This document shows positions 1 through 64,000 of a DNA stretch of 64,000 nucleotides, one piece after another. The stretch spans positions 23,874 through 87,873 of the forward strand of contig JAGAJN010000039.1 of NCBI GenBank assembly GCA_017828975.1, written 5' to 3'. A program made the position numbers and the translations under genes. Every line of letters begins with the position of its first letter. Positions within the stretch are counted from its first letter, which is position 1. Source of the stretch: Oscillospiraceae bacterium (GTDB taxonomy: Bacteria; Bacillota; Clostridia; Oscillospirales; Ruminococcaceae). The notes beneath the pieces are model-generated. The model was not told the DNA's origin and did no database searches. It worked only from the letters and a program-made list of their open reading frames with translations.

Positions 1-395
1 TCCTCAAAGCCGATGACGATAAGCGTCGATATGAACAGGCAGGTGAGTATGGGAAGCATAGCTCCCGTGCTGAACATATCAAACTTCATAAACACAAATA
101 CATAAAGTATTCCGTTTAAGAATTCGACCAGCGGGTATCTGCCCGAGATCTTTTCTCCGCAGCTGCGGCATTTGCCCTTTAAGACAAACAGCCAGCTGAT
201 GATGGGGATAAGGTCATAACGCTTGATCTCCGCTCCGCAGGTCATACAGTGGGAATTCTTCTTGGTAAGGGACTCCCCCGCAGGCAGGCGGAAGATACAT
301 ACATTCAGAAAGCTGCCTATACATATCCCGAAGATGAACACGACTATGTAGACCGCGATCTGACCGATAAGCCCCATTAGCATTACATTGTCCAT
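1..395 (-). CDS. pilD: Prepilin peptidase (type IV), C-terminus cut by window edge
   Basis: Membrane aspartic protease that cleaves the leader of type IV prepilins and N-methylates the new N-terminus. The visible N-terminal 131 residues show a first membrane helix, the family motif GSFLNVCIFRLP, and the cytoplasmic zinc-binding domain with two CxxC pairs (CMTC and CRSC), then further hydrophobic segments. The catalytic aspartates lie beyond the left edge. The start ATG at 393-395 is preceded by an AAGGAG ribosome site. It is divergent from pilB and its substrates are the two prepilins encoded at 4.0-5.2 kb. The identification is secure; completeness cannot be judged. Confidence 0.93.
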   Translation of the reverse strand, partial: MDNVMLMGLIGQIAVYIVVFIFGICIGSFLNVCIFRLPAGESLTKKNSHCMTCGAEIKRYDLIPIISWLFVLKGKCRSCGEKISGRYPLVEFLNGILYVFVFMKFDMFSTGAMLPILTCLFISTLIVIGFE

Positions 396-530
396 AAGCC
401 AAACACTCCTTAAATGTTATTGTACATTCCATTTTAACATATATTTCGCATAAATACAAGTGTATTTTCCATAACAACGTGAAAAAACCTGAATCTGCAC
501 AGGTAATCTATTATTTAGGAGGCAAATTCA

Positions 531-2216
531 ATGAAAAACGTGCCAATAGGTCAGTATATGGTCAATAAGGGCATCATTACCGAGGAGCAGCTCCAGAATG
601 TCCTTGAAGCCAAGAAAAAGGAAAATGTGCCCGGAAAATTTTTCGGTGATTATCTGCTTGAGCTGAAGTATGTTACCGATGTTCAGTTTGCACAGGTGCT
701 TTCGGAAAAGCTGAATGTTCCTTTCGTTGACCTTACCGACCCGAACCTCGCCATTTCTCAGGAGGCCGTTAAGAAGATCCCCGAGGCTCTGGCGAAAAAG
801 CATAATGTTATCGCTATCAAGATAACGGGCAAAAGACTTACCGTCGCTACAAACGACCCCGTTAACTTCTATATTTTCGAGGACATCAAGGTTACAACGG
901 GTATGGACGTTGTGCCTGTTATCGCTACTAAGGACGCTATCACTAAGGCTATCGGTAAAAACTACTCCATGCAGAATACCGACAGCATTCTCGACAGCGT
1001 TAATGAACAGTTCAGCGGCGAACAGGGCAGCAGTGATGACGACGCTGAGGGTCGTATCGACAACGCTCCTATCGTTAAGCTGGCACAGACCATCGTTGAA
1101 AACTCCTTCCGTGCAGAAGCAACGGATATTCATATCGAGCCGTTCAAGAGCTTTACTCGTATCAGAATCAGAGTTAACGGCGACCTTATCGAGCTGATGA
1201 ACGTTTCCAACGTCGTTCATAACTCTCTCGTAACACGTCTGAAGATCATCAGCGGTATGAATATCGCCGAGAAGCGTGTTCCTCAGGACGGTCGTTTCTC
1301 TCAGGTAGTTGACGGAACAACCCTTGACGTCCGTGTATCTAACCTGCCGACAGTCAACGGCGAAAAGGTCGTTATCCGTATCCTCTCCACCGGTGACGTT
1401 GCGCTGAGAAAGATCACCGAGCTGGGTATGTCCGACTATAACTATAAGAAGTTTGAATCAATGCTGAAGGTTCCTCAGGGCGTTATGCTGGTTACGGGAC
1501 CTACCGGTTCAGGTAAAACAACCACCCTTTACGCTGCCCTCGGTGAAATGGCTAAGCCAAACGTTAACGTTATCACCGTTGAGGACCCTGTCGAAAAGAA
1601 TATCGAAGGCATCAATCAGTGTCAGATCAACGATAAGGCGGGTATGACATTCGCTGCTGCCCTTCGTTCTATCCTCCGTCAGGACCCCGACATCATAATG
1701 GTCGGAGAAATGCGTGACCAGGAAACTGCCGAGATCGCTATCAGAGCGGCTATCACCGGTCATATGGTGCTCTCCACACTGCATACAAACTCTGCTTCCG
1801 CTACTATCACTCGTCTTGTTGATATGGGCGTTCAGGCGTACATGGTCGCTACCTCCCTTATCGGTATCATCGCTCAGCGTCTTACCAAGAAGATCTGTAT
1901 GGAGTGCCGTACACCGAGAATGTCCACCGAGGAAGAAAACGAACTGATGGGTATCACCGGCTCTATCCAGATCTACGATGCCTGCGGCTGCCCCGCCTGC
2001 AATAACACAGGTTACAGAGGACGTACCGCTATCCACGAGATACTTCTCTGTACTCCCGAAATGTCCTCCTGTATCGCTAACGGCGGTGACGCTGAGGAAA
2101 TTCAGAAGCTGGCTAAGAGTCAGGGTACAAAGCTGCTCCGTGACAACGTTTCTGACCTGGTTCAGGAAGGTGTTACCACTATGGACGAGCTTATTCGTGT
2201 TACATACGCGGTTTGA
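531..2216 (+). CDS. pilB: Type IV pilus assembly ATPase PilB (GspE family)
   Basis: Cytoplasmic hexameric ATPase that powers pilus extension. The 561-residue protein has the N-terminal GspE/PilB domain (about 1-150), then the secretion-ATPase domain with Walker A GPTGSGKTTT near residue 325, an Asp box (ITVEDPVE), Walker B (DPDIIMVGEMRD) and a His box (HMVLSTLHTN). A C-terminal four-cysteine zinc motif (CMEC...CPAC) is typical of PilB and absent from PilT. Length is normal for the family. An AGGAGG ribosome site lies before the ATG. pilT follows after 81 bases, suggesting one transcript. No pilC or pilM-O genes are in this window, so the rest of the machine is encoded elsewhere, perhaps to the left. 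Confidence 0.96.
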   Translation: MKNVPIGQYMVNKGIITEEQLQNVLEAKKKENVPGKFFGDYLLELKYVTDVQFAQVLSEKLNVPFVDLTDPNLAISQEAVKKIPEALAKKHNVIAIKITGKRLTVATNDPVNFYIFEDIKVTTGMDVVPVIATKDAITKAIGKNYSMQNTDSILDSVNEQFSGEQGSSDDDAEGRIDNAPIVKLAQTIVENSFRAEATDIHIEPFKSFTRIRIRVNGDLIELMNVSNVVHNSLVTRLKIISGMNIAEKRVPQDGRFSQVVDGTTLDVRVSNLPTVNGEKVVIRILSTGDVALRKITELGMSDYNYKKFESMLKVPQGVMLVTGPTGSGKTTTLYAALGEMAKPNVNVITVEDPVEKNIEGINQCQINDKAGMTFAAALRSILRQDPDIIMVGEMRDQETAEIAIRAAITGHMVLSTLHTNSASATITRLVDMGVQAYMVATSLIGIIAQRLTKKICMECRTPRMSTEEENELMGITGSIQIYDACGCPACNNTGYRGRTAIHEILLCTPEMSSCIANGGDAEEIQKLAKSQGTKLLRDNVSDLVQEGVTTMDELIRVTYAV

Positions 2217-2297
2217 TCACAGGATTATTGCGGCGATGCCGTCTGATAATAAAATTCAAGGTTTTCCCACGGGCAAACCCGAAAACGGAGGTTATTT

Positions 2298-3410
2298 ATG
2301 GAACTGGATACAAGTAAAGGTCTGGGCACCAAACAGGAAAAGATAATTCTCAATATCGACAAGATCCTGGACGAGGCTCGTGTTCTCGGCTGCTCCGACG
2401 TTCATTTCACTGCGAAGATCGCTCCTATCGTAAGACTTCACGGTTCTTTGAGAAAGCTCAGCTCATATCCCGAAATGACAGAGCCTGCTATTCAGAAGAT
2501 CTGCGAGCAGATGTGTACTGCAAAGCAGCTGACAAACATCAAGGAGCATATCGATACCGACTTCTCCTACACCACAAGAAGAGGTTACCGTCACAGAGTT
2601 AATATCTATCATCAGAGAGGAAACACGGCTATCGCTATCCGTCTGCTGAGAAACGATATTCCTACTCTGGAGGACCTTGATCTGCCGCCTATCCTTGCAG
2701 ATTTCGTAATGCGTCCCAGAGGACTTATACTCATCACAGGACCTACGGGTTCCGGTAAGTCCACAACTCTGGCGGCTATGATCGACTATGTAAATGTAAA
2801 TCGTTCCGCACATATCATCACCATTGAGGACCCTATCGAGTACGTTCACGAGCATAAGAGATGTATGATCAATCAGAGAGAGGTCGGCGACGACGTTGAG
2901 AACTTCGCTATGGCTCTCCGTGCCGCACTCCGTGAAGACCCCGATGTTATCCTCGTAGGAGAGATGCGTGACTTTGAAACCATCAACGCAGCCGTAACCG
3001 CCGCTGAAACAGGACACCTTGTTATGTCCACACTTCATACGACCTCGGCTTCGGATACTATCAACCGTATCATCGACGTATTCCCCGCACATCAGCAGGG
3101 TCAGATCAGAACTCAGCTTGCGACCGTTCTCGTAGGCATCGGTTCTCAGACCCTTATCCCCAAGGCTGACGGTTCGGGACGAGTTGCTGCTCTTGAGATA
3201 CTCAACTGCACAGACGCTATTTCCGCTATGATCCGTGATAATAAGGTGCATCTTATCCAGACCGCTATCCAGACAGGCAGACAGCAGGGAATGGTATGCC
3301 TTGACCAGGAGCTTGCCCGTATGGTTAAGGAAGGTATTATCACCGACGATGCCGCAAGAGAAAAGGTAAGCGATCCCTCCGAATACGAGAGATACCTTAA
3401 AGCAAAATAA
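2298..3410 (+). CDS. pilT: Twitching/retraction ATPase PilT
   Basis: Hexameric ATPase that depolymerises type IV pili, allowing retraction and twitching. The 370 residues match the usual PilT length. Visible are Walker A GPTGSGKSTT near residue 150, the Asp box ITIEDPIEY, Walker B DPDVILVGEMRD, the His box HLVMSTLHTTSA and the PilT signature AALREDP. There is no N-terminal PilB domain and no zinc motif, separating it from PilB. A CGGAGG site precedes the ATG. Presence of a retraction motor implies dynamic rather than static pili. Confidence 0.95.
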   Translation: MELDTSKGLGTKQEKIILNIDKILDEARVLGCSDVHFTAKIAPIVRLHGSLRKLSSYPEMTEPAIQKICEQMCTAKQLTNIKEHIDTDFSYTTRRGYRHRVNIYHQRGNTAIAIRLLRNDIPTLEDLDLPPILADFVMRPRGLILITGPTGSGKSTTLAAMIDYVNVNRSAHIITIEDPIEYVHEHKRCMINQREVGDDVENFAMALRAALREDPDVILVGEMRDFETINAAVTAAETGHLVMSTLHTTSASDTINRIIDVFPAHQQGQIRTQLATVLVGIGSQTLIPKADGSGRVAALEILNCTDAISAMIRDNKVHLIQTAIQTGRQQGMVCLDQELARMVKEGIITDDAAREKVSDPSEYERYLKAK

Positions 3411-3442
3411 TATCTATCATCCTTTCATACTTTTTTCACCGA

Positions 3443-3486
3443 GCCTGTCCCGCCTTCGCAATGTTGGCGGGACAGGTTCTTTTTTA
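3443..3486 (+). terminator. Rho-independent terminator after pilBT
   Basis: An 11-bp perfect GC-rich stem (CCTGTCCCGCC pairing with GGCGGGACAGG) with an 11-nt loop is followed by a T-rich run. It sits 33 bases past the pilT stop and separates pilBT from the pilin genes. Confidence 0.88.
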
Positions 3487-3634
3487 GTGATGAATGTTGA
3501 GTGATGAAAGTTGAATTGAATGTGGAAAGTGAAATTTTTGCAATTTTGTGGGGGACGGGTTCCCCCCACAGCATCGGCAAACCGATTTTCGGGTTTCATA
3601 TAATTCAACACTCAACTTTCATCACTCAACACTA
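3486..3634. repeat. Inverted-repeat element (MITE-like), copy 1
   Basis: The two ends share the 19-bp inverted sequence GTTGAGTGATGAAAGTTGA (left arm about 3486-3517, right arm about 3602-3633). The centre holds a second, GC-rich palindrome around GGGGGACGGG/TTCCCCCC. A related half-copy lies at 43118-43205. No coding potential is seen. It may be a non-autonomous mobile or repetitive intergenic element. Confidence 0.7.
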
Positions 3635-3853
3635 ATTGCGCCATCACTAAAAAAATGATATTTTTTTGTTTCCTAATTGCTCCGAATTACTTAAACGTTT
3701 TATATAGATTAAAAAACAAACTGTGAATATGTGCATTTTGTCACATCTTAGTTCATTTATTGTTCAATGTGATGAAAAAATCACTAAATATTATAGTTTT
3801 TTAGCCTTGACTGCCAAATTCACAAAATTAGAGAAAAAAATCTCAGATTTCTA

Positions 3854-3882
3854 TTGACAAATTGGAATTCATAGTATATAAT
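3854..3882 (+). promoter_or_regulatory. Sigma-A promoter of the pilin genes
   Basis: TTGACA (3854-3859), 17-bp spacer, TATAAT (3877-3882): a perfect consensus site. It lies in an AT-rich stretch and predicts a leader of about 118 nt before the first pilin. The region between the repeat at 3634 and this promoter shows nothing else recognisable. Confidence 0.85.
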
Positions 3883-3888
3883 GTAATT

Positions 3889-4000
3889 ACAGTAAGAGAT
3901 ACGAAAGAGTTAAAACAAAAAACTTACAGTATCTCGGGTTCGCAAAGAACTGCCTTGGAGGATCTTCCAAAGTGTGCTGAGTTTTATAATTCCGGGAGGG
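3889..4000 (+). promoter_or_regulatory. Structured 5' leader of the pilin transcript, possible regulatory RNA
   Basis: Between promoter and first pilin start several stems can be drawn: AGATAC (about 3897) with GTATCT (about 3929), GTTC-GCAAA-GAAC, and TTGGA with TCCAA around the GGATCT loop. It does not match the c-di-GMP-I or c-di-GMP-II riboswitch consensus as I know them. The role is unproven; a regulatory leader is plausible because it precedes an adhesion gene. Confidence 0.35.
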
Positions 4001-4006
4001 AGTCCA

Positions 4007-4585
4007 ATGGAGAAGAAACTGAAGGGCTTTACGATTATCGAGCTTTTAATAGTTATTACTATTATAAGTGTGCTCTGTGCGATCGGTGTGCCCGCAGCAT
4101 TAACTTGGGTAAGAGATGCTAAGGTCAGAGATGCCAATGAAGAAGCACGAATTGTGTATTCTGCGGTTCAGGATTATCTCACCGAGATGGAGATCAAGAA
4201 TATTCAGCTTGAAGACCCAAGAGGCAATATCACAATTATGTACTCAAAATCAAATGTTGGTACAACATTGCCGAGTATTGATGCGGCTCTTCAAAATCAA
4301 AATTCATCGACCTATGGCGGATTCAACTCAGGAGCATGGATCAACGGCACTGTTGCCGGAAAGCTGGTTGATTTTTCCGATGCACTTACCGAAGACTTCA
4401 AGGGTGCATGGGCAGCACGGATCAACACAGAAACATATACTGTAATAAGTGCATATTGGATGCCAATGCCAAATGGCTCTTGCACACTTATTGATACAGG
4501 TGTTGCTGACGGCTTTGCAGATGCCTCGGCACAGGAAACATATTATAGCAGTAACGGCATACTTTTTGGCAGATACCCCATCTAA
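4007..4585 (+). CDS. Type IV prepilin, minor or accessory pilin
   Basis: A 192-residue pilin subunit. It carries a short charged leader (MEKKLKG) and the cleavage/methylation motif G|FTIIELLIV, followed by the conserved N-terminal helix. The mature part ends in a Cys-containing region (GSCTLIDTG) and the motif GRYP, which also appears near the end of the second pilin. The ATG at 4007 is chosen because GGGAGGG lies just upstream and the leader is then the normal length; an in-frame GTG at 3974 would give an atypical leader. It is more AT-rich than pilin 2, suggesting lower expression or a different history. PilD is its expected processing enzyme. Confidence 0.92.
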   Translation: MEKKLKGFTIIELLIVITIISVLCAIGVPAALTWVRDAKVRDANEEARIVYSAVQDYLTEMEIKNIQLEDPRGNITIMYSKSNVGTTLPSIDAALQNQNSSTYGGFNSGAWINGTVAGKLVDFSDALTEDFKGAWAARINTETYTVISAYWMPMPNGSCTLIDTGVADGFADASAQETYYSSNGILFGRYPI

Positions 4586-4591
4586 CAATGG

Positions 4592-4630
4592 AAAAGCGTT
4601 CAGTCGTTTGTTTACAGACTGAGCTTTTTA
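4592..4630 (+). terminator. Hairpin between the two pilin genes
   Basis: AAAAGC-GTTCAGTC pairs with GACTGA-GCTTTTT around an 11-nt loop, with a T-run. Since no promoter is evident before pilin 2, this may be a partial terminator or a processing site that sets different levels of the two pilins. Confidence 0.65.
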
Positions 4631-4667
4631 TACAAAACTATATTAATTATTTAAGGAGGAATTTCAA

Positions 4668-5153
4668 ATGAGAAATTCAAAGATCAAAGGCTTTACCCTC
4701 ATCGAGCTCATCGTTGTTATCGCTATCATCGGTGTTCTCGCAGCTATCCTCGTTCCCTCTATGATGGGCTTCGTTAAGGATTCCAAGTACTCCACAGCTA
4801 ACTCTAACGCTAAGCTGGTTCACACCAACCTTTGCACATACGCTACAAAGGCTGAGACAGCCGGTTACCCCATCGTTGACATCACTGCTTCCAATTCAGG
4901 TCTTGAAATTCCCGCAAGAACATCTACTCTTGCTGCAATCGCAGCACAGCCCGATCAGACTGCTTGCCTCAATGCTCTCGGTTACTACATGGGTACAGAT
5001 ACAGCTGGTAAGGCTGGTTACTGCTCCTTCACTGTTACAGATGGTGCTCCCGTAAAGGCTTGGTGGGCTAAGACTGGTTCCGATCCTATCGTTGGTAGAT
5101 ACCCTGATCCTACATCTGCTTCCGATAACCCTGCTGTTACTTTCGGTGCATAA
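4668..5153 (+). CDS. Type IV prepilin, probable major pilin
   Basis: A 161-residue prepilin with leader MRNSKIKG, cleavage before FTLIELIVV, and a long hydrophobic helix (IAIIGVLAAILVPSMMGF). The body is rich in Ala, Thr and Ser, which would suit O-glycosylation. A strong AAGGAGG site precedes the ATG, and codon use looks biased toward preferred codons, both consistent with a highly expressed major subunit. From memory, Ruminococcus albus has two tandem pilin genes (gp25, gp2) whose glycosylated product takes part in cellulose adhesion; that comparison supports, but does not prove, the same role here. Confidence 0.93.
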   Translation: MRNSKIKGFTLIELIVVIAIIGVLAAILVPSMMGFVKDSKYSTANSNAKLVHTNLCTYATKAETAGYPIVDITASNSGLEIPARTSTLAAIAAQPDQTACLNALGYYMGTDTAGKAGYCSFTVTDGAPVKAWWAKTGSDPIVGRYPDPTSASDNPAVTFGA

Positions 5154-5190
5154 TTTAAGACTAACAGTCAGAATTAAAGCATGATCAATT

Positions 5191-5227
5191 GCCGCTCGGC
5201 TGCTTGAAGCAGTCGGGCGGTTTTTTA
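5191..5227 (+). terminator. Rho-independent terminator after major pilin
   Basis: CCGCTCGGCTGC and GCAGTCGGGCGG form a stem with a TTGAA loop, followed by TTTTTT. It lies only about 15 bases before the next gene, so some read-through into the glycosyltransferase genes is possible. Confidence 0.88.
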
Positions 5228-5241
5228 GTCGGAGTGGTGAT

Positions 5242-6447
5242 ATGAATAAGGATCTACTGAAAAAGGATCTCACATTAAAGGAGATCGCCGTAAATATCTG
5301 CTTTGGCAAACCGCTGAACATTTTTATATTTCTGACTGCGGTTTCACTGGTTCTAAGGGTGTACTATTCTATCCTGACAGGGATAAGAGTGCCAAGGGGA
5401 AACGCAGGAAATGATGCGGATTTCTTCATTCCTGCTGCGGAGCTGCTGCTTTCGTCGCCTGCCCAATATCTGAAGGAGTTTATAAAAATGCCTTTTTACA
5501 TAGGCTATACCTCGGCAATTGCTGCAATTTATGCAGTTTCGGGGCATAGCAACACCGCTGTCTGCATTGTTCAGATAATTTTTTCCTCTCTCTGCCCGTT
5601 CCTGATGTGGAAAAGCTGCGAAAATTTCTTTGGCGACAGGAGAATCAGCATTATCTGCGCTTTGATGACAGCTGTCCTGCCCATAAATTACCGCTGGGAT
5701 TCCCAACTTACGTCGGACAGCTTCGGAATGTTCTCCTCGGTGCTGTGCATTTTTGCGCTTTCCGTATACTATTCCGCGGAAAAAGGAAACCGCCGACGTG
5801 AGATCTCACTGCTGCTTCTCTCCCTTCTGGGATTTTTCCTGATGCGCACGACTGCGGGAACGGTCATTGCCGTAATCCTGATTGCAATGATAATGGAGCT
5901 TTCTTCGAAAAAACGTGCGATTATTTTCGGCGGACTGATAGCTGCGCTGGTCGGTGCAGTGCTTTTCCTGCTGACGGGGGACGGCGTCCATTCGCTGGAG
6001 GGAAATTTTGACTATTTCAGGAAGCTTTATGAAAACGGCGAAGTCGTTCAGGCACACTATTTCTACGATTTGAAGGGCGACGCTTCTGATATTTTCGGAA
6101 TAATTTTCTATCGTTCGCTCTACTATTTTTGTCCGCTCGACATCGGTGTCGGCATAATCGGAGGACATCGCCTGTCATATCAGCTGCTGCATTATCTGCC
6201 TCTGTTCCCTGTGTTCATCTTCGCTTTTATGGGCAGTATCAGGGGATTTGCAGAGAAAAACCGTATTGCCTCTATCATCTCTTGGGTGATAATTTTTTCT
6301 GCGCTGGTGCAGTCGGTTACGGAAATTCAGTTCGACCTGCGCTATCGTGACCCGATCCTGCCATATTTCTATATGCTGTCTGCATGCGAAATGGTAAGGT
6401 TTTTCTCCGGTATAAAAAAGGAAAACAATGCTCCTGCCCTTGAATAA
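5242..6447 (+). CDS. Polytopic membrane protein, GT-C/GT39-like glycosyltransferase
   Basis: A 401-residue integral membrane protein with about nine to ten hydrophobic helices. An acidic stretch after the first helix (GNDADFF) and a following periplasmic-type loop resemble the DxD region of GT-C transferases such as the mannosyl- and arabinosyltransferase (PMT/ArnT) group, which use polyprenyl-linked sugars outside the membrane. A further extracytoplasmic-looking loop lies at about residues 250-280. It follows the pilins and precedes a GT2 enzyme, which suggests a role in glycosylating pilin or another surface polymer. The family assignment is by pattern only; a flippase or other polytopic protein cannot be excluded. 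Confidence 0.6.
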   Translation: MNKDLLKKDLTLKEIAVNICFGKPLNIFIFLTAVSLVLRVYYSILTGIRVPRGNAGNDADFFIPAAELLLSSPAQYLKEFIKMPFYIGYTSAIAAIYAVSGHSNTAVCIVQIIFSSLCPFLMWKSCENFFGDRRISIICALMTAVLPINYRWDSQLTSDSFGMFSSVLCIFALSVYYSAEKGNRRREISLLLLSLLGFFLMRTTAGTVIAVILIAMIMELSSKKRAIIFGGLIAALVGAVLFLLTGDGVHSLEGNFDYFRKLYENGEVVQAHYFYDLKGDASDIFGIIFYRSLYYFCPLDIGVGIIGGHRLSYQLLHYLPLFPVFIFAFMGSIRGFAEKNRIASIISWVIIFSALVQSVTEIQFDLRYRDPILPYFYMLSACEMVRFFSGIKKENNAPALE

Positions 6448-6545
6448 TTCATAAAAATGTTGTATCATAAATATAGTTGATTTCGGTGCGTCGGTTTACG
6501 ACATGAAATAATAGGAAAATTTATGCAGATACAAGGAGTGTCACT

Positions 6546-9500
6546 ATGCCCGATATGGGGAAAATATCCATAATCGTTCCGCTGTACAACACGGAAAAAT
6601 ACATAAAACGCTGTCTTGACTCGCTGACGGCACAGACCTATAAAAATATTGAGATAATTGTTGTGAACGACGGCAGCACGGACGGTTCGGCGAAGCTTGT
6701 ATCGGAGGCAGCCGCCGCAGATGACCGTATCAGGCTCATTTCACACGATAAAAACAAGGGCTTGTACCATGCCCGCATAACAGGCGTTGAAAATGCGACG
6801 GGGGATCACATCGGTTTTACCGACAGTGATGACTATGTTTCCTGCGATTATTTTCGGGCTATGCTTTGCCGTTCGGCGGAAACGGGTGCGGATATTGTTT
6901 TCGGAAAAATTGTACACGAAAATCAGTCGGGATATAGATATTTTCATAACCTCTACCATTTTTACGACATTGGCGAATTGGACGGCGAACGTGCTTTTCG
7001 GGAATTCTGGCGGCAGGAGGGCAGATGCTTTGCCTGGCACACCGTCTGGAACAAGCTCTACTCCGCCGCACTATGGCGGAAGGCTCTGCCAATTCTCAAA
7101 ACGCAGGAAAAGCGGCTGGTCATGGCGGAGGACTTTGTGTTCAGCTCGGTGCTTTTCAGCTTTGTGAACAAGGCGGCTGCCACGGAATACGGCTGCTGCT
7201 TCTACTATCAGCACGACGGGGCGTCCACAAGCTCGGCGGGGGACAGGGGCAAGTATGAGCGGAATATAGCCGACCTGAAAACCGCATTTTCGTTTGTGGA
7301 GAAGTTCGTAAATTCTCCCGACTGCAGGGGCGATGTTTCGGAGAATTTCAGGAACTGGCGGCGTTTGTACAGGCATTTCTGGGAGGATAATATTGCGCCC
7401 TTTAGCGGAAATGACAGGAAGGTTTTGGAGAAATGCCTTAATGACGCTTTCCCCTGCGACGGTGATGTGAAGTATCCCGGGTGGTTTTACGCTGTCACCA
7501 CCGAATTTGACAACCGATATAACGTTATTTCGGACATGATAGCTTCGGACGACATAAAGTGCGTCAGCTTTGACATTTTTGATACTGCGGTTTTGCGTCC
7601 GTTTTACAGCCCGACAGACCTGTTTTACACGCTGGACGGTCTGTTCAGCGAAATTTGTCCCGAGGAAACACGCAGCTTTCACGACATTCGGGTAAAGGCG
7701 GAGAGCGTCGCAAGGACGGAAAAACAGGGCGGCGGGGAAGTCACTCTGTCGGAGATATATGAGAGTCTTCGGAGGATAACGGGCATTTCTTCCGAAAATT
7801 CGGACAGACTTGCCAAGGCGGAAAGGGCTGCGGAGCTGCGTTTCTGCAAGCCGAGAAAAAGCTGCCTGAACCTGTTCAATGCGGCAAAATGCTGCGGAAA
7901 AAGGATTTTCTTCACGTCGGATATGTATCTTGACAGGGATTTTTTGGCGGAAATGCTAAAAAAATGCGGATATAACGACTTTGAGGATATTCTGGTTTCC
8001 TGCTGCGAAAAATCGACCAAGTGCCGAGGAGAGCTTTTCGATGTTCTTATAAAGCGGGTGGCGGTATCTCCCGAAAGCATTATGCACATTGGCGATATTT
8101 GGGGAAGTGACGTAGTTTTGGCGAGGGAGCATGGGCTGAGCACTGTGTTTTTCCCGAAGCCTGTGAACTGTCTGCAATATGATATTTCGGATATAAAGAC
8201 GACACATTCCTGCTGCCCCTACACTGAGCCGTCCCATAGTATGGTAAATCTTGAAAAGGGAATTAACTTTCTGGGAACAAGAACGGCTCTGGCAGTGGCT
8301 GCGAACCATATTTACGATAACCCGTTTATCAGCTTCAACGAGTGGTCGGAAATGAACTGTTCTCCCGAATTTTTCGGCTATTATGCGCTGGGAATGCACC
8401 TGCTGGGGTTTACGAAATGGATATGCGAAAAATCGTCGGAGCTGTCCGTTGAGCGGCTGCTTTTTGTGGCTCGGGACGGAAGTCTGCCCATGGAAGCGTA
8501 CAAAATTTTGCGGCGGTGTTTCCCGAATTCGCCCGATTTTTCTTATCTGCACACTTCACGGAAGGCGGCGCTGGCGGCTGGGATCGTCCGTGCCGAGGAC
8601 ATTTTTTCGGTATGGGACTGCATTAACGGGGACGCTTGCACGCCCGATATGCTGGCAGGACTGCTTGCTCCCGTGCTGGACGGATACAATTCCCGAATTT
8701 TGGCAAAATCAGGCATTTCCCCCGACAAGCCCATTGGAAATTACTCCCGTTTTTGCAGGCTGGCGGAGATATTCGGGGAAAAATTCTTCTCTCCCGAAAA
8801 GGCTGCGGCGTACCGAAAGGCTGTGGGTGAGTACCTTTCCGGGCAGATGGACGGTCACTGCGCTTGCGTTGATGTCGGTTACAGCGGCAGGACTCAGGAG
8901 ATGCTTTATCGGCTGACGGGCAGGTCCGCAGACGCCTTCTATATTCACACAAACGGCGGTGAATGTTGCGAAAAACAGCGCAGATACGGCTTCGGAGAGC
9001 ATAGCTTTTACGAGTTCACGCCGTCGGTGACAGGCAGCGTTCGTGAGCTGATGTTCTCGGAATATGCGCCCTCCTGTATCGGCTACAAGGTCGGGGAGAA
9101 GGGCGGGTCGCCGCTGTTTGAGAAGTTTTCCGAGGAATATCCGAGGGCGTATATGATGGAACGGCTGCGGGAAAATGCGCTGCGGTTCCTGTCGGACTTC
9201 TGTGCGGATTTTGGTGAATTTATGGATATTATGGATATGCGGAACTTTGATGTTTCCTATCCTTACGAATATTTCCTGCATAATCTCACCGATGCGGATT
9301 CCCATATGTTTGACTGCTTCGAGTTTGAGGATGATATGTGGGCGGGCGGCAGCTTCACCCTGACCGAATATTGGAAGCAAGCTATCGCCTACCACGGGAC
9401 GGTGCCCTTCTTCAAGGTCGGGAACAATACCGTAAATCAGGAAGAATATGTCAGCGGAGATAAGGCGTACCGACTGTATGTGCAGAGCGGAATGGAGCAT

Positions 9501-9587
9501 AAGAGCCTGTTTCGCAAGGCGCTTTTCTGGCTGGCTGTGGACAAGGATTTCTTCAAAAAGCGGCTCATCGACCATCTGAAAAAGTAA
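6546..9587 (+). CDS. GT2 glycosyltransferase fused to HAD-like hydrolase, 1013 residues
   Basis: Three parts can be seen. Residues 6-230 are a GT-A fold family 2 transferase (ISIIVPLYNTEKYI, VVNDGSTDGS, and the metal-binding TDSDDY). Residues about 335-545 are a HAD-like domain with motif I SFDIFDTAV, a second motif FFTSDMYLD and an acidic motif HIGDIWGSD. Residues 570-1013 hold the C-terminal region found in such large HAD-like cell-surface biosynthesis proteins, with the landmarks FVARDGS and CVDVGYSGRT. The protein is soluble and probably cytoplasmic. AAGGAG lies before the ATG. Location after pilins and a GT-C-like protein suggests a glycan-building role, perhaps glycosyl-phosphate transfer. 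The substrate is unknown. Confidence 0.82.
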   Translation: MPDMGKISIIVPLYNTEKYIKRCLDSLTAQTYKNIEIIVVNDGSTDGSAKLVSEAAAADDRIRLISHDKNKGLYHARITGVENATGDHIGFTDSDDYVSCDYFRAMLCRSAETGADIVFGKIVHENQSGYRYFHNLYHFYDIGELDGERAFREFWRQEGRCFAWHTVWNKLYSAALWRKALPILKTQEKRLVMAEDFVFSSVLFSFVNKAAATEYGCCFYYQHDGASTSSAGDRGKYERNIADLKTAFSFVEKFVNSPDCRGDVSENFRNWRRLYRHFWEDNIAPFSGNDRKVLEKCLNDAFPCDGDVKYPGWFYAVTTEFDNRYNVISDMIASDDIKCVSFDIFDTAVLRPFYSPTDLFYTLDGLFSEICPEETRSFHDIRVKAESVARTEKQGGGEVTLSEIYESLRRITGISSENSDRLAKAERAAELRFCKPRKSCLNLFNAAKCCGKRIFFTSDMYLDRDFLAEMLKKCGYNDFEDILVSCCEKSTKCRGELFDVLIKRVAVSPESIMHIGDIWGSDVVLAREHGLSTVFFPKPVNCLQYDISDIKTTHSCCPYTEPSHSMVNLEKGINFLGTRTALAVAANHIYDNPFISFNEWSEMNCSPEFFGYYALGMHLLGFTKWICEKSSELSVERLLFVARDGSLPMEAYKILRRCFPNSPDFSYLHTSRKAALAAGIVRAEDIFSVWDCINGDACTPDMLAGLLAPVLDGYNSRILAKSGISPDKPIGNYSRFCRLAEIFGEKFFSPEKAAAYRKAVGEYLSGQMDGHCACVDVGYSGRTQEMLYRLTGRSADAFYIHTNGGECCEKQRRYGFGEHSFYEFTPSVTGSVRELMFSEYAPSCIGYKVGEKGGSPLFEKFSEEYPRAYMMERLRENALRFLSDFCADFGEFMDIMDMRNFDVSYPYEYFLHNLTDADSHMFDCFEFEDDMWAGGSFTLTEYWKQAIAYHGTVPFFKVGNNTVNQEEYVSGDKAYRLYVQSGMEHKSLFRKALFWLAVDKDFFKKRLIDHLKK

Positions 9588-9588
9588 C

Positions 9589-9649
9589 AAAATCCCCCCT
9601 TTGACATAGAATGATTTATGAACAAATTCTGTGTCAGGAGGGATTTTTT
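9589..9649 (+). terminator. Long hairpin: terminator that also contains the next gene's ribosome site
   Basis: AAAATCCCCCCTTTGACATAGAAT-type left arm (9589-9612) pairs with a right arm at about 9626-9648 that ends in GGAGGGATTTTTT. The stem is over 20 bp with few mismatches. It starts just after the GT2-HAD stop and has a T-run, so it reads as a terminator. The AGGAGGG that should initiate the gene at 9650 lies inside the right arm. Confidence 0.75.
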
Positions 9650-10288
9650 ATGAATTCTGATATAATGCAGCGGTATATGTCCCAGGCAATGAAGATGTAT
9701 AAGGCGCATTTGCAGGCGGAAAACAAGGAGGAGGCTGCGCCCGTTTTGGCGGAGATGGAAAACGTCCCCGAACGGTCGCCCGATGAGGCAAATCAGGAGA
9801 GTGCGCCACTGCCTGTTCCCGAGGCAAATGAAAACGAGCCGCCTGTGCCCATGGGAATTCCCGAAATTGCGCCGCCCGCCGATATTTCCGAGCAGCTTAA
9901 GGAGGAAAAATCCTACGGGACGCTGACGGTGAATGTCAGCTTAACAAGGGGGCTGTTTCCCGTTGCGGGGGCGACGGTTCGGGTGTTTTTCGGACCCTAT
10001 GAGAATTACGCTTTGGTGGGTGAGGAGCAGACGGACGAAAGCGGCAAGGCTGTTTTCCGCCTTGAAACGCCCTCTGCGGAGCTGTCCGAAACGCCCGATA
10101 GTGCGCAGAAGCCTTATGCGACGTACAGCGTGGTGGTAGATGCACCGGGGTATCTGCGGCATATAAACCTCGGTGTTCCTGTGTTTGCGGGGATAAATTC
10201 CGTTCAGGACGTGGTGCTGACTGCTCCCTCGGCGGCGAACGGTACGGAAGATATTGTGGTCCCCGATGAGTCGGACTACGACCTGTAA
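9650..10288 (+). CDS. Protein with carboxypeptidase-regulatory-like beta-sandwich domain
   Basis: A 212-residue protein without a signal peptide. Residues 1-95 are an acidic, proline-rich and probably disordered segment. Residues about 95-200 look like a carboxypeptidase-D regulatory-like (prealbumin-type) domain: YGTLTVNVSL, VAGATVRVF, DESGKAVFRL, YSVVVDAPGY. It overlaps no neighbour but is 12 bases from the SpoIID-like gene, so the two are probably co-translated. ATG 9650 is chosen over an upstream in-frame ATG because AGGAGGG is correctly spaced. A sporulation-associated or envelope role is inferred from the partner only. Confidence 0.7.
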   Translation: MNSDIMQRYMSQAMKMYKAHLQAENKEEAAPVLAEMENVPERSPDEANQESAPLPVPEANENEPPVPMGIPEIAPPADISEQLKEEKSYGTLTVNVSLTRGLFPVAGATVRVFFGPYENYALVGEEQTDESGKAVFRLETPSAELSETPDSAQKPYATYSVVVDAPGYLRHINLGVPVFAGINSVQDVVLTAPSAANGTEDIVVPDESDYDL

Positions 10289-10300
10289 GGGGGTGAGCCT

Positions 10301-11674
10301 ATGCCGATAGTGAATTACCCTTACATTCCCGAAACCATCACCGTTCATCTGGGACCGCCCAACTCGCCTGCGGAAAATGTCACGGTGCCGTTTATCGACT
10401 ATGTGAAAAATGTGGCGTCCAGCGAGATTTTCCCCACATGGCCCGAAAGTGCGCTGCGGGCGAATATTTACGTTATCATTACATATGCGCTCAACCGTAT
10501 TTACACCGAGTGGTATCGTTCGAGGGGCTTCGATTTTGATATTACCGGCAGCACTCAGTTCGACCAGGCTTTTGTTAAGGATAGGGAGATTTTCGGTAAT
10601 ATCAGCGACATAGTTGACGAAATTTTCGACAGCTATGTTGTCCGCAGAGGGTCTATTGAGCCGTTTTTTACGCAATTTTGCAACGGTACTACGGTAAAAT
10701 GCAAGGGCTTGTCCCAATGGGGGACGGTTGACCTTGCAAATCAAGGCTTAACACCGTACGAAATTTTGCAGTATTATTACGGAGATGATATTGACATTGT
10801 AACGAATGTTCCCGTTGCAGGCATTGAGGAAAGCTTTCCCGGTTATCCCCTGCGGCTGGGAGATTCGGAGAATAATGTTAAAATTATCCAGACAGAGCTT
10901 AACAGAATTGCGGATAACTATCCCGCTATACCGAAAATATCTCCCGTAAACGGCGTTTTCGGCGTGTCTACGGAAAATGCGGTGAAAAAATTTCAGGAGA
11001 TATTCGACCTGCCTGTGACGGGCGTGGTTGACAAGGCGACGTGGTATCTCATTAAACGGTATTACACCGCAGTCAAGAAGCTGACGGAGCTTATTTCCGA
11101 GGGCATCAGCTACGAGGAGGCGGAGGTGCCGTACACGGAGGAGGTTTCCCTGGGAATGTCGGGGCTGCCCGTGACGGTCATTCAGTACTATCTCAGCATT
11201 ATTGGGTATTTCAATCCCGCTCTCGATATGCCGCCTGTGGACGGATATTTCGGGGAATCCACCCTGGACGCTGTGAAAACCTTCCAGCAGTATTACGGGC
11301 TGCCTGTGACGGGCGTTGTTGCCGAGCAGACATGGCTCAAGCTGAACGAGGTTTACAGGGACATTCTGGGGGGTCTGCCCGAGGGCTATGAGGGCAGCAC
11401 TTATGCGAAGCTGTACCCCGGCTATGTTCTGTCCGAGGGAATGAGAGGGCAGGACGTGACCGATTTGCAGACTTATCTTTCCTTCATCGGGAAATACTAC
11501 CGTGACCTTCCGCAGATCCCCGTAACGGGCTATTTCGGTCCCCAGACACGGGACGCTGTTTACACCTTCCAGCGGCTGTTCGGGCTGCCAATATCGGGTG
11601 TGGTCAGCCCTGTGACTTGGCGGGAGATCGCAAGGCAGTATAATTTCCTGAAAACCACGGAAGCGTCCGGCTGA
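10301..11674 (+). CDS. SpoIID/LytB-like domain protein with three peptidoglycan-binding repeats
   Basis: A 457-residue protein. Residues about 20-170 resemble the SpoIID/LytB amidase-enhancer domain (VPFIDYVKNVASSEIFPTW, SALRANIYVIITYALN, CKGLSQWGTVDLANQG, YEILQYYYG). Three PG_binding_1 repeats follow near residues 190-255, 290-355 and 375-445, each ending in a block such as FQEIFDLPVTGVVDKATW. No signal peptide is visible, as with many spore-compartment proteins. GGGGGTG precedes the ATG. It is likely to act on cell wall or spore cortex peptidoglycan; the lack of an obvious export signal leaves the compartment open. Confidence 0.83.
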   Translation: MPIVNYPYIPETITVHLGPPNSPAENVTVPFIDYVKNVASSEIFPTWPESALRANIYVIITYALNRIYTEWYRSRGFDFDITGSTQFDQAFVKDREIFGNISDIVDEIFDSYVVRRGSIEPFFTQFCNGTTVKCKGLSQWGTVDLANQGLTPYEILQYYYGDDIDIVTNVPVAGIEESFPGYPLRLGDSENNVKIIQTELNRIADNYPAIPKISPVNGVFGVSTENAVKKFQEIFDLPVTGVVDKATWYLIKRYYTAVKKLTELISEGISYEEAEVPYTEEVSLGMSGLPVTVIQYYLSIIGYFNPALDMPPVDGYFGESTLDAVKTFQQYYGLPVTGVVAEQTWLKLNEVYRDILGGLPEGYEGSTYAKLYPGYVLSEGMRGQDVTDLQTYLSFIGKYYRDLPQIPVTGYFGPQTRDAVYTFQRLFGLPISGVVSPVTWREIARQYNFLKTTEASG

Positions 11675-11690
11675 CGGCTTTTCTAACTAG

Positions 11691-11742
11691 ACAAAAGCTC
11701 CCGCAGCGCATGGCTTGATGTGCTGCGGGAGCCGGCTTTTGT
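11691..11742. terminator. Bidirectional terminator between convergent genes
   Basis: ACAAAAGCTCCCGCAGC pairs with GCTGCGGGAGCCGGCTTTTGT. A- and T-runs on both flanks let it serve the SpoIID-like gene and the convergent Rpn gene. Confidence 0.88.
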
Positions 11743-11745
11743 GAG

Positions 11746-12621
11746 CTATTTGGATTTGATTTTCTTTGCCAATGCCTGAACTTCTTCTAAGGAAAGCTTA
11801 GTTAATCTGGCTATATCTTCATCATTCATAGTACCCATTTCTATTAAGCCATTAGCAATTTCTATTGAATTTTCCATTCTGCCTTCCATTCTGCCTTCTA
11901 TTCTGCCTTCCATTCTGCCTTCTATTCTGCCTTCCATTCTGGCTTCATTGCACATCTCTTCATTAATTCTGCACATAAATCTCACTCCTTCATTGGTTTC
12001 TTTGAAATACTTCGTTCTTTCTGCCATCAGGTCAAAATTCATTTCATTTGCTTTTGAACAGCGGAAATCGTGCATCAATCTTGCAATATCGGAGGTGTCG
12101 TCCTCCTTATTATATGCCGCATTTACATAGATGATATGCGTCCCGTCATTTAATGGACGGCTTGTTTCCGTGTCCCTCATCTCAAAATGATAGATCGCTC
12201 TGTCCTCGCCCAGAATGTCATTTTCCGTGATGAAAATAACGTATGTAATGGGCAGCTTCTCGAAATCGTCGCCCGAGTTCAGAAACTCTATGTCCATTGC
12301 ACTTGAATGGTATCTTGCTCTTTTGGCGGGTGCGCCCTTGTCGGAACGCTGTATTTCAAGATTATAGAGCCTGCCCTCGCTGTCCGTTGCGAAAACATCA
12401 AGGCAGATCGAACGTGTCCCCAAAAGCCGCTTCATATCAAACTGAGTTTCCTGAGAGGTTATCTTCAGGTCATTTATTCCCGTAATAATGCGGAGAACCA
12501 TTTCCGAAAGGGGAATATTATCCCGGAAAAGCTCCCGCATAAAATCATCGTCCAAAGGTCTGTACTGTTCAAGACGCTTTAAATGCGCCCTGTAACGCTT
12601 TTCGTCAATATTCATGTCCAT
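11746..12621 (-). CDS. Rpn-family recombination-promoting nuclease / PD-(D/E)XK transposase-like protein
   Basis: A 291-residue member of the PD-(D/E)XK family once annotated as transposase_31 and now as Rpn nucleases. The probable catalytic core is the stretch SICLDVFATDSEGRLYNLEIQ, with the Asp and the ExQ pair, followed by KRARYHSS. The C-terminus contains about six (M/I)EGR repeats and ends in a short helical tail (LTKLSLEEVQALAKKIK) common to the group. ATG 12621 is preferred to an upstream ATG because GGGGTG lies at proper distance. Family members act in RecA-independent recombination or phage defence; the role here is not known. Confidence 0.85.
   Translation of the reverse strand: MDMNIDEKRYRAHLKRLEQYRPLDDDFMRELFRDNIPLSEMVLRIITGINDLKITSQETQFDMKRLLGTRSICLDVFATDSEGRLYNLEIQRSDKGAPAKRARYHSSAMDIEFLNSGDDFEKLPITYVIFITENDILGEDRAIYHFEMRDTETSRPLNDGTHIIYVNAAYNKEDDTSDIARLMHDFRCSKANEMNFDLMAERTKYFKETNEGVRFMCRINEEMCNEARMEGRIEGRMEGRIEGRMEGRMENSIEIANGLIEMGTMNDEDIARLTKLSLEEVQALAKKIKSK
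11875..11942. repeat. 12-bp tandem repeat inside the Rpn gene
   Basis: About six copies of a 12-bp unit (GCCTTCCATTCT or GCCTTCTATTCT on the plus strand) encode alternating MEGR and IEGR. The unit is a multiple of three, so copy-number change keeps the frame. Confidence 0.9.
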
Positions 12622-12643
12622 AGGTATCACCCCTTGCAATACT

Positions 12644-12672
12644 ATTATAGCATATTTTTTCGGGATAATCAA
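12644..12672 (-). promoter_or_regulatory. Sigma-A promoter of the Rpn gene
   Basis: On the minus strand TTGATT (12667-12672), 17-bp spacer, TATAAT (12644-12649), giving a short leader before the start at 12621. Confidence 0.75.
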
Positions 12673-12730
12673 GGGGCTTTTATCTGTACATTTTTCGGCA
12701 GTTTACGGACAATAAAAATTTTCGCAAATC

Positions 12731-12759
12731 TTGACTTATTTTGTAGGATATGGTAAAAT
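12731..12759 (+). promoter_or_regulatory. Sigma-A promoter of the first diguanylate cyclase
   Basis: TTGACT (12731-12736), 17-bp spacer, TAAAAT (12754-12759), about 45 bases before the start codon. Confidence 0.75.
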
Positions 12760-12811
12760 TAAATAAAAGGCAGATCGTCAGAAACAAAAATAAGAAAGGA
12801 AATGCTCGGTA

Positions 12812-14722
12812 ATGTTCAAGGGTGTCAGAAGCGAATACAAAATACTTGGTATCTGCTATTCAAATATCTCCAGTGAGGACGTAAGCAATACAGTCACCTC
12901 GGTGTGCAATGCAGCTATGGCAGAGGGTTATAAGATAATGCTTTTTTCCAGCTTTGTCGATCTTTATTTCGACAACAGCGATACACGGGGAGAAGCGGCT
13001 GTTTTTGAACTCGTAAATCCCGATATGCTCGATGCCCTTGTTATACTTCCCGAATCCATCAAATCGGACAAGCTTGTGGACAGGCTTATTGCGTATGCAA
13101 AGAGCTGCGATCTGCCTACTGTTGTCATCGACAGGGATTTCAAGGATTCCGCCTGCATACTTTTCGATTATACATCTACCTTTGAGAAAATCGTCCGACA
13201 CGTTATTGAGGACCACGGCTGCAGAAAGGTCAACTTCATTGCGGGAGTAAAGGACAATGAGTTCTCCGAAAACCGTGTTGACTGCTATAAGCGTGTTCTG
13301 GCGGAAAACGGAATTCCCTTTGAGGAAGAACGGCTGGGCTACGGAAATTTCTGGGAAACGCCCACCATCGACGTTATGGACGCATTTATGGCGAGCAAGC
13401 TGCCGTTTCCCGAAGCGATAATCTGTTCCAACGATTCTATGGCGATAGCAGCGTGCAAATATCTGGCACAAAGAGGCTATAAGGTGCCCGGGGACGTTAT
13501 CGTTACGGGCTTTGACGGCATTGAGCTGGAGAGATACTTTTCTCCCAGACTTACCACGGGTGCGGTAGATTTTTCCGCTATCGGCAATATTGCCATGCAG
13601 CTTATCGAAAAGCAGAAAAATCACGAGGAATATCCCCATATTACCGAGATACCCTACTCAATGAGAATATCTCAGTCCTGCAACTGTGAAAAACCCGATC
13701 CCGAAAATGCCGCCAATAAGATACAGGAGCTTTATGACCGTGTTATAAATGCCGAGAGGCACGAAAGCTTTATGTTCTCCTATCTTGCGAAAACGATGGA
13801 GTGTTCTTCCCTCAAAGAGATAGCCGAGATAATGGTGGATTACGGCGATTACAACGAATGGTTCTGCCTGAACACCGACCTGTTATCCGATAAAAAGGAG
13901 GAGAACCGTTTCAATAACGTTTACACGCAAAATATGAATGCTTTCCTTATCAGGACGGGGGACAGAATGTTTATCAATACAGATGGTGTCATTTTCCCCG
14001 CAAAAGAGATGCTGCCCGACCTTGAAAGCATTTTGGAAAGTGAAAATATCATTTTCTTCTCGCCGCTGCATTTCCGTGATGAAGTGCTGGGCTATGCAGC
14101 TGTGGCTGTGGGTTCGTATTTTTTCCTCTTTGCAAACCGCAGGCGCTATATTAGCAACACCAACCAGATACTGGAGAATTTCATCAACAGGCAGAAGCTG
14201 GAAAAGGTAAATGCCGAGCTTGCGGACCTTCACGTTCATGACCCAATGACGGGACTTTATAACCGCCGCGGATTCTATAAGTATGTTCGGGAGATCTCCG
14301 CTGCGGAGAATTCGGGGAACAAGGTCTGGCTGTTTTCCATTGATATGGATTATCTCAAATATATCAACGACACCTTCGGGCATACCGAGGGCGACGCCGC
14401 TATCAAGACTGCGGCAAATGCTCTCATATACGCCTGCTGCGGCAAGGAGATATGCGCACGGTTCGGCGGTGACGAATTTGCCGTTGCGGGTATCGGCGGA
14501 GATGGCTATCCCGAGGAGTATATGGGACGTGTTAAGGCGTATCTTGACGAGTTCAATATTTCGGGAGGAAAACCCTATAAGGTCGGAATGAGCTGCGGCT
14601 GGGCTGAGGTCACGGGCAGTCTTGCAAACGGCATTGACGAGTTTATCCGAACCGCTGACGCAAGAATGTACGAGGATAAGCGCAGGAGAAAGTCCGTCAG
14701 AGGGCAAAAACCCGAGGTTTGA
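12812..14722 (+). CDS. Diguanylate cyclase with LacI-type sugar-binding sensor domain
   Basis: A 636-residue cytoplasmic protein. Residues 8-290 form a periplasmic-binding-protein/LacI-like ligand domain without a DNA-binding head (MAEGYKIMLFSSF, DALVILPESI, EAIICSNDSMAIAACKYL, VPGDVIVTGFDG). A GAF-like linker region follows (about 310-460). The C-terminus is a GGDEF domain: DPMTGLYNRRGF, FSIDMDYLKYINDTFGH and the intact signature FGGDEF near residue 551. No RxxD inhibitory site precedes the signature. It should make c-di-GMP in response to a bound small molecule, probably a sugar. A close paralog lies on the opposite strand at 19050-20927. Confidence 0.9.
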   Translation: MFKGVRSEYKILGICYSNISSEDVSNTVTSVCNAAMAEGYKIMLFSSFVDLYFDNSDTRGEAAVFELVNPDMLDALVILPESIKSDKLVDRLIAYAKSCDLPTVVIDRDFKDSACILFDYTSTFEKIVRHVIEDHGCRKVNFIAGVKDNEFSENRVDCYKRVLAENGIPFEEERLGYGNFWETPTIDVMDAFMASKLPFPEAIICSNDSMAIAACKYLAQRGYKVPGDVIVTGFDGIELERYFSPRLTTGAVDFSAIGNIAMQLIEKQKNHEEYPHITEIPYSMRISQSCNCEKPDPENAANKIQELYDRVINAERHESFMFSYLAKTMECSSLKEIAEIMVDYGDYNEWFCLNTDLLSDKKEENRFNNVYTQNMNAFLIRTGDRMFINTDGVIFPAKEMLPDLESILESENIIFFSPLHFRDEVLGYAAVAVGSYFFLFANRRRYISNTNQILENFINRQKLEKVNAELADLHVHDPMTGLYNRRGFYKYVREISAAENSGNKVWLFSIDMDYLKYINDTFGHTEGDAAIKTAANALIYACCGKEICARFGGDEFAVAGIGGDGYPEEYMGRVKAYLDEFNISGGKPYKVGMSCGWAEVTGSLANGIDEFIRTADARMYEDKRRRKSVRGQKPEV

Positions 14723-14775
14723 ACAATTTTCGCCGCAGTTTTTCACATCTGCGGCGATTTTTCGGAGGAATTTTT

Positions 14776-15189
14776 GTGGTAAAGGAAATAGTAAAGGACC
14801 CCGTTTTTCTATCCCAAAAGGCGGAAAAGGCGAATAAAAACGATATGCAGACAGTCACCGACCTGTGCGATACGCTGACTGCTAACGCCGACCGCTGTGT
14901 TGGGCTTGCGGCAAATATGATAGGTGTAAACAAGACTGTTCTGGCGGCGTTTATCGGGGACAAGCTTACGGTGATGATAAATCCCGATATGGTAAACAAG
15001 TCAAAGAAAACCTATGAGGCGGAGGAGGGCTGTCTGTCCCTGACGGGCAAGCGGACGGTCACTCGGTTCGAGGTCATTGAGGTTGAGTATCTTGACAAGC
15101 GGTTCAAGCGGAAAAAACAGGTTTTCAAGGGATTCGATGCGGAGATAATCCAGCATGAGATGGACCATTTTGAGGGAAAGTTGATTTAA
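14776..15189 (+). CDS. Peptide deformylase-like protein
   Basis: A 137-residue metallo-hydrolase related to peptide deformylase, which removes formyl from nascent N-termini. All three family motifs are present in adapted form: VGLAANMIG (motif 1), EEGCLSL (motif 2 with the metal-binding Cys) and QHEMDHFEG (motif 3, HExxH). Motif 1 has Met where classical enzymes have Gln, which I have seen in a Firmicute subgroup. The GTG start at 14776 is chosen for its CGGAGGA site; an ATG-type extension upstream would overlap the cyclase end. It is shorter than housekeeping enzymes, so it may be a secondary deformylase. Confidence 0.8.
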   Translation: MVKEIVKDPVFLSQKAEKANKNDMQTVTDLCDTLTANADRCVGLAANMIGVNKTVLAAFIGDKLTVMINPDMVNKSKKTYEAEEGCLSLTGKRTVTRFEVIEVEYLDKRFKRKKQVFKGFDAEIIQHEMDHFEGKLI

Positions 15190-15201
15190 GAGGGGAATAC
15201 T

Positions 15202-15966
15202 ATGCGATTTCACACATTCGGCAGCAGCGAAAACAAAATTATGATACTCATTCACGGCGTTCTCACCCCGTGGCAGATATGGCAGGAGCAGATAGACTAT
15301 TTTTCCGGGAAATACTTTGTTATCGTTCCCGCTCTGGACGGTCATATTGAGGAAGAAGCAAGCGAATACAAGTCCGTTTCCGATGAGGCTGATAAGATAG
15401 CCGACTATGTTCTGGACAATTACGGCAGGGACGTTGATGCGGTATGCGGGCTGTCTATGGGCGGCGTTATCGCTTACAAAATATTCGAGGGCGGACGGCT
15501 GAACATTAAAAACCTTGTAATTGACGGCGGTCCGCTGACGCCCGTACCCAAGCTGTCCGTGTGGTTTATGGAAAAGTCCTACACGTCCATTATCCACAAA
15601 TGCAAGGAGCGTGACAAGAAAACTCTTGAGAGCTTCAAGAAGGATTTTCTGCCCGAAAAATATCTTGAAAGCTTTCTGAAATTCGCAGACACTATGTCCG
15701 ACGAAACCATAAAAAATATGATAACCGGCGTTTTCGGCACAAGGCTCATAAAATGCCCCGACCGTGAGCATATCAATATTTTATATCTGCACGGGACAAA
15801 GGCGAATGAGGTCATTTCCGAAAAGGCTGCAGGGAAAATGAAGGAGTTGTATCCGCAGACGGAGATAAAATGCTTCAAGGGCTATCTCCACGGCGAACTG
15901 GCTATTTATCACGGCGGCGAATGGATTAGGCAGGTGGACGATTTTTTGTGCAGACATTCCGGTTGA
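15202..15966 (+). CDS. Alpha/beta-hydrolase fold protein
   Basis: A 254-residue hydrolase. The oxyanion region is LIHGVLTPWQIW, the nucleophile elbow is GLSMGG, and the catalytic His probably lies in GYLHGELAIY near the end. The absence of a signal peptide indicates a cytoplasmic esterase, lipase or thioesterase. It follows the deformylase gene by 12 bases and is probably co-transcribed. Nothing identifies the substrate. Confidence 0.82.
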   Translation: MRFHTFGSSENKIMILIHGVLTPWQIWQEQIDYFSGKYFVIVPALDGHIEEEASEYKSVSDEADKIADYVLDNYGRDVDAVCGLSMGGVIAYKIFEGGRLNIKNLVIDGGPLTPVPKLSVWFMEKSYTSIIHKCKERDKKTLESFKKDFLPEKYLESFLKFADTMSDETIKNMITGVFGTRLIKCPDREHINILYLHGTKANEVISEKAAGKMKELYPQTEIKCFKGYLHGELAIYHGGEWIRQVDDFLCRHSG

Positions 15967-15970
15967 GTGG

Positions 15971-16013
15971 AAAAAGGCAGTCAATGTGAAACTATCGCAT
16001 TGACCGCCTTTTT
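15971..16013. terminator. Bidirectional terminator
   Basis: AAAAAGGCAGTCAATG pairs with CATTGACCGCCTTTTT. It lies between the convergent hydrolase and luxC-like genes. Confidence 0.85.
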
Positions 16014-17255
16014 CTATCCCACAATTTTCACATACCTCCGCAAAGCAAACTCCCCGTCGTGTGGCTCTCCCGTGAATAAGGCGGACATTTCGGCGGGACG
16101 GCGCACCTTCACCGCCCCCGCCCGAATGAGCAGTTCGGAAAGCAGTTCACGCTCGTTTTCGGCGCAGATAAGACCCGCTGTCTGCATATGCCCCCTGTCC
16201 CCGAAAAAGTGGGAAACCATCTCCGAACGGGGCAGCAGCTTCACCAGCGGATTTCCGAACATTTTCGACAGCTCGGGACACGGCTTTCCGCCAAGAGTTA
16301 CGCTGACGCCCTTTCCGCAAAATAACTTGTTTTCGGCATTTTCGGGATAGGCAAGCGCTTCAAGCCGTTCGCAGTAAAGCTCCAATGCCGCCCCCGCACC
16401 GAAGCCGTTTGCCGAATGATCATGTTTTTTCGCCGCTGTTTCGAGAATTTTCAGAAAGCGTTCGCAGAATTTTTCCGCTTTGGAAATGTCGGAAATATCA
16501 AGGTAGATCGTCTGACAGGAGCTGCACAAAAGCTGGTCTGTCAGGATAATATGCTCCGCAAGTTCCCATAATTCGGCGGTGTTTTCCATTCCGATCTCCG
16601 AAATATAGCAAAAACTCAGCTTGTGACCCCACTCAATAAGCCGCTGATGGGGTGCCGCCAGCTGCCTGACTGCCTTCACCGCTTCATCGCCGCCCCAGAG
16701 AACGATACCGTCCGACAGCGCCGCCAGACGCTTCATTCCCTCAATATCCGAGGACGGCGTGTCAAACACATACACAAAGGGCGCAAGGGACGGTTCCTCT
16801 TTTATCAGCTCGTGGAGAATGGAAACGGACAATCCGCTGTCCGCCTGCGGAAGCTTCAAAATGTTCACATTTCCCGTCAGAAGCCCCTCCACAACGCTGT
16901 AAGCAGGCAGACCGTCCGCATTTCCTGCCGCAATATGGAAAAGAACGCCCAGCGGCTTTGATCTGTGAATGTCATTTCCGAGTTCGGCGGAAAGTCGGGC
17001 GTTAAGGCTGTCCGCACTAAGCATTTCGGCGGCGGACAGTATCTGTTCCGAGGAAACCGTTCCGCCTGTCAGCTGTGCGGCTATCTCGCTGAATTCGCCG
17101 TCTGCAATGCGTTTTCCAAGACGGTCACAAGCAGAAATAAGCTTAGTTCGGTCAATATTTTTTTCGCTGAGTGTGGAAATAATGTCGTTTTTCATGGCGG
17201 CAAGGAGTTCCACACTTTTTTCATTTCCGAAAATTTTACCGTTTGCCAGTATCAT
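16014..17255 (-). CDS. luxC: LuxC-family acyl-CoA/acyl-protein reductase
   Basis: NADPH-dependent reductase that converts an activated fatty acyl group to an aldehyde. The 413 residues show the LuxC pattern: PLGVLFHIAAGN, GLLTGNVNILKLP, IVLWGGDEAVKAV, HQRLIEWGHKLSF and a Cys-rich segment LLCSSCQTIYLD that probably includes the acyl-accepting Cys. Its start overlaps the luxE-like gene by 20 bases, so translation is coupled. No luciferase (luxAB) or luxD gene is nearby, so the aldehyde must serve lipid or other metabolism rather than light. The family call is strong and the physiological product is unknown. Confidence 0.87.
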   Translation of the reverse strand: MILANGKIFGNEKSVELLAAMKNDIISTLSEKNIDRTKLISACDRLGKRIADGEFSEIAAQLTGGTVSSEQILSAAEMLSADSLNARLSAELGNDIHRSKPLGVLFHIAAGNADGLPAYSVVEGLLTGNVNILKLPQADSGLSVSILHELIKEEPSLAPFVYVFDTPSSDIEGMKRLAALSDGIVLWGGDEAVKAVRQLAAPHQRLIEWGHKLSFCYISEIGMENTAELWELAEHIILTDQLLCSSCQTIYLDISDISKAEKFCERFLKILETAAKKHDHSANGFGAGAALELYCERLEALAYPENAENKLFCGKGVSVTLGGKPCPELSKMFGNPLVKLLPRSEMVSHFFGDRGHMQTAGLICAENERELLSELLIRAGAVKVRRPAEMSALFTGEPHDGEFALRRYVKIVG

Positions 17256-18360
17256 TTAAAATGTCCTCCGCTCCCGCCGCACAGGTTTTAATGCCCTTAA
17301 CGCCTGTCCGTCCGATAATTTCAAGATAGGGAGATGAAATGCCGCAGCCGCATTCGTCCGCTTCGTGAATTATCCCCAAGTCGTCGGTCATAACGCTTAA
17401 AAGGGGCATTCCCAAAGTCATTGGGGTGACAAGGTTCACCATACCAACGCTCCCCGTGGGCAAGATGGAAAGATCGGCAGGGTCACGAATGAAAACACGG
17501 CTGTAAATGGGGATATGGAAGTGGTGATTGTCGCAGTCGGTGTACAAAATAGGATGCTCCGCAGCCCCGAAAAACTCCGTTATAGCTGTTTCGGGGATAC
17601 CGAGGTATTCCTCCGCCATTTCGTAAATGACCGTTTTCTCCACCGCCTCCGTGTAAAACTGTTTCCAGCCGCCGCCCAGAAACAGCCGTGAGCCTTTGGG
17701 CAGACGCAGCCTGATCCCACGCTCCGCAAGCAGCTTCAGCATAAAATAGGTGTAGGACGGAAATCCCATAAAACGCACGGGAAACGGCTGCTTTTCAAAT
17801 TTAACAAGCGCTTTTGCAACGCCCTCAATGTCCGCCTTATAGCCGTCGTTTTCGTATTTCAGGGCGTAGACACGTTTCAGGGCGGGGGCGAAAAAGGTGG
17901 AACCGAAGGCGGTTTTCGTGACGGCGGTGTTGTTCCCCTTGTGGGGCTTATAGCCGAGAATTATGTAGTTTGCGGGCATTTTCGAGAACAGTCCGTGAGT
18001 TTTTCCCATAGTCAGGACCATATCAAGACCGCAGAGCATTCCCGCATTGTCAAAGCCCACGAAGCTTTGCCGACCGCCCGTACCCGAGGAGGTCGCCTTG
18101 ATAAGCATATGACTTTCGGGGATAGCCGTCAGCCTGTGCCGCTTGAAAAACAGGGTAGGCAGGGGAGGTATCGCCTGAATGTCCTCCATAGTCCGAATAT
18201 TGTACGGCGAAAATCCGCAGCCGTCAAGTATCTTTTTGTATTCGGGACAGTTTTCGTACTGAAAGATACAGTTATCCCGCATTGCTTCGATGAAAAGCGG
18301 TTCTGTTCCCTGCAAATCGTAGGGATTTTTGTGGCGGAAAAGCTTTTTTCTTGCGGTCAT
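17236..18360 (-). CDS. luxE: LuxE-family acyl-protein synthetase
   Basis: ATP-dependent enzyme that activates a carboxylic acid as acyl-AMP and transfers it to a cysteine for the LuxC reductase. The 374 residues include the adenylate-forming loop TSSGTGGRQS, LGGGWKQF and the block ITEFFGAAEHPILYTDC, followed by GMVNLVTPMTLGMPLLSVMTDDLG. Length matches LuxE. It overlaps the upstream HAD gene by an ATGA and the downstream luxC-like gene by 20 bases, so the three form a tightly coupled operon. Confidence 0.87.
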   Translation of the reverse strand: MTARKKLFRHKNPYDLQGTEPLFIEAMRDNCIFQYENCPEYKKILDGCGFSPYNIRTMEDIQAIPPLPTLFFKRHRLTAIPESHMLIKATSSGTGGRQSFVGFDNAGMLCGLDMVLTMGKTHGLFSKMPANYIILGYKPHKGNNTAVTKTAFGSTFFAPALKRVYALKYENDGYKADIEGVAKALVKFEKQPFPVRFMGFPSYTYFMLKLLAERGIRLRLPKGSRLFLGGGWKQFYTEAVEKTVIYEMAEEYLGIPETAITEFFGAAEHPILYTDCDNHHFHIPIYSRVFIRDPADLSILPTGSVGMVNLVTPMTLGMPLLSVMTDDLGIIHEADECGCGISSPYLEIIGRTGVKGIKTCAAGAEDILNDTGKR

Positions 18361-18995
18361 TCCAACAGTCCTCTCAAATCCGTCATTATCCTGACATAGG
18401 GATATTTCTCAAACTCTTCCGCCGAGGTTTCCCCCGTGGTCACGGCGGCAAAGTCAACGCCCGCACGGAAAGCGGCTTCGGCGTCGGTCAGACTGTCCCC
18501 CACGTAAAGTATCTCGGACAGATCTGCGGGACAGCCCGACGCAGCTGTCAGAACGCCCTCGGGGTCGGGCTTCTGACGGCTTACATCGTCCCCGCCGACG
18601 ATAATTCCCATAAGGTCATCGTCGCCTGTCAGCTTCATAATATCCGTTATCCGTCGGTGGAATTTCGTTGTGCAAATGCCGAGAAAAACGCCGTTTTCTT
18701 TGAGCTTTAGCAGCGTTTCACGGGCATGGGGCAGCCATTTTGCGGAGGGCGTCATTATCCTGTCCGCTTCTTCCACGAACAGGTCGTGAAATATCCTTGC
18801 ATTTTCGGGGGACGCATCTCCCGTCAGCGTTTCATAGGTCTTTACAAGACTCAGCCCGATGGTTTTCCGAATCTCCATCTCCGACCGGGACGGTCTGCCC
18901 ATCTCCGAAAGCGCATATCGTACGCTGCCGATTATGCCGCCTGTGGTATCTCCCAAAGTAAAGTCATAGTCGAAAATCATTGCTTTGTAGTTCAT
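18357..18995 (-). CDS. HAD-superfamily phosphatase (phosphoglycolate phosphatase-like)
   Basis: A 212-residue HAD hydrolase. Motif I is FDYDFTLGDT, in which the second Asp of the usual DxD is kept, motif II lies in ICTTKF, Lys/motif III in SRQKPDPEG, and motif IV is YVGDSLTDAEAA. The helical cap between motifs I and II is of the PGP/beta-PGM type. An AGAGGA site precedes the ATG. It is the first gene of the HAD-luxE-luxC operon and may dephosphorylate a precursor or product of that pathway; this is inference from position. Confidence 0.85.
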   Translation of the reverse strand: MNYKAMIFDYDFTLGDTTGGIIGSVRYALSEMGRPSRSEMEIRKTIGLSLVKTYETLTGDASPENARIFHDLFVEEADRIMTPSAKWLPHARETLLKLKENGVFLGICTTKFHRRITDIMKLTGDDDLMGIIVGGDDVSRQKPDPEGVLTAASGCPADLSEILYVGDSLTDAEAAFRAGVDFAAVTTGETSAEEFEKYPYVRIMTDLRGLLE

Positions 18996-19017
18996 AGAAA
19001 GTCCTCTCTGTTATATC

Positions 19018-19049
19018 AAAAAACGGGGCTGTAAAAAACCCCGTTTTAA
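19018..19049. terminator. Terminator between diguanylate cyclase 2 and the HAD-lux operon
   Basis: ACGGGG pairs with CCCCGT around TGTAAAAAA-type loop sequence, with A- and T-runs on the two sides. In the minus direction it terminates the cyclase transcript. Confidence 0.75.
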
Positions 19050-20927
19050 TCATTTGCTTCTCCGATTTTTCTTCTTGGACTTGTCCATATACATAAGCTC
19101 ATCGGATTTTTTCAGCAGCTCCTCAAAATCACGGCTTTCACCGGGAGGCGATATGTAAATGCCCACGCTTGCCGAAACCTCATAGGGCTTGCCGGAACAG
19201 CTGTTGTAAACCGCAAGCTGGTCGGAAATACGCTGCTTGACAGAACCGTCCTCTGCGCCCTCGTAAACTGCCAGCATTTCATCTCCGCCGATACGGACGC
19301 AGAGAGAATTTTCGGGGCAGGCATATTTCAGCACAGCCGCAGCGGTGCTGATGGCGTTATCTCCCTCGTCATGCCCATATGTGTCGTTGATAGGCTTTAG
19401 TCCGTCAAGGTCGGAGAGAACCACCGAGATAGAAGCATTTTCGTCCAGATTATCGAGAAATTCCCTGTATTTGACGAGAAATCCTCCACGGTTATAAAGC
19501 CCCGTAAGAGCGTCCAGCTGATACATTTTCTCAATTCGGGTGATAAGATACTGCTGATAACGGATACTTTTAAAGCCACCGATAGAATTGTTCAGACCCA
19601 TTACCACCTGGGGTATCCTTATATAATTTTCTCTGTTGTAGTCGTGATGCTGGAAGCAGGCATACCCCATGGGCACATCAAGGAAATTCAGTGCCGCAAA
19701 AATGATCGGGTGAGTATGCTTCAGCCTGTCCGCCAGATCGGGAATAAGTTCATCTGCGCTGAAATTTATGACAGGCTCGGGCTGATGGGTATTGGTGTCA
19801 AACAGCAGGTGCATTTTCCCGCCGAAGGGTGCACCTGTGGACTTGGTATGGGGCTCAACGGTTTCATTTACGCAGTCGTCGGTAAGCATACAGCAGGTAT
19901 CATAGATATATTCGTTGAAAAAGCAGGAAGCAAGCTTGTCGAGAGTGCCGCTGTTCTGGGCTTTTGCGGCGATCTCAACAAATGCCCGCTCCTCCTCCTG
20001 ATAGCGGTAGAGGATATTTCCGACCTCGTTGAGATATTCCGTAACATCAAAGGTCTGCTCGTCGGGACAGCCGCAGGATTCGGAGATGATAAGGGACGGC
20101 ACCACAAAATGCTCGCCGCAGATGTTTTTTCCGTCAAATTTATTGTCGATAAGCTCTGCTATCCTTGCGGCAAGCTCGCCGTAATCGCAGCCGCAGGAGG
20201 TCATTTTCGGGATAGAATACAATATCTCACGAATTCCGTCAAAGCCCGACACCTTTACATCATCGGGGACGTTTACGCCGTGGTGTCTGAAAACGCTGCA
20301 TACGGTTACCGCCATGGTGTCGTTAGCGCAGATAATGGCTTCGGGCAGCTTCGGACGTTTCAGCAGCTCCTCGGCAACGGCTATGGTGGGACGTGACCAG
20401 AATTCGCCGTAGCTTATCATATCTTCGGTGACGGTAACACCGTGCTCAGCCATTACCTTGCGGAACACGTTTATTCGGTTATCGGAAAATTCGTTGTTTT
20501 TCAGCCCTGCAACGAAATGGCAGTCGGTGTAGCCGTGGTCGTCTATCATATGCCGAACGGTCTTTTCAAAGCCCTTTTCATAGTCAAAGCTGATATTTGC
20601 GCAGCCCTCACGGTTCCCGCCGATGGATATAACGGGGACATTTTTTTTGGTAGCCGTTGAAATAATATCATCGATCGCTTCGTCGCTTTTAATGCGCTCG
20701 CTGAAAACCACCAGCGCATCAAGTATATCATAGTTGATAAGTTCAAAAATAGAACGCTCGCCCTGTTCGCTGGGAGAACCCCAGTAAAGGTCGGAGCAGG
20801 TGGTAAATACCAGAAGGCGGCAGCCCATTTCCGTAAGCTTAGTATTTAGCGCAGTGATAAAGTCGTGATTTACGTCGTCATGAATTCTGGCGGTACAAAG
20901 AGCTACCATTTTGTATTTACCTAACAT
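19050..20927 (-). CDS. Second diguanylate cyclase with LacI-type sensor domain
   Basis: A 625-residue paralog of the protein at 12812-14722 with the same order of parts: LacI/periplasmic-binding-like domain (RLLVFTTCSDLYWG, LDALVVFSERIKSDEA, EAIICANDTMAV, VPDDVKVSGFDGI), a GAF-like middle, and a C-terminal GGDEF domain (DALTGLYNRGGF, VVLSDLDGLKPINDTYGH). Its signature reads GGDEM instead of GGDEF near residue 545, which probably retains the catalytic acidic residue but may change activity. No RxxD inhibitory site is seen. ATG 20927 is chosen for its GAGGTG site. Confidence 0.9.
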   Translation of the reverse strand: MLGKYKMVALCTARIHDDVNHDFITALNTKLTEMGCRLLVFTTCSDLYWGSPSEQGERSIFELINYDILDALVVFSERIKSDEAIDDIISTATKKNVPVISIGGNREGCANISFDYEKGFEKTVRHMIDDHGYTDCHFVAGLKNNEFSDNRINVFRKVMAEHGVTVTEDMISYGEFWSRPTIAVAEELLKRPKLPEAIICANDTMAVTVCSVFRHHGVNVPDDVKVSGFDGIREILYSIPKMTSCGCDYGELAARIAELIDNKFDGKNICGEHFVVPSLIISESCGCPDEQTFDVTEYLNEVGNILYRYQEEERAFVEIAAKAQNSGTLDKLASCFFNEYIYDTCCMLTDDCVNETVEPHTKSTGAPFGGKMHLLFDTNTHQPEPVINFSADELIPDLADRLKHTHPIIFAALNFLDVPMGYACFQHHDYNRENYIRIPQVVMGLNNSIGGFKSIRYQQYLITRIEKMYQLDALTGLYNRGGFLVKYREFLDNLDENASISVVLSDLDGLKPINDTYGHDEGDNAISTAAAVLKYACPENSLCVRIGGDEMLAVYEGAEDGSVKQRISDQLAVYNSCSGKPYEVSASVGIYISPPGESRDFEELLKKSDELMYMDKSKKKNRRSK

Positions 20928-20986
20928 TTTGTTCACCTCTGTTTCGGTATCACCCGTTACAGCGGATAATACCATATATATTTGTT

Positions 20987-21015
20987 ATTATAACACATTT
21001 TATATCGAATTTCAA
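20987..21015 (-). promoter_or_regulatory. Sigma-A promoter of the second diguanylate cyclase
   Basis: On the minus strand TTGAAA (21010-21015), 17-bp spacer, TATAAT (20987-20992). The rest of the 417-base gap up to 21344 is AT-rich and holds only this and the next promoter. Confidence 0.75.
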
Positions 21016-21139
21016 GACTTTTTTGTGTGTTTTTGCTTGAATTATTGGGAAGTTTATGGGAATATATGGAAATATCGGCAGAATCGTGCTGTGAATGTCC
21101 TAAAATTTACACATTCAGTATCAATTTAGAAAATAAGTG

Positions 21140-21168
21140 TTGACATTATCGTATTATTCTGCTAAAAT
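21140..21168 (+). promoter_or_regulatory. Sigma-A promoter of the secreted FN3 protein
   Basis: TTGACA (21140-21145), 17-bp spacer, TAAAAT (21163-21168). It predicts a long AT-rich leader of about 170 nt in which I see no convincing fold. Confidence 0.78.
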
Positions 21169-21344
21169 TAATGCAGAAATACTTAAGTAACTTCTAAGAA
21201 ATCTACGATCAATGCGTTATTTTCACGGAAAACAGATTAAAATGACAAATTGATTTGTAATTTTCTAAAAATCAGCTTTTTTTTTCAAAGATATGTACAA
21301 AAGCAGAAAAGCCGGCAGCTGCTTATAATATGGAGGTAAAATGT

Positions 21345-22451
21345 ATGAAAAAATCAACAAAAGCAGCAATATCATTATTAATGGCAGCATCATTTACATT
21401 CGGGGCAGCGGCTTTTCCTCAGGAATATAGTTGTCCAATCTCAACTATATGTGCAGAGGCGGTAGCTAAATTACCTGCGCCGGAAAATATTTCATTTTCC
21501 GTTTCTGCAAATTCGGTTACTATCACTTGGGACGAACTTAAAGGCGCAGATGCTTATCGTGTATACATGTATAATGAATCTGAAAAGAAATATGTAATAT
21601 ACAAAAACGTTTCGGGTACGGCTTGTAAGGTTACTGACCTTACTAAAAACAAGACATATTATTTCAAGGTAGCAGCGCTTATTGAGAAAAACGGAAAATA
21701 TACAGAGCAAACCCGTTCCGCACAAATAACAGCAAAAACAAAAAGTGCTGCTTTGCCTGCTTCACCGTCTGCGAATTATACCGGATTTGCTTCTTCCGGC
21801 AATAAAAAGTATTATTTTGCAAACGGAAAAGCTTGTGTAGGTTTCAAACAGATCAATAAGAAATATTACTATTTTACAGATGAAGGAGTTATGCTGACAG
21901 GTTGGCTCAACTATTACGGAAGATATTACTATTTCTTTTCCGATGGTACAATGGCAGCAGGAGTATCGCTAAAGTTCGGTGATAAAACATATACTTTCAG
22001 CGGCAACGGCGTTATGGAATGGGAAAATGATATGGAGGAACCGACTGCAAGCTACACTATAATGGGTGAAGAACCTAATATATATCTGGAGCTGAGCAGT
22101 AAAACGAAGTATTCAAGTGTGGTTGGTGTCGGAATTACTAATAAAGGAAATAAATCGGTGAAAATTTATAAGGTCGGTGAGCTGATCGACAGCACAACCT
22201 CATCATTCGACAGAACACTTGGATTGGCATTTCGTGATGATGAAGAATTTACCGATTTCAGAGATATGACAATTAAACCGGGCGATTCCTCTTACTTGGG
22301 TTGGGTATGTGTACCTGATGACACTTGGTATGACAAGAAATCCATCATTAAATTCTATTTCAAATATGATAATGTATGTTATCGTGCTATATGCAGTGAT
22401 TATTATGGATCATATTATGAGGTAATACATTTCGACCCTGATAACATTTAA
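21345..22451 (+). CDS. Secreted protein with fibronectin type III and cell-wall-binding repeats
   Basis: A 368-residue exported protein. Residues 1-35 are a signal peptide (MKKSTKAAISLLMAASF). Residues 47-130 form an FN3 domain (APENISFSVSANSVTITWDEL, AYRVYMYNE, KTYYFKVAAL). Residues about 145-225 are choline-binding/cell-wall-binding type repeats rich in Tyr and Gly (KYYFANGK, KYYYFTDEGVMLTGW, RYYYFFSDGTMAAG). The last 140 residues are a separate beta-rich domain I do not recognise. GGAGG lies before the ATG. It is probably attached non-covalently to the cell surface. It is more AT-rich than its neighbours and may be acquired. Confidence 0.8.
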   Translation: MKKSTKAAISLLMAASFTFGAAAFPQEYSCPISTICAEAVAKLPAPENISFSVSANSVTITWDELKGADAYRVYMYNESEKKYVIYKNVSGTACKVTDLTKNKTYYFKVAALIEKNGKYTEQTRSAQITAKTKSAALPASPSANYTGFASSGNKKYYFANGKACVGFKQINKKYYYFTDEGVMLTGWLNYYGRYYYFFSDGTMAAGVSLKFGDKTYTFSGNGVMEWENDMEEPTASYTIMGEEPNIYLELSSKTKYSSVVGVGITNKGNKSVKIYKVGELIDSTTSSFDRTLGLAFRDDEEFTDFRDMTIKPGDSSYLGWVCVPDDTWYDKKSIIKFYFKYDNVCYRAICSDYYGSYYEVIHFDPDNI

Positions 22452-22477
22452 TGCTGTAATCGCCTGAACAAAACGCA

Positions 22478-22611
22478 AACCCCCGCCGCACCCCGAAGGG
22501 GCGACCCCTTTGTCAATTCGTTCTATAAATAACGGAATGAACAAAGATCGTCGCTCGGTACCGATAAAGAGCATTTATCGGTACCTTCCTAACGGGATAC
22601 GGCGGGGTTTT
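22478..22611. repeat. Branched inverted-repeat element
   Basis: Nested complementary arms are visible: outer AACCCCCGCCG with CGGCGGGGTT; CTTTGT-CAATTCGTT (about 22508) with AACGGAATGAACAAAG (about 22531-22546); and an inner perfect 11-bp arm GTACCGATAAA/TTTATCGGTAC (22558-22584). The outer arm plus T-run can also terminate the upstream gene. It lies between convergent genes and has no coding potential. Confidence 0.7.
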
Positions 22612-22613
22612 AT

Positions 22614-22877
22614 TCAGTCCTCATAATGCCCTTTACAGGCGATAATAAGCAGATTACCATGTTCGCCAATGTTATAGACAAGTCTGTTGCCGTGGTCGAT
22701 ATGTCTGCTCCATGCTTTGCGGTATTTCAGCGGCTCGGGGTGCCCGATGCCGTTTTGCAGACCGTTTCGCTCAATGTCCTTGACAAGCTCGTTTATCTTT
22801 TTTACGATTTTCTTATCCTGCAGCTGCCAATAAAGATAATCGTCCCAAGCACGGTCAGACCAAAGCTTATTCATCAT
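22614..22877 (-). CDS. yoeB: YoeB/Txe-family mRNA-cleaving toxin
   Basis: An 87-residue ribosome-dependent mRNA interferase of the RelE/YoeB fold. The sequence has the YoeB landmarks WSDRAWDDYLYWQ, NELVKDIERNG, GHPEPLKYRKAWSRHI, NRLVYNI and the C-terminal catalytic region ACKGHYED, with the near-terminal His and Tyr typical for the family. The gene overlaps the antitoxin gene by 11 bases, ensuring coupled translation. Identification is secure. Confidence 0.95.
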   Translation of the reverse strand: MMNKLWSDRAWDDYLYWQLQDKKIVKKINELVKDIERNGLQNGIGHPEPLKYRKAWSRHIDHGNRLVYNIGEHGNLLIIACKGHYED

Positions 22878-23127
22878 CCACCTCTATCAGCTCATGCTGC
22901 TGACCTTTTCCCGATTCCAGCTGAGCCATTGAACGGTCAATCATGGCAAGATATTCGGCATTTCGGGCGGCTTTCATAAGGCGGTTATATTCGGACAGGC
23001 TTATGATAACGACATTTTTTTCGTCCTTGCGTGTAACAATGACCGTTTCATCATTGTCGGTAACGGTGTCACAATAATCCTTCAGATTGTTTCTTAATGT
23101 AGTATAATTTACCGCTAACATTGACAT
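22867..23127 (-). CDS. yefM: YefM/Phd-family antitoxin
   Basis: An 86-residue antitoxin that neutralises YoeB and represses its own promoter. The Phd/YefM core is clear: NYTTLRNNLKDYCDTV, ETVIVTRKDEKNVVIISLSEYNRLM, followed by a C-terminal toxin-binding tail rich in acidic residues. AAAGGA precedes the first ATG at 23127; an in-frame ATG at 23121 is also possible. The expected operator boxes lie just upstream. Confidence 0.95.
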   Translation of the reverse strand: MSMLAVNYTTLRNNLKDYCDTVTDNDETVIVTRKDEKNVVIISLSEYNRLMKAARNAEYLAMIDRSMAQLESGKGQQHELIEVDDE

Positions 23128-23145
23128 CAGCCTTCCTTTCGTAAA

Positions 23146-23175
23146 TGTACAATATCCTGTTCAATTTTCTGTACA
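23146..23175 (-). promoter_or_regulatory. YefM operator: two TGTACA boxes
   Basis: TGTACA occurs at 23146-23151 and 23170-23175, 24 bp centre to centre. In the E. coli yefM-yoeB operon the repressor binds TGTACA core motifs spaced 12 bp, so 24 bp is two such steps and the same helix face. The boxes straddle the predicted transcription start. Confidence 0.75.
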
Positions 23176-23180
23176 TATCT

Positions 23181-23209
23181 ATTATATCACATATCAGCAA
23201 AGATGTCAA
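23181..23209 (-). promoter_or_regulatory. Promoter of yefM-yoeB
   Basis: On the minus strand TTGACA (23204-23209), 17-bp spacer, TATAAT (23181-23186). A perfect consensus promoter, consistent with strong basal transcription held down by autorepression at the adjacent TGTACA boxes. Confidence 0.85.
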
Positions 23210-23225
23210 TGGAATAATTAGCAAA

Positions 23226-23266
23226 CAAAAACCGCCGTATCTTGACATTTCAAGACACGGCGGGAA
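23226..23266 (-). terminator. Terminator of the aldolase gene
   Basis: CCGCCGT-TCTTG pairs with CAAGA-ACGGCGG across a short loop; in the minus direction the stem is followed by TTTTTG. Confidence 0.82.
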
Positions 23267-23294
23267 ATTTTATGCCATATTAAAATCCAAAGAA

Positions 23295-24158
23295 TTAAGC
23301 CTTGCCAACGGAACCGAAGATCTCCATCTTCTCCTTGACCTTTACCTTGATAGCCTCGAAGCCGGGAGCGAGAAGCTTTCTGGGGTCGAAGCCCTTGCCC
23401 TGGAGGTCCTTGCCTGCTTCGATGTAAGCTCTTGTAGCTTCCTGGAATACCAGCTGGCACTCTGTGTTAACGTTGATCTTTGCAACGCCGAGGGAGATAG
23501 CCTTCTTGATCATATCGTCGGGGATACCTGTGCCGCCGTGGAGAACCAGAGGCATATCTCCGACTTCCTTCTTAACGTTTTCGAGAACGTCGAAGCGGAG
23601 TCCGGGCCAGTTCTCGGGATACTTACCGTGAATGTTACCGATACCGGCAGCCAGCATTGTAACGCCGAGATCAGCGATCATCTTGCACTCCTTGGGGTCA
23701 GCGCACTCGCCCATACCAACAACGCCGTCCTCTTCGCCGCCGATGGAACCAACCTCAGCCTCCAGAGAAAGACCGAGAACGTCACAGGTGTTTACCAGAG
23801 CGGTTGTCTTAGCGATGTTTTCCTCAATGGGATAGTGAGAACCGTCAAACATGATGGAAGAGAAGCCTGCGTTGATGCAAGCCTTTGCGCCTTCAAATGT
23901 TCCGTGGTCAAGGTGAAGAGCAACGGGAACGGTGATGTTCAGGCTGTCCAGCATACCGTTTACCATGCCAACGATGGTCTTGTAGCCGCACATATACTTG
24001 CCTGCGCCCTCGGAAACACCGAGGATAACGGGGGACTTCATCTCCTCAGCAGTGAGAAGGATAGCCTTTGTCCATTCGAGATTGTTGATGTTGAACTGAC
24101 CAACAGCGTACTTGCCGTCACGAGCCTTGTTTAACATATCCTTAGCAGAAACTAACAT
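23295..24158 (-). CDS. fba: Class II fructose-bisphosphate aldolase
   Basis: Zinc enzyme of glycolysis and gluconeogenesis that cleaves fructose 1,6-bisphosphate. The 287 residues contain the catalytic Asp and metal His in ALHLDHGT, the second motif SIMFDGSHYPIEEN, EAEVGSIGGEEDG, and the phosphate-binding regions GIGNIHGKY, LHGGTGIPD and INVNTE. GGAGG precedes the ATG. It is monocistronic with its own promoter and terminator. Confidence 0.96.
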   Translation of the reverse strand: MLVSAKDMLNKARDGKYAVGQFNINNLEWTKAILLTAEEMKSPVILGVSEGAGKYMCGYKTIVGMVNGMLDSLNITVPVALHLDHGTFEGAKACINAGFSSIMFDGSHYPIEENIAKTTALVNTCDVLGLSLEAEVGSIGGEEDGVVGMGECADPKECKMIADLGVTMLAAGIGNIHGKYPENWPGLRFDVLENVKKEVGDMPLVLHGGTGIPDDMIKKAISLGVAKINVNTECQLVFQEATRAYIEAGKDLQGKGFDPRKLLAPGFEAIKVKVKEKMEIFGSVGKA

Positions 24159-24218
24159 AATTTTATACCTCCAAGCATTTTATGATGCCCGACCGCAGCC
24201 GAACACTCATTCAAATAT

Positions 24219-24247
24219 ATTATACTACATTTCCGTGTAAAATGCAA
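24219..24247 (-). promoter_or_regulatory. Promoter of fba
   Basis: On the minus strand TTGCAT (24242-24247), 17-bp spacer, TATAAT (24219-24224). Confidence 0.78.
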
Positions 24248-24273
24248 TAGTTTTTTCGGAAAAAATGCCATAT

Positions 24274-24927
24274 TCATCGGAAGATACCGTTAAGCTTCAG
24301 AGTAATTTCGGTAAGCGCCGCCTGACGCTCCTTGTAATCGGGGAGAGTGTCCGCCACTATTTTCCAGAATCTCGGGCTGTGATTAAGCTCCGTAAGATGT
24401 GCCAGCTCGTGGACGACCACGTAATCTATGGACTCGGGAGATGCAGCCATCAGCCGCCATGAGAAATTTATCGTCCCTCGTCCCGAACAGCTGCCCCAGC
24501 GTTTTTCCGCCCCGTTTATCTTCACGCAAGACGGTGAAACACCCATTATCTCAGAAAAATATCGGACACGCTTCGGGAGATGTTCTGCCGCCGCCTTACG
24601 GTAAACATATTCCAGCTGCGGCAGACATTCCTTTATGCTTCTGCCTTTCGGTATTGTAAAACCCGTTTCCGCCGAAAACATAAAGCAGTCCCCCTCGGTG
24701 ACGGGCAGCTGTTTCCCCATAAACGGGATAGTCCCCGAAAACCTGTACTGCTCGGCTTTTGCTTTGTTTTCGGTGACATATTTTTCTATCCAATCGGACT
24801 TTTCGGTCAGAAACTTTTCAATGCGCTCCTTTGAACAGTTCAGCGGGGCTTTGACCTCCACGGTTCCGTCCGACCTAACCGTTATGGAAAGTGTTTTTCG
24901 GCGGCTTCTTGTTAGAATGTAGTCCAT
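24274..24927 (-). CDS. YgjP/SprT-like zinc metallopeptidase (DUF45)
   Basis: A 217-residue cytoplasmic protein of the YgjP family. The zinc site is HELAHLTELNHSPRFW, with HExxH and the third His downstream, and the family hallmark KRWGSCSGRGTINFSWRL precedes it. AAAGGAG lies before the ATG. Some family members are linked to restriction loci, but no such genes are here. The substrate is not known. Confidence 0.88.
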   Translation of the reverse strand: MDYILTRSRRKTLSITVRSDGTVEVKAPLNCSKERIEKFLTEKSDWIEKYVTENKAKAEQYRFSGTIPFMGKQLPVTEGDCFMFSAETGFTIPKGRSIKECLPQLEYVYRKAAAEHLPKRVRYFSEIMGVSPSCVKINGAEKRWGSCSGRGTINFSWRLMAASPESIDYVVVHELAHLTELNHSPRFWKIVADTLPDYKERQAALTEITLKLNGIFR

Positions 24928-24939
24928 TTTATTTTCTCC

Positions 24940-25480
24940 TTTGGGAGATAGGTGAGGGTCAGGACAAAAGTGCCTTTATCTCGCTTTCGCTCATGCCTTT
25001 TGCGCGGAGCTTGGATATTATTTCTGCTTTGCCTTGTGCAATACCCTCATCTCTCGCTGCTTTCATCTGTGATGCTTCATCATGGAGGGCTTTTTCTCTT
25101 ATTCTCGCTATTTCTCTAAGCTTGGCATTGTCGCTCATATCGTATAACATTTTCGGCTTTTTCACCCGTTTCTGTAAGCAAATTCAATTTCTCCCTTTGG
25201 GTGATAATGGAAGGTCATGACAAAAGTGCTTTTATCTCGCTTTCGCTCATGCCTTTTGCGCGGAGCTTGGATATTATTTCGGTTTCCCTTTCGATTCTGC
25301 CTTTTTCCATGCCTTGTGAAATGCCTTGTTCAATACCTTGTGCAATACCTATGGAAATACCCTCATCTCTCGCCGCTTTCATCTGCGATGCTTCATCATG
25401 GAGGGCTTTTTCTCTTATTCTCGCTATTTCTCTAAGCTTGGCATTGTCGCTCATATCGTAGATAATATTTACGGCTTTTT
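24940..25480. repeat. Tandem duplication of the Rpn gene 3' end
   Basis: A unit of about 230 bp at 24940-25175 repeats, with near identity, part of the 3' coding end and flank of the adjacent Rpn gene at about 25190-25480. The second copy contains an extra stretch of GIAQ/GIEQ/GISQ-type repeats. Confidence 0.85.
24959..25165 (-). pseudogene. Duplicated C-terminal fragment of Rpn gene
   Basis: A 68-codon frame whose product from YDMSDNAKLREIARIREKAL onward is nearly identical to the end of the protein at 25215-26066, but lacking the nuclease domain and the GI-x-Q repeat insertion. It has no good ribosome site. It is a duplication remnant or silent cassette rather than a functional gene. Confidence 0.75.
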
Positions 25481-26066
25481 TCATTGCCGGGTCGCCTGTT
25501 CCTGCGATCATATCAAATTCCTCCTTGCTGTCCGCCCTGATAAATTGCAGCCACATTTCACGGCGGTTGTTGCTGTTAAATTTTTTCCCCAGCTTACGCA
25601 GTTCAAAAAAGTGGATATGGAATTTGTCGTAAAACAGCTCATTTGTGTCCTTGAACACTGTCACCGCTTCCGCATGATAGTCCGTTCTGTCGGGGAAAAG
25701 AATAAAATCCAGAATATTAATGGTTATTGTCTGCTTCAGCTCGCTGTAATTTTCTCCCTTTTCAAGCTCCGAAGAGAACAGCTTCGACCAATAAAACATT
25801 GCTCTGTCACGATAATTAGGGTCGTTATTCACCTGTATCTCAACATTTACAAGCTTGTCGTCAACAATTAGATTAAGGTCAAGCCTGCTGAATTTTCCGT
25901 CAATATCTTCGGGAGTAAGCTCGGGGTTTGTCGGTACAACACTATTTATTCTGTCTATGGGAATTTCCAGTATCTCCGAAAGAAAATCTTTAAGCAGATC
26001 GAGGTTTTCGGAGAAAAACTTTTTGAAGATAACGTCAAGCTTTGCGGATACCACTTCTCTTGCCAT
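25215..26066 (-). CDS. Rpn-family nuclease / PD-(D/E)XK transposase-like protein
   Basis: A 283-residue protein of the Rpn/transposase_31 group. The N-terminal half begins VSAKLDVIFKKFFSEN, and the nuclease core is likely FSRLDLNLIVDDKLVNVEIQVNN-like, with Asp and ExQ, followed by RDRAMFYWSKLFSSELEKGE, a family hallmark. The C-terminus has AQGIEQGISQGMEKG repeats and ends with KLRAKGMSESEIKALL. ATG 26066 gives the correct distance to AAAGGAGGG; ATG 26072 would be too close. It is a second family member in this window and differs clearly from the one at 11746. Confidence 0.86.
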   Translation of the reverse strand: MAREVVSAKLDVIFKKFFSENLDLLKDFLSEILEIPIDRINSVVPTNPELTPEDIDGKFSRLDLNLIVDDKLVNVEIQVNNDPNYRDRAMFYWSKLFSSELEKGENYSELKQTITINILDFILFPDRTDYHAEAVTVFKDTNELFYDKFHIHFFELRKLGKKFNSNNRREMWLQFIRADSKEEFDMIAGTGDPAMKKAVNIIYDMSDNAKLREIARIREKALHDEASQMKAARDEGISIGIAQGIEQGISQGMEKGRIERETEIISKLRAKGMSESEIKALLS

Positions 26067-26119
26067 TGCCATCGCCCTCCTTTGCTTTATTATACCACGA
26101 TTTTGGGAACTTTTCAACC

Positions 26120-27079
26120 CTATCTTTTTCTGTATCTCACCGACGTTCCCCCGTCAATAGGTATCTGCGGCTTCAATGCGGGGAATTCAATAGTAATGCA
26201 GAAAAATCCGTTATCCAGCGACGCAGAGATTTTTCCGCCCATTTTCGTGACAAATTTCTTTGCGATGGACAATCCAAGCCCCGTGGTTTTCTTGTTGCGG
26301 GATTTGTCGGTGGTGTAAAATCTCTCGAAAACCTGAGAAATATCCTGCTCGGAAACGGTATCGGTGCGGTTTTTGAAGGTAATTCGGCAGACGCCGTTTA
26401 TCTCCTCGCTTTTCAAGGAGAAATCGTCCCCGCCGTGGATAAGTGCGTTGCTGACGATATTTGACACGGTGCGCTCCAGCATATCGGCATTTCCGCTGAT
26501 ATAGCAGGGCGTTTCGGGAATACTGATGTCCGGTTCGATGCCTTTTTGCTGAAATCTGTCAAAAAAGAGAATGATAACGTCACGCAGGAGATTGTTCACA
26601 TTCAGGCGTTCACATTCAAAGGTAAGCTCGTCCGCCTCTATTCTCGAAAATTCAAAAAGCTGCTCCAGCATTTTCTGTACGGCGCTTATTTTCTGGGATA
26701 TTACCCCTACATATTCCCGCCGTTTTTCGTCGGAAATATCCCCACAAAGCATCTGAATGTAACCGCTGGCGGCTGTGAGGGGAGTTCTCAGGTCGTGGGA
26801 GATGGAGGTGATGTTCTCGCGGAAGTTCTTGTTCTGACGCATTATCTCGCTGCCCGCCGACTTGTAGTGTTTCAGAAGCGTGTTTATCTGCAGGGACAGC
26901 CTCCTGACGCTTTTGCTCTTTGAGCCTGTGGTGACCTCCATATTTGTGTCATTTTCGGAGATGAATTCTATCTGCTCGGACAGGGAACGTATCTCACTCC
27001 TGACGGCAAAAAGCGCAATTCCCAGAATACCAATGACAATTACCGAGATAATGAGCAGGATAATAAGCACAAGCTCCAT
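26120..27079 (-). CDS. Sensor histidine kinase with minimal input region
   Basis: A 319-residue membrane kinase. One N-terminal helix (residues 3-25) is followed by a short linker, a HisKA domain with phospho-acceptor H95 in SISHDLRTPLTAA, and an HATPase domain (N box NIVSNALIHGG, F box ERFYTTDKS, G box TGLGLSIAKKF). It has almost no extracytoplasmic part, so it probably senses within the membrane or through the adjacent ABC transporter. Its start is 2 bases after the permease gene end, so it is translationally coupled. No response regulator gene is next to it. Confidence 0.88.
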   Translation of the reverse strand: MELVLIILLIISVIVIGILGIALFAVRSEIRSLSEQIEFISENDTNMEVTTGSKSKSVRRLSLQINTLLKHYKSAGSEIMRQNKNFRENITSISHDLRTPLTAASGYIQMLCGDISDEKRREYVGVISQKISAVQKMLEQLFEFSRIEADELTFECERLNVNNLLRDVIILFFDRFQQKGIEPDISIPETPCYISGNADMLERTVSNIVSNALIHGGDDFSLKSEEINGVCRITFKNRTDTVSEQDISQVFERFYTTDKSRNKKTTGLGLSIAKKFVTKMGGKISASLDNGFFCITIEFPALKPQIPIDGGTSVRYRKR

Positions 27080-27080
27080 T

Positions 27081-28004
27081 TTATATATCCTTTCTCGAAA
27101 AAACGGTTATTCCCACAAGGCTTGACAGGACGATATACGCCGCCGACGCAATGACAGCCGCCGCCGCAAGCCAGGTGTTGTCGTAATATTTCGCCGTGAG
27201 ATTCATAGCGGTCCCCGGCCATGCAAAGGTCATATCAAGGCTTGTTGCGGAGGACGCAAGCTGAAAGATCAGTCCGCCGAACATTACAATAATGATGTTG
27301 ACAGCCGTTGAGCCGCCTGTTCTTACGCAAAAAGAGATCGCCGTGAAAATGCTTATGAACGCAAGGTAGGGGAACATTCCCAGCAGCAGCCCGATTATGG
27401 ATTTTACCATTTTATCCGCATCAAATACGCCCGGTTCCCAGATAATAAGCTCGGTCAGCAGCAGGGCAAGCATTTCCGCCGCAAGTATGATAACGGAAAA
27501 TGCCATACAGGTCAGCAGCTTTGAAATGTACAGCTGGATTCGGGAAACGCCCCTTGCGGCGGAGTTTTTGATAGTTCCGTGGATAAATTCGCCCGATATG
27601 AAAATGGACGTAAATATGGCTGTGAGCATGGTAATAAGGCTGTTTCCGTAGAGCGGGTCAAGCATACCCTCGAAAACGGTGGGGTAGTCGAACTCCATTT
27701 CAAGGAAATCCTGTCCCGTCTGCTGCTCGCTGGCGTTTATGCTTGCCTCCATTCCGCTCTGAAAGCCAAGGCGCATGCCTTCCATAAAGCTGTCCTCGGC
27801 GGCAGCTGCGATGGGGTCTTTTGGGGCGGTTTCTCCGCTTTCGGCTTCGATACGCTTCTGTTCCTGATATTCAAGCGTAGTTTTTACGGAGAAATTTACG
27901 AAAAATACCGAAAAAACGCATATTACCGCAGCCGTTATCAGCAGCACACGAAAGCTTACGGAGCGGAACATTTTATACATATCCGAACGGAGCATATTTA
28001 TCAT
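27081..28004 (-). CDS. ABC-2 type transporter permease
   Basis: A 307-residue membrane protein with about six helices: one at residues 15-35, then a long extracytoplasmic loop (about 40-115), and five more ending in VLSSLVGITVFSRKD. This topology is that of BcrB-like or lantibiotic-immunity permeases. It overlaps the ATPase gene by 4 bases. The substrate is probably a peptide or lipid, judged only from family resemblance. Confidence 0.82.
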   Translation of the reverse strand: MINMLRSDMYKMFRSVSFRVLLITAAVICVFSVFFVNFSVKTTLEYQEQKRIEAESGETAPKDPIAAAAEDSFMEGMRLGFQSGMEASINASEQQTGQDFLEMEFDYPTVFEGMLDPLYGNSLITMLTAIFTSIFISGEFIHGTIKNSAARGVSRIQLYISKLLTCMAFSVIILAAEMLALLLTELIIWEPGVFDADKMVKSIIGLLLGMFPYLAFISIFTAISFCVRTGGSTAVNIIIVMFGGLIFQLASSATSLDMTFAWPGTAMNLTAKYYDNTWLAAAAVIASAAYIVLSSLVGITVFSRKDI

Positions 28005-28909
28005 TTCTTGAAACCTCCCATCTTCTCAATGAAATATTCTTCCAGATCTGCACCTGCCGAGGTCAGGGACTTGACGTTCACGCCGTTTTTCACAAGCTCG
28101 GAGTTTATCCGTCCCGCATCGTCAAGGAAATCGAAAATTCGCACTACGTTATCGGGGAGAACGTCGTAATTCTGCGTGTGAAGGGCGTTTTCGAGAATGG
28201 ACGCTGTTTTTGCGGTGTCGTCCACGGTAATTTTCAGGCAGCGCTTGCAGCGGACGGAAAGCTCGTCGGCAGTTATTTCCTCCATAAGCTGACCGTCCTT
28301 GATAATGCCGTAGCAGGTGGCAATTTTGGAAAGCTCGCCCAGAATGTGGCTGGAAATTAGCATGGTGATGTTGTTCTCGGTGTTCAGGCGTATGAGCAGG
28401 TCACGGATCTCGGTGATGCCCTCGGGGTCAAGACCGTTGGTGGGTTCGTCCAGCAGGAGAAAATCGGGATTTCCGAGGAGTGCGGCGGCAATTCCCAGAC
28501 GCTGCTTCATACCCAGGGAAAACGCCTTTGCGGGCTTTTTGCCTACATCGCCCAGACCTACTGCATCGAGTATCCTGTCAATGGCGTTTACATCGGGGAT
28601 ACCGTAAAGACGGCGGTAGACCTCAAGGTTCTGCCGCGCGCTCAGGTTGGGATAAACCGAGGGATATTCGATTATAGTGCCTATACGCTTCCTTTGCAGA
28701 TTAAGGTCATTGCTGCCGAACAGTTCTATTGAACCGCCCGTGGGAGCGGCAATTCCCGAAACAAGCTTGATAAGCGTGGTCTTTCCTGCGCCGTTTCTGC
28801 CGATAAAGCCGTAGATATCGCCCTTGCGGACGTTGATATTTACGTTTTCCAGCACGTTTTTCTTTTTATATGCCTTTGATAAACCAAAGGTTCGGAGGAC
28901 GTAATCCAT
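28001..28909 (-). CDS. ABC transporter ATP-binding protein (BcrA-like)
   Basis: A 302-residue ATPase with Walker A GRNGAGKTTL, Q-loop near IIEYPSVYPNLSA, signature FSLGMKQRLG, Walker B LLLDEPTNGLDP and the H-loop SSHILGEL. A C-terminal extension of about 90 residues is common in the DrrA/BcrA group used for drug or bacteriocin export. It is the first gene of the ATPase-permease-kinase operon. Confidence 0.9.
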   Translation of the reverse strand: MDYVLRTFGLSKAYKKKNVLENVNINVRKGDIYGFIGRNGAGKTTLIKLVSGIAAPTGGSIELFGSNDLNLQRKRIGTIIEYPSVYPNLSARQNLEVYRRLYGIPDVNAIDRILDAVGLGDVGKKPAKAFSLGMKQRLGIAAALLGNPDFLLLDEPTNGLDPEGITEIRDLLIRLNTENNITMLISSHILGELSKIATCYGIIKDGQLMEEITADELSVRCKRCLKITVDDTAKTASILENALHTQNYDVLPDNVVRIFDFLDDAGRINSELVKNGVNVKSLTSAGADLEEYFIEKMGGFKK

Positions 28910-29006
28910 ATTGTTCTATCCTTTCATTGAGATTTGTCATTCTATAATGTCATTATAAAGCAAAAACCTTAAGAAAGCCTGTGAAAAGTATAAAGTTTTT
29001 CTAAGG

Positions 29007-29042
29007 AAAAAAATCTCCGCCCCCAAAAACGGGAACGGAGAG
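29007..29042 (-). terminator. Terminator of the third surface-protein paralog
   Basis: In the minus direction TCTCCG and CGGAGA close a GC-rich hairpin followed by a run of seven T. Confidence 0.75.
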
Positions 29043-29046
29043 AATA

Positions 29047-29724
29047 TCAATAGTATCTCTTGCGGTTTTTAAGTACGAGAACAACTACAACAGCAGCTAT
29101 CACCACAACTGCGATAACAACGATAAGTACGACATTGATGCCGCCCGATTCGCTTTCTTCCTCGCTGTCGGCAGCGGCGGTTTGCTCCGATTTGTCCTTA
29201 TCGTCGGATTTTTCCTCCTCAGCGGGAGCATCTCCGATACCATCGCCGTCAATATCGAAGGTAACTTTTTTCACCAGAAGCTCATTATCGGTATCGCCCA
29301 CATAAATCGAATCAATATCCGACAGATCGTCGTGTCCCACCGCTTCTATCATAGATGGATAATCGAAAACAGCAACGCCGTCCTTAATATCTGCGGGAGC
29401 GACTCTTGCCCATATGGATTCCACATCTTCGGTTTTCCGCCTGTACAGGATAAATTCCAGACCGACATATTCCTCGGGCGGTTCACTTTCAAGTACAAAT
29501 TCAACATAAAGCTTGGTGTTTTCGTTCATATCCGAAAGGGAGAAGGGTATGCTTTCTTCTCCGTTAAAGTTATAGGCAAAAGCCTGTCCCCAGCTTCTGG
29601 GAGATCTGCATTCGCCTTCAAACAGGCAGATGTCATCATCTGCGGCAAATGCTGTCACGGCGGACATTATGACTGCAAGCATTGTCACGGCTGCCGCAGA
29701 AAGCCATTTGGAAATTTTGCGCAT
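29047..29724 (-). CDS. Membrane-anchored secreted protein, tandem paralog 3
   Basis: A 225-residue surface protein. It has a signal peptide (MRKISKWLSAAAVTML, cleavage likely after AFA), an extracellular beta-rich domain of about 130 residues starting DDDICLFEGE, then an acidic Lys/Asp/Glu/Ser linker (about 160-190), and a single C-terminal helix ending KNRKRYY that anchors it. The domain ends with the stretch VTFDIDGDGIGD, which looks like a calcium-loop sequence. No LPXTG motif is present. It is the shortest and most divergent of three adjacent paralogs. Jelly-roll carbohydrate binding is a possibility from the pattern; I cannot assign a family. Confidence 0.82.
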   Translation of the reverse strand: MRKISKWLSAAAVTMLAVIMSAVTAFAADDDICLFEGECRSPRSWGQAFAYNFNGEESIPFSLSDMNENTKLYVEFVLESEPPEEYVGLEFILYRRKTEDVESIWARVAPADIKDGVAVFDYPSMIEAVGHDDLSDIDSIYVGDTDNELLVKKVTFDIDGDGIGDAPAEEEKSDDKDKSEQTAAADSEEESESGGINVVLIVVIAVVVIAAVVVVLVLKNRKRYY

Positions 29725-29786
29725 ATCAACAGCTCCTTTAATTATGACGTAATATTACTGCAAAAAGATAAAGCAGCTTTATTTTT

Positions 29787-29815
29787 ATTTTACATCAATT
29801 TTGCATAATTGTCAA
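29787..29815 (-). promoter_or_regulatory. Promoter of paralog 3
   Basis: On the minus strand TTGACA (29810-29815), 17-bp spacer, TAAAAT (29787-29792). The spacer (TGCAAAAT core) and the upstream block TCTTGTGAAAA match those of the promoter before paralog 1. Confidence 0.82.
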
Positions 29816-29886
29816 TAATGATATGGTGATTTTTCACAAGATTTTCATTTTTTATACTTCATGACAATGGGGAACATTGGCGCAAA

Positions 29887-29918
29887 AAATCCCCGCCCCC
29901 GAAAACGGAAGCGGAGAG
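29887..29918 (-). terminator. Terminator after paralog 2
   Basis: In the minus direction TCTCCGC pairs with GCGGGGA, followed by TTTTTT. It is closely similar to the terminator at 29007-29042, a further sign of duplication. Confidence 0.72.
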
Positions 29919-29922
29919 AACA

Positions 29923-30660
29923 TCAATAATATTTCTTGCGGTTCTTCAGAACAAGAACGACTACAACAGCCGCTATGACCACAACTGCGATAACAACGAT
30001 AAGCACGACATTGATGCCGCCAGAGCTGCTTTCTTCCTCGTTCTCCTCGGCTTTGTCCTTGTCGTCAGCCTTTTGGGAAGTGGTTTCCTCTTCCTTGTCA
30101 TCATCAGGAGCAGAGGTTTCCTCTGCTTTGTCCTCGCTTTTGATTTCGGGAATTTCTACTGTGTCGCCGTTGATACCGTCGCCGTTGATGTCGAATACGA
30201 CCTTTGTTACCTTAAGTACAGCACCCGTGTCGCCGACATATATCTGGTCAACGGTGGAGAGATCGTCGGAGCCGTATGTATCGACCATGGAAGCGTAATC
30301 GAAGGCCGCCACACCGTCTGTGATGTCTGTGGGCGGCGTCTGTGCCCATATCTGGTCGCCGCCTTCCTTTTCCCATTTCTGGAGGATAAAGGTAAGTCCC
30401 TGAGTATTTGCAGCAGGCGTGCCTTCCAGTTCAAAATCCACATACACCTTGCTGCTTTCGTTCAGCATAAGGATAAGCTGAGCGTATTTTTCGTCTGAAC
30501 GGATATTGAGGTTATAAGCCTGTCCCCAGCTTCCGTTTGATTTGCCCTCGCCCTCAAACAGGCAGATGTCATCGTCTGCTGCGGCTGCGGTCACTGCGGA
30601 CATTATGACTGCCAGAAGCATCACGGCTGCCGCAGAAAGCCATTTGGAAAATTTTCTCAT
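29923..30660 (-). CDS. Membrane-anchored secreted protein, tandem paralog 2
   Basis: A 245-residue paralog with the same plan: signal peptide MRKFSKWLSAAAVMLL, extracellular domain beginning DDDICLFEGEGKSNGSWGQAY, landmarks VYVDFELEGTP, LTFILQKWEK, VDQIYVGDTGAVL and VFDINGDGINGD, an acidic linker of about 50 residues, and a C-terminal membrane helix ending KNRKKYY. It lies 58 bases after paralog 1 and is probably co-transcribed with it. The function is unknown. Confidence 0.82.
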   Translation of the reverse strand: MRKFSKWLSAAAVMLLAVIMSAVTAAAADDDICLFEGEGKSNGSWGQAYNLNIRSDEKYAQLILMLNESSKVYVDFELEGTPAANTQGLTFILQKWEKEGGDQIWAQTPPTDITDGVAAFDYASMVDTYGSDDLSTVDQIYVGDTGAVLKVTKVVFDINGDGINGDTVEIPEIKSEDKAEETSAPDDDKEEETTSQKADDKDKAEENEEESSSGGINVVLIVVIAVVVIAAVVVVLVLKNRKKYY

Positions 30661-30718
30661 GTTAAAAACTCCTTTAATTATAATATTTAGGGAGAGATAC
30701 CCTGATCATGAAACAACA

Positions 30719-31519
30719 TCAGTAATATTTCTTACGTGTCCTGTCTATGATAACAATTATAACAGCTGCAACAAATGTAACGGAAATGATAACGATAACT
30801 ACGACTGCTTCTGTGGTGAGCGAGCCGTTTTTTTCTTCGCTGACGGCGGTGGTTTCTTCGGTCTGCTCGGAAGCTTTGGGAGTTGCGGACTCCTCGGTGA
30901 TTTTTTCGTCGGCGGCTGCTGTGGTTTCCTCAGGCTTGTCGTCAAGGTCAGCTGCGGAGGTTTCCTCTGCTGTGGTTTCCGGCGGGGCTAAGACTGCGCC
31001 CACTTCGGGGACATCTGCGGTATCACCGTTGATGCCGTCGCCGTATATGTCGAATACCACTCTTGTCACCTTGATAACAGCATGTGTATCGCCGATATAT
31101 ATCTGGTCAACGCCGGAAAGATCATCGCTGCCGAAGGTTTTCACAAGTGAAGCATAATCAAATGTGGCAACGCCGTCCGTTACATCTATGGGAGGTGTCT
31201 GCGCCCAGACAGAATCTCCCCCTTGCTTTTCCCATTTCTGGAGGATAAATTCAATGCCCTGAGTGTTCGGCGAAGGTGTGCCTTCAAGGCTGAAATCCAC
31301 ATATATCTTGCTGTTTTCATTAAGCATCGTCATAAGCTGAGCGTATTTGTCATTTGCACGGATATTGAGGGAATACGCCTGTCCCCATTTTCCGTTTGAT
31401 CTGCCCTCGCCCTCAAACAGGCATATGTCATCGTCTGCTGCGGCTGCGGTCACTGCGGACATTATGAATGCCGTAATTATGGCAGCTGCCGCAGAAAACC
31501 ATTTCGATATCTTTCTCAT
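30719..31519 (-). CDS. Membrane-anchored secreted protein, tandem paralog 1
   Basis: A 266-residue protein, first in the array. The signal peptide MRKISKWFSAAAAII is followed by the same extracellular domain (DDDICLFEGEGRSNGKWGQAYSL, IYVDFSLEGTPSPN, IEFILQKWEKQGG, VDQIYIGDTHAVI, VFDIYGDGINGD). The linker is longer and Thr/Glu/Ala-rich, probably extended and glycosylatable. The last helix ends DRTRKKYY. AAGGAG precedes the ATG. The ABC operon and an EAL protein are its neighbours but nothing shows a functional link. Confidence 0.82.
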   Translation of the reverse strand: MRKISKWFSAAAAIITAFIMSAVTAAAADDDICLFEGEGRSNGKWGQAYSLNIRANDKYAQLMTMLNENSKIYVDFSLEGTPSPNTQGIEFILQKWEKQGGDSVWAQTPPIDVTDGVATFDYASLVKTFGSDDLSGVDQIYIGDTHAVIKVTRVVFDIYGDGINGDTADVPEVGAVLAPPETTAEETSAADLDDKPEETTAAADEKITEESATPKASEQTEETTAVSEEKNGSLTTEAVVVIVIISVTFVAAVIIVIIDRTRKKYY

Positions 31520-31584
31520 TTGTACAGCTCCTTAAATAATGACGTATAATTGAAAAATGAAGCAGTGGGGAAACTTACCTTTTA

Positions 31585-31613
31585 ATTTTACACTGATTTT
31601 GCACATTTGTCAA
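31585..31613 (-). promoter_or_regulatory. Promoter of paralogs 1-2
   Basis: On the minus strand TTGACA (31608-31613), 17-bp spacer, TAAAAT (31585-31590). An upstream block containing TCTTGTGAAAA is shared with the paralog 3 promoter and may bind a common regulator. Confidence 0.82.
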
Positions 31614-31670
31614 TAACGCCGCATTTGTTTTGGCGGATTTTCACAAGACTTTCATCTTGCACGAATAATA

Positions 31671-31706
31671 ATAGGTGTCCTCCCGTAAAATTGGGGGAAC
31701 ACCTAT
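31671..31706. terminator. Hairpin after the EAL gene
   Basis: ATAGGTGTCCTCCC pairs with GGGGGAACACCTAT with a short loop. The T-run is weak on the minus strand, so the terminator call is tentative. Confidence 0.55.
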
Positions 31707-31726
31707 GATAATTATTTTCCGTAAGG

Positions 31727-34700
31727 TCAGACAATTTTTGCATCGTCGGGAAGATAAACGCACAGCTCCTCCAGACCCTCGTCATTTTCGGCAACATAGC
31801 TGTAAGTGCCCTTGGAGGTCTTTATCTCCTTGTTGAACGGACCGTTCCATTTTATCTTCTGCATTTTAAGGCTGCTGCCAAACGGATCCACCGCATCAAT
31901 ATCATCAATGGTATTGCTGACGATATTTCCGCCGAAAATAACGGTTTTTCCGTTTGCGACGCCTGCCGCTTTTCCGTTTGCAGAAAGGATAAACAGGTTG
32001 ACATATCCGCTTTCGATGGTAAGCGTGCCCTCGCCCGAGCTGTCGCCTAGGCCGTAAAGCATACCGCCCTCGCCATGGACGCTGACAGAACCGGAATGTA
32101 TGATCGTTTTAAGGTCGGCACCAACTCCGCCGATGCCCGTGGCTTCCTTAGATTTGACATCGATCGCCACATTGCCCGAATTGATCTGGACAGTACCCGT
32201 ACTTCCGCTATGCGCACCAACGCAGGAGCAGCTGTCGCCCGAGCATACCACATGCAGGTCGGCGCAGCTTTCCAGGCTGATATTTCCCTTCATAACGCCA
32301 AGACCTACCGCAGTTGCGCCGCAGGATTCGATGTCCAGATTTCCCTTGATAAGGGAGATGATACCGTTTCCCTTGTAGAAGCCCATTCCGACGGTTTTTT
32401 CGCCTGTGGTCCTGATTTTCACATTGCCCTGTACCAGCTTTATCATCGATTCGTCAGCCACACCGCCGCCGATACCGACGCTGGCATCGCAGTTTGCAGA
32501 AACGTTAAGAACTCCCGTCATATTCATGACGATCTCGCCGAAGTCCTCCGAAGAACCGCCGCCGATACAAGCCTTGCCGTTTATGTCACATTCCATTTCC
32601 AGCTCGCCGTCGCCGATAAGCAGCAGCCTTGCTCCCTTGGGAACTCTGATGCCCTCGCCCTTGATATGGTTTTTGCCCGTGACACCGATATTTGCCACAG
32701 CGCCCTCCTCCACCATAACAGCGGGTCTGTCCAGTCCCTCGATGAAAATATTATCAAAGATAATGTCGCAGTTAAGCCCCTTGGGAATTGTGATGCTGAT
32801 GGGGACGCAGCGGCTGCTCTTGCTTGAGATAGTCGCCCTTCTGCCTGTGATGAGAATGTCGGTAAAGCCCGAAAGAGCGGTCTTTGTGCAGTCAACGGTT
32901 TCATTGTCCGCAACCTCGTAGACCTTTCTTTCTCCTCTTTTTTTCCTGAGATTTATCTCTGCGATAAGCTCCTTGACATCTGCGGAGATCTCACGGAGAA
33001 TAACCGCCTGGGGACGGCAGGTGAAGAAGCCCTGGATAAGGTCAACGTCCAGATAGATGACCGTTTCCAGCTCCTCGGCAGTTTCGATGCCCTCGGCAAT
33101 GACCTTGATGCCGTGCTTTGAAGCGAAGTTTATCATATTGGAAACGAGGTGCTGCTTCTGGGCGTTGGAGTCGATGCCCGTCAGGAGTGAACGGTCGATC
33201 TTTATGTAGTTAGGCTGGGATTTCAGCAGGTTTGACTCGTTTGAATAGCCCGTGCCGTAATCGTCCAGCGCAATAAGGGACTTGTGGGAAACAAAGCGTT
33301 CTCTCAGCTTTTCGATGGTTTTCAGGGACATTTCGCTGCTTTCGGTTATCTCGATAACGAGGTAGTCGAACAGGGCAACGTAATTTTCCAGCAGATAGTT
33401 GTAGTCGTTATCGGAAAGACAGCAGCTGGGGATAGAGTTCAGGAACACCTTTCTGTCCTTGAAGAGGTCCTGATTTTCGTAGACCTTGGTGATGGTGTTG
33501 AAGAAGGTCAGACGCTCGATCTCGTCAAGCATATTCTGCTCCTGCGCCAGCGTCAGCACATCAAACGGCGTAAATCTCACGCCCTCGATAGTTCTGGGGC
33601 GCATAAGGGATTCATAGCCGTGTATCTCGCCTGTGCGTGCATCAACGATAGGCTGGAACCAGTAATCGATCTCGTTTCCCGAAATAAGGTCGTCGAATAC
33701 CTGAATTCGGCGGTAATCCTCCTGCCTTTTTTCAAAGGAAACGGGGTTGAATTTCTGTGGGATAGAGGAGCCTGCACTTTCCGCTTCAAATGCGGCAAAG
33801 TCGGCGGCGGACAGTATGGAATTCAGCTCCGAAGCCTGTTCGGGGCATAGGCAGTAGCCGCAGTAGGTGTAGACGGGCAGCTTCAGCTCGTCGGAGCATT
33901 GAGCGGCATTTTTGTTGACTCTTGAGCATATCTCCGACACCATATTCTTGACAGAATCGTGGTCGGGGCCGTTTATGAGCATAACGAACTCGTTGCTGTT
34001 TCGTATTCCTGCGACTATCTCGCTGGAAACGAAGCTTTTCAGGCAGTCGGAGATGGAGATTAGCACCCTTTCTGCGGCTGCATAGTCGAGTACGGAGGTA
34101 ATTCTTTCCAGACCGTTTATGTGGAACTGAACCACGCAGCAGCCCAGACCCTTTGCGGTCACGGCGGCAAGCGCTTCGGTAAATGCCTCATAGCTCAGAA
34201 GCTTTGTTACGGAGTCATAGCTGCGCAGGTCACGTATCATATCCCGTGAATGGACCTTGTCGGTAGCGTCGGTAACTATTGTATAGCTGCAATAGCCCGC
34301 ATCAAAGGTGACAACGCTGTACCATCTTTCGCTGTTGAGGGGAGAGCGGTAAACGTTCCGGAACTCGTCCGAGGGGTCGGCGGTAAGGAGGGAAAGCAGC
34401 TTCACGTATCTGTCCCTCTCGGTATATACCATTTTGCCCGAAGCGTTTTCGGGGCTGCGGGTGATGTTTGCAATATCGCAGAATTCCTCGGGAACGACAG
34501 CGGTGTCCGTCGAGGCGTTGAACACCAGATACCTCAGGTCGGGGATATTCTCTTCAAGTGCTGCGATCAGCTTATTTGCCTGCTTTATAGCACCTATCTG
34601 CTTAAAAATGGGAATAAGGAGCAGCAGAAACACCGCTGCTGCGCCGATAAGTATAAGCTTTGCGCAGCCGTCGGCAAAAAATGCCCCAATAAGGCAAGTC

Positions 34701-34777
34701 ACCGCAGCAGCCGGCTGGATACCGGTCAGCAGGAGAAGCGGTTTATAGTTCAACCCCAATTTATTTGAATCATTCAT
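31727..34777 (-). CDS. EAL-domain c-di-GMP phosphodiesterase fused to a beta-helix-like domain
   Basis: A 1016-residue protein. Two N-terminal membrane helices (about 13-34 and 38-57) leave the rest in the cytoplasm. A PAS-like region (65-175) and a degenerate GGDEF domain (185-340, signature replaced by NSNEF) precede an EAL domain (355-610). The EAL domain keeps the residues for metal binding and catalysis: E389 in GYESLMRP, the Asn in FLNSIP, VIEITES, DDYGTG, YIKIDRS and AEGIET, so it should hydrolyse c-di-GMP. Residues 620-1016 are a repetitive, Gly-rich domain with right-handed beta-helix character, like the Cthe_2159 carbohydrate-binding type. That domain appears cytoplasmic here, which is unexpected. 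Confidence 0.85.
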   Translation of the reverse strand: MNDSNKLGLNYKPLLLLTGIQPAAAVTCLIGAFFADGCAKLILIGAAAVFLLLLIPIFKQIGAIKQANKLIAALEENIPDLRYLVFNASTDTAVVPEEFCDIANITRSPENASGKMVYTERDRYVKLLSLLTADPSDEFRNVYRSPLNSERWYSVVTFDAGYCSYTIVTDATDKVHSRDMIRDLRSYDSVTKLLSYEAFTEALAAVTAKGLGCCVVQFHINGLERITSVLDYAAAERVLISISDCLKSFVSSEIVAGIRNSNEFVMLINGPDHDSVKNMVSEICSRVNKNAAQCSDELKLPVYTYCGYCLCPEQASELNSILSAADFAAFEAESAGSSIPQKFNPVSFEKRQEDYRRIQVFDDLISGNEIDYWFQPIVDARTGEIHGYESLMRPRTIEGVRFTPFDVLTLAQEQNMLDEIERLTFFNTITKVYENQDLFKDRKVFLNSIPSCCLSDNDYNYLLENYVALFDYLVIEITESSEMSLKTIEKLRERFVSHKSLIALDDYGTGYSNESNLLKSQPNYIKIDRSLLTGIDSNAQKQHLVSNMINFASKHGIKVIAEGIETAEELETVIYLDVDLIQGFFTCRPQAVILREISADVKELIAEINLRKKRGERKVYEVADNETVDCTKTALSGFTDILITGRRATISSKSSRCVPISITIPKGLNCDIIFDNIFIEGLDRPAVMVEEGAVANIGVTGKNHIKGEGIRVPKGARLLLIGDGELEMECDINGKACIGGGSSEDFGEIVMNMTGVLNVSANCDASVGIGGGVADESMIKLVQGNVKIRTTGEKTVGMGFYKGNGIISLIKGNLDIESCGATAVGLGVMKGNISLESCADLHVVCSGDSCSCVGAHSGSTGTVQINSGNVAIDVKSKEATGIGGVGADLKTIIHSGSVSVHGEGGMLYGLGDSSGEGTLTIESGYVNLFILSANGKAAGVANGKTVIFGGNIVSNTIDDIDAVDPFGSSLKMQKIKWNGPFNKEIKTSKGTYSYVAENDEGLEELCVYLPDDAKIV

Positions 34778-34827
34778 TTATATACGTCCTTTGCTGTAAA
34801 GTACGAAGATTAACTCTAGATAGTAAT

Positions 34828-34856
34828 ATTATACAATGTTTTTGCCGTAAAGTCAA
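34828..34856 (-). promoter_or_regulatory. Promoter of the EAL gene
   Basis: On the minus strand TTGACT (34851-34856), 17-bp spacer, TATAAT (34828-34833). The remaining 158 bases to 35014 show nothing I can assign. Confidence 0.78.
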
Positions 34857-35014
34857 GTATTTTTTACATTACTATACTAAAAAATTAATTCGCATTTCAC
34901 TTGGGATTAACCACCTTACATAATTTTCCTTCTAAAAACTGAAATTAAACGGTTTTGTTAATAAAGTCTGACTGCCGGTCTGATTTATGCAAAAATTCAC
35001 GAATATATGCAATG

Positions 35015-35803
35015 TCAGCGTCGAAAAAATTCATTGATAGCCTTTGTAACACCACAGTTTTCGTTGGTATCGGTGCGGTATTTTGCGATCTTGAACATAT
35101 CGGGGTGGGAATTTGCCATTGCATAGCTGAATTCGGCGTTCTGCAAAAGCTCCGTATCATTAAAATAGTCGCCGAACGCCATAGTTTCCTCACGGGAAAC
35201 GCCCAGATGCTTCTGAATAATTTTCAGCGCCTCGCCCTTGTTTACACCTTGGTTCATAGCGTCCATCCAGAGCGGTCCCGAGGCGGCAAGGGAGAGGCTG
35301 TCCCCGAATCTCTCACGGAAAATGGGCAGGGAATGCTTCATGGGATTTCCCGAATCGCACAGTGCCACCTTGAAAATGTCGTCCTCCACCTTGGCGATGT
35401 CGTCCACACGGGTGAAATTCAGATAAAAACGGCTGACCTCCTCATAAAGCTCGGAGGTGCAGTCGTCGAAATATGTGCCGTTCATGCCGCAGAGAACGGG
35501 CGTCACGCCTTCCAGGGAGCGGCATATTTTTATCAGCTCGGAAACGGTTTCCTTGGGGATAATGCTGACGCTGACGGGCTTTCCGTCAATGACGATGAAT
35601 GCGCCGTTGTCGCAGATAAAATTCATTCTGTCCGTATATCCGTCGAAATTTATCTTTAGTGTTGTAAATGAACGTCCGCTGGCAATGCAGAAGCGGACGT
35701 TTTTGCTGTCCAGCATATCGAGAGTTTCCAGGAAATCGGGGGGAAGCTCCTTTTTTGAGTTTAGAAGAGTGCCGTCCATATCGGTGGCGATAAGCTTTAC
35801 CAT
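35015..35803 (-). CDS. Cof-type HAD-IIB family phosphatase
   Basis: A 262-residue HAD phosphatase with motif I ATDMDGTLL, motif II ASGRSF, and motifs III/IV in NKGEALKII and FGDYFNDTELL, with a C2B cap in the middle. Such enzymes dephosphorylate sugar phosphates or nucleotides. ATG 35803 begins directly at MVKLIATDMDG; the frame stays open upstream, but that stretch is proline-rich noise antisense to the PBP2 tail. It follows the PBP2 gene by 22 bases. Confidence 0.88.
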   Translation of the reverse strand: MVKLIATDMDGTLLNSKKELPPDFLETLDMLDSKNVRFCIASGRSFTTLKINFDGYTDRMNFICDNGAFIVIDGKPVSVSIIPKETVSELIKICRSLEGVTPVLCGMNGTYFDDCTSELYEEVSRFYLNFTRVDDIAKVEDDIFKVALCDSGNPMKHSLPIFRERFGDSLSLAASGPLWMDAMNQGVNKGEALKIIQKHLGVSREETMAFGDYFNDTELLQNAEFSYAMANSHPDMFKIAKYRTDTNENCGVTKAINEFFRR

Positions 35804-35825
35804 TGGGATAATTTTCCTTTCGGGT

Positions 35826-37946
35826 TTATTCTTCGGGAACGGTGGTGACCGTCGTTTCTGCGGTGTCGGAGAGTGTTTCGGGAGTCGGTTCCTCGGCGGG
35901 GGCGGTGGTGACGATGCTGTCTGCGGTGATGGGCTTGCCGTCGCCCGTGCCGAAATACACGTCGATAATGGAGCGAACCATATATTTTGCGTACTCGCCC
36001 TCCTCAACGTAGCAGGCAAAGGCGATCTGCGGGTCGTCTGCGGGGGCAAAGCCGATGACTGCCGAGCTGCTGACGGTGGCGGTTTTCTGGGGCGAACCCG
36101 TCTTGATAGCCACCTCAAAGGGCAGATTTGACAGGGAAACCTCAAAGGGCACCTTGCTGTTATGGGCACGGACGGTCTTGGACGCCGCTATCATGCCCTT
36201 TATTACTGTATCAAAGGTGATCCCCGTGTTGTCGGGGACAACTGCCGCCGTTACGGGCTGTGTCTTTTTGACAAGTTCTTCCATATTATAGGTATGTATA
36301 CTGTCCACGATATAGGGACGGTAGCGCACACCCTTATTGGCAATGGTAAGTGCCTGACCGCACATCTGGAGAGGTGTGATATTTGTTTCGGACTGTCCGA
36401 TAGCCGCCTGGATAACATTACCCGTGTTCCATTCCCAGCCGAACCGCTCAAAGGTAGCGGGAGATGCCACATATCCCGTAGCACCGCCTATTTCCAGACC
36501 CGTAGGCTCGCCCAGACCGAACATGGAAGCGTATCTTGCAAGGGTGTCAATGCCCATCTGCCGTCCTGCGTCATAGAAGAAAATGTTGCAGGATTTTTCA
36601 AGGGCGGTTACAACATTTATGTTTCCGTGCCAGCCCAGACAGCCCGGGGGAGGCTGCCAGTCAGGGTAATAGGTGTACTTATGTCCGCAAAATATGGTTG
36701 AATTTTCGGTAATTATGCCTTCGTTCAGTGCAGCCGTTGCCGTGACCGTCTTAAAGGTGGAGCCGGGACGGTAAAGCCCGTTGACGGCACGGTTTGTCAG
36801 GGGCGAATTTTCTCTGCTTACGACTTCTTGGTAATTGTCCAGATAGTCGTTGATGTCGTAGGTGGGATAGGTCGCCATGCCCAGAACAGCGCCTGTTTTC
36901 ACGTCCTGAACGACGATAGCGCCTGCATTGGCGGTAAGTCCCTTGGCGTCGGGTTCGGTCTGATTTTGCAGATAGACAATGTGCCTTTCGAGAATTGCCT
37001 GAAGCTGCCGCTGGAAATCCGAGTCTACCGTAAGCTGAACGGTATTCCCGGGGACAGCCTCCTCGGTAACGGTGTCGGAAACCACCTTTCCGTCAACCAT
37101 TTCCAGCTGACGGACGCCGTCCCTTCCTCGAAGATAGTCCTCCATAGCCTTTTCAATGCCGCTTTTTCCGACCACATCGTTCAGACCGTAGCCCCTGTCC
37201 TTCAGAACGGCATATTCGTCCGCATCTATTGCCCCGACGGTGCCGATTGCGTGGGGGAGAATGTCCCCGACCTCGTAGGTGCGCACAGCGTCCTCGATAA
37301 CGTCAACGCCGGGAAGCTCGTAGGTAAGCTCCTTTATCTTGATTACCGTGTCCATCAGCACGTCCTCGGCGAGGGTGTAGCGGTTGGAAACGGAGAAGTT
37401 TTTCTGTGCCATTTCGTAGCGGATACCTGCGATAATACGGGCTTCCTCCACGGTGTATTCGGTGGAGATGCCGTAGCGGTCACGCATTTCCATAATGCAG
37501 TCCTCGGCGGTGGAATAGCTCTGGAGATTGAGATTTTTCTGCACCTTTGCGACTGCCGTTTCTTGGTCGGGCAGGAAAACAAAGGGCTGCGCCGAGCTTA
37601 TGGGGAGATTGTCTATCCAGTCCTCGCCGTCACGGGCAAGGAGGGAGGCTACACGGTGGATAATGCGGTTCTGTTCGTCGTTGGAGGTGGGGAAAAACGC
37701 CTTTTCCAGCACGATATTGAAGCCCACCTTGTTCTTGACGATAAGATTTCCCGAGGAATCCACTATCTCACCTCGGGCGGCGCTGATAGGCTGATTGCCG
37801 TAGCTGCTTGTTTTGGACTGATTGAGGTAGTCCTCGCCCATAACTATCTGCAGCTTCATCAGACGGACTGCGCACAGTCCCAGAGCCGCCAAAGTTACGA
37901 TTATGAAAAACCAGGCACGTATTGCCGAGATTATTTTTTTGAACAA
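35826..37946 (-). CDS. Penicillin-binding protein 2, class B transpeptidase
   Basis: A 706-residue membrane-anchored cell-wall transpeptidase. One N-terminal helix (10-30) is followed by the dimerisation/pedestal domain (ARGEIVDSSGN) and the transpeptidase domain with the active-site motif STFK, the SCN motif in EKSCNIFF, and KTGS near residue 615. A Thr/Glu-rich tail ends the protein. It belongs to the PBP2/MrdA or FtsI family and is likely part of the elongation or septation complex. The start is TTG at 37946, supported by AGGAGG at ideal distance. Confidence 0.92.
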   Translation of the reverse strand: MFKKIISAIRAWFFIIVTLAALGLCAVRLMKLQIVMGEDYLNQSKTSSYGNQPISAARGEIVDSSGNLIVKNKVGFNIVLEKAFFPTSNDEQNRIIHRVASLLARDGEDWIDNLPISSAQPFVFLPDQETAVAKVQKNLNLQSYSTAEDCIMEMRDRYGISTEYTVEEARIIAGIRYEMAQKNFSVSNRYTLAEDVLMDTVIKIKELTYELPGVDVIEDAVRTYEVGDILPHAIGTVGAIDADEYAVLKDRGYGLNDVVGKSGIEKAMEDYLRGRDGVRQLEMVDGKVVSDTVTEEAVPGNTVQLTVDSDFQRQLQAILERHIVYLQNQTEPDAKGLTANAGAIVVQDVKTGAVLGMATYPTYDINDYLDNYQEVVSRENSPLTNRAVNGLYRPGSTFKTVTATAALNEGIITENSTIFCGHKYTYYPDWQPPPGCLGWHGNINVVTALEKSCNIFFYDAGRQMGIDTLARYASMFGLGEPTGLEIGGATGYVASPATFERFGWEWNTGNVIQAAIGQSETNITPLQMCGQALTIANKGVRYRPYIVDSIHTYNMEELVKKTQPVTAAVVPDNTGITFDTVIKGMIAASKTVRAHNSKVPFEVSLSNLPFEVAIKTGSPQKTATVSSSAVIGFAPADDPQIAFACYVEEGEYAKYMVRSIIDVYFGTGDGKPITADSIVTTAPAEEPTPETLSDTAETTVTTVPEE

Positions 37947-37982
37947 GCAGAACGCCTCCTTTCGGTGAATTTTTGTTGTAAT

Positions 37983-38375
37983 TTAGCCGAGATGAAACCC
38001 TGTTATGGAAACGGCTGCGCACATTCTTCCGGTACCGTCCTTGACGTCAACACGGTAATAGCAGGTGCTTCTGCCGTCCTTTACGCAGACGGCTTCTGCG
38101 GTCAGGCGGTCGTCCTTGGGCTGTCCGAAAAAGCTTATCTCCGAAGTCAGGGAAACGGTGGACATTTTCTCGTTATTCGTGGCAACGGCAAAGGCAAAAT
38201 CTGCCAGAGTGAAATAGACTGCACCCATAACATTTCCCATAGCGTTGCGGTGGCGTGATGTCAGGGTCAGGGCACATACGGCGGTCTTTTCGCCGAAGGA
38301 TTCCACAATTGCGCCGTTCTCGGTGGCATAGCGGTCGGATTCAAATTCCTTTCTTACTTCCTCAAGGGTTTTCAT
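37983..38375 (-). CDS. Hotdog-fold thioesterase (PaaI-like)
   Basis: A 130-residue protein with the hotdog pattern: the segment NAMGNVMGAVYFTLADFAFAVA, where PaaI thioesterases carry HGG...ADTA, followed by strands ending TCYYRVDVKDGTGRMCAAVSIT. It probably hydrolyses an acyl-CoA. It has its own promoter and lies 37 bases before the PBP2 start. Confidence 0.83.
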   Translation of the reverse strand: MKTLEEVRKEFESDRYATENGAIVESFGEKTAVCALTLTSRHRNAMGNVMGAVYFTLADFAFAVATNNEKMSTVSLTSEISFFGQPKDDRLTAEAVCVKDGRSTCYYRVDVKDGTGRMCAAVSITGFHLG

Positions 38376-38414
38376 ATATGATTTCTCCTTTTTCTGAAAA
38401 TGTCATTTGAAATA

Positions 38415-38443
38415 ATTATAGCACGTTTTTCGAAGCAAATCAA
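38415..38443 (-). promoter_or_regulatory. Promoter of thioesterase-PBP2-HAD genes
   Basis: On the minus strand TTGATT (38438-38443), 17-bp spacer, TATAAT (38415-38420). Confidence 0.75.
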
Positions 38444-38623
38444 CGGATTTTTTTACTAAAATAGATGCCAAAGCAAAATAAATTATTGCGGTGCTGCCGT
38501 AAACATGGGAATCAATTTTCAAATTCTCCCAAAGAACCAAATTCTAATAATAGTAAGGATAAACACCCAAAAGCAGGCTCAAACTCTCCGAAGAACACTA
38601 TCTTAACAAATCCCATCAAAATG

Positions 38624-38754
38624 CAAAGCGAGGAAAAGAGGGTGGGGTGAAAGGGAAAGGGGATTGCAAAGGGGAAAACCGTTAGGGGCGGGGGAAAGTC
38701 CTCGCTTTGTTGGGTTTTTTCTGTCCCCCGCCCCTATAAGGTTGTCCCCTTTGC
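38624..38754. repeat. Interleaved inverted repeats in a 650-base gene-free gap
   Basis: A perfect 11-bp pair (CAAAGCGAGGA at 38624-38634, TCCTCGCTTTG at 38699-38709) interlocks with a roughly 30-bp pair (GCAAAGGGGAAAACC... at 38666-38695, its complement at 38724-38754). The A-B-A'-B' order would be a pseudoknot in RNA. The gap 38376-39025 otherwise holds promoters at both ends and AT-rich sequence with no gene. Confidence 0.75.
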
Positions 38755-38937
38755 GGGAGAGCCACAAGCCGACAGCGGTCACAAAGGCTGTGTAGAGAAA
38801 TAAAGCAGGACAATCAAGGTGCATATTTTCCGCCCATACAGCAACTTGTTTATGTTTTTGTCAAAATCTAAGGTATGAAAGTATTATTCGTGCTTACGAT
38901 GTAAAAAATGATTTCCGTGTGTCGCAAAGGGTTAGTG

Positions 38938-38966
38938 TTGACAGTCGGGCGTATAAGTGATATAAT
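38938..38966 (+). promoter_or_regulatory. Promoter of the small Rpn-tail gene
   Basis: TTGACA (38938-38943), 17-bp spacer, TATAAT (38961-38966): a perfect consensus promoter, followed 60 bases later by a ribosome site and start. Confidence 0.83.
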
Positions 38967-39025
38967 AAAGCCTGTTAATTGAAGATTGGCTGAACCTTAT
39001 CAATGCAGAAACGGAGGGTGATCTT

Positions 39026-39301
39026 ATGGCAATACAGCAGACAACGACAATTCCCGAAGTCAAGGATACGATAGTTATGCTCCGTCAGCTCAGTGCTGAT
39101 GAGAAGGTGCGGCAGGAAGCCTATTATCGGGAGAAACGTCTTCACGATGAAGCTACTGCATTAGGTCATGCCCGCAGAGAGGGTATGCTCAGCACCCTTG
39201 CGGGTCTTGTTAAAAAGGGAATTCTTACCGTTGCTCAGGCAGCGGAAGAAGCAAATATGAGCGTTCCTGAGTTTGAAGCCAAAACAGGATTATCAATGTA
39301 A
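39026..39301 (+). CDS. Small protein resembling only the C-terminal tail of Rpn proteins
   Basis: A 91-residue, highly charged, helical protein. Residues 28-45 (EKVRQEAYYREKRLHDEATA) resemble the REKALHDEAS region of the Rpn protein at 25215, and the end (AAEEANMSVPEFEAKTGL) resembles the terminal helices of that family. The nuclease domain is missing and no trace lies upstream. It has its own consensus promoter, a GGAGGGTG site and a terminator, so it is probably expressed as it stands. It could be an antagonist or partner of Rpn proteins, or a decayed gene with preserved signals. Confidence 0.65.
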   Translation: MAIQQTTTIPEVKDTIVMLRQLSADEKVRQEAYYREKRLHDEATALGHARREGMLSTLAGLVKKGILTVAQAAEEANMSVPEFEAKTGLSM

Positions 39302-39305
39302 ACAA

Positions 39306-39342
39306 AAGAGCCTTGATCGGTGTTCGTATCAAGGCTTTTTTT
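39306..39342 (+). terminator. Terminator of the small Rpn-tail gene
   Basis: AGCCTTGAT pairs with ATCAAGGCT, followed by a run of seven T. Confidence 0.88.
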
Positions 39343-39395
39343 CTTGCAAAAAAACAGCGAACAGCACATTAGCCGTTCGCCGTAATATTCAAAAA

Positions 39396-40103
39396 TTATT
39401 CCCCGCCGCCGTTAAGATCACGAATTTTAGCCTCACTATTCTTGATGATGTTCAGAATTGACGAGGACAAAGCGGGATATTTCTCCGAAAGCGTTGTTGA
39501 CGTAATAACGGTCTCATCGCTGACAGCAGCAGTATCGCCGCCGCCGACCTTAACGCCCTTTGCAGCCGCCTCCGCATTTGCCGCACATAACGACATAGCC
39601 GCCGAAGCCGCACTGTCCGCCATGACCTCATTTACCGTGAAGAAATTCTGGTCATTCTTGGGATTTGAGGAATACACCTTGCGGAACATTCTGTACACCG
39701 CAAGCATAAGAAAGCTTGAAACCTCTTTCATAAGCGAGCTGCTTTCGGTTTTGCGGACAAGTGAAAAAAGCACATTTACCGAATTTACTATAAGCTTTTT
39801 GTTGAATGAAGCCATCATTCCGCCTGCGTCCTGATGCTCCTTTGCCATGGGGTCCTGTTCCTCAATGTCGTCAAAGGATATGGTCTTTCCCGCAGGCTCG
39901 GGGGAGCGTCCCAGAAGGTAATCACAGGAAACTCCGTAATAATCAGCGGCACGGACGATAAAATCAAGGCCGCATTCTCTTATTCCTTTTTCGTAATGGG
40001 ACAGCAGAGCCTGTGAAACTCCCAAGTCCTGTGCAGCCTTTTTCTGGCTGATATTCCGTTCTTTTCTGAGGAGTGTTATCACCCTCGGAAAGTCTTTGTT
40101 CAC
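39396..40103 (-). CDS. XRE-family helix-turn-helix regulator
   Basis: A 235-residue protein. The N-terminal HTH_3 domain (residues 5-65) reads ITLLRKERNISQKKAAQDLGVSQALLSHYEKG, ending in the DYLLGRSPE typical of Firmicute XRE regulators. The C-terminal 160 residues are helical and not recognised. The GTG start at 40103 is chosen for its GGAGGTG site, since the upstream extension would cover the promoter. A dyad in its promoter suggests autoregulation. Confidence 0.87.
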   Translation of the reverse strand: MNKDFPRVITLLRKERNISQKKAAQDLGVSQALLSHYEKGIRECGLDFIVRAADYYGVSCDYLLGRSPEPAGKTISFDDIEEQDPMAKEHQDAGGMMASFNKKLIVNSVNVLFSLVRKTESSSLMKEVSSFLMLAVYRMFRKVYSSNPKNDQNFFTVNEVMADSAASAAMSLCAANAEAAAKGVKVGGGDTAAVSDETVITSTTLSEKYPALSSSILNIIKNSEAKIRDLNGGGE

Positions 40104-40142
40104 TTCGTCACCTCCCGAAAAGCATAGGTCAACATATTGTAA

Positions 40143-40171
40143 ATTATATAACAAATCTTACAACTTGTAAA
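40143..40171 (-). promoter_or_regulatory. Promoter of the XRE regulator with overlapping operator
   Basis: On the minus strand TTTACA (40166-40171), 17-bp spacer, TATAAT (40143-40148). The symmetric site TTACAA-C-TTGTAA (40158-40170) overlaps the -35 box and part of the spacer, a location suited to repression by the encoded regulator. Confidence 0.65.
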
Positions 40172-40250
40172 GAGTTTTCGGAAAAAATCATTGATAAATA
40201 TTTTTGCGATTTTTTGTGAAAACTAACAGAAACCGACATTTTTCGTAAGG

Positions 40251-40526
40251 TCACAGCCCTTTACACGTCTTGTTATACAGGATAAATGACAGTATCACGC
40301 AGATTATCTGCGCCACATTTGCCGTAAATGTAAAGCCGAATGCCAGCTTGCAGACAACCAAGTCCAGTATGAGCGGCGAGGAGGTGGACAGTCCCACCGT
40401 CTTTTCAAACGCCAGCCATGACAGATAGGGCACACCCGAGCAGATATGGGCGATAAGTGAGCCTGTGATGACTCCCGCCAGCAGGAAAAATATAAATGCA
40501 ATGGTTTTCTTGAAACCGCTGTTCAT
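40251..40526 (-). CDS. Small membrane protein (DUF4321-like)
   Basis: A 91-residue protein with two to three membrane helices (residues 8-25 and 50-85). The pattern FILLAG..TG.L.G...P.LSWL and the following DL.V..L.FGF is that of DUF4321 proteins found in Clostridia, often beside maf or mreB genes; here it follows the U32 peptidase gene by 21 bases. The function is unknown. Confidence 0.75.
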   Translation of the reverse strand: MNSGFKKTIAFIFFLLAGVITGSLIAHICSGVPYLSWLAFEKTVGLSTSSPLILDLVVCKLAFGFTFTANVAQIICVILSFILYNKTCKGL

Positions 40527-40547
40527 CTGAGCAGCTCCTTTCGGTGT

Positions 40548-42638
40548 TTATAAAATTCCCCTGTAATACAGCCCGTTTGTGGGCTTGCCGAGCTTTTCGG
40601 GGATATGGTATTTTTCGCCCGTGAGATAGGCTTCGGTGATGCGGGAAATATCCGTGCCGGTTTCGTCCGTAAATCTCAGGGTGAGGAAGGACACGTTTTT
40701 CACATCTCCCAAGCGGTCGGACAGGCAGAGAATGTCGCTGTTCAAAATTTCCGTGGACGCTCCGTCGCATACAGCGGGGAAGCTTCTTCCCGTGCGGTCG
40801 GTGAGCCGTCCCGTACAGCTTTTGCAGCCGCCGCAGGACGCTTTCACGGGGCAGCTTCTGCAAAGCATCAGGGGCAGTCTGCCGTATGCGTAAATGCCCG
40901 TAGGTATGGGAGATCTCAGCCGTTCTATCTGCGTCAGCTTTAGTTCAAAGGACAGGGTAATATCCGACGCTCCCAGCTCCGACAATTCGGCTGCGGCGGC
41001 GGAGTTGAAGATGTTCAGCTCTGCGCCGCCGTGAATGGTCATTCCAAGGGCTTTTGCCGTTTGGATATGGGCAAGATTTGAGCAGTGAATGTGGCTTATT
41101 CCCGCAGCTTTCAGCCGTTTCAGGGCTTCTGCGGTCTTGCTTTCATCGGCGATAAATCTCGGCGGAGCGGCGCACAGAACGGTGCTTTCCGACAGCTTCG
41201 ACATCTCATCGGGGGACAGCCTTTCCATCTCCCGAACGGGCAGTATAAGCATTTCGGCAGCGGACAGGGTTTCAGCCGATAATTTCAGAAATTCCTCCGC
41301 CTTATACGCCATAAAACGCAGCTTTTTCGGGCTTCTTCTCTGGGAAATTCCCGTAAATTCAAGGGGGACGCTGTTAAATCCGCAGCTTTTCCCCTCGGAG
41401 CGCAGACTGTCCAGCTGTTCGACAGCGGTTCGGCGCATAGCGTTCAGTTCGGCTGCGGAAACGGCAAGTCCGTCATCTGCGGAAAAATCAAGTTCTCCGA
41501 AATCGTAGACAGTTCCCCCAAGCTTTGAAAGTTGTTTTTCGGCGAAATCCGACGAAATGGGACGATTTTCAGCCGTTTGGGGGATATTTCCTGTGATTTC
41601 GGCAGAATACCCGTCCGCAGACGCTGTCAGACGGCAGGGCTTGTCTTTTCGGACGTCCAGCGAAAAGGACACCGAGGAGCATTTGCATTCCTTTCGGTAC
41701 AATTCCCGAAGCTGCGGAAGAACGGCTTCGGCAGCGGTAACGTCCTCCTTTCGGCGTGTTCCGAACATATCCGCCGAAAGCTTTTCTTTGTAATATCCGT
41801 CGGTAAATCCGCTTCGGGAGAACACCGCACGGAGAGTATCAAGGTCGGGAGAACCGCCGTCCAAAGCGGTTTTACAGGCGGTCACAGCGGCACCGACATA
41901 TTCGGCACGCTTCATTCGTCCCTCGATTTTCAGGGAGGAAACGCCCATTTCCCGAAGCTCGTTCAGATAGGGGATAAGGCACATATCTTTCAGGGACAGG
42001 GCACATTCGGGGTCGTTCCCGACGGGCTTCCCCTTTGCGGAAAAGGGCAGTCGGCAAGCCTGTGCGCAGCCCCCTCGGTTGGCACTTCTTGAGCCGATAA
42101 GTGCGGACATATAGCACTGCCCCGACACGGACATACAGTGCGCCCCGTGGACGAAAACCTCCACCTCAATGTCCTCTTTGCAGAGCCGTTCTATCTCCCG
42201 CTTGGACAGCTCACGGGCTGCGACAATTCGTGTAAAGCCCAGCTCCTTAGCAAGCCGTGCGCCCTCGGGAGTGTGGATAGTCATCTGCGTTGATCCGTGA
42301 ATGGGTATCTCGGGGACAGCTTTGCGCATTATCGCCGCTGCGCCTAGGTCCTGCACGATAAATCCGTCAACGCCCGCTTCTGCGGCAATGCGAAGTTCGT
42401 CCAGCAGTTCGGGCAGCTGACTGTCGGAGATGACCGTGTTTATCGCCTGATACAGCTTTGCGTTGTGGAGCCGGCATAGCTTTGCCGCCGCAAGCAGCTC
42501 GTCCTCGTCGAAATTTTTCGCAGACGCTCTTGCGGAGAACCGTTTCGAGCCGATGTAAACAGCGTCCGCACCGCATCGCAGCGCCGCTTCAAGGCTTTCG
42601 GGAGAGCCTGCGGGGGCTAATATCTCAACAGACTGCAT
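40548..42638 (-). CDS. U32 family peptidase-like protein (DUF3656 type)
   Basis: A 696-residue protein of the U32 group, whose studied members (TrhP, RlhA) carry out prephenate-dependent hydroxylation of tRNA or rRNA. The hallmark region is FVHGAHCMSVSGQCYMSALIG followed by RSANRGGCAQACRLPF and LKIEGRMKRAEYV. Cysteines in these motifs and a later CRSCPVKASCGGC cluster suggest an iron-sulfur site. The C-terminal 300 residues match the long DUF3656-containing form. Its ATG overlaps the zapA stop by one base, so the pair is co-translated. Confidence 0.9.
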   Translation of the reverse strand: MQSVEILAPAGSPESLEAALRCGADAVYIGSKRFSARASAKNFDEDELLAAAKLCRLHNAKLYQAINTVISDSQLPELLDELRIAAEAGVDGFIVQDLGAAAIMRKAVPEIPIHGSTQMTIHTPEGARLAKELGFTRIVAARELSKREIERLCKEDIEVEVFVHGAHCMSVSGQCYMSALIGSRSANRGGCAQACRLPFSAKGKPVGNDPECALSLKDMCLIPYLNELREMGVSSLKIEGRMKRAEYVGAAVTACKTALDGGSPDLDTLRAVFSRSGFTDGYYKEKLSADMFGTRRKEDVTAAEAVLPQLRELYRKECKCSSVSFSLDVRKDKPCRLTASADGYSAEITGNIPQTAENRPISSDFAEKQLSKLGGTVYDFGELDFSADDGLAVSAAELNAMRRTAVEQLDSLRSEGKSCGFNSVPLEFTGISQRRSPKKLRFMAYKAEEFLKLSAETLSAAEMLILPVREMERLSPDEMSKLSESTVLCAAPPRFIADESKTAEALKRLKAAGISHIHCSNLAHIQTAKALGMTIHGGAELNIFNSAAAAELSELGASDITLSFELKLTQIERLRSPIPTGIYAYGRLPLMLCRSCPVKASCGGCKSCTGRLTDRTGRSFPAVCDGASTEILNSDILCLSDRLGDVKNVSFLTLRFTDETGTDISRITEAYLTGEKYHIPEKLGKPTNGLYYRGIL

Positions 42639-43036
42639 CAGCTTTTCTTGTTAAGGTATTCATCGGCTTTTCGGGAAACGTCGCCTGCTATCTTCTGAAT
42701 TTTCAGGTCGTTTTCCAGACCGGAAAGCTTGGATTTAAGGGATTCCTTGTCCTTGATGGCTTCGTCACGCTCCAGCATTGCCTTGGCGGCTTCGTCAACG
42801 TACTGCTTTATCTGTGTGCGGATATTGTCAACGCTCTGGTTTGCCTTGTTTGCATCGTCCATAGCGGACAGGGCGATGAGTATAGCGGCGGTCTGGATAG
42901 AAACGCCGTTCCCCGAGTTGACCATATTGTTTATTTTGCTTTCAAGCTCCGCTGCCAGATTCAGCACATAGCTTGCATTTTCGGCGGTTTTCAGGGAATA
43001 TTCCTTGCCGCAGATGGTTACCTTTATCCTATTCAT
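42638..43036 (-). CDS. zapA: Cell division protein ZapA
   Basis: A 132-residue FtsZ-bundling protein. The N-terminal ZapA domain (VTICGKEYSLKTAENASYVLNLAAELESKIN, then TAAILIALSAMDDANKANQ) is followed by a long coiled coil to residue 125. It is at the head of a zapA-U32-DUF4321 operon, a common arrangement in Clostridia. Confidence 0.9.
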   Translation of the reverse strand: MNRIKVTICGKEYSLKTAENASYVLNLAAELESKINNMVNSGNGVSIQTAAILIALSAMDDANKANQSVDNIRTQIKQYVDEAAKAMLERDEAIKDKESLKSKLSGLENDLKIQKIAGDVSRKADEYLNKKS

Positions 43037-43083
43037 TTTAACGCTCCTATCATCGAAAAATATCGAAATTTGCAGTTACCTTT

Positions 43084-43112
43084 ATTATAGCGCATTTTTA
43101 GATGCAAGTCAA
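43084..43112 (-). promoter_or_regulatory. Promoter of zapA operon
   Basis: On the minus strand TTGACT (43107-43112), 17-bp spacer, TATAAT (43084-43089). Confidence 0.78.
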
Positions 43113-43117
43113 GCACA

Positions 43118-43205
43118 ATGTTAGTGTTGAATGTTGAGAGTTGAAAGTTGAATTTAATGTGCAGCTAACGAAAAACCGTAGGGGACGGTTTTCCCGTTCC
43201 GCATA
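43118..43205. repeat. Inverted-repeat element, partial copy 2
   Basis: GTTGAATGTTGAGAGTTGAA and the following AAGTTGAATTTAATGTG match the left end of the element at 3486-3634, and the GTAGGGGACGGTTTTCCC part matches its GC-rich core. The right arm is absent, so this copy is truncated. Confidence 0.65.
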
Positions 43206-43287
43206 TATACAGTTTTTTGTTAAGGACTGCAATTTTATAAATTTGCGTTTGAATGTGTAGATTTCTGCACATTGGACGGTTTTGCGG

Positions 43288-43317
43288 TTGACTTTTGGGA
43301 AAGGGGTGTGGTATCAT
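43288..43317 (+). promoter_or_regulatory. Possible promoter of the 21-residue frame
   Basis: TTGACT (43288-43293), 18-bp spacer, TATCAT (43312-43317), about 30 bases before a GGAGGTG site. Confidence 0.5.
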
Positions 43318-43347
43318 AATTACAGACGATTTTTGGAGGTGAATTTT

Positions 43348-43413
43348 ATGGACGGAAAGAAAAAATGCCGCTATCTGCGTTCGGTAAGAAAGAGCATTGC
43401 GGAGGAACATTGA
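43348..43413 (+). CDS. Candidate 21-residue small protein
   Basis: A short frame encoding MDGKKKCRYLRSVRKSIAEE plus His. It is preceded by a textbook ribosome site (GGAGGTG at 7-base spacing) and by a promoter-like sequence. The product is strongly basic with one Cys. The signals are better than chance, but so short a frame may also be the remains of a longer gene. It lies between zapA and pyrG. I know no firm homolog. Confidence 0.45.
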   Translation: MDGKKKCRYLRSVRKSIAEEH

Positions 43414-43466
43414 CTGTTAATGAATATGCAGTCTGACCCATTACCCATTTGTTAATAAAAAAATCC

Positions 43467-45142
<1,676 letters not shown>

Positions 45143-45160
45143 AAATATTTGAAAAAACAC

Positions 45161-45189
45161 TTGACAAGCCCGCCAAAAAGTGATATAAT
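45161..45189 (+). promoter_or_regulatory. Promoter of rpsF-ssb-rpsR
   Basis: TTGACA (45161-45166), 17-bp spacer, TATAAT (45184-45189). Perfect consensus, fitting a strong ribosomal-protein promoter. Confidence 0.88.
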
Positions 45190-45199
45190 TCTAATGTTA

Positions 45200-45245
45200 T
45201 CCTCGTTCACACCGTAAGAGTGTGGGCGTAATCCAAGAGGAGGTG
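45200..45245 (+). promoter_or_regulatory. Candidate S6:S18 autoregulatory leader
   Basis: The leader holds the hairpin CACAC-CGTAAGA-GTGTG (45208-45224) within TTCACACCG...GGGCG. The S6:S18 complex is known to bind a leader motif with a CACCG element in many bacteria. The fit here is by short motif and location only. Confidence 0.5.
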
Positions 45246-45253
45246 CATTTTAA

Positions 45254-45544
45254 ATGGCTAAGGTAAACGGAACTTACGAAACAATGGTTGTTTTCAGCAT
45301 GACTAACGGTGAGGACGCTGTTAAGGCTCTCGTCGAGAAGTTCAAGGGCATGATCGCAGCCGCAGGCACAGTTGAATCTGTTGACGAGTGGGGCAAGAGA
45401 AAGCTTGCATACCCCATCAACGATGAGGCAGAGGGCTACTACGTTCTCTACACTTACACCTGCGAACCCGGTTTCCCCGCAGAGCTTGACCGTGTGTTCA
45501 AGATCACCGACGGCGTTCTGCGTTCTCTGATCACAGTTAAGTAA
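45254..45544 (+). CDS. rpsF: 30S ribosomal protein S6
   Basis: A 96-residue small-subunit protein that binds S18. The family pattern is clear: YETMVVF, a helix, VESVDEWGKRKLAYPIND and EGYYVLYTY. AGGAGGTG precedes the ATG. It is first in the conserved rpsF-ssb-rpsR operon. Confidence 0.97.
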   Translation: MAKVNGTYETMVVFSMTNGEDAVKALVEKFKGMIAAAGTVESVDEWGKRKLAYPINDEAEGYYVLYTYTCEPGFPAELDRVFKITDGVLRSLITVK

Positions 45545-45583
45545 TCAACAACAATGTGATTTTTCGGAAAGGAGTAATCGATT

Positions 45584-46090
45584 ATGCTGAATAAGGTGAT
45601 TTTACAGGGCAGACTTACCGCAGACCCCGAGCTGAAGCAGACACCTCAGGGTGTAAGCGTATGCTCATTCACTGTTGCTTGTGACAGAAACTATGCTGCA
45701 CAGGGACAGGACAGGCAGGCTGATTTTATCAGTGTTGTTGCATGGCGTCAGACGGCTGAGTTTGTCAGCAAGTATTTTGCCAAGGGACGTATGATACTTG
45801 TCGAGGGCACCCTCAGAACAAGAAATTATCCCGATTCGCGTCACCCCGAGGTAAAGCATTATGTTACCGAGGTTTATGCGGATAACATCAACTTTGCAGG
45901 CGACAAGCCCGCACAGAATAACAGCGGCTACAACGATTATGCTCCGCCCCCGCCGCCTGAGGTTTTCAGACAGCCTCAGCAGTCCGCTCCTTCGAGAGCA
46001 CAGGCTGAGTCGGCAGCTCCCGCTTCTATGTCCTTCGGAGATCTCGGAGATTTTGAAGAGGTCGTAAGTGACGGCGAGCTTCCTTTCTGA
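45584..46090 (+). CDS. ssb: Single-stranded DNA-binding protein
   Basis: A 168-residue protein. The OB fold spans residues 1-105 (MLNKVILQGRLTADPELKQTP, FTVACDRNYA, DFISVVAWRQTAEFVSKYFAKG). A Pro/Gln/Ala-rich linker follows and the C-terminus carries the acidic protein-docking tip ending DGELPF. It sits between rpsF and rpsR as usual in Firmicutes. Confidence 0.97.
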   Translation: MLNKVILQGRLTADPELKQTPQGVSVCSFTVACDRNYAAQGQDRQADFISVVAWRQTAEFVSKYFAKGRMILVEGTLRTRNYPDSRHPEVKHYVTEVYADNINFAGDKPAQNNSGYNDYAPPPPPEVFRQPQQSAPSRAQAESAAPASMSFGDLGDFEEVVSDGELPF

Positions 46091-46131
46091 TATGACCGAA
46101 ACAACTATTATTTTGTAAGGAGGAAAAGACA

Positions 46132-46377
46132 ATGGAGGAAAAAAGAACTCCCAGAAACGGCGCTAAGAGAACCCGTAGAAAAGTCTGCCTGTTCTGCGAT
46201 GACAGAATCGACAGGATTGATTATAAGGACATCAACAGACTCAAGAAGTGCATGACTGACAGAGCTAAGATCCTGCCCAGACGTGTTACAGGCACTTGCG
46301 CTTTCCATCAGAGAGAGCTGACAGTTGCTATCAAGAGAGCAAGACACATCGCTCTGCTCCCCTATGTTAACGACTGA
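46132..46377 (+). CDS. rpsR: 30S ribosomal protein S18 (zinc-type)
   Basis: An 81-residue protein with the S18 core ([39 protein letters not shown]). CLFC plus a later Cys indicate the zinc-binding form. AAGGAGG precedes the ATG. Confidence 0.97.
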
Positions 46378-46393
46378 TTTTAATTGAGCTTTT

Positions 46394-46433
46394 GCCGACC
46401 TGTGCGAATGATTATCGTGCGGGTCGGTTTTTT
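46394..46433 (+). terminator. Terminator of rpsF-ssb-rpsR
   Basis: CCGACC-GTGCG pairs with CGTGC-GGGTCGG, followed by TTTTTTG. Confidence 0.86.
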
Positions 46434-46582
46434 GTTTGGTGAATACTGATCAATGGTTGTTCCCCTGCCTAGATACGTCACTCAGGTAACAAGAAATATA
46501 TAATTGTCAATTTAATCAGCAGCTCCTTAGTATAAGAAGCATAATAATGCAGGATAACGCATAACAGAGCATAAAAAAGCAC

Positions 46583-46611
46583 TTGAATTTTTGTCGGAAA
46601 TATGGTACACT
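46583..46611 (+). promoter_or_regulatory. Promoter of the GH5 gene
   Basis: TTGAAT (46583-46588), 17-bp spacer, TACACT (46606-46611), about 47 bases before the start. The rest of the 280-base gap shows nothing else. Confidence 0.65.
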
Positions 46612-46657
46612 TTATTCATTGATAAAACCGCCAAAAATCAGCTATGGAGGAAACTGT

Positions 46658-48490
46658 ATGAAAATGAAAACGTTATCATCTGTTACTGCTCTGCTTCTTG
46701 CCGCATTAATACCGGCAGGCTGCGGGAACAGCGGCAGTACGGAAAAACCGACAGAAACATCGGCAGCCGAGCAGAGCGTATCGGAAACCGAAGCTGCTCC
46801 TTCGGAAAATGCCGTCCCCGACGATGAGGAGGCTATCAGGAAAATGACGTCGCTTGATATGATAAGGGCAATGGGAAACGGCATCAACCTCGGAAACACC
46901 CTTGAAGCCTACAATCACAGCAGCTATGTTGGCGGCGCTGATCCCGACGGCTTTGAAACTGTCTGGGGACAGCCTTATACCACCGCCGAAATGATACAGG
47001 GCATGAAGGACGCAGGCTTTGACACCATAAGGCTGCCCGTTGCGTGGACAAACGGCATGAACTTTGAAACGGGCGATTACACCATCGACGAGCGTTTGAT
47101 GAACCGTGTGGAAACGGTCGTAAACTATGCCCTTGATGCGGATATGTACGTTATCGTAAACGACCACTGGGACGGCGGCTGGTGGGGAATGTTCGGTGCC
47201 GAGGATACGGAAACCAGAGATAAGGCCCTGGAAATGTACAAGTCTATGTGGACCCAGATAGGCGAGAATTTCAAGGATTATTCTTACAAGCTTATTTTCG
47301 AGTCCGCAAATGAAGAGCTTGGCGACCGTCTGAACGATAAGGACGTGACGGGTTCCGAGGGCGTTTTGAACAAAAATGAGTGCTACGAAACCGCAAATAT
47401 GATAAACAGCGAGTTTGTAAAGCTTATCCGTTCCCAGGGCGGAAACAATGCAGACCGTTTCCTGCTTATTGCGGGATATAACACGGATATTTCCAATACC
47501 TGCGACGACCGTTTCAAAATGCCCGAGGATTCTGCGGACAGCAAGCTGCTTCTGTCGGTGCATTATTACACTCCCTGGGACTACTGCGGTACGGACAGCG
47601 TTGACCATTGGGGCTCTCCCACAGACATTGAAGAACAGAACGGACTGTTCAAGCAGCTGAGCAAGTTCTCCGAACAGGGCTACGGCGTTGTTATCGGCGA
47701 ATATGCGGTAATGAAAAAGGACGGTACTATCAAGCCCGATACGGACAAATTCTACGCAAATCTCCTTGACAACTGCGACCTTTACGATTTCTGCCCCGTT
47801 CTCTGGGACTGCAGCAATTTCTATAAGAGATCGTCCAACACCACTTCCAACGAGGCTCTTGCAAAGCTGTTTTCGGAACGCAAGTATGAAAACGAGAAGG
47901 ACAAGGACATCGAAACCGTAAAGTCCGAAGCAAAGGCGAGAATAGAAGAATTAAGCGCAAAAGCTGTCGAGGAACAGATGGAGGGCATTGAGCTTATGCC
48001 GTCCGACGATATGGCTATTGCCTGGATAATGTACAATTCGGCAGATTACGGCATTACATACAGCGTCGGCGATGTGTACGACCCCACAGGCTGCACAACG
48101 GGCGTTAAGGCGCAGAATGTTCAGATAACAGGCGAGGGAACATACACCGTAAGCCTTGATTTCTCCGAATGCGGCACGGCAAAGGGTACGGCATTCTCGG
48201 CGCTGGGAATATCCAACGGCGAAGAGCTTTTCCCCGGTTATACCTACACAATTGACGAGATTCTTATAAACGGTGAGGTCTTTGAGATGGCGGGCAAGAG
48301 CTATACATGCTCCGACGACGGAAAATGCAGCCGTGTCAATCTCTATAACGGCTGGGTGAAAAAGCTCCCGGGTGAGGCAAGAACGGCAGACGGCGATCTG
48401 GAGGGCTGTACCGCTCAGATAATGCCGCTGGGAGAAAAAACTCGTGTCAATACTATTTCCGTTACCTTTACGGCAAAGGCTCCCGATTGA
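46658..48490 (+). CDS. GH5 family endoglucanase-like lipoprotein
   Basis: A 610-residue secreted glycoside hydrolase. The signal peptide ends in a lipobox-like ALIPAGC with Cys22, so it is probably membrane-anchored. A Thr/Glu/Ser linker leads to the GH5 barrel (about 65-420): GINLGNTLEA, FDTIRLPVAW, acid/base Glu219 in SANEELG, and nucleophile Glu348 in VVIGEY. A helical linker precedes a C-terminal beta-sandwich domain (about 470-610, ISNGEELFPGYTYTIDEILING) that may bind carbohydrate. The likely substrate is cellulose or another beta-1,4-glucan. ATG 46658 is chosen for the signal peptide and its GGAGG site. Confidence 0.9.
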   Translation: MKMKTLSSVTALLLAALIPAGCGNSGSTEKPTETSAAEQSVSETEAAPSENAVPDDEEAIRKMTSLDMIRAMGNGINLGNTLEAYNHSSYVGGADPDGFETVWGQPYTTAEMIQGMKDAGFDTIRLPVAWTNGMNFETGDYTIDERLMNRVETVVNYALDADMYVIVNDHWDGGWWGMFGAEDTETRDKALEMYKSMWTQIGENFKDYSYKLIFESANEELGDRLNDKDVTGSEGVLNKNECYETANMINSEFVKLIRSQGGNNADRFLLIAGYNTDISNTCDDRFKMPEDSADSKLLLSVHYYTPWDYCGTDSVDHWGSPTDIEEQNGLFKQLSKFSEQGYGVVIGEYAVMKKDGTIKPDTDKFYANLLDNCDLYDFCPVLWDCSNFYKRSSNTTSNEALAKLFSERKYENEKDKDIETVKSEAKARIEELSAKAVEEQMEGIELMPSDDMAIAWIMYNSADYGITYSVGDVYDPTGCTTGVKAQNVQITGEGTYTVSLDFSECGTAKGTAFSALGISNGEELFPGYTYTIDEILINGEVFEMAGKSYTCSDDGKCSRVNLYNGWVKKLPGEARTADGDLEGCTAQIMPLGEKTRVNTISVTFTAKAPD

Positions 48491-48520
48491 CGAAAAATGA
48501 AGCCGAAGGGCTGATATAAT

Positions 48521-48566
48521 AAAAAGTGCGCTTCCCCGCTTGAATAGGGGAGCGCACTTTGCTTTT
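48521..48566. terminator. Bidirectional terminator
   Basis: AAAGTGCGCTTCCCC pairs with GGGGAGCGCACTTT; A- and T-rich flanks serve both the GH5 gene and the convergent GNAT gene. Confidence 0.88.
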
Positions 48567-48575
48567 ACCGAGATG

Positions 48576-49139
48576 TCATTTTTGAGCTTCATATTCGCTT
48601 CTCAGCATGGAAAAATACAGCCTTCCGACGTAATCGCCGTTAAAGAAGAAATAATCCCGCAGAGTACCTTCATAGGTAAATCCGCACTTTTCTATGACAC
48701 GCTTTGACGGCTTGTTAATGTCCTTTGTGCATATCTGTACCTTGTGCAGATCAATTTTATCAAACCCGTATTTGATAACTGCCTTGGTCGCTTCGGTGGC
48801 ATAGCCCTTGCATTGGAATTTCGAGCCGATGCAGTACTCTATTTCCGCAAATTGGTTTTTGCTGTCTACAAGGAAATAGGCTATCTGTCCGATACATTCT
48901 CCCGAAGCCTTTTCGATGACCGCCCAGCGGTAGTAATCGGGCTTTTCGTAGGAGCCGATGTATTTGTCAAGCAGCTCCTTTACGGCTTCTTTTGTTGTGT
49001 AGACAGGTTCTGAGTACATTGACTGAATTTTTTCATCGGCTATCCAGTATTTCAGCATGGCGTCATCGTCTGTGTACCGAAATCTGCGAAGTGTCAGCCT
49101 TTCTGTTTCGATGGTGTTTGTTCCGATGTGTGTAAGCAT
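48576..49139 (-). CDS. GNAT acetyltransferase (RimJ/RimL type)
   Basis: A 187-residue N-acetyltransferase: TERLTLRRFRYTDDDAMLKYW at the start, the acetyl-CoA loop region QCKGYATEATKAVIKYGF, and NKPSKRVIEKCGFTYEG near the end. It would acetylate a protein N-terminus or a small amine. ATG 49139 is used for its GGAGG site; the site lies inside the end of the upstream gene, so the two are coupled. Confidence 0.9.
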   Translation of the reverse strand: MLTHIGTNTIETERLTLRRFRYTDDDAMLKYWIADEKIQSMYSEPVYTTKEAVKELLDKYIGSYEKPDYYRWAVIEKASGECIGQIAYFLVDSKNQFAEIEYCIGSKFQCKGYATEATKAVIKYGFDKIDLHKVQICTKDINKPSKRVIEKCGFTYEGTLRDYFFFNGDYVGRLYFSMLRSEYEAQK

Positions 49140-49140
49140 T

Positions 49141-49581
49141 TTAGTCCCTCCGATTTTCAAGATACCATTCCGTAAAGCCCGAATTGCCCGTATCAATATC
49201 CTTTACCGCTTCCTTTTCCAATGCACGCCTTTCCGAAAAGCTGTTATTGTAAAATGCTATCATTTCCGCTATTCTTTTGCCCGAAATAAATAAAGGCAGC
49301 GGGCTGAAAATGTTTGAATATTTCCCTGCGGATTCCGTACAGCTTAGCGAAAAGCAGCCCAAAGGCGTAAGAAGGGCATAGGAGTATTCATCAAAATGGC
49401 TGTCCATTCTCGTTATTGCCGATGACATAAAACGAGTCACTGTAAGGCAGACCTTCTTTTCTTCATCATAGACTGCCGTCAGCAGGTTTAAGTTCTGGTA
49501 GGAGAAGTGATCTTTTGCCGAGGGCTTCACCATATTGATTATTGCTTTGCGCTGTTTGTCGTTTAGCAGAATTATTTTCAT
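49141..49581 (-). CDS. Hypothetical protein
   Basis: A 146-residue soluble protein I do not recognise. It begins MKIILLNDKQRKAIINMV and has a central beta-rich segment (VCLTVTRFMSSAITRMD, YALLTPLGCFSLSC) and a helical end. ATG 49581 is chosen because TGGAG lies upstream; another ATG 12 bases earlier lacks a site. It is followed after one base by the GNAT gene, so a joint function is possible. Confidence 0.7.
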   Translation of the reverse strand: MKIILLNDKQRKAIINMVKPSAKDHFSYQNLNLLTAVYDEEKKVCLTVTRFMSSAITRMDSHFDEYSYALLTPLGCFSLSCTESAGKYSNIFSPLPLFISGKRIAEMIAFYNNSFSERRALEKEAVKDIDTGNSGFTEWYLENRRD

Positions 49582-49740
49582 ATTGCTCTCCATTGTAATA
49601 ACGGTACTCTATTAATATATCATATGTTATCGGGCTTGTCAAGGTCAGTGTGAAATTTTTTAAGATAAATAAAGTTAATTTTTTAAGGATAAAGTATTTA
49701 AAATCATATTCCGCAAATGCCGTATATGTTTCTGCCACTG

Positions 49741-50751
49741 TCAGTCGGAGCCTTCCGCAGCGTCCGCAGCTTCCTTTAGCATCTTTTGGTATTCGTCTAT
49801 CAGATGAGCAGGTTCGATTATCCTTGCTTTTGTGCCGAACTTGAATATCCACCCGAAAAACGGCTGCGGCTGCTCCGTCTTTACCTTAACGACGGTTTCA
49901 AACTGATCGTCGCCGTGGGGATAAATGGGAACTTTCTTGCCGAATCGGTCGATAACTGCGTTGATAAGGTCATTGTCAAACCTTAGGCGGACGTCCTCCG
50001 AATTGCCGCTGAACATTGAAAAGGTGGAGCTAAGGTACTCGGAAAGGGAAAAATCCCTCGGCTGCTTTTCCGCAGGCTCATTAAGTATATGTATATCCGT
50101 CATGCGGTCAACACGGAAGTTTGTGATCCTGCCGTACTTTTCGTAATATGCCACCAAATAGTATTTTTCCTCGTTCCAGCAAAGGGCATAGGGCGAACAG
50201 ATGCGGACGCCTTCACGGAAAATCATTCTTTTGCGCAGGTCATAGTCGAACATCATAAAGGATATTTTCTTCTTTTCTGCGATCGCCTTGTGAATGGTGT
50301 CCACGTTATAGTAGATCTTTTCGTTCATAGATTTGGGACGGTTTGCGATATATACCTCTCTTTGCAGCTGCCTGCCCTCATATCTGCCGGTCAGACGGCT
50401 TATCTTTTTAAGAAGCTCCTTAAGAAGCTCCGCAGACTTCTTTTCGGTGAGAAATTTCGCCGATGATACGGCATTTGCAAGAAGGCTCAGCTCTGCCAGC
50501 TGAAATTCACGTCCCACAAGGCGGTACCCCGAATTGCTGCCCCGCCCCGAAAGTATCTCAACGCCCGCTTCACGGAGCACGTTCACGTCGTCATAGATGG
50601 TCTTTCTGCTTGCGGATACGCCGTATGCTTCCAGTTTTTCGGCAATGTCCGCAGAGGTCATGGCATGCTCTTCGTCGGTACCCTCAAACAGTATTTTGTA
50701 GATGTATAAAAGTGTCAGCTTCTGATTTCCCGTTCTTGTTCCGTCAGTCAA
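49741..50751 (-). CDS. WYL-domain transcriptional regulator
   Basis: A 336-residue regulator. The N-terminal winged HTH (about 10-75) reads MTSADIAEKLEAYGVSASRKTIYDDVNVLREAGVEI. The WYL domain (about 145-225) has YALCWNEEKYYLVAYYEKY and ITNFRVDRMTDI, and a WCX extension follows (VRLRFDNDLINAVIDRFG). The start is TTG at 50751, supported by GGAGGGG at normal spacing. WYL domains often sense nucleic acid or nucleotide ligands; the target here is unknown. Confidence 0.9.
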   Translation of the reverse strand: MTDGTRTGNQKLTLLYIYKILFEGTDEEHAMTSADIAEKLEAYGVSASRKTIYDDVNVLREAGVEILSGRGSNSGYRLVGREFQLAELSLLANAVSSAKFLTEKKSAELLKELLKKISRLTGRYEGRQLQREVYIANRPKSMNEKIYYNVDTIHKAIAEKKKISFMMFDYDLRKRMIFREGVRICSPYALCWNEEKYYLVAYYEKYGRITNFRVDRMTDIHILNEPAEKQPRDFSLSEYLSSTFSMFSGNSEDVRLRFDNDLINAVIDRFGKKVPIYPHGDDQFETVVKVKTEQPQPFFGWIFKFGTKARIIEPAHLIDEYQKMLKEAADAAEGSD

Positions 50752-50799
50752 TACGATCCCCTCCAGATCATTATGCTTGATAATTCTATTGTATCATCT

Positions 50800-50825
50800 C
50801 CAATGTCCCAAAGTACGGACAATGG
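50800..50825. promoter_or_regulatory. Candidate operator upstream of the WYL regulator
   Basis: CCAATGTCC and GGACAATGG are inverted arms (8 of 9 matches) with an 8-bp spacer, located in the promoter region about 50 bases before the WYL start. Autoregulation is a plausible role. Confidence 0.5.
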
Positions 50826-50938
50826 AGGAAAAATTTTTATTTTTTGCCGCAAAAAGGGGTTTTCATCACTTATTATACAGCCGAATTATCGTATTGTCAA
50901 CCGTCGGGAGATCATAATTAACAAATTTCCATAAAAGC

Positions 50939-50977
50939 GATCCCGCCCTCACTGCGGTTTGCAGCAAGGGCGGGATC
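50939..50977. terminator. Hairpin terminator of the solute-binding protein gene
   Basis: GATCCCGCCCT pairs with AGGGCGGGATC. The following T-run in the minus direction is short (TTTT), so efficiency is uncertain. Confidence 0.68.
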
Positions 50978-51019
50978 TCAATGATTCAGGAGTATTTCAA
51001 GAAATTGAATAATTCTTGG

Positions 51020-52435
51020 TTAAGACATAGCTTCGATCTTCTTGTTCAGCTCGTCGATAGAGGACTGAACTGCACTGCTGATCTCTTCTCTTGTTGTTGC
51101 CCAGTCCTTACCGTTGAAGGAAGCCTGCTTGATGCTGTCGTCAACGATGTTTGCGTAGTCCTTGGGGATACCCATGTGGAGGCTGACAACGGGATTTGCG
51201 TCGGTAAGCTCTCTTACCTTATACCACATCTCGAACATCTCATCGGTCCAGCCGTAATCCTCACGGTACTGCTTTTCGGTGATAGCGAGGGACTTTTCGT
51301 CCTTTTCGGCAATAAGCTTGCACTTGATGAATGCAGCTGCGCCTTCGGGGTTAGGTGCGCCCTTGCAGAGAGCGTATGCGTCCATATTTGCGGGGAGATA
51401 GTACTTGTCCGCCTCGGGATCCTTGGGCATGGGAACGAACATTATCTCATCGGGCTTACCGAACTTGGAGAGGTCGGCTTCCCACAGAGCCCATGTTGCG
51501 CAGGGCCAGAAGAGCGTCTTGCCTTCGCTGATACGGTGCGGCTGCTCGGTCCAGTCAAATTCGGGCTTGGGCAGGGGAAGGTCGTTCTTCTTCAGGTCGT
51601 ACATGAAATTCTCGGCACGTTCAACAGCTTCGCTTGTGAGGTTGCTCTTAACAAGACCGTTTTCCATGCTTATGGGAGCTGTACCTGTTGTAAGTACGAA
51701 CTGAGTTTCAAAATACCAGCTGTCGTAAGCGAACTTGTCGTCCTCTCTGCTGCAATAGTCAAAGCACATCTGCTTGAAGGTATCCCATGTCCAGTTGCCC
51801 GATTCAAACAGCTCCTTGGGATCGTCCAGACCGTTTTCCTCGATGGTGCGCTTGTTGTAGATCATCAGGCACTTGGAGTCGGTCGCAACGGGTGCAACGT
51901 AGTGCTTGCCGTTAATAACGTGAACGTCTGCAAGCTTCTTTGTACCCTCTGTCCAGAGGTCACTGTCAAAATCCAGATAATCGTCAAAGGGCTGGAACAT
52001 TCCTTCAACTGCGCCGATGGGGAAGGTATCAAATTCCTGTGCGGGGAACAGGTCGGGGGAGTCGCCTGCCAGAACCAGATTTGCAAGGTCGGTGTAGCGG
52101 TTTTCCCATGTGGTAGCTATCCACTCAACGCTTCCGCCGTACTTGGACTCGAACAGCTCCAGAGCGAACAGCTTGGGCTTGCCGTTGTCGGGGTTGATGT
52201 CGTAGGTGGAGAGCCACTTGATCTTGCCGACGTTTTGGTTCTCGTCCTCGCCGATGTCTACTTCCTCGACAGCTGCCTTATCTTCCTCGTCAAGCTCCTT
52301 GGGGGCGGTGGTTGTGGTTGCTTCGGTGGTGGCTGCGGTTGTGTCCTGAGTGCTGCCGTTTGAACCGCAGGCTGTCAGTGAGCCTGCAAGTGCGATCGCC
52401 GAAACAAGGGCTAAGGTTCTTTTTGCGTTTTTCAT
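51020..52435 (-). CDS. Extracellular solute-binding lipoprotein of a sugar ABC importer
   Basis: A 471-residue family 1 binding protein. The signal peptide ends in lipobox LTAC (Cys23), followed by a Thr-rich linker. The body has the family pattern: LFALELFESKYGGSVEW, NLVLAGDSPDLFPA, YNKRTIEENGLDDPKEL, WTWDTFKQM and EGKTLFWPCATWALWEADL. It should bind an oligosaccharide or similar solute. No permease or ATPase genes are adjacent, so it must use components encoded elsewhere. It is divergent from the AraC gene, its likely regulator. Confidence 0.9.
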   Translation of the reverse strand: MKNAKRTLALVSAIALAGSLTACGSNGSTQDTTAATTEATTTTAPKELDEEDKAAVEEVDIGEDENQNVGKIKWLSTYDINPDNGKPKLFALELFESKYGGSVEWIATTWENRYTDLANLVLAGDSPDLFPAQEFDTFPIGAVEGMFQPFDDYLDFDSDLWTEGTKKLADVHVINGKHYVAPVATDSKCLMIYNKRTIEENGLDDPKELFESGNWTWDTFKQMCFDYCSREDDKFAYDSWYFETQFVLTTGTAPISMENGLVKSNLTSEAVERAENFMYDLKKNDLPLPKPEFDWTEQPHRISEGKTLFWPCATWALWEADLSKFGKPDEIMFVPMPKDPEADKYYLPANMDAYALCKGAPNPEGAAAFIKCKLIAEKDEKSLAITEKQYREDYGWTDEMFEMWYKVRELTDANPVVSLHMGIPKDYANIVDDSIKQASFNGKDWATTREEISSAVQSSIDELNKKIEAMS

Positions 52436-52552
52436 AAAAATTCTCCTTCATCAAAGTTGTTTTAGATTTGCGTTACCGTTTTCGTTGTATTAAATATAAC
52501 ACGGATACTGGGGAAATAATATCATAATTTTGATTAAAGTTGCGGATTTTTG

Positions 52553-52581
52553 TTGCTTTTTCGGCGGATTCGGTTTATAAT
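52553..52581 (+). promoter_or_regulatory. Promoter of the AraC regulator
   Basis: TTGCTT (52553-52558), 17-bp spacer, TATAAT (52576-52581). The 183-base gap to the divergent binding-protein gene probably holds control sites for both. Confidence 0.75.
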
Positions 52582-52618
52582 ATATTCGGAACATTTAACA
52601 GAAAGGACGGTGACGCAT

Positions 52619-53356
52619 ATGTCAAAATCGGAAAAAGAGCTTACCTATAAGGCTTTTATGAACCGTGAATACTCCTTTGCCCATTCGCCATTTGAAAAGG
52701 AATTTGAATTCTACGACTGTGTAAAAAACGGCGATACCGAGGGAGTGAAGCGGGTTATGACACCTCTCGGCAGCAGCGGAACGGGCATCTTGTCCGAAGA
52801 TCCCGTGCGGAATCTGAAATACCATTTTATTGTCACCATCGCACTTATAACACGATTTTGTGTTGAGGGCGGGCTGGAGATGGAAGCTGCGTACACCCTC
52901 AGCGACCTGTATATAATGAAGGCAGATAAGTGTACAAGGGCGGAGGAAATACACGAGCTTCATTCCGAGGCTGTGCTGGATTTTACAAGGCAGATGAAAA
53001 AGGTTTCGAGAGGATTCATCTATTCAAAGCCTGTTATCATGACCATGGACTATGTTTACGACCATCTGCATACAAAGATCTCCGAGGAGGATATTGCGGA
53101 ATATGTTTCCCTGAGTACGTCCTATCTTTCCCGGCTGTTTAAAAAGGAGGTGGGGGTGACTATCAGCACGTATATTTCCGTAAAGCGTGTGGAAACGGCG
53201 CAGAATATGCTGAAATACTCCGATTTTCCGTCGCTGGACATTGCAAATTATCTGGCGTTTACCTCTCACAGTCATTTTATAAGTGTGTTCAAAAAGTACA
53301 CGGGAATGACGCCCAATGAATTCCGCAAAAAGTATTACCGTTCCAATTGGGGATAA
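52619..53356 (+). CDS. AraC-family transcriptional regulator
   Basis: A 245-residue regulator. The C-terminal pair of HTH motifs is clear: ISEEDIAEYVSLSTSYLSRLFKKEVGVTISTYI and PSLDIANYLAFTSHSHFISVFKKYTGMTPNEFRK. The N-terminal 140 residues are helical and unlike the cupin of classic AraC, resembling the YesN-associated region. ATG 52619 is chosen for the AAAGGA site. Being between a sugar-binding lipoprotein and a lichenase-like gene, it probably controls glucan use. Confidence 0.9.
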   Translation: MSKSEKELTYKAFMNREYSFAHSPFEKEFEFYDCVKNGDTEGVKRVMTPLGSSGTGILSEDPVRNLKYHFIVTIALITRFCVEGGLEMEAAYTLSDLYIMKADKCTRAEEIHELHSEAVLDFTRQMKKVSRGFIYSKPVIMTMDYVYDHLHTKISEEDIAEYVSLSTSYLSRLFKKEVGVTISTYISVKRVETAQNMLKYSDFPSLDIANYLAFTSHSHFISVFKKYTGMTPNEFRKKYYRSNWG

Positions 53357-53446
53357 AATAGTGTTATTTACGACAAAAAAGTGATATATTTTTTGCGAAC
53401 AAAAATGTATAATACAGAAAAAACAATGCAAAGGGAGTATTTCGTT

Positions 53447-54226
53447 ATGAAAAAGAGTGTTATTATTAAGTCCATGACAGGGCTGCTTGCTTGTGCGGTG
53501 CTGTTCTGTTCCTGCACAAGCAGCGCAAATGCGGACATAAATGCCGCTGAAGCTTCTGCTGTTACCGAAGCTGCTGCGGACATTTCCTCGGTGAATTTCG
53601 CAAACGGTGCGTCCGAGCTTTTCGAGCCTGCCGACGGGTGGTGCAACGGAAGTATGTTCAATGTCACATGGAGAAAGGACAACTGCACATTCAGCGACGG
53701 CAAAATGCAGCTTATCATCGACAAGGACAAAACTCCGCTGACCGTTCCCTATTCGGGCGGCGAATACCGTTCAAAGGAATTTTACGGCTATGGACGTTAT
53801 GAGGTCAGAATGAAGGCTATCAAAAACGACGGCGTTGTGTCCTCGTTTTTCACCTACACAGGTCCCTCCGACGGAAATCCGTGGGACGAGATAGACATTG
53901 AGATACTCGGCAAGGACACCACTAAGGTGCAGTTCAACTATTTCACGAACGGCGTCGGAAATCACGAGTATATGCATGATCTGGGCTTTGACGCTTCGGA
54001 GAATTTCCACACCTATGCCTTTGAGTGGCACAAGGACAAAATAGTGTGGTTCGTGGACGGAGTTGAGGTCTACACCGCCGACAAGAATATCCCCGTTACC
54101 GAAAGCATGATCATGATGAACGCATGGTGCGGAACGGGCGTTGACGGCTGGCTGAACGCCTTTGACGACAGCAAGCTGCCCCTTGCCGCCGAATATGAAA
54201 GCATTTCCTATGTTCCATTCAAGTAA
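53447..54226 (+). CDS. GH16 lichenase-like beta-glucanase lipoprotein
   Basis: A 259-residue secreted hydrolase. The signal peptide ends near FCSC, with Cys23 a probable lipidation site. The GH16 domain starts about residue 50 and contains the catalytic motif DEIDIEILG (Glu148 nucleophile, Glu152 acid/base), with family features YRSKEFYGYGRYEVRMK and HTYAFEWHKDKIVWFVDG. The close match to bacterial lichenases suggests beta-1,3-1,4-glucan as substrate. ATG 53447 is chosen for the signal peptide and the AAAGGGAG site. Confidence 0.92.
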   Translation: MKKSVIIKSMTGLLACAVLFCSCTSSANADINAAEASAVTEAAADISSVNFANGASELFEPADGWCNGSMFNVTWRKDNCTFSDGKMQLIIDKDKTPLTVPYSGGEYRSKEFYGYGRYEVRMKAIKNDGVVSSFFTYTGPSDGNPWDEIDIEILGKDTTKVQFNYFTNGVGNHEYMHDLGFDASENFHTYAFEWHKDKIVWFVDGVEVYTADKNIPVTESMIMMNAWCGTGVDGWLNAFDDSKLPLAAEYESISYVPFK

Positions 54227-54350
54227 AAAATTATCTCCTATGTCACGAAAAATATCAATTTATGTGCTATAATACGATAAACGAAGCATCGGATAGGCTC
54301 CGTAAAAATCGGTTATAATAAATACATAAATGGTAAAGGAGGACACGAAA

Positions 54351-54659
54351 ATGTCTGCTGTAAAGATCGATTTGAACAATTTCAAAACCGAAGTTATGGA
54401 ATGTGACAAGCCTGTTATACTGGATTTCTGGGCACCCTGGTGCGGTCCCTGCCGTATGGTCGGACCCATAATGGACGAGATCGCCGACGAAAATCCCGAT
54501 ATTAAGGTTGGGAAGATAAATGTTGACGAGGAGCAGGAGCTTGCGCAGAAATTCGGCGTAATGAGTATTCCGAGCCTTTTCGTCATCAAGGGCGGAAAGG
54601 TCGTTGAACAATCCGTTGGCGCAAAGCCGAAATCACAGATACTTGCGATGGTAAAATAA
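54351..54659 (+). CDS. trxA: Thioredoxin
   Basis: A 102-residue disulfide reductase. The active site is FWAPWCGPCRM with Cys31 and Cys34, and the cis-Pro is in MSIPSLFVIKGG. AAAGGAGG precedes ATG 54351. Confidence 0.95.
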   Translation: MSAVKIDLNNFKTEVMECDKPVILDFWAPWCGPCRMVGPIMDEIADENPDIKVGKINVDEEQELAQKFGVMSIPSLFVIKGGKVVEQSVGAKPKSQILAMVK

Positions 54660-54663
54660 TTAT

Positions 54664-54692
54664 CGGGGCTGCTTCGGCGGCTCCTTTTTTCT
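54664..54692 (+). terminator. Terminator of thioredoxin gene
   Basis: GGGGCTGC-TTCG-GCGGCTCC hairpin with a UUCG tetraloop, followed by TTTTTTC. Confidence 0.85.
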
Positions 54693-54720
54693 TGTGTTCT
54701 CTATTCATTTGTGTTATAAT
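54692..54720 (+). promoter_or_regulatory. Promoter of the bceRS-like pair
   Basis: TTGTGT (54692-54697), 17-bp spacer, TATAAT (54715-54720), 30 bases before the response-regulator start. Confidence 0.65.
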
Positions 54721-54749
54721 AAATTCAATACATAAAAAGGAGATCGACA

Positions 54750-55421
54750 ATGTACCGGATATTTATAATCGAGGACGACCGAACCATTGCCAATGCCGTA
54801 AAAAATCATCTTGAAAAATGGGGCTTTGAAGCTAAATGCGCCGAAAATTTCAAGGACATAATGAGCGGATTTTTCGAGTATTCGCCTCATCTTGTGCTTA
54901 TGGATATAGGGCTGCCCTTTTACAACGGCTTTTACCATTGCTCGGAGATACGCAAGGTTTCAAAGGTGCCCGTGGTGTTTCTTTCGTCGGCTTCGGACAA
55001 TATGAATATTGTAATGGCGATGAATATGGGCGGAGATGATTTTATTGCAAAGCCCTTTGACCTGACCGTTCTTATGGCGAAGATTCAGGCGATACTCAGG
55101 CGCACATACGATTTCGGCTCGGAAACAAGCGTTATCACCCACAAGGGCGCAATGCTCAATATCTCCGACGCAACTCTCACCTTTAACGGCGAAAAAATCG
55201 ACCTTACAAAAAACGAGTACCGTATCCTGCTGACCCTGCTGGAAAACAAGGGCAAGGTCGTCAGCAGAGATCTGCTTATGAACAAGCTGTGGGAAACGGA
55301 CAGCTATGTTGACGAAAACACCCTGACGGTCAACATATCACGGCTGAGAAAAAAGCTGGAAAAGGCGGGGCTTTCCGATTTTATCGAAACCAGATCGGGT
55401 ATGGGCTATATTGTGGAGTGA
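54750..55421 (+). CDS. bceR: BceR-like response regulator (OmpR family)
   Basis: A 223-residue regulator with a receiver domain (EDD at 8-10, phospho-acceptor Asp52 in LVLMDIGLP, Lys in DFIAKPFDL) and a winged-helix DNA-binding domain (IDLTKNEYRILLTLLENKGKVVSRDLLMNKLW, RLRKKLEKAG, ETRSGMGYIV). It is followed by an intramembrane-sensing kinase and a BceAB transporter, the standard antimicrobial-peptide resistance module. A matching binding site lies at 56409-56446. Confidence 0.93.
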   Translation: MYRIFIIEDDRTIANAVKNHLEKWGFEAKCAENFKDIMSGFFEYSPHLVLMDIGLPFYNGFYHCSEIRKVSKVPVVFLSSASDNMNIVMAMNMGGDDFIAKPFDLTVLMAKIQAILRRTYDFGSETSVITHKGAMLNISDATLTFNGEKIDLTKNEYRILLTLLENKGKVVSRDLLMNKLWETDSYVDENTLTVNISRLRKKLEKAGLSDFIETRSGMGYIVE

Positions 55422-55427
55422 GTGAAA

Positions 55428-56408
55428 ATGTTTGGTGATTATGTAAAGGCTCACAGGAAAAATATTATTGTGTGGGCAATTGTCTGCGGACTGTTTGCAC
55501 TTGTGTTTTCGCTGTACGGGCTGCCCCTTACTCCCGTGCTTTACGGGGCGTTGCTGAGCGGATTTTTCGGGCTGATTTTTACGATCATTGACTATATTTC
55601 CTATCGCCGCAGACGAATTATCCTGCAAAGGCTTGCGGAGGAGATCACCCTTTCGGCAGACAATATCCCGACGGCGGAAAACGGTATCGAGGAGGAATAT
55701 ACAAGGCTTATCCATATCCTTTTCGATGCGCTGAAAGCTTCGGAAAACAAGTCCGCCGAAAAAATTTCGGATATGACCGATTACTATACGATGTGGGTGC
55801 ATCAGATAAAGACGCCCATTGCCGCTATGGGACTTATTTTGCAGGACGGGGACAGTCCCGAATACAGCGAGCTTTCAGAAAATCTGCAAAGGATCGAGCA
55901 GTATGCGGATATGGTGCTTTGCTATCTTCGGCTTGACAGCGACAGTACCGACCTTGTTATCCGTGAATATGACCTTGACGGTATCGTTCGTCAGGCTGTA
56001 CGGAAATTTTCCTCGCAGTTTATCCGCAGACGGCTAAGGCTTGTTTACGAGCCTATCGAGAAAACCGTTCTCACCGATGAAAAATGGCTGCTTTTTGTTG
56101 TCGAGCAGGTAATTTCCAATGCGATAAAATACACCCCGTCGGGGGAGATACAAATATACTGCGAAGAGCCGCTGACCCTGTGCATACGGGATACGGGAAT
56201 CGGCATTGCTCCCGAGGACCTCCCCCGTGTCTTTGAAAGGGGCTACACGGGCTGCAACGGCAGGCTTGACAAAAAAGCAAGCGGCATCGGGCTGTATCTG
56301 TGCAGACGTATCTGCGGAAAGCTTGGGCATAGGATATGTGCGGAAAGCGACGGCAGCGGCACAATAATAAAGATATTCCTTGAAGCAAAAAAGCCGGAAA
56401 TTGAGTGA
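55428..56408 (+). CDS. bceS: BceS-like intramembrane-sensing histidine kinase
   Basis: A 326-residue kinase with two N-terminal helices (about 13-32 and 36-56) joined by only a few residues, so it lacks a sensor domain and must be activated by the transporter. The phospho-acceptor is His125 in WVHQIKTPIAAM. The ATPase part has VISNAIKYTPSG, DTGIGI and KASGIGLYLC. ATG 55428 is chosen over a GTG two codons upstream because of its distance to GGAG. Confidence 0.92.
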   Translation: MFGDYVKAHRKNIIVWAIVCGLFALVFSLYGLPLTPVLYGALLSGFFGLIFTIIDYISYRRRRIILQRLAEEITLSADNIPTAENGIEEEYTRLIHILFDALKASENKSAEKISDMTDYYTMWVHQIKTPIAAMGLILQDGDSPEYSELSENLQRIEQYADMVLCYLRLDSDSTDLVIREYDLDGIVRQAVRKFSSQFIRRRLRLVYEPIEKTVLTDEKWLLFVVEQVISNAIKYTPSGEIQIYCEEPLTLCIRDTGIGIAPEDLPRVFERGYTGCNGRLDKKASGIGLYLCRRICGKLGHRICAESDGSGTIIKIFLEAKKPEIE

Positions 56409-56446
56409 CCTTACAAAACTGTAAGATTTTTCGGGAAAATGTAAGC
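56409..56446 (+). promoter_or_regulatory. BceR-type operator upstream of bceA
   Basis: The inverted repeat TTACA-AAAC-TGTAA lies at 56411-56424, matching the TNACA-N4-TGTAA consensus for BceR-like regulators. A further TGTAA half-site starts at 56440, so the layout is a 7-4-7 repeat, a 13-bp linker and a 7-bp half-site. Confidence 0.8.
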
Positions 56447-56470
56447 CGAATCAATGGCGGATATTTTCTC

Positions 56471-56495
56471 TTTCTGATAAAATTATTATCAGAAA
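56471..56495 (+). promoter_or_regulatory. Perfect 10-bp inverted repeat over the bceA -10 and ribosome region
   Basis: TTTCTGATAA and TTATCAGAAA flank AATTA. The left arm ends in the likely -10 box TAAAAT (56478-56483) and the right arm touches the AAAGGA ribosome site. Confidence 0.7.
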
Positions 56496-56507
56496 GGAAT
56501 GATGAAA

Positions 56508-57269
56508 ATGCCAATACTTGAAGTTACAAACGTAAAAAAGACATACACCGCACGTATCGGAGCGGCAAAGGTGGAGGCTCTGAAAAACGTGACCTTTACC
56601 GCCGAAAAGGGAGAATACATTGCAATAATGGGAGAAAGCGGTTTGGGAAAGACCACGCTGCTGAACATTCTTGCGGCTCTTGACAAGCCCACAGGGGGCA
56701 GGGTGCTGCTTGACGGCGCAGAGCTTTCAAAGGTAAAGGAGAAGGAAACGGCTAAGTTCAGGCGGGACAATCTGGGATTTGTTTTTCAGGAATTCAATCT
56801 CCTTGACACATTTACCGTTAGAGATAATATTCTTCTGCCGCTGGTGCTTATGGGAATGAGTTATCCCGAAATGGAAAAAAAGCTCCTGCCCGCTGCCGAA
56901 AAGCTTGGCATTTCCGAGCTTCTGGACAAATATCCCTATGAGATCTCCGGCGGACAAAAGCAGCGCACAGCCGCAGCAAGGGCAATGATAACCGAGCCAA
57001 AGCTGCTCCTTGCGGACGAACCGACAGGTGCGCTGGACTCCAAAGCCTCCGACGAGCTGCTGGCTATCTTCTCAAAGCTTAATGCAGAGGGACAGACCAT
57101 TCTTATGGTAACACACTCCGTAAAGGCGGCAAGTCATGCAAACAGGGTGCTTTTCATCAAGGACGGCGAGGTGTTCCATCAGATTTACCGAGGCGGCTGC
57201 GGAAATGAGGAGCTTTACAAGAAGATCTCCGACACCCTCACACTTATTGCGTCGGGAGGTGCGGTCTGA
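56508..57269 (+). CDS. bceA: BceA-like ABC transporter ATPase
   Basis: A 253-residue ATPase of the peptide-7 exporter group: Walker A GESGLGKTTL, LGFVFQEFNLLDTFTV, signature ISGGQKQRTAAARAM, Walker B LLADEPTGALD and H-loop MVTHSVKAA. Walker A has a Leu (GESGLGKTT) where Ser is usual, which is an accepted variant. ATG 56508 is selected among three in-frame ATGs for spacing to AAAGGA. It overlaps bceB by one base. Confidence 0.92.
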   Translation: MPILEVTNVKKTYTARIGAAKVEALKNVTFTAEKGEYIAIMGESGLGKTTLLNILAALDKPTGGRVLLDGAELSKVKEKETAKFRRDNLGFVFQEFNLLDTFTVRDNILLPLVLMGMSYPEMEKKLLPAAEKLGISELLDKYPYEISGGQKQRTAAARAMITEPKLLLADEPTGALDSKASDELLAIFSKLNAEGQTILMVTHSVKAASHANRVLFIKDGEVFHQIYRGGCGNEELYKKISDTLTLIASGGAV

Positions 57270-59299
57270 TGAACGCTATGCTGTTATATCCAAGGCTTGC
57301 GGTCAACGGCATCAACAAAAACCGCCGCATCTATCTGCCCTATATCCTGACCTGTTCGGGAATGATAATGATGTACTATATCACATCATTTCTCACCGTC
57401 AGCAGGTTTGTAAGGGAGATGAAGGGCGGGGAGATAATGCAGCAGCTTCTCTTTATGGGCTGCGGCGTAATGATAGTTTTTTCCGCTGTTTTTCTCTTTT
57501 ACACCAATTCCTTTATTATACGACGCAGAAAGACGGAGTTCGGGCTTTACAATATTCTCGGAATGGATAAGCGGAATATTTCGAGAATACTTTTGTGGGA
57601 AAACCTGATGATATTTGTTATTTCTATGGTTGTCGGAATTTCCTGCGGAATTCTTTTTTCAAAGCTGGCGGAGCTTGTCCTTACAAAAATGCTGGGCGGC
57701 GGGGCTTCATATGCCTTTAATGCAGAGCCGAAATCTATCCTTCACGCCCTTGTTTACTATGCCGTTATTTTCCTGCTGATACTGATAAATTCTCTTCGGC
57801 AGATTCATCTTGCAAATCCTATCGAGCTTATGAAAAGCGAAAATTCGGGAGAAAAGCCGCCTAAGGCAAATTATGTTTTAGCAGTTATGGGTGCGCTTAT
57901 TCTCGCAGCGGCATACTTTATGGCGGTATATATAAAGGAGCCGCTAAGTGCGCTTATGGCATTTTTTGTTGCGGTGATAATGGTCATCGGAGCGACATAT
58001 CTGCTGTTTATTTCAGGCTCGGTGGCGGTTTGCAGAGTGCTGCAGAAAAACAAAAGGTATTACTATCGGACAAATCATTTCATTTCCGTTTCGCAGATGG
58101 CTTACAGAATGAAGAGAAACGGTGCGGGACTGGCATCTATCTGCATTTTATCCACAATGGTATTGGTGACGCTGTCCTCAACTATCTGCCTGTTTATCGG
58201 CGAGGAGGATATGCTGAGAAACCGTTACCCGAGAAATATTATCATCGACACATATTCGGCGGAGGAGGCTGTGACCTCTCTTATCCATAAGGCGGCTGAT
58301 GATGTTCTTGAAAAGTACGGCGAAACGCCCGAAAATGTTCTTCATTACAGCTATTACAATATCACGGCAGCCTTTGAGGGAAACAAGGTCATATGCGATG
58401 CCGAAAAGGTCAAGGAAATATCAAACACGGTAAATTACGATATTCGTCAGATGTTTTTCGTGTCTATCTCGGACTACAACAGGTTAATGGACAAGGCGGA
58501 GGTCCTGTCGGAGGACGAGGTCATCATCTGCACGGTAAACGGCGATTTTGGGTTTGACACAATTGCGTTTGACGGATATAAAACATTTTCCGTGAAATCG
58601 AAGGCGGAGGATTTTGTCGGGTCGGCTTCGGCAATGGTAAATGCTGTTGAGTCGGTGTATATTTTTGTAAAGGACGAAGCAGTGATAGCTGAACTGTCCG
58701 AGCAGCAGCTTGGAATACCGGGCGAATATCATTCCCGTATGCACGATTATTACGGCTTTGACCTTGACTGTGATGAGGACAGGCAGGCTGAGATAGGTTC
58801 GGAAATACTTGAAAAAATTATGGCTGTCAAATCGGAACAGGGTGAAAATTGGAAGGGCGTATCCTTTGACTGCGCCGCAAATGACAGGGCGGAATTTTAT
58901 GCTTTGTACGGCGGACTGTTTTTCCTTGGCATACTGTTTGGAACGGTGTTTATTGCCGCAGCCGTTTTGATAATGTACTACAAGCAGATCTCCGAGGGCT
59001 TTGAGGACAAGGCGAAATTCGGTATACTCCAAAAAGTCGGAATGACAAAGGGCGAGATAAGGAAGAGCATAAATTCGCAGGTGCTGACCGTGTTCTTTGC
59101 GCCCCTTGCGGCAGCGGGCGTTCATATGGCGTTTGCGTTCGGGATAGTTTCAAGGCTGCTTATGCTGTTCGGTCTGACGGACACGGGGCTTTTTGCGGCA
59201 GTCACGCTGTGCTGCTTTTTGATGTTCGGAGCGGTATACACGGCGGTCTATCTGATAACGTCGGGCAGCTATTACAAGATAGTAAGCTCAAGGGAATAG
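57269..59299 (+). CDS. bceB: BceB-like ABC transporter permease
   Basis: A 676-residue permease with ten predicted helices. The large extracytoplasmic domain (about 310-545), between helices seven and eight, is the hallmark of BceB and binds peptide-lipid complexes. FtsX-like blocks are seen at both halves (KTEFGLYNILGMDKRNI, KFGILQKVGMTKGEIRKSINSQV). It removes antimicrobial peptides from their lipid targets and signals to the kinase. Likely ligands are bacitracin- or lantibiotic-like peptides, unknown here. Confidence 0.92.
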   Translation: MNAMLLYPRLAVNGINKNRRIYLPYILTCSGMIMMYYITSFLTVSRFVREMKGGEIMQQLLFMGCGVMIVFSAVFLFYTNSFIIRRRKTEFGLYNILGMDKRNISRILLWENLMIFVISMVVGISCGILFSKLAELVLTKMLGGGASYAFNAEPKSILHALVYYAVIFLLILINSLRQIHLANPIELMKSENSGEKPPKANYVLAVMGALILAAAYFMAVYIKEPLSALMAFFVAVIMVIGATYLLFISGSVAVCRVLQKNKRYYYRTNHFISVSQMAYRMKRNGAGLASICILSTMVLVTLSSTICLFIGEEDMLRNRYPRNIIIDTYSAEEAVTSLIHKAADDVLEKYGETPENVLHYSYYNITAAFEGNKVICDAEKVKEISNTVNYDIRQMFFVSISDYNRLMDKAEVLSEDEVIICTVNGDFGFDTIAFDGYKTFSVKSKAEDFVGSASAMVNAVESVYIFVKDEAVIAELSEQQLGIPGEYHSRMHDYYGFDLDCDEDRQAEIGSEILEKIMAVKSEQGENWKGVSFDCAANDRAEFYALYGGLFFLGILFGTVFIAAAVLIMYYKQISEGFEDKAKFGILQKVGMTKGEIRKSINSQVLTVFFAPLAAAGVHMAFAFGIVSRLLMLFGLTDTGLFAAVTLCCFLMFGAVYTAVYLITSGSYYKIVSSRE

Positions 59300-59302
59300 G
59301 CT

Positions 59303-59467
59303 ATGGAAAAGCTTTTTGGCTTTGTCGGGCTTGGACTGTTAGCGGCGCTGATGATACCTGCGGCAATAATTATCTCGGCGGTCGGGTTCATATTCGATGT
59401 TTGGGATAATTTACTCGGAATTTTTAAGCGGAGGAACAAATGGAAAAGAAAAAGTGCAGGGGAATAA
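59303..59467 (+). CDS. Small membrane protein, 54 residues
   Basis: A single hydrophobic helix (MEKLFGFVGLGLLAALMI and on to about residue 30) followed by a basic tail (KRRNKWKRKSAGE). It begins 4 bases after bceB, with AAGGGAA upstream, and its end overlaps the start of the transglycosylase gene by 28 bases in another frame. The position suggests it belongs to the bce transcript and helps couple translation. No homolog is recognised. Confidence 0.62.
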   Translation: MEKLFGFVGLGLLAALMIPAAIIISAVGFIFDVWDNLLGIFKRRNKWKRKSAGE

Positions 59468-60174
59468 AAAAAGCAGTTCTTGTGACCGCAGTCATACTGC
59501 TTCTCGGAATATTATCGGTAACGGGATATTACGCCTATCTCGGATATGGAATGTACAGCAGCGCCATCAGGGAAAAGAGCGTTTCGAAAATGGCGGCGGA
59601 CATAAAAAGCCGCTGCCGTTTCATTGAATACGGCGAACTTCCCGAGTTTTATGCAAATGCGGTCATTTCCGTGGAGGACAGAAAATTTTTCGCGCATAAA
59701 GGCATTGATGTTATTGCCGTATGCAGGGCGGTTTTGCACGACATCAAGGTCGGCGCACCCGAACAGGGCGGCAGTACCATTACACAGCAGCTTGCCAAAA
59801 ACGAATACTTTTCTCAGGAAAAACGGCTGGAGAGAAAGTTTGCGGAAGTGTTCATGGCGTTTGAAATAGAAAAAGAGCTTTCCAAGGAGGATATTTTTGC
59901 GCTTTACGCAAACAGCATTTATTTCGGCAGCGGATATTACGGTCTTGACGCTGCGGCGAATGGGTATTTCGGGAAGGATATTTCCGAGCTTTCCGAGTAT
60001 GAATGTGCTATGCTGGCAGGGCTGCCCAATGCCCCAAGCGCATATTCGCCCGATACATCGCCCGAGCTTGCAGGGGAGCGTACGGAGATAGTTATTGAAA
60101 ATATGGCAGATGCGGGGTATATCACAAAGGAACAGGCGGATAGTATCATGTTCTGCGGAACCAGAAGCCGATGA
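59440..60174 (+). CDS. Monofunctional peptidoglycan glycosyltransferase (GT51)
   Basis: A 244-residue membrane-anchored enzyme polymerising lipid II. One N-terminal helix (10-32) precedes a GT51 domain: catalytic Glu in SVEDRKFFAHKGID, GGSTITQQLAKN, RKFAEVFMAFEIEKELSKEDIFALYANSIYFGSG and YGLDAAANGYFGKD. There is no transpeptidase domain, so it is of the MtgA type. The C-terminus (CGTRSR) may be cut by a frame change, since the third frame continues with VGGAFYSIDKAF. It probably serves envelope defence with the bce genes. Confidence 0.9.
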   Translation: MEKKKCRGIKKAVLVTAVILLLGILSVTGYYAYLGYGMYSSAIREKSVSKMAADIKSRCRFIEYGELPEFYANAVISVEDRKFFAHKGIDVIAVCRAVLHDIKVGAPEQGGSTITQQLAKNEYFSQEKRLERKFAEVFMAFEIEKELSKEDIFALYANSIYFGSGYYGLDAAANGYFGKDISELSEYECAMLAGLPNAPSAYSPDTSPELAGERTEIVIENMADAGYITKEQADSIMFCGTRSR

Positions 60175-60182
60175 AATTGATC

Positions 60183-60243
60183 GAACACATTGATACAGTC
60201 GGAGGTGCCTTTTATTCGATAGACAAGGCATTTGATAAGAATA
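60183..60243 (+). repeat. 61-bp segment homologous to 61347-61408 (copy A)
   Basis: Shares about 80% identity with copy B, including GAACACATTG and ACAGTCGGAGGTGC. Translated it gives EHIDTVGGAFYSIDKAFDKN. The two copies bracket the decayed region. Confidence 0.7.
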
Positions 60244-60373
60244 GAGGTGATAGTGTTTACCTATAAATTTTGCACAATAGTTCAGTAAAATCGATCACAA
60301 AATATATTAATTTATTGTCTGTATTATGATAAAATGGTGATAATGGATTATTATCATTTTGGAGGGGTTCAAT

Positions 60374-60742
60374 ATGAGGTACAATAGAGAAGAACATTGC
60401 TGATTTGTACGGTGGCTTGACAGGACTGCCGAGAAAAATCCTTTGCTTTGGCTGCCATGCGTTATTTTGCTGGCGGTCATTCTGGGCTTTTCGGGTTTTG
60501 TCGATGATATTAAGACGGTGGCTGTGGCTCTCGTTATGATGTTTTCGTTCGGCATGGTGCGGGGGTATAATGGAATTATAAGTGATGAAGTATTTGCGGA
60601 GGATTGGGAGTATTTAGATGATAATCTATATTTGTACGGTACAGGGTCAATGTGGGACTTTTCGTATAGTGCTTCTTTTGCTGCGGAAATTAATGCTTTT
60701 GATATTAACAAAATAATAATAAATGAAGGAATAACATATTGA
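60374..60742 (+). pseudogene. Membrane protein gene broken by an in-frame TGA and a mobile element
   Basis: From a well-placed ATG (GGAGGGG upstream) the frame reads MRYNREEHC, TGA, then FVRWLDRTAEKNPLLWLP and continues open for about 110 codons through two membrane helices (CVILLAVILGFSGF, VAVALVMMFSFG). A TGG-to-TGA change would explain the stop (HCW-FVRW). The 3' end meets IS630 sequence at about 60735-60742, so the original C-terminus is lost. Confidence 0.7.
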
Positions 60743-60950
60743 AGATGCAGATATGACTCTGCTTTATTTGCCTCCATATAGCCCGGATCTTAATCCTATT
60801 GAGCAAATGTGGTCAAAAGTCAAAGCTGTTTTGCGAAGGCTTAAAATCCGTGTTTCTACCGAACTTCCTGCTGCTATTAAATTTGCTTTTTCGCTCATTA
60901 CAAAAGAAGATTGCTATGGGTGGTTCAACTCTGCTGGCGCGTTGGGATAA
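60735..60950 (+). mobile_element. IS630-family transposase remnant (C-terminal part)
   Basis: A frame that contains the IS630/Tc1-mariner DDE block LYLPPYSPDLNPIEQMWSKVK, the third catalytic acidic residue being the Glu in NPIE. Only the last 70 or so residues remain, and no inverted terminal repeats are evident. Confidence 0.85.
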
Positions 60951-61242
60951 TTTTGTGAATTGCTATAATCAGGATATGATATACAGGGCTTTGGACATTG
61001 CCCCAAACAGGGAGGAACGGTACTGCAAGAAGCTTGAGGGCACACTGATTGACGAAATTATCATTCTTAGTATAAAACTAACGGCAGCCGGTCAGCATTT
61101 CAAGCACTGTGACAAGCAAATTTTTCCTCGAAATTTCACAAAAACAAAAGTATAATCCTGCCTCCAATGCAAAAACTATGCTTACAGAATTATTGCAAAT
61201 AAGCCGCTCATAACGGCATAAATTTAATTGGAGGATATAAAA
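60951..61242. other. Degenerate sequence without an assignable gene
   Basis: Short frame pieces are seen, for example IYRALDIAPNREERYCKKLEG followed by TLIDEIIILSIKL, but with no start signal. The interval ends in a GGAGG site that belongs to the AbrB-like gene. Confidence 0.5.
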
Positions 61243-61413
61243 ATGAAGGCTACAGGCATTGTCAGACGTATCGACGACCTCGGCAGAGTCGTTATTCCAA
61301 AGGAAATACGCAGAACTATGCGTATTCGTGAGGGCGACCCATCTCTGAACACATTGTTACAGTCGGAGGTGCTGGTTATTGCGATGGATAGGACGGTTGA
61401 GAAGAATACATAA
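61243..61413 (+). pseudogene. Truncated AbrB/SpoVT-like transcription factor gene
   Basis: The first 34 residues (MKATGIVRRIDDLGRVVIPK, EIRRTMRIREGDP) are a perfect AbrB/SpoVT swapped-hairpin start. Instead of the usual LEIYTEKDG, the frame then runs into a segment homologous to copy A at 60183 and stops after 56 residues. GGAGG precedes the ATG. It may be nonfunctional, or still make a truncated DNA-binding peptide. Confidence 0.75.
61347..61408 (+). repeat. 62-bp segment homologous to 60183-60243 (copy B)
   Basis: This copy is joined in frame to the AbrB-like start after GDP, showing that a recombination or insertion event created the hybrid. Confidence 0.7.
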
Positions 61414-61458
61414 CACATCTTTCGCTTCAATAGTTCCTTTTTTTCAAATCACTATTTT

Positions 61459-61749
61459 TTACAAAATTAAAGGCTGATCCTGTGAAAAGCCTTTTTGGAC
61501 ACCTAAAAAATCTATCTTACTTTCCCATTTGTTTCCCAATCGATAAAATCTTACAGAGTCTGATTTCTTGTCGATAATTTCCGAAAGCCTTGCTTTAAAA
61601 CAAACCAGCTGAGATGTGTCCATCATTATTTCAAAAACCGAATTTTGAACACGAACACCATATTGTTCGCACAGCTTTGCCACCTTTCGCAGCCGTTTTG
61701 CACCTTTCGGGTCAGTGAAATCTACATCATATGCAACAATGATCATCAT
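61459..61749 (-). CDS. cas2: CRISPR-associated endonuclease Cas2
   Basis: A 96-residue protein with the N-terminal strand IIVAYDVDF containing the conserved Asp, then GAKRLRKVAKLCEQYGVRVQNSVFE, and the end strand VRFYRLG. It forms the adaptation complex with Cas1. GGAGGTG lies before the first of two ATGs. It is 7 bases after cas1. Confidence 0.96.
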   Translation of the reverse strand: MMIIVAYDVDFTDPKGAKRLRKVAKLCEQYGVRVQNSVFEIMMDTSQLVCFKARLSEIIDKKSDSVRFYRLGNKWESKIDFLGVQKGFSQDQPLIL

Positions 61750-61756
61750 TTATCTG

Positions 61757-62779
61757 TCACCTCCAAATAAACGGGGGATATCCGTCAATATCTCCTCTGA
61801 AATGACGTGCCAGAAGCATCGCCTGACAATAAGGTATCAAGCCTATGGGTATTTTTTCTTTCAGATAAGGGTGCATGATTGTTTCTTTCTTCCTCAGCTG
61901 CCACTCCTGTATGACCTTTCTTCTTGCCTTATCCTTTAGTGTTAATTCTATCCCTTCCGTATCGAAATCCGAAGCTGTTATCTGTTTTAAATTTATCAGA
62001 GAAATAACAAATCTGTCGCATAACGGTGAGCGAAGCTCCTCCATAAGATCAAGTGCCATAGAAGGTCTGCCGGGTCTTAATGTATGAAGATATCCTGCCG
62101 CAGGGTCAATACCTACAGATTCCAATGCGGACTGCATATCATTTTTCAAAAGCATATAAGTAAACGAAAGCAGAGCATTTACACGATTTTCGGGAGGCCT
62201 TCGGCTTCGTATTTCAAACAGCATTTCCGATTCATCAGTTTTAAGCATAGAATCAAAAGCTCTGAAATATATAGAAGCAGCCGCACCTTCAATACCTCTT
62301 ATGCTGTCAATATTTTGAGCGGATCCAAGTAATTTTTCCTGTTCAAGCAGCTTTTCCGACTGCTCTTTTAGAATAAGTGATTTTTCTTCCGTTGTATTTC
62401 TTGACGCTTTCATAAGCACATTTCTGCTGTTGATTATTTTTCCAAGAATAATATTTCGGACAATTTCCACTGATTCACAGGAATCTATCAGCTGATATTG
62501 TTTTCTTCTGAGAAGTACATTTCCGCTGACCTGTCCGTAAACTCTTCCGTAGAATCTTCCGTTATCCGAATGAAAGGAAAGTGATATGCCGTTATCACCG
62601 CAGAATCCCATAAACGGAGTCGAAACACTCATATTGCACAGGCATACTATCGCTTCAATAGTATGTGCGGGAATCCTTGTTTTCTCCATCCCTCCCACCA
62701 TAACACATATGGATTTGTTTTCGCAGTGCAGATAGCTTCCTTCTGTCATAATATACAGAACATTTCCCAGCTTTTTCAA
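61757..62779 (-). CDS. cas1: CRISPR-associated endonuclease Cas1 (type I-C like)
   Basis: A 340-residue integrase that inserts spacers. The metal ligands are the Glu in IRGIEGAAA, the His in GYLHTLRPGRPSMALDLMEE and the later acidic residue. The N-terminal beta domain (LGNVLYIMTEGSYLHCE) and the C-terminal end FRGDIDGYPPFIWR are typical of I-C. It overlaps cas4 by 4 bases. Confidence 0.96.
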   Translation of the reverse strand: MKKLGNVLYIMTEGSYLHCENKSICVMVGGMEKTRIPAHTIEAIVCLCNMSVSTPFMGFCGDNGISLSFHSDNGRFYGRVYGQVSGNVLLRRKQYQLIDSCESVEIVRNIILGKIINSRNVLMKASRNTTEEKSLILKEQSEKLLEQEKLLGSAQNIDSIRGIEGAAASIYFRAFDSMLKTDESEMLFEIRSRRPPENRVNALLSFTYMLLKNDMQSALESVGIDPAAGYLHTLRPGRPSMALDLMEELRSPLCDRFVISLINLKQITASDFDTEGIELTLKDKARRKVIQEWQLRKKETIMHPYLKEKIPIGLIPYCQAMLLARHFRGDIDGYPPFIWR

Positions 62780-63441
62780 TTCTTATCTCCTTTCTCATTC
62801 TCCTGTTTTACAGACTTCAAATAGTCTGAAATCGAATCCGAGGCTTTTGGCAAACAAATATCCTTCAGAGAACATTTTAAACATTTAGGGCTGTAATCTG
62901 CCTTGGGTATGAGCTTGTTTTCAAGCATCTGTGATAATTCGAATGCGGTTTTTTCAACGGCTTCTCTGTGTTCTTTGGTGAATATCACTTCATGATTTCT
63001 ATGTGAGCTTATGAAGAAAATTGCTCCCGAACGTATACTGCACCCGAACATTTCCTCCATGCACATTGCCTGTGCGCAAAGCTGATATTCATATTCGGGT
63101 TCTGTTCGAATACTTCCATGCTTGTATTCTATGGGAAACAATTCATATTTTTCGCTGCCTATCCATGGTAAAGCAGTTCCGTTATCGGATAATACAGCCT
63201 CCACCGCATCACATTTCCCCATAAGATTCAGTTTATGTGATACAACGCTCATGTCGGTAACAGTGATTATACTGTTTCGGGAAGTAATAGAAGCAGTATG
63301 AACATTTTTGTGTTCCAAAGAGCCTTTAACAGTATCTGAACTGTCATTCCATTGCTGCTCCAGCAACAGCAGTCCTGCCCGCCTTTTGCAGTAGTTATAC
63401 TGTGAGATATAAGAAATCGGGATAAAATTGTCTTCTTCCAT
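62776..63441 (-). CDS. cas4: CRISPR-associated exonuclease Cas4
   Basis: A 221-residue PD-(D/E)XK nuclease that trims prespacers for Cas1-Cas2. The catalytic residues are in GKCDAVEAV and PIEYKHG. Four Cys (YCKRRAG and CLKCSLKDIC) form the iron-sulfur site. ATG 63441 is selected for AAAGGAGG; the open frame upstream enters the CRISPR repeat and is not coding. The cas4-cas1-cas2 order is that of the type I-C adaptation module. Confidence 0.94.
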   Translation of the reverse strand: MEEDNFIPISYISQYNYCKRRAGLLLLEQQWNDSSDTVKGSLEHKNVHTASITSRNSIITVTDMSVVSHKLNLMGKCDAVEAVLSDNGTALPWIGSEKYELFPIEYKHGSIRTEPEYEYQLCAQAMCMEEMFGCSIRSGAIFFISSHRNHEVIFTKEHREAVEKTAFELSQMLENKLIPKADYSPKCLKCSLKDICLPKASDSISDYLKSVKQENEKGDKN

Positions 63442-63489
63442 GTTTGAACCTCCTTTATATAAACAACAATAAATAGGGACGGATTGCAC

Positions 63490-64000
63490 GTTTAAATCCA
63501 CGCCCCCACGCAAGGGGCGACCTGTGCCATCAAAAGTATAGTTGCGCAAAATAGGGTTTCAATTCACGCCCCCACGCAAGGGGCGACCTTCGGCGGTTTC
63601 CCTACCGTGTTCAGACAAGAGAGTTTCAATTCACGCCCCCACGCAAGGGGCGACATAAGCGTAAAAAATACGCTTGACAATAATATCATGTTTCAATTCA
63701 CGCCCCCACGCAAGGGGCGACCTGCTAACGCAACTACGACATTTTTAAGATTAAGGTTTCAATTCACGCCCCCACGCAAGGGGCGACTGCAGATGTAGTT
63801 TGCACATCGAGATCGAATATGTTTCAATTCACGCCCCCACGCAAGGGGCGACGCTTTTCCCTGTCCCTTATCTTGTTATTATTATGTTTCAATTCACGCC
63901 CCCACGCAAGGGGCGACAATTAAAAATATCATATCTGTTTTATCCATTTCTTTGTTTCAATTCACGCCCCCACGCAAGGGGCGACTCTATTCGCCGTCTA
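63490..64000 (-). CRISPR. Type I-C-like CRISPR array, truncated by window edge
   Basis: Eight 32-bp repeats start at 63490, 63556, 63623, 63690, 63756, 63821, 63886 and 63954, with seven full spacers of 33-36 bp and the beginning of an eighth. In the minus orientation the repeat begins GTCGCCCC, has a CGCCCC/GGGGCG stem and ends ATTGAAAC, as in type I-C, so crRNA is probably made from the minus strand. The repeat at 63490 differs at two sites (GTTTAAATCC), marking the leader-distal end. The leader should therefore lie beyond 64000. Confidence 0.97.

Follow-up and report, generated by a model that had tools for sequence, protein, structure and literature searches.

The usual view of c-di-GMP turnover enzymes is that a conserved output is controlled by a sensor at the N-terminus that varies from protein to protein, and in proteins of the YkuI type an accessory domain, YkuI_C, sits C-terminal to EAL. 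A review of the sensory domains of c-di-GMP signaling covers the PBP clan together with the intracellular YkuI_C; the words “beta-helix” and “solenoid” are absent from it (PMC8846402). From the beta-helix side, cellulose and polygalacturonic acid are described as ligands of members of the Cthe_2159 family (PMC6712302). The window analyzed here, a stretch of 64,000 nucleotides from an Oscillospiraceae bacterium, encodes a protein whose EAL domain is followed by a predicted beta-solenoid. The features of this gene, in window coordinates, are as follows.

34828..34856, (-) strand: promoter-like site TTGACT-17-TATAAT, 5' of the EAL-beta-solenoid gene (consensus match 11/12, which by itself does not indicate function)
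31727..34777, (-) strand: gene for the EAL-beta-solenoid protein, 1016 aa plus stop (ORF; orthologue at locus L048 92% identical over 1016 aa)
34604..34738, (-) strand: two TM helices with a short loop between them, residues 14-32 and 40-58 (hydropathy; AlphaFold2 helices 11-34 and 38-52)
33767..34219, (-) strand: degenerate GGDEF domain, residues 187-337, with NSNEF (260-264) in the GGDEF place (Pfam, column counts)
33011..33694, (-) strand: EAL domain of the predicted phosphodiesterase, residues 362-589, with its catalytic residues (Pfam, column counts)
32939..32989, (-) strand: EAL C-terminal/linker helix, about residues 597-613 (AlphaFold2 helix 599-612; the paralogue L002 stops just past the equivalent place)
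31898..32923, (-) strand: predicted cytosolic beta-solenoid, about residues 619-960, with IG(G/S)-anchored coils of 27-31 residues (AlphaFold2, repeat analysis)
31730..31873, (-) strand: C-terminal beta cap, about residues 969-1016, found in the subgroup of about 1010 aa and absent from shorter-tailed members (AlphaFold2, alignment, tail lengths)
31671..31706, (-) strand: inverted repeat directly 3' of the stop, a possible terminator (by eye; the scan did not list it)

Pfam places EAL at residues 362-589 with an E-value of 5.9e-50 (170.3 bits against a cut-off of 31.3), and E389, N447, E476, D505, D506, K526, E562 and Q582, which we take to be the metal-binding and catalytic residues of EAL, are conserved and all present (8/8). 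On both counts the sequence-only reading, which had called the EAL domain catalytically intact, is borne out. Ahead of it, the GGDEF match is weak (residues 187-337, E 3.8e-9), and the GG[DE]EF signature of an active diguanylate cyclase is absent, NSNEF being found at 260-264 instead. Behind it, residues from about 610 to 1016 have no credible Pfam coverage: this part of the protein has no Pfam match at E up to 1, alignment A1, whose nine rows are C-terminal sequences including that of the window protein, yields a best Pfam match of E 0.075 in a single member, and NCBIfam returned EAL and GGDEF families only for the window protein. One protein with the solenoid domain was found in the genome that contains the window.

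The distribution of this architecture was surveyed with two solenoid profiles, A1 (nine rows) and A4 (14 rows). In the loci collected up to that comparison, ORFs longer than 300 aa that match A4 at E 1e-20 number 105, of which 79 are distinct rows, and in 76 of the 79 the solenoid lies directly behind an intact EAL domain; E389 and D505 are kept in the same proportion (76/79 aligned rows), while the GGDEF-signature columns are variable over the 79 and fall in a gap in 21. The three rows without EAL residues are L119 and L126, which are pieces of one secreted repeat ORF of 2477 aa, and L040, which is cut by a contig end. Counted by genome (at least, since up to four candidates were scored in each), A1 matches at E 1e-5 at least 99/396 genomes of the family, in 25 of 126 genera with weak matches included; five of the 99 match only weakly (7.9e-6 to 2.8e-17), leaving at least 94/396 with a strong match. 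A4 matches at least 18/391 genomes of the class, five of them only weakly (3e-6 to 1e-16), and the remaining 13 or more include four from the same family, eight from family f66 and one from family f51. In the phylum sample at least 3/398 genomes match, none of them outside the class. Within the named genome collection, 13 of 58 loci (L048-L060; Ruminococcus, Oscillospiraceae, Lachnospiraceae, Lachnoclostridium and Clostridia, nearly all MAGs) span the solenoid and the other loci match the EAL end only; a tblastn search of 72,556 plasmid records gave no match to the solenoid protein. That an assembly chimera or a sequencing error merged two genes, a possibility raised when the fusion was first noticed, deserves virtually no credence: no point in its support was found, many genomes contribute to the 76 distinct rows that carry the same fusion, and the equivalent fusion in the sister species (L048) comes from a separate assembly, which together rule it out. 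The sequence-only reading also knew of no described protein of this type. We likewise recognized no description of an EAL/beta-helix protein in the open-access literature (most subscription papers lay outside the search), but the fusion is not singular, as it forms a conserved family of 76 rows.

What precedes the EAL-solenoid unit varies widely. Among 42 members run against Pfam, EAL was found in all 42, GGDEF in 20 and Peripla_BP_3 in 17, and the N-terminal types comprise the TM hairpin, GGDEF, a LacI-type domain or almost nothing; across the 76 rows, the stretch ahead of EAL is just 91-122 aa long in 11 and exceeds 500 aa in 17, many loci including only part of the N-terminus. In several members (L059, L131, L153, L161 and others) a LacI-type binding domain without TM is fused to the EAL-solenoid, and by sequence these are apparently cytosolic sugar-type sensors for c-di-GMP. 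The solenoid core (V712-G911) measures 197-203 aa in 73 of the 76 rows, the remaining three having 159, 172 and 225. Because the pairing of EAL with the solenoid and the length of its core are constant while the N-termini vary, we infer that the solenoid belongs to the output unit, most likely as a docking or regulatory arm. Specifically, we favor a c-di-GMP phosphodiesterase tethered to the membrane, in which EAL forms one unit with a cytosolic solenoid acting as its constant docking or regulatory arm, and give this preferred reading a probability of roughly 0.45. Median pairwise identity is 45.6% for EAL vs 26.2% for the solenoid (2850 non-independent pairs; Spearman 0.61), and this far lower conservation of the solenoid would also fit weak constraint or species-specific ligands.

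A quick IQ-TREE analysis of 93 EAL rows places the 76 solenoid rows in a single group of 78 (SH-aLRT 93, which is under the starred level). The tree shows 3 label changes vs a mean of 15.8 after shuffling, with 0/500 shuffles as low, and its starred branches force at least two gains or losses of the solenoid. These figures are to be read with the sampling in mind, as solenoid rows were gathered via the solenoid and the others came from a search with L002 of 80 genomes plus L003-L008, five further EAL matches in the window's own genome were left out, and several outgroup rows are long-branched. Nested in the group are two rows without a solenoid, L002 (from the window's own genome) and L198, whose chains end 5 and 8 residues, respectively, past the end of the EAL profile, where other rows go on; these two rows and the forced gains or losses count against the preferred reading. 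It is here that a structural or allosteric element only, without partner or ligand, has to be considered, that is, a solenoid that steadies the dimer of EAL domains or covers their active site while passing on the signal from the N-terminus. Its position directly after the EAL C-terminal helix, its near-fixed length and its retention in 76/78 rows of the EAL group (rows partly collected via the solenoid) speak for such an element, which we nonetheless hold to be unlikely, if worth weighing, as some 350 residues are large for this role and L002 and L198 do without them, L002 with its visible EAL signature residues retained.

The sequence-only reading had described the C-terminal part as beta-helix-like, and structure prediction agrees. 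For residues 594-1016, AlphaFold2 supplied with 14 sequences of the family returned a mostly beta model at a mean pLDDT of 92.2 and a pTM of 0.89, laid out as an N-terminal helix, one more short helix, beta structure throughout the rest and a small terminal beta region. The repeat is evident in the alignment as well, with an autocorrelation peak at lag 28 (0.33 for Gly columns, 0.27 for hydrophobic columns) and with coils of 27-31 residues each when set out on their IG(G/S) anchors. For the full-length protein the mean pLDDT is 80.9 and the pTM 0.54, a value at which the arrangement of domains is not readable from the model, which is a weakness of both the preferred and the purely structural reading. 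Foldseek against the PDB gave 106 matches, none at E <=0.001 (best E 0.041); the 50 that were listed are mainly beta-helix proteins with TM-scores of at most 0.33, among them autotransporter passengers, GH28, tailspikes and a beta-helix from a capybara gut metagenome. The match to the Cthe_2159 structure 4phb has an E of 4.7 and a TM-score by target of 0.23. The viral model library gave nothing at E <=0.001, and by sequence the PDB gave no match with the single domain and one irrelevant match (E 0.28) with the profile. As such, the beta-solenoid fold is well predicted by the model, whereas any likeness of its geometry to that of solved helices would be tentative. Bactofilins have a beta-helix fold. 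They belong to the cytoskeleton and polymerize into filaments (PMC12448750), and solenoids stacked end to end could similarly concentrate the enzyme in filaments or patches. We consider this polymerizing scaffold very improbable: no bactofilin model appears among the Pfam matches at E up to 1, and the short helix that AlphaFold2 places before the first coils and the beta region after the last make the ends of the solenoid look capped.

The closest relatives of the solenoid are secreted proteins. Aligned by hhalign with A7, a profile of ten secreted GIGGG-repeat domains from nine proteins, A4 reaches a probability of 99.0 and a score of 137, compared with probabilities of 0.3-42.3 and scores of 19-39 for one reversed and five block-shuffled controls; the five A7 domains found via PF18889, and not via the solenoid profile, give 98.7 and 122. 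With A8, a profile of twelve Cthe_2159 domains, the probability is 63.9 and the score 42, six controls scoring 15-20 at probabilities below 1. The secreted GIGGG set matches Cthe_2159 at a probability of 96.3 (a comparison run without control), and at L123 a weak A4 match (E 3e-6) overlaps a PF14262 domain. Neither the window protein nor any of the nine A1 rows attains the gathering score of PF14262, and the window protein and the A1 rows also fall short of that of PF18889. These profile comparisons point firmly to an ancestry shared with the secreted GIGGG repeats of the PF18889 type and weakly to Cthe_2159 as a distant cousin. The strong GIGGG and weak Cthe_2159 matches mean that the repeats, initially likened to those of Cthe_2159, were assigned to the right beta-helix superfamily under too narrow a name, their nearer kin being the secreted GIGGG proteins; plain membership in Cthe_2159 is rejected by the missing PF14262 match, and the family is kept as a distant relation. 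PF14262 has no match in the window's own genome and matches 50 of 100 sampled genomes of the family. That genome does carry, near the end of contig C5 (L181:141-905, (-) strand), an ORF of 255 aa with four PF18889 matches spaced 29-30 residues apart, which we regard as an extracellular-type cousin of the EAL-linked solenoid.

The cytoplasmic placement of the domain that was proposed at the outset holds up. The two N-terminal TM helices of the window protein are joined by a very short loop, so the remainder of the chain should be cytosolic, and a hydropathy scan from the first Met on finds no TM segment in 28 of the 76 members (the 11 shortest and the 17 longest N-termini). By the same evidence, no export signal or surface location of the kind seen in secreted polysaccharide binders was found. 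Cys, moreover, makes up 2.7% of the EAL-attached domain (5-18 in each of the 76), compared with 0.7% in the ten GIGGG domains and 0.8% in the twelve of Cthe_2159 (p 2e-12 by Mann-Whitney, with rows that are related), and we read the high content as an indirect hint that the compartment is reducing. The solenoid is apparently cytosolic. A redox or metal sensor based on Cys was considered and ruled out, since the Cys columns swap with G, A, S, T or V without a fixed site, and at the one column that reaches 78% the window protein has Gly.

Descent from secreted surface repeats raises the question of a ligand. To our knowledge, none is known for the PF18889-type relatives. The solenoid might signal to EAL the presence of an internal glycan or polymer, for instance an envelope-glycan intermediate or glycogen, which would accord with its strong homology to secreted surface repeats, with the weaker one to Cthe_2159, for members of which binding of cellulose and polygalacturonic acid is described (PMC6712302), and with the three CBM65 proteins encoded beside the gene. 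Within the coils, G and I account for most of the columns with at least 70% conservation, the others being GIRVP, N703, S777 and a few Cys or Ser columns, and the only aromatic columns at that level, Y620 and F/Y638, both lie ahead of the coils. A largely structural conservation of this kind, in which neither aromatic nor acidic residues form a conserved line along the coils, speaks against a common glycan ligand, and the CBM65 genes recur only in L048 among the 12 loci compared; we therefore find a glycan sensor doubtful. A bolder version, that a surface polysaccharide-binding solenoid moved to the cytosol, was fixed there as the regulatory half of a phosphodiesterase and reads internal polymer (glycogen or envelope-glycan intermediates), coupling it to c-di-GMP-controlled surface genes, would be a fairly long shot.

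The neighborhood of the gene offers observations of its own. Directly downstream, at 29047-31519 on the (-) strand, lie three tandem paralogues, each a CBM65 match (E 5e-18 to 8e-20) with, by eye, a signal-peptide-like start and a C-terminal TM anchor; for the first of them, the PDB contains matching chains of the endoglucanase Cel5A. Two of these genes are followed by terminator-like hairpins (29014-29041 and 29890-29917, (-) strand) that closely resemble each other, perhaps the trace of a duplication. Promoter-like sites of 11/12 precede the first and third genes, none of such quality being listed before the second. In the sister species (L048) at least two of the CBM65 genes have relatives, and none were seen at the other 11 loci compared. 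An operon of the EAL gene with the CBM65 genes is unlikely, given its own promoter-like site, those before the first and third CBM65 genes, the inverted repeat after the EAL gene and a neighborhood common only to L048. No partner of the solenoid was found, which, like the sharing of this neighborhood by L048 only among the 12 loci (several with short flanks), weighs against the preferred reading.

Possible outputs were found elsewhere in the genome. One c-di-GMP-I riboswitch (59.1 bits; 150 scored of 293 candidates) was found on contig C36 (L165:5760-5859, (-) strand), directly before an ORF of 1265 aa (L165 1954-5751, (-) strand) that contains a FecR domain as well as what look by eye like repeats and a Thr-rich stalk, and which judged by these features is likely a c-di-GMP-controlled surface protein. 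One PilZ protein of 218 aa was found on contig C12 (L166:4286-4942, (-) strand). Under the preferred reading of a tethered phosphodiesterase with a docking or regulatory arm, the N-terminal modules (the TM hairpin, the degenerate GGDEF and a region whose secondary structure resembles PAS) would set the activity of EAL, and the solenoid arm would take the enzyme to a cytoplasmic partner or keep its dimer in a given activity state. By lowering c-di-GMP, the enzyme could in turn influence outputs, for instance the riboswitch-led surface-type protein and the PilZ protein.

EAL with a C-terminal beta-solenoid appears to constitute a new domain architecture. Here the output EAL itself bears a large conserved C-terminal domain, modeled by neither Pfam nor NCBIfam, that was retained while the N-termini changed. 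The family thus offers a test case in Clostridia for local c-di-GMP signaling, or for the cytosolic use of a fold otherwise found on secreted surface proteins, with the solenoid-less paralogue L002 of the same genome as a natural control. Among known systems, the secreted GIGGG proteins (PF18889, Beta_helix_3; L120, L121, L183, L187) share with the EAL-linked solenoids the motif RVP...L.I.G.G.L and the IGG coil motifs; several of them have signal-peptide-like N-termini, differing repeat numbers (by eye) and low Cys, whereas the EAL-linked solenoids are of near-fixed length and apparently cytosolic. The likeness to Cthe_2159 (PF14262; 4phb) is a profile match above controls but weak, and the window domain differs in having no PF14262 match and a Foldseek E of 4.7 to 4phb. 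YkuI-type EAL proteins likewise carry an intracellular accessory domain on an EAL enzyme, as the review of sensory domains describes (PMC8846402), but YkuI_C has a PAS/CACHE-like fold, whereas the window protein has a beta-solenoid and no YkuI_C match. Closest in the enzyme itself are the GGDEF-EAL phosphodiesterases, including the LacI/PBP-sensor type to which L002 belongs, which also combine catalytic EAL residues with a degenerate or absent GGDEF and variable N-terminal modules. L002 and the window protein fall in the same EAL group, but L002 stops a few residues past the C-terminal helix of EAL, whereas the window protein continues for about 400 further residues of beta-solenoid.
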